Made by a program: the position numbers and the translations under genes. The notes under the pieces are model-generated. The model was not told the origin of the DNA, searched no databases, and saw only the letters and a program-made list of their open reading frames with translations. DNA of 37,393 bases, from assembly GCA_030605095.1 (NCBI GenBank), contig JAUWBJ010000006.1, forward strand, positions 1 to 37,393, in the 5' to 3' direction. This DNA is from Candidatus Omnitrophota bacterium (lineage in GTDB: Bacteria; Omnitrophota; Gorgyraeia; JABMRN01; RBG-13-46-9). This document shows, piece after piece, positions 1 through 37,393 of the stretch (positions within the stretch are counted from its first letter, which is position 1; each line of letters starts with the position of its first letter).

Positions 1-1377
1 GATTTATGCAAGGGGCCCCATGTTGCGAGGACAGGCGAGATTAAAGTTTTCAAGCTTCTTTCGGTAGCGGGGGCTTACTGGCGGGGGATTGAGACCAATC
101 CCATGCTACAGAGGATTTACGGAACCGCCTTTGAAAAGAAAGAAGGCCTTGACAGGTTTCTTAAGCTGAGGGAAGAGGCGAGAAAAAGAGACCACCGCGT
201 TCTGGGAAAGAAATTGGACATGTTCAGCTTTAATGCCGAAATGGGTGCGGGACTTGTTTTGTATCATCCAAAAGGAGCACTTTTTAGAACCATTATCGAA
301 GATTATATAAGAGGGGAGCATTTAAAGCGGGGTTACGAATTAGTTATAAGCCCGCATATTTTAAAGAGTGACATATGGATTCAATCAGGGCACTACGATT
401 ACTACAAAGAGAATATGTATATCTTCCAAATAGAAGGCAAGGAGTTTGCGGTAAGGCCGATGAATTGCCCCGGCCATATCCTGGTTTATAAATCACAGAA
501 GAGAAGTTATAGAGATTTGCCCTTGAGATTTTTTGAACTCGGCAGCGTATATAGACACGAAAAGTCCGGGGTTTTACACGGCCTTTTGAGGGTAAGGGGA
601 TTTACGCAGGACGACGCGCATATATTTTGTTTAAAAGAGCAGGTAGAGGACGAAATCGCAAATGTCATAGATTTTGCCGGTGATACATTGAAGATTTTTG
701 GGTTCGCCGAATACAGCGTAGAATTAAGCACAAAGCCGAAGAAGCACATAGGCACTGACGAGGAATGGAAGGAGGCAACCGAGGCCCTGGAGAATACCCT
801 GAAGAAAAAGAAGATTCCTTACGAAATAAACGAAGGGGAAGGCGCTTTTTACGGCCCCAAGATAGACATAAAACTTAAAGACGCGCTGGGCCGCGAGTGG
901 CAATGCGCAACCATCCAGTGCGACTTTGCGCTTCCGGAAAGGTTTGCTCTTTCCTATGCCGACAAAGACGGGAAAAAGAAGCGACCCATAATGCTGCACA
1001 GGGTTATCCTCGGCAGTATCGAGAGATTCATAGGCGCGTTAATAGAGCATTATGGGGGAAACTTTCCGCTCTGGTTGGCCCCGGTTCAGATAGCCATTAT
1101 TCCAATTACAAAGAAGCAAAACGATTATGGCGAGAAACTTAAATCCCTTATGTCCCAAAGGAATTTAAGGGCTCTGATAGATACCCGCGACGAAAAGATG
1201 CAGAAGAAAATCCGGGAATACGAATTGGAAAAAATCCCGTATCTTGTCATCGTGGGAGAAAAAGAGGTAAAACAAAATAGCGTATCAATTCGCTCGAAAT
1301 CCAGAGGCAATATCGGCGAGATGCCGGTAGATGAATTTCTGGATATGATTGCCGAAGAAATAAGAAATAAAAAATAG
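1..1377 (+). CDS. thrS: Threonyl-tRNA synthetase, 5'-truncated by window start
   Basis: Frame 1 is open from base 1 (DLCKGPHVARTGEIK...) and continues through ORF 103-1377, with class II aaRS motifs (RPMNCPGHILVYKS, FELGSVYRHEKSGVLHGLLRVRGFTQDDAHIFC, HRVILGSIERFIGALIEHYGG). Confidence 0.97.
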   Translation, partial: DLCKGPHVARTGEIKVFKLLSVAGAYWRGIETNPMLQRIYGTAFEKKEGLDRFLKLREEARKRDHRVLGKKLDMFSFNAEMGAGLVLYHPKGALFRTIIEDYIRGEHLKRGYELVISPHILKSDIWIQSGHYDYYKENMYIFQIEGKEFAVRPMNCPGHILVYKSQKRSYRDLPLRFFELGSVYRHEKSGVLHGLLRVRGFTQDDAHIFCLKEQVEDEIANVIDFAGDTLKIFGFAEYSVELSTKPKKHIGTDEEWKEATEALENTLKKKKIPYEINEGEGAFYGPKIDIKLKDALGREWQCATIQCDFALPERFALSYADKDGKKKRPIMLHRVILGSIERFIGALIEHYGGNFPLWLAPVQIAIIPITKKQNDYGEKLKSLMSQRNLRALIDTRDEKMQKKIREYELEKIPYLVIVGEKEVKQNSVSIRSKSRGNIGEMPVDEFLDMIAEEIRNKK

Positions 1378-1395
1378 AAACAAAGGGGGTTATTT

Positions 1396-1905
1396 ACGAA
1401 AAAATTTATAAGAGTAAATAGAAGAATCAGAGCCGAAAACGTCCGCCTTATCGGCGAGGATGGAAAACAATTTGGTGTAGTGCATATCGGGGAGGCCTTG
1501 AGGGTAGCGGAAGAAGCAAGACTCGATTTGGTCGAAGTAGCGCCTAATGTAACTCCGCCTGTTTGCAAGATTATGGATTATCCGAAATTTAAGTACGAGC
1601 AGGAAAAAAAAGAAAGGCAGGCCAAGAAGAAACAGCACGTAACCCATCTTAAAGAATTAAAAATCGGGCCCAAGATTGCGGAACACGATTACCAGGTGAA
1701 GCTTCACCATCTCCAGCGGTTCTTGAAAAGAGGCGATAAAGTAAAAATTACTATGAGGTTTCGAGGAAGACAAATGCAGCATATAGACCTCGGCAGAAAT
1801 GTCTTGCAGAGATTAGTAAAGGATGCCACTGACATCGGCGAGGAAGAGCGTTCGCCTCAATTAGATGGCCGCGTGATGACGATGGTGTTTACGCCGAGAA
1901 AATAG
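1396..1905 (+). CDS. infC: Translation initiation factor IF-3; start codon non-canonical (ACG 1396 or AUA 1408 proposed)
   Basis: [26 protein letters not shown]...[30 protein letters not shown] is typical IF-3. The conserved N-terminus lies upstream of the ORF-track ATG (1480), with no ATG/GTG/TTG available. rpmI-rplT follow. Confidence 0.93.
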
Positions 1906-1916
1906 GAGCCACAAAA

Positions 1917-2114
1917 ATGCCTAAATTAAAGACCAGAAAAGCGCTCGCGAAGCGTGTTAAATTTACCAAGAAAGGTAAAATTAAAAGGTCCAGGTCTTTC
2001 AGAAGACATATATTGACGAAAAAGACAGGAAAGAGAAAAAGAGCTTTAAGAAAAGCCTCTCTTGTATCAAAATCACAAGTAAAGATGATTAAAAGACTCA
2101 TGCCTTATGGTTAG
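1917..2114 (+). CDS. rpmI: Ribosomal protein bL35
   Basis: [42 protein letters not shown]; infC-rpmI-rplT order. Confidence 0.96.
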
Positions 2115-2127
2115 GGGGGAAGGATAA

Positions 2128-2481
2128 ATGACGAGGGTAAAATTCTCGGTTGCATCAAAAAGAAGAAGAAAGAAGGTCTTAAAAAAAGCCAAGGGCCAGT
2201 ATGGCGCAAGGTCTAAACTTTATCGGACGGCAAAGGAATCTGTCCAGAAAGGTATGTATTACAGCTACAGGGATAGAAAGCAGAAAAAGCGGCTTTTCAG
2301 GAATCTCTGGATTGCCAGAATCAATGCGGCATGCAGGGGGGAAGGCCTTTCTTACAGTAAATTCTTGAAAGGTTTAAAAAAGGCCAAAGTCGCGTTGAAT
2401 AGAAAAATCCTTGCGGACATGGCTGTAAACGATAATAAGGCATTTGGTAAGCTCGTGGAACTCGCTAAGGCGAATATATAA
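2128..2481 (+). CDS. rplT: Ribosomal protein bL20
   Basis: [55 protein letters not shown]...; operon context. Confidence 0.97.
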
Positions 2482-2501
2482 TTGACACGGTGTAAAAAAT
2501 T

Positions 2502-3851
2502 ATGTTAAGAAGGCTAAATCCACCGCAGATTGTTGTAGTCAGCTTTCTCGTTGCTATATTTATAGGTACGGTACTCTTAAGTATGCCGTTCGCCACCCAG
2601 AGCGGAAAAAGGGCGCCTCTGGTTGACAGCCTTTTTACCGCTACAAGCGCAACCTGCGTGACAGGGCTTATAGTCAGGGACACGGGAACATATTTTTCAG
2701 GATTCGGGAAAGCCGTGATACTTATTTTGCTACAGATGGGTGGGCTCGGCATAATGACATTTTCAACGCTTTTTGCCATTCTTCTGGGGAGGAAACTGAC
2801 AATAAAGCACGACCTTGTCATACAGAGGACGATGGCGGCGAATAAAGTACAAAATTTAGCGACGCTCATAAAATACATTCTTTTTATCACGCTCGGGATA
2901 GAGTTTTTAGGCGCGACCTGCCTTGCCCTGCGCTGGGCGAGGGTTATGGATTGGTCGTTTGGGAAGATTCTTGCGAATTCCGTATTTCACGCCATCAGCG
3001 CCTTTTGTAATGCGGGATTTTCTCTGTTTTCTACGAGCTTCCGCTCATTTTTAGGAGACCCATATATAAATTTGATAATGATTTTTCTCATAATAATCGG
3101 CGGTATCGGTTTTGTCGTTATTTTAGAACTACCCCGTTTTTTAAGGAGAAAACCCCGTTATCATATCAGCATTCAAGCCAAAGTCGCCTTGACGATATCA
3201 GTAACTCTAATTTTTATAGGGGCCATACTCTTTTTCCTCGTTGAGAAAAATAATGTGATGACAGGCCTTTCCGTAAAAGAGAAGGTATTGGGCTCATTTT
3301 TTCAATCGGTTACCACAAGGACGGCAGGGTTTAGCACATTTAATATAGGCACTCTTGCGACGCCTACGCTATGCTTTTTTGCGGTTCTTATGTTTATCGG
3401 CGCTTCACCCGGCTCGACAGGAGGCGGCATTAAAACGTGTACATTCGGCGTGCTTTTGGCAACGCTTTTTTCAATGTCGAAGAATAAAGACAGGGTATCT
3501 CTCTTTAAACGCACAATCCCGAAAGAGGTTATACGCAAGTCCCTCGTCGTCGTGTTCCTGGCATTGGCGTGGATTTTTGTTGCGGTATTTTTGCTGGCGC
3601 TCGTTGAGTACAGAAAAGCTGCGATTCTGGACAATTTCTTTTTACGGGTGCTATTTGAGGTAATATCAGCCTTCGGAACAGTCGGCCTCTCGACGGGGAT
3701 TACGCCTACATTGAGCGCGGCGGGAAAGCTTATTATAATATTTACGATGTTTGCAGGGAGGATAGGCCCTTTGACTCTGGCGCTGGCTGTGGCGCTTCAG
3801 GGCGGTAAAGTCATCTACACCTATCCCGAAGAGAAGATTATGATTGGTTGA
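2502..3851 (+). CDS. trkH: TrkH/KtrB-family potassium uptake channel subunit
   Basis: Multi-pass membrane protein with selectivity-filter-like segments (TATSATCVTGLIVRDTG, SAFCNAGFSLF, TRTAGFSTFN, SAFGTVGLSTG). Confidence 0.92.
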   Translation: MLRRLNPPQIVVVSFLVAIFIGTVLLSMPFATQSGKRAPLVDSLFTATSATCVTGLIVRDTGTYFSGFGKAVILILLQMGGLGIMTFSTLFAILLGRKLTIKHDLVIQRTMAANKVQNLATLIKYILFITLGIEFLGATCLALRWARVMDWSFGKILANSVFHAISAFCNAGFSLFSTSFRSFLGDPYINLIMIFLIIIGGIGFVVILELPRFLRRKPRYHISIQAKVALTISVTLIFIGAILFFLVEKNNVMTGLSVKEKVLGSFFQSVTTRTAGFSTFNIGTLATPTLCFFAVLMFIGASPGSTGGGIKTCTFGVLLATLFSMSKNKDRVSLFKRTIPKEVIRKSLVVVFLALAWIFVAVFLLALVEYRKAAILDNFFLRVLFEVISAFGTVGLSTGITPTLSAAGKLIIIFTMFAGRIGPLTLALAVALQGGKVIYTYPEEKIMIG

Positions 3852-3876
3852 TTGTCTGGTAAAAAGGGAGGAAAAA

Positions 3877-4557
3877 ATGAGGCAATTCGCTGTTATAGGT
3901 TTAGGCAGGTTTGGTTTAAGTGTCGCAAGGACGCTTGCCGAAAAAGGATACCAGGTTCTGGCTATAGACATAAAGGAGCCTATAACCCAGGATATTTCAG
4001 ATGAGGTAACGCAGGCCGTATGTCTCGATGCCACTGACGAGAAGGCACTGAGGGGTGTCGGTATAGAAAATGTGGATGTCGCTATCATCGGCGTAGGAAC
4101 AAATCTGGAAGCGAGTATTTTGATTACGCTTAACCTGAAGGAGATCGGCGTTAAAGAGGTTGTGTGCAAAGCCGTCAACAAGGACCATAAAAAAGCGCTG
4201 GAGAAAATCGGTGCGACAAAAGTTATTCAACCCGAAAAGGAAATGGGTGTAAGGGTAGCAAACAGCCTCGTTTCCAGTAGCGTTATCGAGCACATAGAGC
4301 TTTCCGATGAGTCGAGCATAGTGGAACTGATTGCCCCGAAAGAATTTATCGGCAAATCCCTAAGAGAAGTGGACGTTCGCGCCAAATTCGGGGTAACCGT
4401 AATCGCGGTAAAAAGAAAGATTCCCTCTGCGTCCAAGGGGAAAGAAGAGGAAATTGTGAATGTTTCTCCCCAGGCGGAAGATATTATAAAAAAAGGGGAT
4501 ATTCTCGTCGTATTGGGCCCGAATGAAAATATAGATAAGCTCAAAAAAAAGCACTAA
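3877..4557 (+). CDS. trkA: TrkA/KtrA-family RCK regulatory subunit (start at 3877 rather than ORF-track 3844)
   Basis: MRQFAVIGLGRFGLSVARTLAEKGYQVLAIDI Rossmann GxGxxG; SD AGGGAGG precedes ATG 3877; adjacent to trkH. Confidence 0.9.
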   Translation: MRQFAVIGLGRFGLSVARTLAEKGYQVLAIDIKEPITQDISDEVTQAVCLDATDEKALRGVGIENVDVAIIGVGTNLEASILITLNLKEIGVKEVVCKAVNKDHKKALEKIGATKVIQPEKEMGVRVANSLVSSSVIEHIELSDESSIVELIAPKEFIGKSLREVDVRAKFGVTVIAVKRKIPSASKGKEEEIVNVSPQAEDIIKKGDILVVLGPNENIDKLKKKH

Positions 4558-4564
4558 TAAACAA

Positions 4565-5575
4565 GTGGAAGAGAGCGTCAGAAATATAAGACAATCGTTT
4601 GAAGAAGATATTAAGAACGCAACTGATGCAGGGTTACTGGAAAGCATACGCGTCAAATATCTAGGCAGAAAAGGGCTTATCTCCGAATTAATGGGGCATC
4701 TTCCCTCACTCGATAAGGAAAAAAGGCCCCGGCTCGGCAGAGAGCTCAATCTTCTGAAGAGGCATATTCAAAGAGAACTTCAGAGGAAACAACAACTCCT
4801 TCCGTCCGGCCGCGAATTAGAAGGAGAAAAAATTGATATTACCATGCCGGGTATTCTGCCGGAGGAAGGGCACCTTCATGTTATTACGAAAACCCTAAAT
4901 GAAATAAATGACATATTCGTCTCTTTAGGGTTTCAGATAGCGGAAGGGCCGGAAATAGAAAAAGAGTTTTACAATTTTGAAGCGCTCAACATCCCGCTGG
5001 AACATCCATCAAGAGACGCTTTCGATACATTCTATATCACCGACGATATTCTTCTAAGAAGCCACACCTCGACCGTCCAGATAAGAATTATGGAAAAGAT
5101 AAAACCCCCCATTCAGGCAATTATGCCGGGTAGGGTCTACAGGCCTGACGCGGTTGACGCCTCACACTCATTTATGTTCCACCAGGTTGAAGGGCTAATG
5201 GTGGATAGGGGCATTAAATTTTCCGATTTGAAAGGTATTTTAAATCTTTTTACCAAGCGCATGTTCGGCGAAAAGACAAAGACGAGATTCAGGCCGAGTT
5301 TTTTCCCTTTTACGGAACCCTCCGCAGAAGTAGATATTTCCTGTATTATATGCAAGGGCAAAGGCTGCCGGGTATGTTCCCACACAGGGTGGCTGGAGAT
5401 TTTAGGCGCAGGCATGGTAAATCCGGTTATCTTCGAAGCGGTAGGATATTCTCCCCGGAAATACACAGGGCTCGCTTTTGGAATGGGCGTTGAACGAATC
5501 GCCATGCTTAAATACGGCATAGATGATATACGGCTCTTTTTCGAGAACGACATAAGGTTTTTAAAACAGTTCTGA
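4565..5575 (+). CDS. pheS: Phenylalanyl-tRNA synthetase alpha subunit (GTG start)
   Basis: LGRKGLISELM, HPSRDAFDTFYI, SHTSTVQIR, GWLEILGAGMVNP, GLAFGMGVERIAMLKYGIDDIR. Confidence 0.96.
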   Translation: MEESVRNIRQSFEEDIKNATDAGLLESIRVKYLGRKGLISELMGHLPSLDKEKRPRLGRELNLLKRHIQRELQRKQQLLPSGRELEGEKIDITMPGILPEEGHLHVITKTLNEINDIFVSLGFQIAEGPEIEKEFYNFEALNIPLEHPSRDAFDTFYITDDILLRSHTSTVQIRIMEKIKPPIQAIMPGRVYRPDAVDASHSFMFHQVEGLMVDRGIKFSDLKGILNLFTKRMFGEKTKTRFRPSFFPFTEPSAEVDISCIICKGKGCRVCSHTGWLEILGAGMVNPVIFEAVGYSPRKYTGLAFGMGVERIAMLKYGIDDIRLFFENDIRFLKQF

Positions 5576-7647
5576 TGAAGGTATCATATAACTGGCTAAA
5601 AGAGTATGTTGACGTAAGGATAGATCCGAAGAAGCTCGCTTATTTTCTTACAATGGCCGGTATTAATGTCACATCTTGCAGAAATGTAGGCGGCGACTAT
5701 ATATTCGAATTCGAAATAACGGCAAACCGGCCGGACTGCTTAGGTATTATCGGCATAGCGAGAGAAGTAGCTTGTATTCTGGGAAAAAAGCTTAAGCCCC
5801 CGAAAGAACTCCAGAAAAATCCACAGCCCCCGCCTACGCCAAGGCTTCGGCGGGCAGGCGCCGCCCGGAGCCGCGAACCATCTTTAGATATCGAGCTGGA
5901 AGATCCTGAACTCTGTTTCCGTTATACGGCGAGAATCATAAGAAATGTCGAAGTAAGGCCTTCCCCGGATTGGCTAAAAGAGAAAATTATATCCGTTGGC
6001 TTGAGGCCTGTTAATAATATCGTTGATATAACGAATTTTGTCCTTTTCGAAACAGGCCAGCCGATGCATGCTTTTGACCTCGATAAGATAAAGGGAAGCA
6101 TCTCTGTAAGGCGTGGGATAAAAGGCGAAAAGATTATAACTATCGATAATGTGCCGAGGACATGCAACCCGGATATGCTTGTTATAGCGGACGCGAGCGG
6201 CCCCATTGCGATAGGAGGCGTTATGGGCGGGCTAAAGGCAGAGGTCAATAATATGACGAAAAACATCCTTTTGGAAAGCGCTTTTTTCAATCCCATTTCA
6301 ATAAGAAGGACATCGCGCGCTTTAGGCCTGTCTTCGGAGTCCAGCTACAGATTTGAAAGAAGAATTAACAATGACATGGTTGCCAAAGCTTCAAATAGAG
6401 GAGCTTGTTTGATAGAGACAATTGCCGAAGGGGAAATAGGGCCGCTTATAGATATTGGAAAGAAGGCCATCTATTCAAAAACCATAAATTTCGATTTAGG
6501 AAAGGCAAATAAAATCCTTGGCGTATGTATAGCGAAAGGCGAAGCTGCTAAAATTCTAAAAACCCTGGGCTTCTCCGTGAAGGCTCAAAGAACCTCTATG
6601 AAAGTTACGGTTCCGGGTTTCCGGGGAGACGTTAAAAACGATATAGACTTAACCGAAGAGCTGGCTCGTATATATGGGTATGAAAAAATACCGCTTACCA
6701 TTCCGCGTATTACGGGTAATATCAGAATAAAGGATTTTACGAGCCTCCTGGAAGAGAAAATGAGCCAGGCGCTTACGAGACTCGGTTTGAATGAAATAAT
6801 AACATACGGCCTTATAAGTAAAAATAGCATAAAGGGGCTTGGTATTCGGGAAGACGAAATCGTTGTTATTAAAAACCCGTTAAGCATAGGCCAGGAGATA
6901 ATGAGGCCGACACTGTTACCGGGATGCTTAAACGTTATTTCTTATAACTTTAATAGAAAAGCAAGACATCTTTCGCTTTTTGAGATGGGAAAAGTCTATA
7001 AAGAAAAAAAGAATTCATACATTGAAGAACCTGTTTTATCTATCGGTCTCGCCGGGATAAGGCGGGAAAACTGGAAAAACCAGATGCAGGAATTCACCTT
7101 TTTCGACATAAAAGGCGTATTCGAAAAATTGCTGGAAGAAATCGGCATTACCCATATTGTATTTAAGAAAAGCGAAATAGGGGGATTCAATAAAGATATC
7201 GTTTCAACCGTAGAGAATCGCGGAAGGGTTATTGCCTGTTTTGGCGAGGTCGACAAAAAAATTTGTGAAAGGTTTGATATAGAAAAAAAAGTATTTTACG
7301 GGGAACTTTATATCGGAAACCTCCTCGAGAGAGTAAAATTAGACAAGAGATATACCCCAATCAGCCGTTATCCGTCTATAAGGCGGGATATTTCTGTTAT
7401 ATTAGATAAAAACGTAGCCTCATCCGAGGTTACGAATATCATAAAAGAAATCGGCAAAACACTTGTAAAGGAAGTTTCTCTTGTAGATTACTATAAAGGA
7501 AAGCAGATACCCGAAGGGAAGCGCGGCCTTCTTTATAGAATCGAATTCCGAAGCGACGAAAAAACCTTAAAAGACGCCGAAGTCAACTGCCTCCATTCCG
7601 AAATCAAAAAAGCCCTTTCCGAAAAACTCAATATCTCTTTCCGTTAA
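5575..7647 (+). CDS. pheT: Phenylalanyl-tRNA synthetase beta subunit; short form apparently lacking the N-terminal tRNA-binding OB domain
   Basis: MKVSYNWLKEYVD...ANRPDCLGIIGIAREVA... B3/B4, B5 and C-terminal FDX-ACB-like region (RYPSIRRDISVILD). TGATG overlap with pheS. Confidence 0.95.
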   Translation: MKVSYNWLKEYVDVRIDPKKLAYFLTMAGINVTSCRNVGGDYIFEFEITANRPDCLGIIGIAREVACILGKKLKPPKELQKNPQPPPTPRLRRAGAARSREPSLDIELEDPELCFRYTARIIRNVEVRPSPDWLKEKIISVGLRPVNNIVDITNFVLFETGQPMHAFDLDKIKGSISVRRGIKGEKIITIDNVPRTCNPDMLVIADASGPIAIGGVMGGLKAEVNNMTKNILLESAFFNPISIRRTSRALGLSSESSYRFERRINNDMVAKASNRGACLIETIAEGEIGPLIDIGKKAIYSKTINFDLGKANKILGVCIAKGEAAKILKTLGFSVKAQRTSMKVTVPGFRGDVKNDIDLTEELARIYGYEKIPLTIPRITGNIRIKDFTSLLEEKMSQALTRLGLNEIITYGLISKNSIKGLGIREDEIVVIKNPLSIGQEIMRPTLLPGCLNVISYNFNRKARHLSLFEMGKVYKEKKNSYIEEPVLSIGLAGIRRENWKNQMQEFTFFDIKGVFEKLLEEIGITHIVFKKSEIGGFNKDIVSTVENRGRVIACFGEVDKKICERFDIEKKVFYGELYIGNLLERVKLDKRYTPISRYPSIRRDISVILDKNVASSEVTNIIKEIGKTLVKEVSLVDYYKGKQIPEGKRGLLYRIEFRSDEKTLKDAEVNCLHSEIKKALSEKLNISFR
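5827..5880 (+). repeat. GC-rich palindromic repeat inserted in-frame within pheT
   Basis: cgcctacgccaaggcttcggcgggcaggcg (5831-5860) forms a hairpin (CGCCT.CGCC...GGCG..AGGCG). It is GC-rich against AT-richer surroundings and encodes low-complexity PPPTPRLRRAGAARSREP. Confidence 0.7.
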
Positions 7648-7658
7648 ACCCCACACTG

Positions 7659-7860
7659 TTATTTTGTTGATTTAATACCGCAGAGGAGTACAATATACCT
7701 ATATATAGGTAAGGGAAAATACCCTGCCGTTCTCGTGAACCCCTGCCCATGCACGCATGGACAGGGTGAAACGGGGTGGTAAAGCTTGATTCAACAAAAT
7801 AAACATTGGGAGCCGAACTCTCTTATATCTGTGGATATAGGAGGATGGCACCCACCTTTA
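7659..7860 (+). ncRNA. Structured intergenic RNA candidate (possible 6S RNA) between pheT and rarA
   Basis: 12-bp complementary ends TTATTTTGTTGA (7659-7670)/TCAACAAAATAA (7791-7802) enclose nested stems (CCCTG.CCATGC/GCATGG.CAGGG; TACC..CCGTT/AACGG..GGTA). A second hairpin GGGAGCC...GGCACCC follows (7808-7853). rarA synteny suggests 6S; not verified by covariance model. Confidence 0.45.
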
Positions 7861-7937
7861 CAAAAAAGGACCTAAGTTTTTCCACTCTAACACGGCTCAG
7901 GCAGGGTTTTTTAATGAGCGAAACGAGGGATCCCATT

Positions 7938-9257
7938 ATGCCGAAGGACCTTTTTGAGAAAAAAGCTATAAGGACAAAAAAGGCAGAACCGCTCGCCGTA
8001 AGAATGAGGCCGAGAAATTTGGGCGAATTCGCAGGCCAGGGGCACATTTTGGGTGAAGGTAAACTCTTAAAGCGCGCCATAGAGGCCGACAGAATTACCT
8101 CTCTTATCTTTTATGGCCCGCCGGGCTCAGGCAAAACCGCATTAGGATACGTTATATCAATCGTAACGAAGTCCTTCTTTGAAAGTATAAATGCTACTTC
8201 AAGCAACGTAAACGAAATGCGAAACATCATTATGAGGGCCAAAAAGCGGCTTGAACTCGAGGAAAGAAAGAGCATACTTTTTATCGACGAAATTCATAGA
8301 TTCAATAAAGCGCAGCAGGATGTCCTTATGCCGGATGTCGAGAAGGGAAACCCTGTGCTTATAGGCACAACTACGCATAACCCTTTTTTCTCGATAAATT
8401 CAGCGCTTCTTTCCCGCTCGCAGATTTTTGAGTTTAAGCCGCTAAGAAATGAGGAAATCATTACGATTCTCGAGAACGCATTAAAGGATAAGATGAGGGG
8501 ATTCGGGAAGGTAAAAATAAATATGGATAAAAAAGCGCTTCTTTTCCTTGCCAAGGCCTCTGACGGCGATGCCAGGCGCGCATTGTCGGCATTGGAAGTA
8601 GGTGTTTTGACGACAAAAGCCGACAGACAGAAAACAATCAATTTTACATTAGAAACGGCATCCGAATCAATTCAACGAAAAGCCATTGTTTACGATAAAG
8701 ACGAGGACGCTCATTACGATACAGTAAGCGCCTTTATTAAGAGTATGCGCGGTTCTGACCCCGACGCGGCGCTTTATTGGCTTGCGAAAATGCTTGTAGC
8801 AGGAGAAGACCCGCGTTTTATTGTGCGGAGAATCGTTATTTGCGCGGCGGAGGACGTCGGCAATGCCGACCCTCAGGCCATTGTTGTTGCCAATGCCGCC
8901 TTACAAATATCAGAATTTGTCGGGCTGCCGGAAGCACGTATCCCGCTTGCGCAGGCAGCCGTCTACATAGCGTGTGCCCCTAAATCAAACGCCGCATATA
9001 TGGGCATTTCACGCGCGATGGATGATGCGGAAAAAGAAAGGACTCAAGGTATCCCGGCTCACTTGAAAGATGCCTCTTATTCCGGTGCAGAAAAACTCGG
9101 CCGCGGCGTAGGATATAAATACGCCCATGATTTCGAAGGCCACTATGTTAAGCAGGATTACATACATGAGAAAAAGAAATATTACATACCTCAAGCGATT
9201 GGCTATGAGAAGAAGATAAAAGAGTGGCTCGAACAACTTGACAAGATGCCCCAGTAA
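7938..9257 (+). CDS. rarA: RarA/MgsA-family AAA+ ATPase (replication-associated recombination protein); likely start 7938 or 7914
   Basis: PLAVRMRPRNLGEFAGQGHILGEGKLL, Walker A GPPGSGKT, Walker B LFIDEIHRFNKAQQD, conserved C-terminal AAMGI-like region. The N-terminal extension in the ORF track overlaps the RNA candidate and is unlikely. Confidence 0.93.
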   Translation: MPKDLFEKKAIRTKKAEPLAVRMRPRNLGEFAGQGHILGEGKLLKRAIEADRITSLIFYGPPGSGKTALGYVISIVTKSFFESINATSSNVNEMRNIIMRAKKRLELEERKSILFIDEIHRFNKAQQDVLMPDVEKGNPVLIGTTTHNPFFSINSALLSRSQIFEFKPLRNEEIITILENALKDKMRGFGKVKINMDKKALLFLAKASDGDARRALSALEVGVLTTKADRQKTINFTLETASESIQRKAIVYDKDEDAHYDTVSAFIKSMRGSDPDAALYWLAKMLVAGEDPRFIVRRIVICAAEDVGNADPQAIVVANAALQISEFVGLPEARIPLAQAAVYIACAPKSNAAYMGISRAMDDAEKERTQGIPAHLKDASYSGAEKLGRGVGYKYAHDFEGHYVKQDYIHEKKKYYIPQAIGYEKKIKEWLEQLDKMPQ

Positions 9258-9286
9258 ATAATATAATAAGGCGAAGGATAATAAAG

Positions 9287-10498
9287 ATGGCGAAGACGAT
9301 AAAAGAGATAAACGAGAGAATAAAGAAGGGTAAAGCTGTAGTTGTTACGGCTGAAGAAATAAGCGATATCGTTGATAGAAACGGCCCGAAAAAGGCGGCC
9401 GAGAAGGTCGATGTCGTTACAACAGGGACATTCGGCCCGATGTGCTCCAGCGGCGCCTATTTTAACACAGGCCATGTAAGACCTAAAATAAAATTGGGCG
9501 GGGGCGAGGTAACATTGAACGAAGTTGTCGCCTATCCAGGGTTTGCAGCGGTAGATATTTACATCGGAGCTTCGGCTTTACCTAAGGATGACCCGCGAAA
9601 CAAGGTTTTTCCCGGTAAGTTCGAATACGGCGGAGCCCACGTTATAGAAGATTTGGCGGCAGGAAAGGATATAAAACTCATCGCAACGGCATACGGAACC
9701 GACTGCTATCCGCGAAAGAAATTAGAGACCCTCATCAACATAAGAGATTTAAATGAAGCAGTTTTATTTAACCCGAGAAACAGTTATCAAAACTATAATG
9801 TTGCGGTAAACCTTAACAGGAAAAAGGCCATATATACATATATGGGAATCTTGAAGCCGGATTTAGGCAATGCCAATTACTGTTCTGCCGGGCAACTTTC
9901 CCCGCTTTTAAACGACCCTTTTTATAAAACCATCGGTATTGGCACAAGGATATTTTTAGGAGGGGGAACAGGTTATGTAACGTGGCAGGGAACGCAGCAT
10001 AACCCCGGCGTGAAACGAGGGCCTAACGGTATTCCCAGAGTGCCGGCAGGTACCATAGCAGTTATAGGCGATTTGAAAGGCATGAAAGCCCAGTGGTTGC
10101 GAGGGTCTTCCTTTGAAGGATACGGTGCAACGTTGACAGTAGGATTGGGTATACCTATACCGGTGCTTAACGAGGAAATAGCAAAATATACGGCGGTGAG
10201 GGACGAAGAAATCTATGCCCAGATAGTAGATTATTCTCATGACTACCCCCAGGGGGAATCCCGGTCTCTCGGCGAGGTAAATTATAAAACCCTGCGTTCG
10301 GGTTCGATAAAAGTGCGAGGTAAAAATGTACCCACAGCCTCGCTTTCCAGTTATGCGAAGGCAAGAGAAATAGCAGAAATCCTTAAAAACTGGATAGTAA
10401 AGGGAAAATTCCTTTTAACCGAACCCGTAGCCCCCTTGCCATCCGCGGAGTCGGGTATAATCTTCAAGCCCCTCAAAGAGCGCCCCATAAAAGAATAG
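9287..10498 (+). CDS. DUF39/HcyBio-family protein (homocysteine biosynthesis-associated)
   Basis: AKTIKEINERIKKGKAVVVTAEE...GTFGPMCSSGAYFNTGH...GYVTWQGTQHNPG..., a pattern typical of DUF39/HcyBio proteins. Confidence 0.85.
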   Translation: MAKTIKEINERIKKGKAVVVTAEEISDIVDRNGPKKAAEKVDVVTTGTFGPMCSSGAYFNTGHVRPKIKLGGGEVTLNEVVAYPGFAAVDIYIGASALPKDDPRNKVFPGKFEYGGAHVIEDLAAGKDIKLIATAYGTDCYPRKKLETLINIRDLNEAVLFNPRNSYQNYNVAVNLNRKKAIYTYMGILKPDLGNANYCSAGQLSPLLNDPFYKTIGIGTRIFLGGGTGYVTWQGTQHNPGVKRGPNGIPRVPAGTIAVIGDLKGMKAQWLRGSSFEGYGATLTVGLGIPIPVLNEEIAKYTAVRDEEIYAQIVDYSHDYPQGESRSLGEVNYKTLRSGSIKVRGKNVPTASLSSYAKAREIAEILKNWIVKGKFLLTEPVAPLPSAESGIIFKPLKERPIKE

Positions 10499-10519
10499 AC
10501 AGTAGACAGTAGGGAGAAC

Positions 10520-11206
10520 ATGGAAAACGTATCGTTTATAATGGCTTTTATAGCGGGGGTCGTTACGTTTTTGTCGCCGTGCGTGCTCCCGCTCATCCCG
10601 GCGTATATCTCTTATTTGACAGGGGTATCCTTCCATGAACTCTCCGGAGAGATTACAAAAACCGAGAGAAGGAAGATTAAGTTACTGACAATCACCCACT
10701 CCCTCGGTTTTATACTGGGATTTTCCGTTGTATTCGTTCTTTTAGGCGCAAGCGTTACATTCCTGGGAGGCCTTTTCCTTCAGCATCAATTACTGCTTAA
10801 GAAAATAGGCGGGGCGCTGATTATACTTTTTGCCCTTGTTATTATGGGCGTTATAAAATTGCCCATTCTGGCAAAAGAAAAGAAATTGGCCTATAAAAAA
10901 GAAGGGGTTTCTATTTTAGGTTCAATATTGGTTGGCGCAACGTTTGCTGCAGCGTGGACTCCCTGCATAGGGCCTATTCTCGGCTCAATCCTTATCTATG
11001 CCTCAAGCACCGCGAGCCTTAAAACAGGCATCAAATTACTTATTGCCTTCTCTCTGGGGCTTGGCTTTACGTTCTTTTTAGCGGCCCTTATAATAAATTC
11101 ATTTCTGGCTTATATCAAAAAGATAGAGAAGTATCTCAAGTGGATTACGATAGCCGCAGGCGTTATTCTTATAATCTTCGGGATTCTGCTATTGACAGGA
11201 GGATAA
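10520..11206 (+). CDS. ccdA: CcdA-family cytochrome c biogenesis/thiol transport protein
   Basis: GVVTFLSPCVLPLIPAYISYLTGVS and TFAAAWTPCIGPILGSIL (paired Pro-Cys motifs), ~6 TM helices. Confidence 0.93.
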   Translation: MENVSFIMAFIAGVVTFLSPCVLPLIPAYISYLTGVSFHELSGEITKTERRKIKLLTITHSLGFILGFSVVFVLLGASVTFLGGLFLQHQLLLKKIGGALIILFALVIMGVIKLPILAKEKKLAYKKEGVSILGSILVGATFAAAWTPCIGPILGSILIYASSTASLKTGIKLLIAFSLGLGFTFFLAALIINSFLAYIKKIEKYLKWITIAAGVILIIFGILLLTGG

Positions 11207-11209
11207 TAT

Positions 11210-11710
11210 ATGAGAGGAAAAACTTATTTTTTATTGTTAGTCTTTTTAGCGGCATTTTCAATCGGCTGCGGTAATATGCGAGCAGAGGTGCCCCAGTACG
11301 GCAAGGCCCTTGATTTTACGTTAGAAGACATAAATGGCGATGAGGTACGGCTCTCGGACTATTCGGGCAAGGTAATAATACTTAATTTCTTTGCTACATG
11401 GTGCCCTCCGTGCAGGGCGGAGATGCCCGATTTTAATCGGATACAGGAGGAATACAAAAACAACGTAAAGATAATCGCCGTAAATGTCGGCAGAGAGACC
11501 TTATCAAAGGTGCGGGGGTTTGTCGCTGATAACAATTTAACATTTACCATAGCAATGGATGACGGCACGGTAGGTGATTTATACGGACCGATACGCGGCA
11601 TTCCGGTTACGGTCATTATAGATAAGGATTTTAACATAGCCAGAAGATACGTGGGAATGAGGACAAAAGAGGTATTTGTCAAGGATATCGAAGAGAGCTT
11701 GAAAAAGTAG
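11210..11710 (+). CDS. TlpA/ResA-like thioredoxin-fold lipoprotein
   Basis: Lipobox-like LAAFSIGCG; NFFATWCPPCRAEMPDFN redox motif; adjacent to ccdA. Confidence 0.92.
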   Translation: MRGKTYFLLLVFLAAFSIGCGNMRAEVPQYGKALDFTLEDINGDEVRLSDYSGKVIILNFFATWCPPCRAEMPDFNRIQEEYKNNVKIIAVNVGRETLSKVRGFVADNNLTFTIAMDDGTVGDLYGPIRGIPVTVIIDKDFNIARRYVGMRTKEVFVKDIEESLKK

Positions 11711-11744
11711 TGGAAAAATCGAATAGTTTGGTGTATAATCTAAC

Positions 11745-12299
11745 GTGCATAAGACAAAAAAACAAATTAGAAAGGAGCTATTAAAGAAACTAAATAGCCA
11801 GGCAAGAGAAAAAGCATTAAAAAAGAGCAATATAATAAAAGAAAAGCTCTTTTCTCTGCCTGAATTTAAAAAATCGAAGTTTGTGATGCTTTACGCCTCG
11901 AAAAGTAACGAGGTAAACACCAAGAGCATAATCGATGAGGCGTTAAAGATGGGAAAGCGCGTGGTATTGCCACGCTGTACGAGTCAAAAAGGAATTGTTC
12001 CGAAGGAAATAAGGAATACACATACAGATCTGGAAAAAGGCATCTATGGAATACGCCAACCGCGAAAACGTCAGAAGAGCGTAGAATCCGGGAAGATAAA
12101 TCTGATTGTTGTTCCGGGGGTAGCATTTGACAAGAAAAATAGACGTCTTGGCAGGGGTAAAGGTTATTACGATAGGTTTCTAAAGAAGTTACCCCGGAAC
12201 AAAATTAGCGTTGGATTGGCGTTTAATTTCCAGATAGTAGAAAGCCTACCGGAAGACTCGCACGACATTCCCGTCTCAAAAGTCATCACTGACCGATAA
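11745..12299 (+). CDS. 5-formyltetrahydrofolate cyclo-ligase (GTG start)
   Basis: KKQIRKELLKKLNS..., VVPGVAFDKKNRRLGRGKGYYDRFL signature. Confidence 0.92.
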   Translation: MHKTKKQIRKELLKKLNSQAREKALKKSNIIKEKLFSLPEFKKSKFVMLYASKSNEVNTKSIIDEALKMGKRVVLPRCTSQKGIVPKEIRNTHTDLEKGIYGIRQPRKRQKSVESGKINLIVVPGVAFDKKNRRLGRGKGYYDRFLKKLPRNKISVGLAFNFQIVESLPEDSHDIPVSKVITDR

Positions 12300-12329
12300 A
12301 AATCACAAGAATATAAGGGGGTAATTCAA

Positions 12330-13898
12330 ATGGATAAGATTACTATTATCTATCTCGGATTCGGCGTCTTAGGCGCCCTTTTCTTTTTCTTCGTGGGGTA
12401 CGTGTTAAGAAAATACACTGCACGTATGAAGGTAAAACTCGCGGAGGAAAAGTCAAAGGCCATCATCGAGCAAGCCAAAAACGAAGCAGAATCCAGAAGG
12501 AGAGAAGCGCAGCTTGAGGCAAAAGACCTGCTCCTCAAGATGAGGTCTGAGTTCGAGAAGGACTCAAAAGAAAGGCGCAGAGAACTTGGGAAACTCGAAC
12601 AAAGGCTCACCGTGCGGGAAGAGAACTTAGATAGAAGAATAGACATGCTGGAGAGAAAAGAAAGAGATGTTGAATCAAGGCTACGGCATTTGCAGACGAA
12701 AGAAAAAGAAATGGAAGAAAAAGATAAAGCATTGTCCCGCCTTTATCAAGAAGAGAAAGAAAGGCTGCAGAGGATTTCCGGCATGACAGTGGATGAGGCC
12801 AAACGCATACTCTTGAAAAGGCTCGAGAACGACGTTAAGCAAGAATCGGCCTATATGGTAAAAAAGCTGCAAGAGGAGACCAGGGAAAAGGCCGATAAAG
12901 AAGCGCGTAAAATAGTAGGCCTTGCAATTCAGAAGTGCGCTGCGGACCACACTGTTGAGACGACCATAAGCGTTGTTAACCTTCCTAACGACGAGATGAA
13001 AGGCAGAATCATCGGAAGGGAAGGCAGAAACATTCGCGCCTTAGAGATGGCAACCGGCATAGATGTTATCATTGACGATACGCCCGAAGCGGTGATTCTA
13101 TCAGGATTTGATAAGGTAAGAAGGGAAGTCGCAAGAATTGCCCTGGGAAAATTGGTAGAAGACGGGAGGATTCATCCGGCACGAATTGAAGAGGTTGTAG
13201 CAAAAGTAAAAAAAGAAATGGAATCTACCATAAGAGAAGAAGGCGAGAAGGCGGTATTTGACGTGGGCCTGCACGGTATTCATCCGGAACTTGTTAAACT
13301 TCTCGGCCGGCTTAAATACAGGACGAGTTACGGCCAGAATGTCTTGCAGCACTCAAAAGAAGTTGCGTATATTATGGGGGTTATGGCAGGCGAACTTAAG
13401 CTGGATTTTAACCTTGCAAAACGTATAGGTTTGTTGCATGATATTGGAAAGGCAGTAACCCACGAGGTTGAGGGCTCGCACGCAAAAATCGGCGCTGACA
13501 TAGCAAGAAAATTCAATGAATCCGAGACCATCATTCACGCTATAGAGGCTCACCACGAGGATGTGGAAGCAAAAACCCTTTTGGCGGTGCTGGTTCAGGC
13601 GGCAGATGCAGTAAGCGCCACAAGGCCGGGAGCCAGAAGGGAGACGCTAGAGAGGTATATCAAACGTCTGGAGAAGTTGGAGTCGATAGCGGACTCTTTT
13701 GAAGGTGTTGAAAAGGCATATGCCATTCAAGCCGGAAGGGAAATACGCATTATGGTGAAGCCGGAGAGGCTGGATGACGCGCAAGCCGCGGTCCTGGCAA
13801 GGGATATTAAAAAGAAGATTGAAGAAGGCCTGGAATACCCCGGCCAGATTAAGGTAATGGCGATACGGGAAACTAGAGCAATCGAGTACGCGAAATGA
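12330..13898 (+). CDS. rny: Ribonuclease Y
   Basis: N-terminal TM, long coiled coil, KH domain ([41 protein letters not shown]), HD domain ([25 protein letters not shown]). Confidence 0.97.
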
Positions 13899-14680
13899 AG
13901 TTACTATTCATCGGCGATATAGTAGGTGAGCCGGGCAGGGAAGCCATAAAGGCGCTTTTGCCGGGCCTTGTTAAGAAGAACGGAATAAATTGTGTTATAG
14001 CGAATGCTGAAAACTCTGCGGGCGGAAGCGGAATCACGCCCCCGATAGCCAAAGAACTTAAAGGCTATAACCTCGACGTTATTACAAGCGGCGACCATAT
14101 CTGGAAGAGAAGAGAAATAATAGAAATCCTTGATAGAGAGCAAACGATTTTGAGGCCGCTAAATTACCCTAAAGAGACACCGGGGTTTGGCTCTACTATT
14201 ATTGAACTCGCAGGACATGCCGTGAAAATCGGCGTGGTGAATCTCGTCGGCCGGGTTTTTATGCAGGCAGTGGAGTGCCCCTTCAGGACCTCTCGCGAAG
14301 AGATCGGCAGGATGAGGAAGATTACACCCAATATTTTTGTAGATATACACGCTGAAGCGACGAGTGAAAAAATAGCCTTAGGCTGGTACCTGGACGGGCT
14401 CGTTACGGCGGTTATGGGGACACATACACACGTTCAGACAGCCGATGAGAAAATCCTTCCGGAAGGCTCAGCCTATATAACTGACGTCGGGATGACAGGG
14501 CCTTTTGATTCGGTAATAGGCAGAAAAAAAGAGCAGATTCTTACCCGTTTTATTACGCAGATGCCGGCAAGATTTCAGATGGCAGATGCCGATATATGGC
14601 TCAATGCCGTTGTTATAGATTTTGACGAAAAGACCGGAAAGGCAAATTCTATCGAAAGGGTTCAGAAGAAATATAAATGA
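13895..14680 (+). CDS. ymdB: YmdB/TIGR00282-family metallophosphoesterase
   Basis: [23 protein letters not shown]...[16 protein letters not shown]...[10 protein letters not shown]...[14 protein letters not shown]; directly downstream of rny. Confidence 0.94.
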
Positions 14681-14681
14681 A

Positions 14682-15890
14682 ATGAAGACCATAGAGGAAA
14701 AGCGCATATACACCGTAAGCGAGATTACGCGCGATATTCGTGTTGTTCTTGAAGATACGTTTGGTACCGTATGGGTTGAAGGAGAGGTATCCAATTTCAT
14801 CCACCACACCTCCGGCCACATGTATTTTAGCATAAAAGACAAGGGAAGCGTTTTATCCTGCGCCCTGTTCAGAAGGGTAAGCGCCAATTTGAAATTTGAA
14901 ATAAAAAACGGCATGCAGGTTTTGTGCTTTGGCAAAATCACCGTCTATGACAAAAGGGGCCAGTACCAGCTCATTGTAGAGGAGGTTGAGCCGAAGGGCG
15001 CCGGCGCGCTTCAGGTTGCGTTCGAGCAATTAAAAGAGAAATTAAGAAAAGAAAAATTATTTGATGAGACCCACAAAATCCCCATTCCTTATTTGCCGCA
15101 GCGTGTAGGCGTTATTACCTCGCCGACAGGAGCGGCTGTAAGGGACATACTTAATGTCGCCAAAAGAAGGTTTTCCAACATCGAGATTATCTTAAATCCC
15201 GTAAGGGTGCAGGGTGACCTGGCAAAGGGCGAGATTGTTGAGGCCCTGGACTTATTTAACGCGCTTCTGAATGTTGACGTTATTATATTAGGCCGCGGGG
15301 GCGGAAGCTTGGAAGATCTATGGCCTTTTAACGAAGAAATAGTCGCAAGGGCCATTTACCGCTCGGAAATACCGGTTATCAGCGCCGTCGGCCATGAGAT
15401 AGACTGGACCATAAGCGATTTCGTATCTGATTTCAGGGCGCCCACGCCTTCGGCAGCAGCAGAACTTGTTATTCCCAAAAAAGAGGACCTTGTTGCGCTG
15501 TTAAAAGGATTTTCGGAACGCATGAAGGCGACACTTATTTCTAAGCTGGATTTTTTAAGCGAGAGATTAAAGGCGTTGGAGGCCAGGTACGTCTTTAGGA
15601 AGCCTTTTAACATTGTCCTTCAATATGAACAGGAAATAGACGACCTCGCGCAAGCGCTCGCCTTAAAAGGCGGATTTGTTGTAAAATTTAAGAAAGAAGC
15701 ATTAAATACATTAGCCGGCAAATTAGATGCTTTAAGCCCTTTAGCTATCCTTAATCGCGGTTACAGCATTACATTCAAAGCAAAAGACGGAAAGATTATG
15801 AAAGACACAAGCGGTTTGAAAAAGAAAGAGCTTATTAAAACGAGATTAGCCAAGGGAGAAATAATTAGTAGAATCGAGGAGGCAAAATAA
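14682..15890 (+). CDS. xseA: Exodeoxyribonuclease VII large subunit
   Basis: [81 protein letters not shown]. Start taken at 14682, not 14622. Confidence 0.95.
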
Positions 15891-16120
15891 TGGAGACAAA
15901 ATTCGAAGAAGCATTAAAAAAGCTGGAGGAGATAGTCGGTCAGCTCGAGAGCGGGGACGTTTCACTGGAGGCATCTCTGGCAAAATACGAAGAAGGGGTA
16001 AAGCTGGTAAAGCTCTGCCAGAAGAAACTGGAAGTCGCAAAGAAGAAAATAGAAATCCTTGTAAAGACAAAAGACGGAAAGATTAAAATAGAGCCGTTTG
16101 AGACAAAAAGTGAAAAATAG
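15890..16120 (+). CDS. xseB: Exodeoxyribonuclease VII small subunit
   Basis: [58 protein letters not shown] overlap with xseA. Confidence 0.95.
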
Positions 16121-16928
16121 AATCGCCGTAGAACGGGATAGAATACTGATAAACAGTGCCTTGAGGAGATATTTAACTAGGCTTAAAGGCCCGCGTATTC
16201 TTCGGAAAGCCATGGAATACGCTATTTTTAGCGGAGGCAAAAGATTAAGGCCTGTATTGACACTCGAAAGCTCGAGGGCCTTAAACGGCGATATAAAAAA
16301 AGCACTGCCTTTTGCGTGCGCTATTGAATTTGTCCACAATTTTTCTTTAATTCACGATGACCTCCCGGCTATGGATAACGATGACACAAGAAGAGGCAAA
16401 CCTACCTGCCACAAGAAATTTGGCGAGGACCTGGCAATACTTGCCGGAGACGCGCTTCTTAATCTCGCTTTCGGGATATTATCAAACTTAAAAGAGAATA
16501 AAGTCCTGGAAGCCACTTCTCTTCTATCAGACGCTATCGGCGTTGAAAATATGATAGGCGGGCAAGTATTAGACGTGACCCATAGAAGAGGCTTTAAGGG
16601 GAACAAAAGATTTAGAAATAAAATTAACCGCATGAAAACGGCTGCTTTAATGGCTATTTCATGTAAGGCCGGCGCGCTGACAGCCGAAGCCAAGCCACGG
16701 CATATAAAAAGAATGTATGAATTCGGAATAAATTTGGGGCTTGGTTTTCAAATCGCCGACGATATTAAGGATTCCCGGCACAGCGCATCCACGTTGGGCA
16801 GGATGAAAAAAGAAGCGAAATCTTTTATTTCAAAAGCGGAAAGATACCTTGAGCCCTTCAAGAAAAGGGCCGATATTTTAAGGTATATAGCAGATAGTAT
16901 ACTGGAGAGAATAGCGAATAGCGAGTAG
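16098..16928 (+). CDS. ispA: Polyprenyl (farnesyl/geranylgeranyl) diphosphate synthase
   Basis: FSGGKRLRP, first Asp-rich motif [19 protein letters not shown], second motif FQIADDIKD; precedes dxs. Confidence 0.92.
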
Positions 16929-16932
16929 CGAG

Positions 16933-18810
16933 ATGGAGAGATTCCTTGATAGAATAAAATCGCCCGATGACCTGAAAAAAATCCCTATCGGGGATTTACC
17001 TCTTTTAGCCAAGGAAATAAGAAAGCGCATTATCGATGTTGTCTCCAAGACAGGGGGGCACCTGGCCTCGAGCCTTGGCGCGGTGGAACTCGCGATTTCC
17101 CTGCATTACTGTTTCGACATGCCGCGCGATAAAATAATCTGGGATGTCGGGCATCAATCCTATCCCCACAAAATATTAACCGGAAGAGCCGACACTTTCG
17201 ATACATTGAGGCAACTTGGGGGTATAAGCGGCTTCCCATCCAGAGGGGAGAGCGAATACGACATATTTACATGCGGGCATAGCGCGACGTCTATTTCTAC
17301 GGCCCTCGGATTGTCTTGCGCAAGAGACCTGAAGAGTGAGGCATGGAAAGTAATTGCAGTTATAGGGGATGCCTCTTTGGCTAACGGCATGGCTTTGGAA
17401 GCGCTTAATCACGCCGGGCACCTGAGGAAAGACCTCGTCGTTGTTCTGAACGATAACGAGCTTTCCATTTCCAGGAGCGTCGGCGCATTAGCGAGGTATT
17501 TAAACAGAATTATGACAAACCCTCTGTATAACAGGGTAAGACGCCAGATGCAAATTCTGGTTAAACGAATCCCTGTATTCGGTTTTAAGACTTTCAGGAC
17601 AGCGAGGAAATTAGAAGAAGCTTTAAAGAATCTGTTGATACCGGGAATGTTCTTTGAGGGATTTGGCTTCAGGTATTTTGGGCCCATTGACGGACATGAT
17701 ATAAACGGGTTAATTACTACGTTTAGAAATCTCCGCGCTTTAAGAGAACCCATAATCGTGCATGTGATTACAAAAAAAGGCAAGGGTTACCGATTTGCGG
17801 AGGAAAGGCCGAGTTTCTTTCATAGCGTGCAGCCCTTTGAGATAGATACGGGAAAACTTTTAGATAGGAAAGTAACCAAAAGTTTTACCGAGATTTTCTC
17901 TGATAAGATTGTAGAACTTGCCAGAAAAGACGCGAAAATCGTGGCCATAACAGCCGCCATGCCGGACGGAACCGGGCTTTCAAGGTTTTCCCAGGAATTC
18001 CCGAATAGGTTCTATGATGTAGGTATAGCTGAAGGGCACGCTATTAGCTTCAGCGCAGGGCTGGCCCAGCAAGGCTTTAAACCAATCATAGCTATTTATT
18101 CTACATTTTTGCAAAGAGGATACGACCAGATTATGCACGATGTGAGTTTACAGAATTTGCCCGTTATTTTTTGCATTGACCGCGCAGGAATAGTCGGAGA
18201 AGACGGCCCGACCCACCATGGCGTATTCGATATCGCTTATTTAAGGCATATTCCAAACCTTGTGATAATGGCGCCGAGGGATGGTTTTGAGCTCGAGGCA
18301 ATGCTTGAAGTTGCGGTAACTTTAAAGAGGCCCGTAGCGATAAGGTACCCGAAAGGGGATTGCCAGTCGCATCTTTCAGGATCGAGCTTTCATAAAATTG
18401 AATTGGGCAAATCAGAGCTTTTAAGAGAAGGAAATGACATAGCTATTTTCGCTATAGGGAACATGGTTTCTATCGCCATAAAGGTAGCGGACCTTCTATC
18501 TCCCGACGGAATACAAGCAACGGTTGTTAACTCAAGATTTGTGAAACCGCTGGATAAAGATATAATCGAGGATGTAACAAGGCGCATCAAGAGGGTAGTA
18601 ACGTTGGAAGAAGGCATTGCAAGAGGCGGATTCGGAAGCGCAATCTTAGAGTTCTTTGAAAGAGAAAATATCAAAGGCGTAAAGGTAGAAAGAATAGGGC
18701 TGCCCGACCACTTCATCGCACATGGCAAAAGAGAGGAACTTCTAAAAGAATATCATCTCACCGCAGACGAGATTTGCGAGACGATAAAGAAAGAGTTTTT
18801 TGAAAAATAA
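16933..18810 (+). CDS. dxs: 1-deoxy-D-xylulose-5-phosphate synthase
   Basis: IWDVGHQSYPHKILTGR, VIGDASLANGMALEALNHAG, DRAGIVGEDGPTHHGVFDIAYLRHIPN, full-length transketolase-like protein. Confidence 0.97.
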   Translation: MERFLDRIKSPDDLKKIPIGDLPLLAKEIRKRIIDVVSKTGGHLASSLGAVELAISLHYCFDMPRDKIIWDVGHQSYPHKILTGRADTFDTLRQLGGISGFPSRGESEYDIFTCGHSATSISTALGLSCARDLKSEAWKVIAVIGDASLANGMALEALNHAGHLRKDLVVVLNDNELSISRSVGALARYLNRIMTNPLYNRVRRQMQILVKRIPVFGFKTFRTARKLEEALKNLLIPGMFFEGFGFRYFGPIDGHDINGLITTFRNLRALREPIIVHVITKKGKGYRFAEERPSFFHSVQPFEIDTGKLLDRKVTKSFTEIFSDKIVELARKDAKIVAITAAMPDGTGLSRFSQEFPNRFYDVGIAEGHAISFSAGLAQQGFKPIIAIYSTFLQRGYDQIMHDVSLQNLPVIFCIDRAGIVGEDGPTHHGVFDIAYLRHIPNLVIMAPRDGFELEAMLEVAVTLKRPVAIRYPKGDCQSHLSGSSFHKIELGKSELLREGNDIAIFAIGNMVSIAIKVADLLSPDGIQATVVNSRFVKPLDKDIIEDVTRRIKRVVTLEEGIARGGFGSAILEFFERENIKGVKVERIGLPDHFIAHGKREELLKEYHLTADEICETIKKEFFEK

Positions 18811-18817
18811 TTTAAAT

Positions 18818-19021
18818 ATGGCGAAAATCAACATCAACAAAGACAAGTGCAAAGGTTGTATGCTTTGCGTATCCGTGTGCCAACAGGACCTTATCGTTAA
18901 GTCTAAAAAGCTGAATACGCGGGGCGTCCATTGCGTGGAATTTAGGAACGAGCAAAAATGCACAGGTTGCGGTATGTGCGCCGTAATTTGCCCGGATGTA
19001 TGTATCGAGGTGTATAGGTGA
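18818..19021 (+). CDS. korD: 4Fe-4S ferredoxin subunit (delta) of 2-oxoacid:ferredoxin oxidoreductase
   Basis: Two CxxCxxCxxxC clusters (CKGCMLCVSVC, CTGCGMCAVICP) at the head of the kor-like operon. Confidence 0.85.
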   Translation: MAKININKDKCKGCMLCVSVCQQDLIVKSKKLNTRGVHCVEFRNEQKCTGCGMCAVICPDVCIEVYR

Positions 19022-20100
19022 AGAAATCCAAAATCCAAAATCCGAAATCCAAAACCAAGAGAATACTCATCACCGGCAATGAAGCGTGTGGCGAGGGGGC
19101 TATCCAGGCAGGGTGCCGTTTTTACGCGGGATACCCCATTACGCCGCAGAACGAATTGACGGCGTATATGTCTAAAAGAATGGATGAAGTTGACGGTATC
19201 TTTATACAGGCCGAAAGCGAACTCGCTGCCATAAATATGGTTTTCGGTGCATCCGTAACCGGAGCCAGGGCATTGACAACATCTTCGAGCCCCGGAATAA
19301 GTTTAAAACAGGAAGGTATATCTTATCTTGCGGGATGCGAACTGCCGGCTGTTATTGTTAATATTATGAGAGGGGGGCCCGGACTCGGCAACATTGCCCC
19401 GAGCCAGTCAGATTATTTTCAAGCTACAAAAGGCGGCGGCCACGGAGATTATCACTCAGTTGTTTTAGGGCCGGCATCCTGTCAGGAGATGTTCGATTTT
19501 ACCCGTATGGCCTTCGATATTGCGGATAGATACAGAAACACTGTCATCATATTGGGCGATGGCATACTTGGCCAGATGATGGAACCCGTGATAATAAATC
19601 CGAGATCCCAAATCCGAAATCCGAAGAAGTGGGCGCTTACAGGGTGTAAAAACAGAAAGCCGAATATCATAAGGTCTTTACTTTTGAAACAAGGCGCGCT
19701 GGAGGAGTTTAACAGGAAACTCCAGAAAAAATATGATTTGATAAAAAGGAACGAAATTAGATTTGAGAAATACAGGACAGAAGACGCCGAAATAATAATC
19801 GTTGCCTACGGCACCTCAAGCCGTATTTCGAGAGCCTGCGTAAATAGATTGAGAAAAGACAAAATAAAGGCAGGGCTGTTCCGCCCGATAAGCCTCTGGC
19901 CTTTTCCGTATAACGCCTTGAAATCGCAGGATAAAGGCAAGACAAAATTTTTAGTAGTGGAAATGAGCATGGGCCAGATGCTTGAGGATGTTAGACTTGC
20001 TATCCAGGACGATAAAAGAGTTCATTTTTACGGTAGAACAGGCGGCAGCGTTCCGAGCGAAGAAGAAATTATTGGGAAAGCTGTAAGCTGTAAGTTATAA
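19018..20100 (+). CDS. korA: 2-oxoacid:ferredoxin oxidoreductase alpha subunit (GTG start)
   Basis: GNEACGEGAIQAGCRFYAGYPITPQNELTAYM, TSSSPGISLKQEGISYLAGCELPAVIVNIMRGGPG; overlaps ferredoxin stop. Confidence 0.9.
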   Translation: MKKSKIQNPKSKTKRILITGNEACGEGAIQAGCRFYAGYPITPQNELTAYMSKRMDEVDGIFIQAESELAAINMVFGASVTGARALTTSSSPGISLKQEGISYLAGCELPAVIVNIMRGGPGLGNIAPSQSDYFQATKGGGHGDYHSVVLGPASCQEMFDFTRMAFDIADRYRNTVIILGDGILGQMMEPVIINPRSQIRNPKKWALTGCKNRKPNIIRSLLLKQGALEEFNRKLQKKYDLIKRNEIRFEKYRTEDAEIIIVAYGTSSRISRACVNRLRKDKIKAGLFRPISLWPFPYNALKSQDKGKTKFLVVEMSMGQMLEDVRLAIQDDKRVHFYGRTGGSVPSEEEIIGKAVSCKL

Positions 20101-20103
20101 GTT

Positions 20104-20838
20104 ATGGAGAAAATAGTTTTTAAAAAACCAGATTCGATGACTGATGCGACAATGCATTACTGCGCAGGGTGCGGCCACGGCATTATTCATAGATTAATAT
20201 GCGAGGTTATAGATGAGCTCGGCATAAGGGAGAAAGTTATTGCGGTCGCGCCTGTTGGTTGCGCAGTTATTGCGTATAACTATTGGGATTTTGATGTTTC
20301 AGAAGCCGCTCACGGAAGGACGCCTGCTGTCGCGACCGGTATAAAGAGGGTTCTGCCGGAAAGGGTTGTTTTTACTTACCAGGGTGACGGAGATTTAGCG
20401 GCTATCGGAACATCTGAGATAATCCACACCGCAAATAGGGGCGAAAATATTACGGTAATATTTGTAAATAACGGCGTCTATGGTATGACAGGAGGCCAGA
20501 TGGCGCCGACAACGATGATAGGGCAAAAGACCCAGACTACGAAAAAGGGGAGAAGCGTGAAAAGAGACGGTTTTCCCTTGAAGATATCGGAGATGATAGC
20601 TTTATTGGAAGGCGCAAGGTTTGTTGAAAGGACCTCTGTGCATGCGCCAAAAGAGATTTTGAAGACGAAAAAAGCGATAAAAAGGGCATTCGAGACCCAA
20701 ATCAAGAATGAGGGATTTTCAATGGTTGAGGTTTTGTCAATGTGCCCTATATATTGGGGCTTATCATCGGTTGAGGCGTGCAAAAGAATCGAGAAGGAAG
20801 TGATTAAGACGTATCCGCTGGGAGTGCTTAAAGGATAA
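20104..20838 (+). CDS. korB: 2-oxoacid:ferredoxin oxidoreductase beta subunit (TPP-binding)
   Basis: HYCAGCGHGIIHRL, TYQGDGDLAAIGTSEIIHTANRGENITVIFVNNGVYGMTGGQMAPTT. Confidence 0.93.
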   Translation: MEKIVFKKPDSMTDATMHYCAGCGHGIIHRLICEVIDELGIREKVIAVAPVGCAVIAYNYWDFDVSEAAHGRTPAVATGIKRVLPERVVFTYQGDGDLAAIGTSEIIHTANRGENITVIFVNNGVYGMTGGQMAPTTMIGQKTQTTKKGRSVKRDGFPLKISEMIALLEGARFVERTSVHAPKEILKTKKAIKRAFETQIKNEGFSMVEVLSMCPIYWGLSSVEACKRIEKEVIKTYPLGVLKG

Positions 20839-20846
20839 AAAAGTCA

Positions 20847-21377
20847 ATGAATGAACAAATAATATGCGCCGGTTTTGGCGGACAGGGAATAATGCTTATG
20901 GGAAAGTTCCTCGCCGAAACGGGTATGAAAAATGGTTATAACGTTACGTGGCTTCCCTCATACGGCGCCGAAGTAAGAGGCGGGACAGCGCATTCCATGG
21001 TGCACATAAGCCGAGAAAGAATAGCATCCCCTGTAGTTTCAAAACCGACTACCTGCATAGTCATGAATAAGCCCTCTCTCGTTAAGTTTATAGATAGGAT
21101 AAAAAAAGGAGGGCTTTTAATAGTAAATACCTCTATGGTAAATAAGGTACCTGAGAAAAAGGGTATAAAGATAGTAAAACTCCCCTTAACCAAGCTCGCC
21201 TCAGAATTGGGTAATGTTAAAGTTGCGAATATGATTGCCGTAGGCGCGTTTATCGGCCTTAGAAAGACGCTTTCTTTAAAAGATATACAAGAAGCGTTAA
21301 ACAGGATATTGCCTTCGAAGAAGGATTTAATTTCTATTAATAAAAAAGCTATAGAATTGGGATACAAGTTGGTATGA
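20847..21377 (+). CDS. korC: 2-oxoacid:ferredoxin oxidoreductase gamma subunit
   Basis: ICAGFGGQGIMLMGKFLAETGMKNGYNVTWLPSYGAEVRGGTAH. Confidence 0.93.
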   Translation: MNEQIICAGFGGQGIMLMGKFLAETGMKNGYNVTWLPSYGAEVRGGTAHSMVHISRERIASPVVSKPTTCIVMNKPSLVKFIDRIKKGGLLIVNTSMVNKVPEKKGIKIVKLPLTKLASELGNVKVANMIAVGAFIGLRKTLSLKDIQEALNRILPSKKDLISINKKAIELGYKLV

Positions 21378-22657
21378 CAGAGGGTACTGTAAGGGTTCGC
21401 TTTGCGCCAAGCCCGACCGGCTACCTCCACTTAGGTAGCGCGAGAACTGCTTTATTCAACTGGCTCTACGCGCGGCACACAAACGGAAAACTCCTGTTGC
21501 GCATAGAGGATACGGATAAAACCCGCTCTAAAGGGGAATTTCTGGATGAAATTTTAGATGACCTTAAATGGCTCGGCATAGATTGGGATGAGAAACCTAT
21601 CTTCCAATCGGAGAGAACTTCCACATATAAAAAATACGCCTCTCAATTGCTTGATAAGCGCCTCGCCTATAAAGAAGGCGAGGCCATTATATTTAAAGTC
21701 CCGAAATCCCGAAATATAAAGGTAAGAGATATAGTGCACGGCGAAATAGATTTTAACACGGACGAAATAAAAGACCAGGTTTTGATAAAATCGGACGGAT
21801 TTCCGGCGTATAACTTTGCCTGTGTCGTAGATGATTATGAAATGGGCATAACGCACGTAATAAGAGGGGCCGACCACATATCGAATACGCCCAAGCAGCT
21901 CCTCTTCTATGAAGCCCTGGAGCTAAATCCGCCGAAGTTTGCCCACATGCCTCTAATGATGGGAAAGGACGGAGCCAAGCTTTCCAAGAGGCACGGTGCG
22001 GTTGCAGTAGTAGAATATAAAAAAGAAGGTTTTTTGCCGGAAGCATTATCAAACTATCTACTTTTACTCGGCTGGTCACCAGGCAAAGATAGAGAAATTA
22101 TAAGTTTAGAAGAGGTGATAAAATTATTTAAAATAGAAGACATCAGCAACGTTCAGGCAAGGTTTGATATTGATAAGTTAAGATGGATTAACGGGGAATG
22201 CATAAAGAATAAAGATACGAAAGTTTTGGCAAATCTGCTTAAAGATAAAGTAGCAAAGGATATTAATCAGAATTATCTGGAAAAGGTGGTGGATTTATAC
22301 AAGACGCGATTTCACACCTTAAGTGAGCTTACCACGCTTACCAAGGCATTTTTTATAGAGGACTTTCCGATAGATGTGGAGGCTCAGAAAAAACTTGAAA
22401 AATACCTGAAAGATAGCAAGACAAAAAAAGCATTTGCGGAATTTAAAACAGATTTAGAAAAACTTAAAAACTTTAATAAAGAAAATATAGAAAAAATTTG
22501 TAGAGATATAGCCAAGAAGTATAACATAAAACCTGCCGCGATAATACACCCTACGAGGGTTGCTATAAGCGGTAAAATCGTAGGAGCGGGCCTCTTCGAA
22601 ATGATGGAGCTTCTCGGTAAGAAAAAAGTCCTCGAGAGGCTCGAAAAGTATCTTTAG
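21374..22657 (+). CDS. gltX: Glutamyl-tRNA synthetase
   Basis: VRFAPSPTGYLHLGSARTALFNWLYAR, RIEDTDKTRS, KLSKRHGAVAV. Confidence 0.96.
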   Translation: MTEGTVRVRFAPSPTGYLHLGSARTALFNWLYARHTNGKLLLRIEDTDKTRSKGEFLDEILDDLKWLGIDWDEKPIFQSERTSTYKKYASQLLDKRLAYKEGEAIIFKVPKSRNIKVRDIVHGEIDFNTDEIKDQVLIKSDGFPAYNFACVVDDYEMGITHVIRGADHISNTPKQLLFYEALELNPPKFAHMPLMMGKDGAKLSKRHGAVAVVEYKKEGFLPEALSNYLLLLGWSPGKDREIISLEEVIKLFKIEDISNVQARFDIDKLRWINGECIKNKDTKVLANLLKDKVAKDINQNYLEKVVDLYKTRFHTLSELTTLTKAFFIEDFPIDVEAQKKLEKYLKDSKTKKAFAEFKTDLEKLKNFNKENIEKICRDIAKKYNIKPAAIIHPTRVAISGKIVGAGLFEMMELLGKKKVLERLEKYL

Positions 22658-22660
22658 TAT

Positions 22661-22731
22661 TGCCCGGTGGTGTAACGGTAGCACTGATGCCTCTGGAGCA
22701 TCTAGTCTTGGTTCGAATCCAAGCTGGGCAG
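22661..22731 (+). tRNA. tRNA-Gln(CTG), CCA not encoded
   Basis: Acceptor TGCCCGG/CTGGGCA, anticodon stem-loop GATGC-CTCTGGA-GCATC, T arm TTGG-TTCGAAT-CCAA; 3 nt after gltX stop. Confidence 0.93.
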
Positions 22732-22750
22732 CTATACCAGGAGTTGTAAA

Positions 22751-23134
22751 ATGGAAAATCAAGAACTGACTCCGGCGAAAAAGGTATTAATAGTTGAAGA
22801 CAGCGAAGGGCAACGAGAATTGTTTCGCGATGTCGTTAAAAAATGCGATTTTACGGCGTTGGAAGCGCAGGACGGCTTGAAAGCCCTGGAGCTAATAAGG
22901 GACAACAAAGATATAGATTTGATTATTCTGGATATAAAATTACCTAAAGTTCATGGATTTGAGATACTCATGCTATTAAAAAAGAAGGAGAATAAAATCC
23001 CTGTTATAATTTGCACCGCTTATAGCGGGTTAAAGGACGATATGTCTGTGGCATTTTATCCGAGAGTTATAGCCATGGATAAACCCGTTTCCCTGAAAGA
23101 GCTCGAGGAAAATATAAAAAAGATGATAAGTTAA
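22751..23134 (+). CDS. Stand-alone CheY-like response regulator receiver protein
   Basis: KVLIVEDSEGQRELFRDVV...LIILDIKLPKVHGFEIL...VIICTAYS...VIAMDKPVSLKEL; no output domain. Confidence 0.92.
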   Translation: MENQELTPAKKVLIVEDSEGQRELFRDVVKKCDFTALEAQDGLKALELIRDNKDIDLIILDIKLPKVHGFEILMLLKKKENKIPVIICTAYSGLKDDMSVAFYPRVIAMDKPVSLKELEENIKKMIS

Positions 23135-23135
23135 A

Positions 23136-23220
23136 GCGAGGATGGCGGTAATGTCAGACTCACAAGGTTGATGTCCTTGCGGACGAATAGTCTATGGGGG
23201 ATCGACTCCCCCTCCTCGCA
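23136..23220 (+). tRNA. Aberrant type II (long variable arm) tRNA, Leu-like body, predicted anticodon GAT; CCA encoded at 23221-23223
   Basis: Acceptor GCGAGGA/TCCTCGC, anticodon arm CAAGG-TTGATGT-CCTTG, variable arm GGAC-GAATA-GTCT, T arm GGGGG-ATCGACT-CCCCC, A73. D-stem mismatch, G19 missing, T54 replaced by A. Confidence 0.8.
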
Positions 23221-23242
23221 CCAAGTTCACTTCACAAATTTT

Positions 23243-23317
23243 GGCCCCATCGTCTAGCCTGGCCCAGGACATCAGATTCTCATTCTGAAAACTGGGGTTC
23301 GAATCCCCATGGGGCTG
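23243..23317 (+). tRNA. tRNA-Glu(CTC); integration target of the downstream element
   Basis: GGCCCCA/TGGGGCT acceptor, TCAGA-TTCTCAT-TCTGA anticodon arm, GGGG-TTCGAAT-CCCC T arm; 3' half duplicated at 29427-29475. Confidence 0.95.
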
Positions 23318-23381
23318 CTATTAACGTAACTATGCGTAACTACTATAGTTATATAGAGGTTACGCCTTTTTTGTTTCTAAA
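23269..23381 (+). repeat. attL: tRNA-Glu 3' end plus terminator hairpin
   Basis: acatcagattctcattctgaaaactggggttcgaatccccatggggctgct... also found at 29427. Confidence 0.92.
23334..23372 (+). terminator. Hairpin-T-run terminator after tRNA-Glu
   Basis: GCGTAAC (23334-23340)/GTTACGC (23359-23365) followed by CTTTTTTG; copy at 29492-29530. Confidence 0.7.
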
Positions 23382-23465
23382 GCCATCTCCTTCGAACTTC
23401 CCAAATCTCCTATATAGTCCGCATGGGGTAGGTAGCAAAATAGGTAGCAATAATTCGAGGGGCTT

Positions 23466-23918
23466 ATGAAGGGATATCAGTTTTTAGAAAACGATTTTTT
23501 CGATCTCTGCAAAACCCGGGAAATCGGCCGGATTCCACAATTGCTTTATATTTATTTGCGCGGATTATATTGCCGCTTTCAAAAGCCCATTTTCACCTGG
23601 TATGACAAAAAGATTCTCAAACATCTATCCATCTCCCAAAGCACCCTCTCAAGATCGCGACAGTATCTACAAAAGCAGGGTATGCTTAAGTTTAAAAGCG
23701 GAAATGGTATAGTTCCTACAGAATACACAATGTTAGGTACAATCCTCCTACCTGTCGTCAAAAAGCCGATACAGTGTCGTCAAAGCTCTATATACAGGTA
23801 TCGTCAAAATGACGACACCTTATTATCTATTAAAGAAAGAGAAAAGAAAAGAATGGGGATTTTTAAAGGGACGACGGTTATGGAGAAGGTTCTGCTAAAA
23901 CAGAAAGGTATTTTGTGA
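23466..23918 (+). CDS. Small winged-helix/HTH-like protein of the element (possible replication or regulatory protein)
   Basis: DKKILKHLSISQSTLSRSRQYLQKQGMLKFKSGNGIVPTEYTML resembles a wHTH; first gene inside attL. Confidence 0.55.
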   Translation: MKGYQFLENDFFDLCKTREIGRIPQLLYIYLRGLYCRFQKPIFTWYDKKILKHLSISQSTLSRSRQYLQKQGMLKFKSGNGIVPTEYTMLGTILLPVVKKPIQCRQSSIYRYRQNDDTLLSIKEREKKRMGIFKGTTVMEKVLLKQKGIL

Positions 23919-24002
23919 TCCAATTGAAAATCTGTGGGATAAAACACTAAAAGAATCCAATAATATTTTTACAAATACTATTTTATAAGGTATACTATGC
24001 CT

Positions 24003-24596
24003 ATGGGGGATAAAGAAATTAGAACAGCTCTGAAGCATTTGTTAAAAAAGCAATACCAGGATGTGCCCAACACTTTCATTCTTGACGAGCTTGGAATTGG
24101 TCATGGACAAGTTCGAGTAGATCTTGCTGTTGTTAACGGCGCACTTCATGGATATGAGCTAAAAAGCGATAAAGACACCCTGTATCGTTTGCCTGAGCAA
24201 GCAAAAGCATATAATTTAGTTTTTGATCGGATGACGCTTATAGCAGGGAAGAAACATGTTTATGAAGCGATTAAAATTATCCCAGATTGGTGGGGAATCA
24301 AAATTGTTGAGAGTTGTTCTGAGAATGAAATAAAGTTCCATAATATAAGAAGAGCTAGTAACAACCCCCACCTTGACGCCGTATCTATTCTTGAGTTGCT
24401 TTGGAAGGAAGAGGCGTTGGGTTTTTTGGAAGAGCTAGATAGCGCTAAAGGCTTTCGGTCTAAAAAACGAAGTGAAATATATAATCGAATAGCAAAAGTT
24501 GGGAGCTTAAAAAAGATAAGGAATGAGGTTAGAGACCAGCTTCGTTTACGCCCAAATTGGAGAGCTGAGTTGCAACCAATGTTAAATGATGGTTGA
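24003..24596 (+). CDS. sce7726-family-like protein, PD-(D/E)xK nuclease-like fold predicted (ORF track start 23997)
   Basis: DKEIRTALKHLL...FILDELGIGHGQVRVDLAVVNGALHGYELKSDKDTLYRLPEQAKAYNLVFDRMTLIAGKKH matches the remembered sce7726 pattern; D-x(n)-ExK (VDLAVV...YELKSD). Confidence 0.8.
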   Translation: MGDKEIRTALKHLLKKQYQDVPNTFILDELGIGHGQVRVDLAVVNGALHGYELKSDKDTLYRLPEQAKAYNLVFDRMTLIAGKKHVYEAIKIIPDWWGIKIVESCSENEIKFHNIRRASNNPHLDAVSILELLWKEEALGFLEELDSAKGFRSKKRSEIYNRIAKVGSLKKIRNEVRDQLRLRPNWRAELQPMLNDG

Positions 24597-25611
24597 TACC
24601 TGCTCTAAGCCAGCTTGCAGGGTTACCAGGATGTTTAACCTCTTCTTCTTGTTCTGCTTTTTGTGCCATATCATAAATATAAGCATCTCCTGCACTGAAA
24701 TTCTTGCCCATAAAGTCGGGTCTCTCAATCAAAAGCTGCGCATGAGCGGGATATTGTGCATGACCAGCACCACCCTTTTTATTAAGACCTTCCCCTCTAA
24801 AAAGCAACCAGTCAACTTCACTAGTATACCGAAGGCTTGCGCTTGGGCGTGCTCCTGGGACAGGTTCAGTAAAGAAAGGGTGTAGAATTGTGTAATCCCC
24901 GAATGCAGGTAGTCGAGGTAAAGTAGCACTTACCCGATTTTTCCACATTAACCAGTCTGATCTTGATATACGATGTATATCAACAGAAAAATCAGATAGA
25001 TATTTTGGAAATACACCGCTAAGAGTAGTAAAAGAACGCCACAGATGCAAATGCGGAAGCGATTTACAAAGCGAAGAGAATGTCGGATGTGGTTTTCTGT
25101 GGGGGATTAACTTATAATCAATAATTAAATCTATTTGCTTTGGAGCAAGGCTAAAAAAACCACATAGAGCCTCAAGAGACTTTTTCAACTTGCTTAATTC
25201 ACACGATGCGATATCTACTCGAATACAAAGACCCCTTCGATGTTTTTTTATAAGCTTTTTTAAAAGTAGATTATATCTATTATTGCAACTAAGTGAACTA
25301 ACGGGAATTAAAGCTAGATTAGCTTTGGATATTTTTGCAAAAATAGTTTCTAATACATGTTCTTTACGCTCAATATTAAAAATTAAATGTGGATCAAGGA
25401 AGAATGGATGTGATGGCCAGCTTTTTTTCAAATTAGTTATCATTAAATCAGCTGCAGTGTTTATTTCGTTGTTATGTTTCTTGTCGAAATGATGGGGCGT
25501 CGGTTCGAATAGAGGCGTTATTAACTTGCAATGCTTTCTTTCTAACTCTCTTATTGCTAGCCACTCTGCTTGCTTCCAACGTAGCACAGGGACGTAGTGT
25601 TTATGGGACAT
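24529..25611 (-). CDS. Beta family protein (PF14350-like; related to sce7725-type proteins)
   Basis: HYVPVLRWKQAEWLAIRELERKHCKLITPLFEPTP...ISRSDWLMWKNR...PAFGDYTILHP, a pattern typical of the family; overlaps the sce7726-like 3' end convergently. Confidence 0.8.
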   Translation of the reverse strand: MSHKHYVPVLRWKQAEWLAIRELERKHCKLITPLFEPTPHHFDKKHNNEINTAADLMITNLKKSWPSHPFFLDPHLIFNIERKEHVLETIFAKISKANLALIPVSSLSCNNRYNLLLKKLIKKHRRGLCIRVDIASCELSKLKKSLEALCGFFSLAPKQIDLIIDYKLIPHRKPHPTFSSLCKSLPHLHLWRSFTTLSGVFPKYLSDFSVDIHRISRSDWLMWKNRVSATLPRLPAFGDYTILHPFFTEPVPGARPSASLRYTSEVDWLLFRGEGLNKKGGAGHAQYPAHAQLLIERPDFMGKNFSAGDAYIYDMAQKAEQEEEVKHPGNPASWLRAGINHHLTLVATQLSNLGVNEAGL

Positions 25612-25617
25612 TATTTT

Positions 25618-26802
25618 TTACCTCCAGCTAACATTTTTAAAACATTCGCGCACTTCGTTAGTACCTATCAGGTTATTTAAAATCCTATATGATTTGAAAT
25701 GATGGCGCATTTTCCCTGCGACTATAGCAACATGAATATTTAATTTTTTTGCCAAACTCTTAGCTGCTGCTGGAGATTTTAATCGAGATGCTGGACTTTT
25801 TATCCATACATCCTTAGGCACCAATATTTCTCTGGCTAATTGGTCAGCTTCAGTTTCAATCGGATCGTCAGAGACATCAGAATCTAGGTCATCGAAAATC
25901 ATATCTTCTTTACCTTCTAAATGGAGCGATATGTGTGCTAATTCATGCATTAGGCAAAACCAGAAACTATCAAGACGGTCATAACGCAGAGTTAAGCCTA
26001 TAATAGGACCATTTGAGGACATGATAGCAACACCATCTAAATAAGTTTTAGGTAAATGAGGCTCAACAATCAACAAAATACCATTTTTTTTCAAAAATTC
26101 ATAAGCCAAATACGGAGAATTTTCATGCGTACTTAGCTGTACTAAAGTATGCATGAATTTTTTAGTAATTGTGCCAGCCTTATAGCGTGTTTTATTTGCT
26201 ATGGCATTAGCTTGTGTCAGTATACGGGCGTTCCATGCCATTAGGGAATATTTATCCATTGTGCGAGCTGACCTAACATTATTTGTCATTCGATATAAGG
26301 CAGATATTCCCCACGAAGTTTCCACTGGTTTTAAGTAATTACGTATAGTTAATTCCGACGTAGCTTTTTTAACCTCTATCCATCCTCGCCTTATCATTTC
26401 TTTGAGGGGAAATCTGTTCCAGTCAAATTCACCGTTCACAGGGCGTGGGGCTACCAAGGATTCTAAAGGAATGCCAAAGGCAGCATTTAGAGCTCTGATC
26501 ATTGAAAGAGTTAAAGGTCTCTTTCCCGAAAGAACCTCCGAAACTTTACTTCTACTCCCAATATAAGGAATTAAATCTCTATGGGTTAAGCCTTGTTGAT
26601 CCATCCTGAATTTGATTGCGTCTATTGGGTTAGGCGGGCCAAAAGAAAACGATTTTTTTTCATAATCAGCAATAAGAAGCATTAAAAGATCAAGCTTGTG
26701 AGCTAGGGTAGTACCTTTTCTTGGATTTCGATCAAGCAACTCCTCTACGCGCTTCAAAGCGTTTTCATAGTCACCGCGTGTCTTAATAATTTTTACGTCC
26801 AT
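25618..26802 (-). CDS. HigA-type XRE antitoxin fused to ImmA/IrrE metallopeptidase
   Basis: N-terminal HigA-like HTH (IKFRMDQQGLTHRDLIPYIGSRSKVSEVLSGKRPLTLSMIRALNAAFGIPLESL) and C-terminal HExxH (LMHELAHISLHLEG). Confidence 0.88.
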   Translation of the reverse strand: MDVKIIKTRGDYENALKRVEELLDRNPRKGTTLAHKLDLLMLLIADYEKKSFSFGPPNPIDAIKFRMDQQGLTHRDLIPYIGSRSKVSEVLSGKRPLTLSMIRALNAAFGIPLESLVAPRPVNGEFDWNRFPLKEMIRRGWIEVKKATSELTIRNYLKPVETSWGISALYRMTNNVRSARTMDKYSLMAWNARILTQANAIANKTRYKAGTITKKFMHTLVQLSTHENSPYLAYEFLKKNGILLIVEPHLPKTYLDGVAIMSSNGPIIGLTLRYDRLDSFWFCLMHELAHISLHLEGKEDMIFDDLDSDVSDDPIETEADQLAREILVPKDVWIKSPASRLKSPAAAKSLAKKLNIHVAIVAGKMRHHFKSYRILNNLIGTNEVRECFKNVSWR

Positions 26803-26811
26803 TGCTACCTC

Positions 26812-27096
26812 CTAATACTGCCACTTTGAATATTCAGCGTGGGTACCAATCCTTGTAACTAATACGGCTTTTTTTTGGTAGTAGACTTTTGTCTCAAGTC
26901 TATATCTGTTCCCCTTGATATTAAAAACAACTATTGCACTACCCAGATTACTCGCAGAACCGTATTTATCCCGTATCTTGTGGAAATTAGTCCAATTCGC
27001 ATCTTCAACTTCTTTAATCCATGAATCTATTGCTCCGCAAGAATCAGCATGGATGGATTTAAAGCTATGTAAACGACCAATACCGAATATTTTCAT
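26812..27096 (-). CDS. HigB-family (RelE-superfamily) toxin
   Basis: DANWTNFHKIRDKYGSASNLGSAIVVFNIKGNRYRLETKVYYQKKAVLVTRIGTHAEYSKW is characteristic of HigB_toxin proteins; immediately upstream of the HigA-like gene. Confidence 0.88.
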   Translation of the reverse strand: MKIFGIGRLHSFKSIHADSCGAIDSWIKEVEDANWTNFHKIRDKYGSASNLGSAIVVFNIKGNRYRLETKVYYQKKAVLVTRIGTHAEYSKWQY

Positions 27097-27139
27097 CGAT
27101 AAGTCCCCATAAGGTAAATAGCAAAAAATGTGTCTTTAT

Positions 27140-27190
27140 CATTGTTCCCCCTTAGGGAACAATGATACCATATTGGGAACAAATTGTCAA
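27140..27190. promoter_or_regulatory. Operator region upstream of the toxin operon (GGGAACAAT half-sites)
   Basis: Perfect 10-bp inverted repeat CATTGTTCCC-CCTTA-GGGAACAATG (27140-27164) plus third half-site GGGAACAA (27175-27182). Confidence 0.7.
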
Positions 27191-27215
27191 GGGGAAAAAT
27201 AAAATTTCCGAAAAA

Positions 27216-27247
27216 GACTTGACAATTGTCAAGTCATAGTGTATACT
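27216..27247 (+). promoter_or_regulatory. Sigma70-type promoter overlapping a 20-bp perfect palindrome
   Basis: GACTTGACAATTGTCAAGTC (27216-27235) contains the -35 TTGACA (27219-27224); 17-bp spacer; -10 TATACT (27242-27247). Confidence 0.8.
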
Positions 27248-27256
27248 TACTATTGA

Positions 27257-27436
27257 ATGACGGAAAGGCAGATCCTGGCGAAGATCGAAGACTACATGAA
27301 AAAACATAACCTCCGTCAGTGGGAATTCGCGAAAAAGATCGGAGTTCCCGATGGCACGCTAAATAGGTGGCTCAGAGAAAGATCGAATATCTCAAAGGCC
27401 TACCTAAAGATTTTAAAGAAAGAAGGGGTTATATAA
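27257..27436 (+). CDS. 59-aa XRE/Cro-like HTH repressor (not in the ORF track)
   Basis: MTERQILAKIEDYMKKHNLRQWEFAKKIGVPDGTLNRWLRERSNISKAYLKILKKEGVI*, read directly from sequence; preceded by promoter/palindrome. Confidence 0.8.
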   Translation: MTERQILAKIEDYMKKHNLRQWEFAKKIGVPDGTLNRWLRERSNISKAYLKILKKEGVI

Positions 27437-27454
27437 TATTTTTTTAAGCATAAT

Positions 27455-27470
27455 CTTGACAATTGTCAAG
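27455..27470. promoter_or_regulatory. Second copy of repressor palindrome CTTGACAATTGTCAAG
   Basis: Identical 16-bp core to 27218-27233; upstream of the small TM ORF-xis-int cluster. Confidence 0.75.
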
Positions 27471-27490
27471 CCAACTGGTTAGAGGGAATC

Positions 27491-27637
27491 ATGGATTTAA
27501 GAAAAGTAATCATATTTTCAGTATTAATAAGCGCAAATGTGGTTGTTTGGTACGAGGTGTTTGGTATAGGGTTTTTGTGTGGGGTAGCAATAATAATTGC
27601 TTGTATAGTTTTGTTTCCAAAGAGGAGGGGAAAATGA
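27491..27637 (+). CDS. 48-aa putative single/double-TM membrane peptide
   Basis: MDLRKVIIFSVLISANVVVWYEVFGIGFLCGVAIIIACIVLFPKRRGK*; ATGA overlap with the next gene. Confidence 0.6.
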   Translation: MDLRKVIIFSVLISANVVVWYEVFGIGFLCGVAIIIACIVLFPKRRGK

Positions 27638-27828
27638 GGTTATTAAATCTTGAGCAAGTGGCGGAGGTTTTAAATAAGGCAGAGAAGACAGTGTATGCCT
27701 ATCTCGAAACCGGCATGTTGGATTGTGGTTTTAAGATAGGGCATGAATGGAGAGTAGACGAAAGAGACCTGTGGGGCTGGATAGAAAGGCAAAAACAAGC
27801 TAATGGCGTGGTTAAAGCGGCGAGATAA
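27634..27828 (+). CDS. Excisionase-like helix-turn-helix (MerR/xis-type) protein
   Basis: MRLLNLEQVAEVLNKAEKTVYAYLETGMLDCGFKIGHEWRVDERDLWGWIERQ; start at 27634 (SD GGAGGGG) rather than ORF-track 27463. Confidence 0.85.
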   Translation: MRLLNLEQVAEVLNKAEKTVYAYLETGMLDCGFKIGHEWRVDERDLWGWIERQKQANGVVKAAR

Positions 27829-28843
27829 CGGATATTACTATATCTATTGGTACGAGGGGCAGACCGGAGGCGGTAAGCCTAAGAAATGCATGAAGTCCCT
27901 AAAGACCAAGAATAGGAAAAGGGCAGAGCTTGTCTATAAGACATATGATGAGAAGATCTATTTTAGAAAACAAGGCCTACTTACTATGAATAAGATCGAA
28001 ATAGAGGCTTTTAAGCCACGCCTGGAATCATATCTGAACGCCCACTTTGATAATCAACATACCAGGAGAAAATATCTGGGACACTATAAGCTATTCGCTG
28101 ATTTCATGAGTAAAAAATATAACTATGTAAAATATATACATGAGGTAAAAGACACATATTTTGTAGAATTTAAAATCTGTGAGCAAGAAAATAAGAAAAG
28201 TCCACACTCGATAAATGGGGAAGTGCGCTCTCTTCACAAAATCTTCAAGATAGCGAAAGAGCTTAATCACATAAATGAAAATCCAGCAGACAACATGTCT
28301 ATGATCAGAGTTAAAAAGCCGCGGGTAGAAGCGTATAGCCAGGACGAGATACGCCTAATGTTTAAATATTCTAAGAAAGATCCCATGCTCGATACAATGA
28401 TTCTTTTATTGCTTCAGACCGGCTCGAGAAAAGAAGAAGTAAGCAACTTCAAATGGAATGACTTCAATCGCGATAATAACACTCTAAAAGTATCCCGGAA
28501 GGATGATTGGCATCCTAAAAGAGATAAGGAGAGAATTCTGAGGTTATCAGATAAACTAACGCGCATGCTAAGCAAGCTAAAGCGAGAAAGTGACTACATC
28601 TTCACTCAAAAAGCTGGCAGAAATAAAGGCAAAAAGTTCTCTGGGAGCCAACTATATAGGTATGTCATTTATAATTTCTTAAAGAAGCTAGCCATAAAAG
28701 GACATCTGCATAAATTTAGAGACACCTACGCAAGCTATTCTATCGCCTGTGGAGTAGATATAGCAAAGGTTCAGCATAGGCTAGGGCACGAGAGTTTAAA
28801 AGAGACAGATAGATATACTCTATGGCTATTAATGAGCCAATAG
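27803..28843 (+). CDS. int: Tyrosine recombinase / integrase
   Basis: Arg motif LLLQTGSRKEEVSNFKWND, HKFRDTYAS, HRLGHESLKETDRYT (R..HxxR..H..Y); 26-bp overlap with xis-like gene; located near attR. Confidence 0.93.
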   Translation: MAWLKRRDNGYYYIYWYEGQTGGGKPKKCMKSLKTKNRKRAELVYKTYDEKIYFRKQGLLTMNKIEIEAFKPRLESYLNAHFDNQHTRRKYLGHYKLFADFMSKKYNYVKYIHEVKDTYFVEFKICEQENKKSPHSINGEVRSLHKIFKIAKELNHINENPADNMSMIRVKKPRVEAYSQDEIRLMFKYSKKDPMLDTMILLLLQTGSRKEEVSNFKWNDFNRDNNTLKVSRKDDWHPKRDKERILRLSDKLTRMLSKLKRESDYIFTQKAGRNKGKKFSGSQLYRYVIYNFLKKLAIKGHLHKFRDTYASYSIACGVDIAKVQHRLGHESLKETDRYTLWLLMSQ

Positions 28844-28899
28844 GGGAGGATATAAAGAAGGTATTTATAGGAGATAAGGAAGAGTTGCGGAATGGGTAG

Positions 28900-29301
28900 T
28901 TATTTAAATTGTTCTTTGATTTTGGGGCGGGCAAAGAAATAAATTATAAACATTCTCCATAAAATTCTTGCAATAACTGTCATATGAGATGCCAATGTTT
29001 TTACTTCTATATCTGTGGTTGTTACTCTGCCTCCGAACAATTTAAGCAAACTATCGTAAAAAAGTATAGCTATCGCAATTGATGCAAGTGCATAAATAAT
29101 AATTATTTTTCTTGTCCATTCTAATAGCAATAATGCTCCGATACCTGTTATCGCACTTAATAGAATTTCAATGGAAAACATACTGGATATAAATGGAGTT
29201 TTATTTTGGTAAGAAATAAAGTATATCAATTCCCAAACAGCCCATATTAGAAATAGAATGGCAAATATCGTAACCCCTTTTGACCTTTTCTTCTCCATCA
29301 T
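28900..29301 (-). CDS. Small multi-pass membrane protein (start at the MMEKKRS methionine)
   Basis: EKKRSKGVTIFAILFLIWAVWELIYFI...IIIIYALASIAIAILFY; SD GGGAGGA upstream of 29301. Confidence 0.65.
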   Translation of the reverse strand: MMEKKRSKGVTIFAILFLIWAVWELIYFISYQNKTPFISSMFSIEILLSAITGIGALLLLEWTRKIIIIYALASIAIAILFYDSLLKLFGGRVTTTDIEVKTLASHMTVIARILWRMFIIYFFARPKIKEQFK

Positions 29302-29426
29302 TCCTCCCATGTATTTACATGTATTTAAGAGAAGTATACCTGAAGTGAGAAGAATAAACAAGCGTATAGGGAAAAGAGAGTTGCAAAATGGGTAGCAAAA
29401 TGATAAAATCATGTGTAGAAGCGACT

Positions 29427-29539
29427 ACATCAGATTCTCATTCTGAAAACTGGGGTTCGAATCCCCATGGGGCTGCTTTTAACATAACTAGGCGTAACTA
29501 CTATAGTTATATAGAGGTTACGCCTCTTTTGTTTCTAAA
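29427..29539 (+). repeat. attR: 3' fragment of tRNA-Glu plus terminator hairpin
   Basis: 51 bp identical to 23269-23319, then 62 bp with 4 mismatches. Confidence 0.92.
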
Positions 29540-29543
29540 AAAT

Positions 29544-29724
29544 CTAGGGACGCCCCTAATGCTGAACTTAGGCCTGTCCCCTCTTTAAGATTACACCTAT
29601 AAAAAACAGAAAATCTCAAGCTAAAAGTGTGTATGTGCTCGGGGAATTATATGTGTGGATTCGGGGACAGGCCTAAGTTCAGTCCAGGGACAGGCCTAAG
29701 TTCAGGCTCAGGCACGTCCCTAGA
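29544..29724. repeat. Inverted-repeat-bounded ~180-bp element (REP/MITE-like)
   Basis: CTAGGGACG...CTGAACTTAGGCCTGTCCC (29544-29580) is complementary to GGGACAGGCCTAAGTTCAG...CGTCCCTAG (29687-29724); extra direct copy of GGGGACAGGCCTAAGTTCAG at 29663-29682. Confidence 0.75.
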
Positions 29725-29772
29725 TTTAACTAGATTTACTAGACTAGATTTACTAGATTTATATCTTTTTGA

Positions 29773-31899
29773 TTAATCTTTAATCTTATATGCTGTGAAT
29801 ATAATCCTAGTATTATCATCAGAACCTTCGTTTGGAAAAAATGCTACAATACTATATACATATCCTTCTGGAAGAGGAATTTTTTTCCTCTCACTACCAT
29901 CTGGCTTGATTGTTTGTAAAGGTGTTTCCGGCCTCTGATTGTCAACATCAACATAAATATGCCAAAAAATCAGCAACTCACCATCACTAGACCATTCTGG
30001 CATTAAATCAGCACCTGCATAAAGATTTTCTGGAAAATATCCTTCTGAAAGATCTGTTTCTTCCCTTGTCTCTAAATCTAAGATTATATTATGCCAATGA
30101 ATCCCTTCTTTAACTTTTCTCATAAAAGCTATCTTAGTTCCGTCTGGAGAGATTTTTGGATCATTATCCTGATATTCAGGAAAAGTAAGTTGTTCTAGAC
30201 CGCTTCCATCTGGCTTAACCCACCATAAACCCATTTTACCAGTTTGCCTATTGCGGGCCGGAAAAACAATCCAGTCATTCCCAGAAGAGTCTTTTCCCCA
30301 CTGTGGGTCTACAACACCAAGATAATCTGGAGTAGGGATTTCAGTATCACTCTCAATCTCCATATTTTCATCAAAAATAAGGTGGCTAGCACGAGATTTC
30401 CTACCGTCACCATATATGTATACAAGTCCTTTTCCATCTGGAGTCCAATAGCTATTAGCAGAAGCCACGCCTTTTTTAGGAGGGATAAGAACCCTTAAAT
30501 CACTGCCATCTAATCTCATAAGCAGAATTTCAGTTTCTTCATAGCCCTGCCCTTCTGTTTGATAATTGCCAGGACTTGGAATTGCACAACCATCTTTTCC
30601 AATATTATTATAACGCGTAAAAGCAATCCACTCTTTGTCCGGAGAAACTCTTGCATGAGTCATCTGCCTGTAAGAATCTGAAATAAGCAGCTTCATATTA
30701 CTCCCATCTAAATTAGCAATATATAAACCAAATTCTTTATTGCATTTAGTTCCATTTTTGGCAGTCTCGCCGATAATGGCATTTCTTTCATAACCACCGC
30801 TAGCTGCCGCTTCTGGAGTTGGATACTTTTTGCCGAAAGCAGTCCTCTTCTTTGTTGAAAATATGATTCTTGCATTACTACTTGAGCCTTCTCCCGGAAA
30901 AAAAGAAGTATGAAAGTATACATAATTTCGTGGCAGAGGCACTCTTTTTCTCCCCGTACCATCAGGTTTTATTGTATGCATTTCAGCTAAAGCTATTTTC
31001 TCATCAATAAGAAAGTGGGGGAAGATTAAAAGTTCTCCATTTGAAGACCATTCAGGTGGACCATCAAGAGCAACCTTGACGTTCTCGGGAAGATACCCTA
31101 CTGAAAGATCCTTTTCTTTTTTTGTATTTGTATCAACAATCACAGCATGGAAAAATGCCCCTTCCTTCACTCGACGAATAAAAGCCACTTTAGAACCATC
31201 CGGTGAAAGTTTCGGGTCATTATCCTGCATCTCCGCTTTCTTGGGTGTCTCGGCAAGGAGTTCAAGACCGTTGCCGTCATACCTCATCCGCCAAATACCT
31301 CTTTTTCTGTTTTTAATATCTACTGCCGGGAATACCACCCACTCACCTACCCAGTGAGGGTCTGTAGGAATAATGTGGCTGGGAATGGGAAGTTTTGTAA
31401 TTTCTTTTACCTGCATATCATCATCAAAAATAATATGGTTAATTTGAGGAAACCCCTTTTCATTAGGCGCAGAAACATAGATAATGCCTTTACCATCTGG
31501 GGTCCAGTAGCTGTTTGCAGCTACTTTGTCTTTTTGATGCGGGATTAGCGTTCTTACATCAGTCCCGTCTAGTCGCATAATCAGGACCTCGGTTCCTGAG
31601 TACTGCTCGCCTTTCCTATCGTAATTATCCTGGTTCTCGGTTGCATAACCATCCTTACCTCTATTAGTATAGCGGGTAAAGGTAACCCACTTCTTATCCG
31701 GTGATACCCGAGCATGGGACATCTGCTGCCAGGAATTTGTAATCAGGGGCTTCATATTTTTGCCGTCTAAAGTAGCGGTATAAAGTCCAAAAACTTCCTC
31801 TGTTTTATCCGCTAACCCAGTAGAGGCTTCCTCAGAATAAGAAGTTGATATATAACTCATTATTAAGAAAGCAACGGTAATTATAAATATTTTTCTCAT
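29773..31899 (-). CDS. Secreted TolB-like/PD40 beta-propeller protein with internal tandem duplication
   Basis: Signal peptide MRKIFIITVAFLIMSYISTSYS; repeated SPDKxW.xFTRY, SYWTPDGKG, DNDPKxSPDGxKxAFxR blocks occurring once in each half. Confidence 0.85.
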   Translation of the reverse strand: MRKIFIITVAFLIMSYISTSYSEEASTGLADKTEEVFGLYTATLDGKNMKPLITNSWQQMSHARVSPDKKWVTFTRYTNRGKDGYATENQDNYDRKGEQYSGTEVLIMRLDGTDVRTLIPHQKDKVAANSYWTPDGKGIIYVSAPNEKGFPQINHIIFDDDMQVKEITKLPIPSHIIPTDPHWVGEWVVFPAVDIKNRKRGIWRMRYDGNGLELLAETPKKAEMQDNDPKLSPDGSKVAFIRRVKEGAFFHAVIVDTNTKKEKDLSVGYLPENVKVALDGPPEWSSNGELLIFPHFLIDEKIALAEMHTIKPDGTGRKRVPLPRNYVYFHTSFFPGEGSSSNARIIFSTKKRTAFGKKYPTPEAAASGGYERNAIIGETAKNGTKCNKEFGLYIANLDGSNMKLLISDSYRQMTHARVSPDKEWIAFTRYNNIGKDGCAIPSPGNYQTEGQGYEETEILLMRLDGSDLRVLIPPKKGVASANSYWTPDGKGLVYIYGDGRKSRASHLIFDENMEIESDTEIPTPDYLGVVDPQWGKDSSGNDWIVFPARNRQTGKMGLWWVKPDGSGLEQLTFPEYQDNDPKISPDGTKIAFMRKVKEGIHWHNIILDLETREETDLSEGYFPENLYAGADLMPEWSSDGELLIFWHIYVDVDNQRPETPLQTIKPDGSERKKIPLPEGYVYSIVAFFPNEGSDDNTRIIFTAYKIKD

Positions 31900-32083
31900 A
31901 TATTCTTTATCTTTCCCCCTACTTAACCTACTCCTTTACCTTATGTATCTAAAATATCACATTTTTTAGGGCTTTACAAGCATTTCTTGTTGTACACATT
32001 TCATATTATTTCCTATCAAAAAAACAAAATTTGACTTTTTGTTCATTTTATGGTAAGCTTTCTAACAAAAGTTAGTTTTTTAT

Positions 32084-33217
32084 ATGGTGTTAAAAGAAAA
32101 AATACTGTTTACAACCATTCCTTTAAGTGACCGCGAAAAGAAAAACCTACTTTTTTTAGGTTTAATCAAGAAACACAAAGCTATCTCCCGCACAGAGCTC
32201 TCAAAGCTAACAGGCGTCAATATAGTCACTGTCTCCAATTACATCAACGGATATTTAAAAAAAGGCCTTGTAATAGAGGGCGGATACGACATTTCAAGCG
32301 GAGGAAGAAGGCCGGAGCTTGTAGAGTTAAACAGAGAATGGGGGTATGTATTAGGAATAGATATAGGCGAGAAGGATATAAAGGGGATACTGGCAGATTT
32401 AGGCATGAACATATTAGCCAATGAATCTATTCGTGGTTATAAAAAGGAGAATCTAAAATTTTTTATAGATGAAATATTAAAAAAGCTTACCGAAAGTTCA
32501 TCAAAGCTCGATAAGACACGGATAAAAAAGATAGGTATAGGAATATCGGAAAATTCAGGCAACGTTATGAAAGAAATTATTAAGGTGAAGGACGTCATAG
32601 AAGAGGAGATAAAGATTCCCGCGCTAATCGCAGACGGCGTATTATGCGCAGCTTCCGGAGAAAAAAACTTAAATCCGGAGGCAATGGAAACATCAAATAT
32701 TTTATATATTTATACCGACCTCGGAGAAGTAATTTTTATTAAGGATGATGAATTTTACGAGCAAACGGATAAAGAAGGGAAATACGCTTATCTAAGGCCA
32801 TGGGATCAAAGCTTGAGCATTGTTAACGAGGCAAAAAGAATAATTGAAGGAGGGGTTGGCTCAAAGATAGTTAATCTCTCAAGAGGTGATGTTAAAAATG
32901 TTACCATAGAGACAGTGATAAAAGCCGCAGAGGACAAGGACGAAATAGCTATTGATTTACTGAAGGTATCAGGGATGAATCTAGGGGTTCGCGTAGCCTA
33001 TTTGATAAATTCGTTTGAGCCAAAAGCTGTTATTATAGGCGGTGGTATAGAAAAAGCGGGGAAGCTTTTTCTGGGACCGTTAACGTTAAGTATAAATAGA
33101 TTTATATTACAAAGGATTTTAAACAAGGTAAAGGTAACACCGGCTATTCTGGGAGGAGCGGCCTGTGTAAAGGGAGGGGCCTCCCTTGCGATAAGGGAAG
33201 TATTTATAGAAGCATAA
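32084..33217 (+). CDS. ROK-family protein with N-terminal HTH (transcriptional regulator-like)
   Basis: HTH (HKAISRTELSKLTGVNIVTVSNYINGYLKKGLV), SSGGRRPELVELN, VLGIDIGEKDIKGILADL, KAVIIGGGIEKAG. Confidence 0.85.
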   Translation: MVLKEKILFTTIPLSDREKKNLLFLGLIKKHKAISRTELSKLTGVNIVTVSNYINGYLKKGLVIEGGYDISSGGRRPELVELNREWGYVLGIDIGEKDIKGILADLGMNILANESIRGYKKENLKFFIDEILKKLTESSSKLDKTRIKKIGIGISENSGNVMKEIIKVKDVIEEEIKIPALIADGVLCAASGEKNLNPEAMETSNILYIYTDLGEVIFIKDDEFYEQTDKEGKYAYLRPWDQSLSIVNEAKRIIEGGVGSKIVNLSRGDVKNVTIETVIKAAEDKDEIAIDLLKVSGMNLGVRVAYLINSFEPKAVIIGGGIEKAGKLFLGPLTLSINRFILQRILNKVKVTPAILGGAACVKGGASLAIREVFIEA

Positions 33218-33227
33218 GAGGTGGGTT

Positions 33228-33569
33228 ATGATTGAGGAAAAAAACTGTAAAATCTGCAATAAGCCGTTTATAGCGAACAAATACCGTCCAAACCAGGAAA
33301 TCTGCTCGAGCGTAGAGTGCCAGTATCGGCGCCAGCTCAAAAATATGACCCATTGGCGAACGAGAAATCCGAATTATTTCAAATATAAAGAAATGCACGA
33401 TGCATCGTGGAAAGAGACATGCAAGCAGCGTTCGCTTGAGTGGCGCAAAAGACACAAAGAATATCTGAAACTCTATAGAGAAGCGCACAAAGAGAGGCAT
33501 CGCAATTACATGAGAGATTACATGAGAGAGTACAGGAAAAAGAAAAAAGAAGAGATAGAGAAGAAGTAA
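33228..33569 (+). CDS. Small Cys-rich (Zn-finger-like) basic protein
   Basis: CKICNKPFIANKYRPNQEICSSVECQYRRQLKNMTHWRTRNPNYFKYKE with CxxC...C....C plus basic helical tail. Confidence 0.65.
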   Translation: MIEEKNCKICNKPFIANKYRPNQEICSSVECQYRRQLKNMTHWRTRNPNYFKYKEMHDASWKETCKQRSLEWRKRHKEYLKLYREAHKERHRNYMRDYMREYRKKKKEEIEKK

Positions 33570-33572
33570 AAA

Positions 33573-36056
33573 ATGTGCAAGGTATTAAATAAAATTAAAA
33601 TTATCATTTGTATCTTAATTTTCTCGACATCTCTTTTTGCCCCTTCCGATATTTCTTTATCCCAGGAGAAGGCGTCTCAAGAGAATGCAGCAAAAATACA
33701 GTCGGAGAGAGAAAAAAGGGCCATGGAGCGCACAAGAAAAAAAGCGCTCAAGAAATTGAAAAAGAAAAAAAAGGCCATGGAACGCGCAAGAAAGAAAGCG
33801 CAAACCCGACGGGAGAAAACAAAAAGGGCCATGGAACGCGCAAGAAAGAAAGCGCATGCCCGATGGGAGAAAGAAAAAGAAGCCAGGAGACGCGCGAAAA
33901 AGAAGAAACTTAAAGGATGGAAAAAACTACAACGAGCCGAGGAACTCGCCAGAACTAGCGAGCTTGCCCGACTGGAAGGGCAGAAGCTCAAACTGAAAAA
34001 GCAGAACCTTAAGCTGGAGGAAGAAAAGCTTAGATTGCAGGAAAGAAAGCTTAAAGAGGAAGAAAGGGCCGGACTTGAGAAGGCAAGGCAGGAGAGAGAA
34101 CAAAGGCAAATCGAAAAAAGAAAAATAGCCCTGGAAGAAGGACAACGACGGGCCGAAGAACTCGCTACAACAAGAGAACTCACGCGTCTCGAAAGAGAAG
34201 CGCAGGAAATCGAAAAAAGAAAAATAGCCCTGGCAGAAAAAGAAAAAGAAGCTGAAGAACGCGCTGAAGCCAGGGAGCTTGTGCGTCTCGAAAGGCAAAA
34301 ACTTGAATTGAAAAAGCAGAGCCTTAAGCTGGAGGAAGAAAAGCTTAGCATGGAGAAGCAGAAACTTAAAGAAGAAAAAGAAGCCGGACTTGAGAAAGCA
34401 AGGCAGGAGAGAGAACAAAGGCAAATCGAAAAAAGAAAAATAGCCCTAGAAGAAGGACAACGACGGGCTGAAGAACTCGCCGCGACCAGAGAGCTCGTCC
34501 GACTCGAAAGAGAAAAAATTAAAGAAAAAAGAGAAGGACGAGAATCTGAAAGAAGAAGAATAGCCGCTAAAGCCAGAGAACTCGCGCGGCTCAAGAAAAA
34601 GAAGCTTAAAGAAGAAGAAAGCGGCCGTAGGGAGTCCCGAGCGAAGTCGAGGGAAAGAAAGAAAATCCTGGGAGAGCTTGTCGAAAAGTTACTCGAAAAG
34701 CATACGTTGACGCTGGATGAATGCATCGATGTGGCCATGAAGACACACATCCGGTTAAAAGTAGCCAGAAAGCAGTTAAAACTTGCGCGATTTAGATTAT
34801 TCGAGGCTAAACGTAACCTCGGCCCGACAATTACGGCTAAGTGGGAGGACTCGAAAGGCAGGGTAAGTGACAGGCTCTATACGGGAAGGAAATTTATAGT
34901 CGAAGGAAGACAGCCTATTTTTTACGGAGGGGAACTTGTCTTTTCAGTCAGGCAGGCAAGGGTAAATTTAGAGATTGTAGAAAGCGATTATGATAGAATC
35001 AAAAATGACTTAGTCCTTCAGGTAAAGAAGGTATATTACACCGTGGATAAGGCGAAAAAGGCTTTAGTGATACAGAAGAAACTGCAAAGCAGGGCGAAAA
35101 CACTTTTCGATATGGTAAAAGCCGGATACGAGGCCGCCGTTATCCCGCAAATCGAATTTTTGAGAATCAGTTCCCAGTATAACCAGACCAGTTTCCAGGT
35201 AATTTCCGCCAGAGAAGACATTTCTGTGGCCAGGCTTCTTTTGCAGCAAGCTATAGGCATAGAAGAAGAAATTGAAATCGCAGGCGTTAAAGAACCCGAA
35301 ATAATCAAGTTAGATTTGGAGGACTGTTTTAACCTGGCTTCTTTGAACAGGCCTGAAATAAAAATCAGCCAGCTCTCCCTGGAATATTTTAGATACGAGA
35401 AGAAGATAAGGCAGGCGCGCGCAAATTGGCCGAGAGTAGACTTTTTAGGTTCTTACGGCAATACCCAGGAGGATTTTGTAGCAGCAGATAATATAGGAAC
35501 TGATGATGGCACCAATCCCGTCAGTCTAATTGACCCCCGCGGATTAGGCCCCGAATATTATTTCGGCACCAAAATAAGCCTGCCAATCTGGGGTAGCACA
35601 TTCGGATACTCTTATACAGAAGAGGAGTGGACGCCCGTTGTCCAGACTACCAAGGGGACAGAAGCCAAAACTCATACAATGACATTTTCTTTGCTTGATA
35701 AACTGGGTGATATCTCCGGCGTTAAAGAGGCAGATGTCGAATACATGAGGTCGCTGGACGAAATAAATAAGAAGAAACAGGATATTACCTTGGAAGTAAA
35801 AGAGACGTTTTTTAAATACAGAAAGGCAATTCTTTTAATGGATGTCGCTAAAAGCAAAGTTGAATTTCAGACAAAACAGATGGAGATTTTAGAGATTAGA
35901 AGGGAACTGGGTGAAGCCCTGTACTCAGACGTAGTCGAAGAGATGATAAAATTGGCCGAAGAAGAATTTTCTTATATACAGGCCATATCCGATTATTATA
36001 TATCCATCGCCTCGCTTAACAAGGCGATAGGGATAGATGGTTATTTCAAAATTTAA
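33573..36056 (+). CDS. TolC-family outer membrane efflux protein with long charged coiled-coil N-terminal extension
   Basis: C-terminal OEP-type sequence (LTLDECIDVAMKTHIRLKVARKQLKLARFRLFEAKRNLGPTI..., second half LDLEDCFNLASLNRPEIKISQLSLE). N-terminal ~360 aa rich in K/E/R after a signal-like segment. Confidence 0.82.
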   Translation: MCKVLNKIKIIICILIFSTSLFAPSDISLSQEKASQENAAKIQSEREKRAMERTRKKALKKLKKKKKAMERARKKAQTRREKTKRAMERARKKAHARWEKEKEARRRAKKKKLKGWKKLQRAEELARTSELARLEGQKLKLKKQNLKLEEEKLRLQERKLKEEERAGLEKARQEREQRQIEKRKIALEEGQRRAEELATTRELTRLEREAQEIEKRKIALAEKEKEAEERAEARELVRLERQKLELKKQSLKLEEEKLSMEKQKLKEEKEAGLEKARQEREQRQIEKRKIALEEGQRRAEELAATRELVRLEREKIKEKREGRESERRRIAAKARELARLKKKKLKEEESGRRESRAKSRERKKILGELVEKLLEKHTLTLDECIDVAMKTHIRLKVARKQLKLARFRLFEAKRNLGPTITAKWEDSKGRVSDRLYTGRKFIVEGRQPIFYGGELVFSVRQARVNLEIVESDYDRIKNDLVLQVKKVYYTVDKAKKALVIQKKLQSRAKTLFDMVKAGYEAAVIPQIEFLRISSQYNQTSFQVISAREDISVARLLLQQAIGIEEEIEIAGVKEPEIIKLDLEDCFNLASLNRPEIKISQLSLEYFRYEKKIRQARANWPRVDFLGSYGNTQEDFVAADNIGTDDGTNPVSLIDPRGLGPEYYFGTKISLPIWGSTFGYSYTEEEWTPVVQTTKGTEAKTHTMTFSLLDKLGDISGVKEADVEYMRSLDEINKKKQDITLEVKETFFKYRKAILLMDVAKSKVEFQTKQMEILEIRRELGEALYSDVVEEMIKLAEEEFSYIQAISDYYISIASLNKAIGIDGYFKI
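33721..33860 (+). repeat. 54-bp (18-aa) tandem repeat in the TolC-like gene
   Basis: ccatgga(g/a)cgc(a/g)caagaaa(a/g)aaagcgc begins at 33721, 33775 and 33829. Confidence 0.85.
34629..34654. repeat. Palindromic repeat embedded in the TolC-like gene
   Basis: aggggagtcccgagcgaagtcgaggga-type motif (read: gggagtcccgagcgaagtcgaggga) interrupting the coiled coil. Confidence 0.5.
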
Positions 36057-36071
36057 AAAAGGAGCCGGAGG

Positions 36072-37193
36072 ATGAAGAAAATTAATTTTAAGAAAAATTA
36101 CGTCATTATAACAATTGCAGTATTAATTATAGGGCTAATCCTGGCGCGCACATTCGGCAGCATTCAGAGGATTTTGTTTAAAAGAAGGATTCCGAAAGAA
36201 GTTGCCGAGTTTGAATTGCTAAGAGAAGCTACTCCTGTTAAAATTTATAAGGTAAAAAAAATGAGTTTTAAAGATACATTACCCGTCATGGGCAATATAA
36301 AAGGATTTAAAGAGGTCGAACTGAAATTCGAGACAAGCGGCGTCCTTGAAAGTTTCAATTTTGAAGAAGGAGAAAGAATTCAGGAAGGGGATATCATAGC
36401 GAACCTGAATCAGAGAGACGCTCTCCTTAAACTTAAATATGCGGAATTAGAGGTGGAAAAAGCAAAGAAACTCTTCGAAATCGGCGCAATGGATAAAATC
36501 AAGTTCGAGCAGACCAAGCTTGAATACGAATCCGCAAAAAGCGATTTTGAAAAGACAAATATATATGCTGTCAGCGACGGCATGCTCGGAAGCCGCGACA
36601 TAGATGTCGGAAGTTATGTAACGCCGAATGACAAGATCGGCGTCTTTGTGGATATAAGTAATGTATATGCAGAGTTCAATGTAATAGAAAAAGATTCTCC
36701 GAAGCTTAAATTGGGGCAAAAGGCAGAGGTCTTTGTCGACGCCTATCCTGCTAAAACTTTTAGAGGAACGCTGGATTCTATTTCGCCTATTGTCGAGGGC
36801 CGCACCAGAACACAAAAGATTAAAATAGAATTAAAGAATCCCGAGTTCAAACTTAAACCGGGCATGTTTGTGAGGGCCCTGGTTTCTACGTATGAGAAGG
36901 ACAACGCCCTTATTATACCGACCTCTGCCTTCAGAAAGAAAGATGCCGATTATTTTGTTTATGTCGTACACAAAGAGGAAAGACCGGAAGAACCAAAAGA
37001 GGAAGAAAAAGAGCCCGTTCTCGAAATAGGCATTGTAGAAGTCAGAAAGATAGAGATAGCGTATCTGACCCAGGATGTAGCTGAAATTGCGAAAGGCCTG
37101 AGAGAGAGGGAACTTATTATTGTAGAGGCATTCCAGGAGTTTAAAAATAAAGAGAGGGTAGAGATTAGCGAAGTACAGGAAACTATCTTCTAA
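36072..37193 (+). CDS. HlyD/RND-type periplasmic adaptor (membrane fusion protein)
   Basis: Single N-terminal TM, FEEGERIQEGDIIANLNQRDALLKLKYAELEVEKAKKLFEIGAMDKIKFEQTKLEYESAKSDFEKTNIYAVSDGMLGSRDIDVGSYV..., KLKPGMFVRALV. Confidence 0.88.
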   Translation: MKKINFKKNYVIITIAVLIIGLILARTFGSIQRILFKRRIPKEVAEFELLREATPVKIYKVKKMSFKDTLPVMGNIKGFKEVELKFETSGVLESFNFEEGERIQEGDIIANLNQRDALLKLKYAELEVEKAKKLFEIGAMDKIKFEQTKLEYESAKSDFEKTNIYAVSDGMLGSRDIDVGSYVTPNDKIGVFVDISNVYAEFNVIEKDSPKLKLGQKAEVFVDAYPAKTFRGTLDSISPIVEGRTRTQKIKIELKNPEFKLKPGMFVRALVSTYEKDNALIIPTSAFRKKDADYFVYVVHKEERPEEPKEEEKEPVLEIGIVEVRKIEIAYLTQDVAEIAKGLRERELIIVEAFQEFKNKERVEISEVQETIF

Positions 37194-37294
37194 ACATGAA
37201 CCCCGCTCTTCCTAGTACAAATTATTGGCATTATGTGTATTCATTAATAAAGAGATCAAATAAAAATGGAAGTAAGCATAAGAATTAAGAAGAA

Positions 37295-37324
37295 AGGAAG
37301 GGCGGGGCGAACCCCGCCCTTCCT
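37295..37324. repeat. Perfect 13-bp-stem GC-rich palindrome with CGAA loop
   Basis: AGGAAGGGCGGGG-CGAA-CCCCGCCCTTCCT; partial copy GAACCCCGCTCTTCCTA near 37198. Confidence 0.75.
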
Positions 37325-37393
37325 AATATAAGTAAGAATTCAAGAGTCAGGAAGAGAGGGATGGAATTGCAGAATTTAGCCAGCAATAATAAT

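Follow-up and report, generated by a model that had tools for sequence, protein, structure and literature searches.

The PD-lambda-2 system was discovered by functional selection in Escherichia coli and acts by abortive infection (Vassallo et al. 2022, PMC9519451). Its HTH-peptidase protein (B) is toxic when alone and is neutralized by a HigB-like protein (A), and a third protein, Beta (C), is dispensable for neutralization and required for defence against λvir (PMC9519451). The satellite phage P4 encodes a further system, gop-beta-cII, by which E. coli is protected from λ and P1 (Rousset et al. 2022, PMC9122126). In P4, gop and beta lie on one strand and cII is convergent with them, and the cII protein is assigned to the "sce7726 family" in its NCBI annotation. 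Neither of the two reports (PMC9122126, PMC9519451) explains what cII does in gop-beta-cII or what Beta does in PD-lambda-2, and the main text of PMC9519451 mentions neither sce7726 nor cII.

Here, we describe a four-gene locus from an uncultured Omnitrophota bacterium, encoded on a tiny mobile element within a window of 37,393 nucleotides, the whole stretch of DNA that was analysed. We consider that the locus is probably an abortive-infection defence cassette of the PD-lambda-2 type, extended by a fourth gene and borne as cargo on a small integrative element in tRNA-Glu. By homology, it can be regarded as a defence system, and the best reading is that it represents a four-gene variant of PD-λ-2 whose Beta-cII core is common to gop-β-cII.

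Three of the genes form a minus-strand operon. A HigB/RelE-like toxin of 94 aa (26812-27096; PF09907 HigB_toxin, 1e-24) is followed after 9 bp by a 394-aa fusion of a HigA-type HTH domain to an ImmA/IrrE (M78) metallopeptidase (25618-26802) and, after a further 6 bp, by a 360-aa Beta protein (24529-25611; PF14350 Beta_protein, 2e-63). In the fusion protein, Pfam recognizes the peptidase (PF06114 Peptidase_M78, 4e-08), matches the HTH domain slightly below its cut-off (PF01381 HTH_3, 1.8e-4), and the HELAH zinc motif is intact, with H286, E287 and H290 invariant in the alignment. The fourth gene lies on the plus strand with its own start signals (23997-24596, with an additional in-frame ATG at 24003) and encodes a 199-aa predicted PD-(D/E)xK nuclease of the sce7726/P4-cII family (NCBIfam NF033832 sce7726, 7e-50). 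It is convergent with the Beta gene, and the two 3' ends overlap by 68 bp. An initial annotation of this DNA had proposed a defence or toxin-antitoxin module of these four genes, in which an sce7726 gene ending inside the Beta gene was tied to HigBA with a metallopeptidase-bearing antitoxin; the open reading frame list agrees with its genes, coordinates and intergenic gaps, and the association itself is found as described.

The defence assignment is borne out by PADLOC, in which HigB matches PD-Lambda-2_A (PDLC03981, 2e-34), the HTH-ImmA/IrrE fusion PD-Lambda-2_B (PDLC03982, 1e-144, residues 1-390) and Beta PD-Lambda-2_C (PDLC03983, 2e-44); sce7726 matches the "cll" profile (5e-28). The three genes also occur in the order of PD-lambda-2 on one strand, and the HigB-HTH/ImmA-Beta operon of the window can be identified from its sequence as PD-lambda-2. 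The operon matches this system both in PADLOC and in PMC9519451, and therefore the main novelty claim of the initial annotation, that no described system had this composition, cannot stand for three of the genes; an undescribed three-gene operon is ruled out by the PADLOC assignment. Beta and cII are, in turn, two of the three components of gop-beta-cII. Only for the combination of all four genes did the searchable literature yield no described counterpart.

Unlike PD-lambda-2, the window locus possesses the additional convergent sce7726/cII gene, and its Beta and B proteins fall outside the classical clade in our trees. Classical PD-lambda-2 loci in E. coli C and E. coli PS2C are without sce7726, the gene facing Beta being a SIR2-family gene in the former and a hypothetical gene in the latter. 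The operon of E. coli C (NZ_CP029371) resembles that of the window in adjoining a tyrosine integrase. A related locus in Buttiauxella has a convergent gene of similar appearance to that in E. coli C. The E. coli system functions without sce7726, and the core can therefore dispense with the nuclease.

The likeness to gop-beta-cII lies in the convergence of Beta with a cII/sce7726-family gene, in the toxin gene upstream on the Beta strand, and in the carriage of the system by a small integrative element. The window differs from P4 in that Gop, which has no Pfam family match, is absent and HigB and HTH-ImmA/IrrE precede Beta; in P4, Beta and cII are separated by a 27-bp gap rather than overlapping, and the P4 Beta belongs to a different lineage in the Beta tree. 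With gop-beta convergent with cII in P4 and the same layout in the window, the window thus joins Beta-cII to a PD-λ-2 toxin module. Assignment of sce7726 to the P4 cII family, made by sequence comparison, is accompanied by conservation of residues E31, D42, E54, K56, D60 and Q68, which are invariant in all 22 sce7726 proteins compared, from P4 cII to Omnitrophota. The catalytic pattern E...D...ExK...Q of PD-(D/E)xK enzymes is present in the window protein. An AlphaFold2 model of this protein (pLDDT 89.5) has as its best Foldseek match in the PDB 3dnx (E 5e-5, probability 1.00), which we take to be a restriction-endonuclease-like, PD-(D/E)xK protein; PDB sequence searches with Beta and with sce7726 gave nothing useful. 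The protein that the initial annotation named as nuclease-like thus keeps the expected catalytic residues and has a matching predicted fold, and we infer that sce7726 has nuclease activity.

That sce7726 and Beta form recurrent pairs had been suggested in the initial annotation, and gene-neighbourhood searches among plasmids, GTDB loci and Pseudomonadota agree. All 16 plasmid Betas overlap an sce7726-family match. Among 349 Pseudomonadota genomes, six of ten Betas have a convergent sce7726 gene, and the eight sce7726 genes above the cut-off comprise six facing Beta and two that are co-directional with sce7725. A GTDB search with the B alignment yielded 80 loci, 12 of them with a complete Beta. 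Half of the complete HigB-ImmA-Beta loci (6/12), from Acidobacteriaceae, Omnitrophota, Parcubacteria, Falkowbacteria, Komeilibacteria and Saccharibacteria, have a convergent sce7726 gene; in the other six, a whole-genome search that detected the gene in all six carriers found no sce7726 anywhere in the genome. At 65 of the 80 related HigB-HTH/ImmA loci there was no Beta match, some of the contigs being too short to tell. In the phylum of the window, a survey of 392 Omnitrophota genomes found strong B matches in five and sce7726 above the cut-off in five; the four genomes common to both sets all have the same architecture as the window. Loci in two genomes, G153 and G170, are 99.97% identical over 3,017 bp, a stretch that takes in B, Beta and sce7726, and were counted as one event; the two genomes are assigned to different families, and the identity reflects either an error in binning or a transfer that took place very recently. 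We rejected a further genome, G265, as a contig-truncated four-gene locus because its B protein groups among Beta-less loci. Single-protein scans of IMG/VR returned one sce7726 locus and no Beta.

The distance matrices of Beta and sce7726 are correlated across 22 pairs (Mantel r=0.753, p<=2e-4, none of 5000 permutations reaching this value), and the overlap phase is identical in 15 of these pairs. Overlaps range from 0 to 135 bp, the P4 pair being the only one with a gap. Sequence comparison thus points to Beta and sce7726 as a co-inherited convergent pair, taken here as one inherited pair in the main lineage. In the sce7725/sce7726 pair (NF033831/NF033832), sce7726 is likewise a recurrent partner, but the genes are co-directional and sce7725 takes the place of Beta. 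Kinship of Beta and sce7725 is only hinted at by a weak hhalign match (61 columns, p=0.0096), and we make no claim of homology between the two.

In the Beta tree, the window protein belongs to a nine-row clade (96/97) of Betas from HigB-B loci, eight of which have sce7726. Betas of classical PD-λ-2 loci are grouped in a separate clade (100/99), and the P4 Beta clusters with ImmA-Beta lineages. The same two Beta-bearing clades appear in the B tree amid many loci without a Beta match. A single HigB-B-Beta clade was not rejected (AU p=0.249), and we accordingly withhold the claim of two independent HigB-B-Beta origins. The modules found upstream of Beta are HigB-HTH/ImmA, Gop, DUF6932-XRE/ImmA, DUF4917 with a B-like protein, or ImmA alone, and at some loci there is no recognised toxin gene. 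A system on Agrobacterium plasmids shares with the window its last three genes, their layout and the 3' overlap, and differs in that DUF6932 (PADLOC candidate PDC-M63A) replaces HigB. At two loci (L145 and L004), DUF6932 (PDC-M63A-like) stands in the position of HigB before XRE/ImmA-Beta with a convergent sce7726 gene. DUF6932 is a candidate for a third toxin joined to this core; in one native-host test, no activity of PDC-M63AB was seen (PMC12409345). In another genome, a DUF4917 protein (PADLOC candidate PDC-S21) is followed by a B-like HTH-ImmA protein and Beta at a locus where sce7726 is absent, and a separate convergent Beta/sce7726 pair is encoded elsewhere in the same genome.

The AlphaFold2 model of the window Beta (pLDDT 87.1) has an alpha/beta-barrel-like fold. 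The PDB structures that Foldseek matched to it were all barrel enzymes of a generic kind (E about 1e-3), and given such weak and generic matches we claim no enzymatic function. Across 32 Betas, D165 and D239 show no variation, and D73, E16, Y6, P33 and H342 are conserved at 97%. The model places D73, R131, D165 and D239 at the termini of predicted strands or close to them, an arrangement suggestive of a binding or catalytic site.

The integrative element that carries the locus is 6.2 kb in size and sits in a plus-strand tRNA-Glu (CTC) gene, its integration target (23243-23318; ARAGORN, Rfam). The 113-bp left att repeat (23269-23381, plus strand), consisting of the 3' half of the tRNA and a terminator-like hairpin, is 96% identical to the right att repeat (29427-29539, plus strand), at which Rfam reports a partial tRNA-Glu match (29415-29467). 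An imperfect 41-bp inverted repeat and a 19-bp tandem duplication are located just beyond the right att repeat, at 29540-29727. The element modules, all on the plus strand, are a conserved att-adjacent protein, probably with an HTH domain (23466-23918; 80-84% identical in the G263 and G221 sister elements, with no family match in Pfam or NCBIfam), an excisionase-like HTH_17 protein (27463-27828; PF12728, 8e-08; conserved part from about 27635), and a tyrosine integrase (27803-28843; PF00589, 2e-19). Two further Omnitrophota genomes encode integrases with 82-85% identity to that of the window (85% in G761), and over 64 aa the excisionase-like protein shares 97% identity with the protein preceding the G761 integrase.

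The four genes occupy a cargo slot (23888-27256) between blocks common to the sister element in G263, a genome of the same family as the window. This sister element is also located at tRNA-Glu, and its flanking modules are 80-82% identical. Its homology to the window ends at 23887 and resumes at 27257, at the edges of the slot, and therefore the four genes are exchanged as a single cargo. The genes scanned in the G263 cargo include an ECF sigma factor and a Ser/Thr kinase. PADLOC kinase matches there reflect a generic Ser/Thr kinase domain and do not establish a defence system. G761 has the integrase in common with the window and has a Fic-domain gene upstream, and G387, in which tRNA-Glu and the downstream genes of the window are present and the integrase is absent, is consistent with an empty site. 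In G221, only the homologue of the att-proximal protein is kept in the examined region. The loci of G263, G761 and G221 belong to an Omnitrophota tRNA-Glu element family with a conserved integrase and exchangeable cargo.

Upstream of HigB there is a candidate autoregulated promoter on the minus strand (27142-27190), identified by consensus matches and an inferred operator. The promoter candidate, TTGACA-17-TATCAT (27190-27162), overlaps the repeat TTGTTCCC-N5-GGGAACAA at 27142-27162, and an additional half site, GGGAACAA, is present at 27175-27182; these repeats plausibly constitute a HigA-type operator. The adjoining region (27218-27470, plus strand) is probably a lysogeny-type switch of the element. 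It contains two perfect 16-bp palindromes, CTTGACAATTGTCAAG, at 27218-27233 and 27455-27470 (0.11 expected in the window), between which lies a small Cro-like HTH ORF (about 27258-27437). One palindrome covers the -35 of the promoter of this ORF and the other precedes the excisionase gene.

By homology with PD-lambda-2, HigB and the HTH-peptidase protein would restrain each other and repress their own promoter, and infection would, via Beta, free a toxic activity that stops the infected cell. With less certainty, sce7726 may act as a nucleic-acid-cutting arm working with Beta, so that Beta would serve as a sensor or relay between the nuclease and a replaceable toxin module (HigB-ImmA in the window, Gop in P4). 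The fixed convergent overlap may help to balance the Beta and sce7726 transcripts, and because Beta-sce7726 is also found without a recognised toxin gene, the pair may act alone. The initial annotation had proposed a different wiring, in which cleavage by ImmA/IrrE derepresses the toxin together with Beta and the nuclease. This is doubtful: sce7726 is encoded outside the HigB operon on the opposite strand, and therefore a derepressed HigB promoter would bring no increase in sce7726 and could oppose it by antisense transcription. A simple toxin scheme also fits poorly with the published toxicity upon single over-expression, which resides in the HTH-peptidase protein and is relieved by HigB (PMC9519451).

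Alternatively, the window could hold two independent systems, a complete PD-lambda-2 and an unrelated nuclease gene that faces it by chance. The separate strand and start signals of sce7726 would fit such an arrangement, as would the lack of this gene at the E. coli loci and at five other classical PD-lambda-2 loci; the recurrence of the convergent overlap across phyla, the correlated distances and shared overlap phase of the pair, and exchange of the genes as a single cargo block all argue against it, and we consider it quite improbable. It is similarly improbable that the locus serves to stabilize the small element as an addiction module and is not a defence against phages. A HigBA-type toxin-antitoxin pair does lie within the 6.2-kb element, and most related HigB-HTH/ImmA loci, some on short contigs, have no Beta match. 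However, the nearest characterised systems, PD-lambda-2 and gop-beta-cII, protect against phages, and sister elements hold different cargo in the slot, such as the sigma factor and kinase of G263, so the element does not depend on the HigBA pair.

The remaining alternative reverses the roles of the components: sce7726 would be the main effector and Beta its inhibitor, with HigB-ImmA confined to regulation, sensing damage and cleaving either Beta or the repressor. Many loci encode Beta-sce7726 without HigB, and a metallopeptidase gene often precedes Beta even where HigB is missing, which speaks for this arrangement. Nevertheless, we find it unlikely, for PD-lambda-2, which is without sce7726, needs Beta for defence rather than being opposed by it.

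The HigB-HTH/ImmA-Beta operon itself was known; the comparison shows that two separately catalogued defence systems are linked by a conserved, interlocked Beta-cII pair, and that the four-gene combination recurs in distant bacteria. There is perhaps an even chance that PD-lambda-2 and gop-beta-cII both belong, as variants, to a single modular defence superfamily, in which Beta-cII/sce7726 forms a conserved sensing-and-cutting core joined to interchangeable toxin modules (HigB-HTH/ImmA, Gop, DUF6932-XRE/ImmA or ImmA alone), classical PD-lambda-2 has lost or never had the nuclease, and the window locus is a revealing hybrid. The hybrid locus offers a direct test case for an effect of sce7726 on phage range or activation, and the presence of PD-lambda-2 in E. 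coli C matters in that this strain is a common phage host. These observations add Omnitrophota and several CPR lineages to the range of this predicted defence, and they present it as the swappable cargo of a minimal integrative element.
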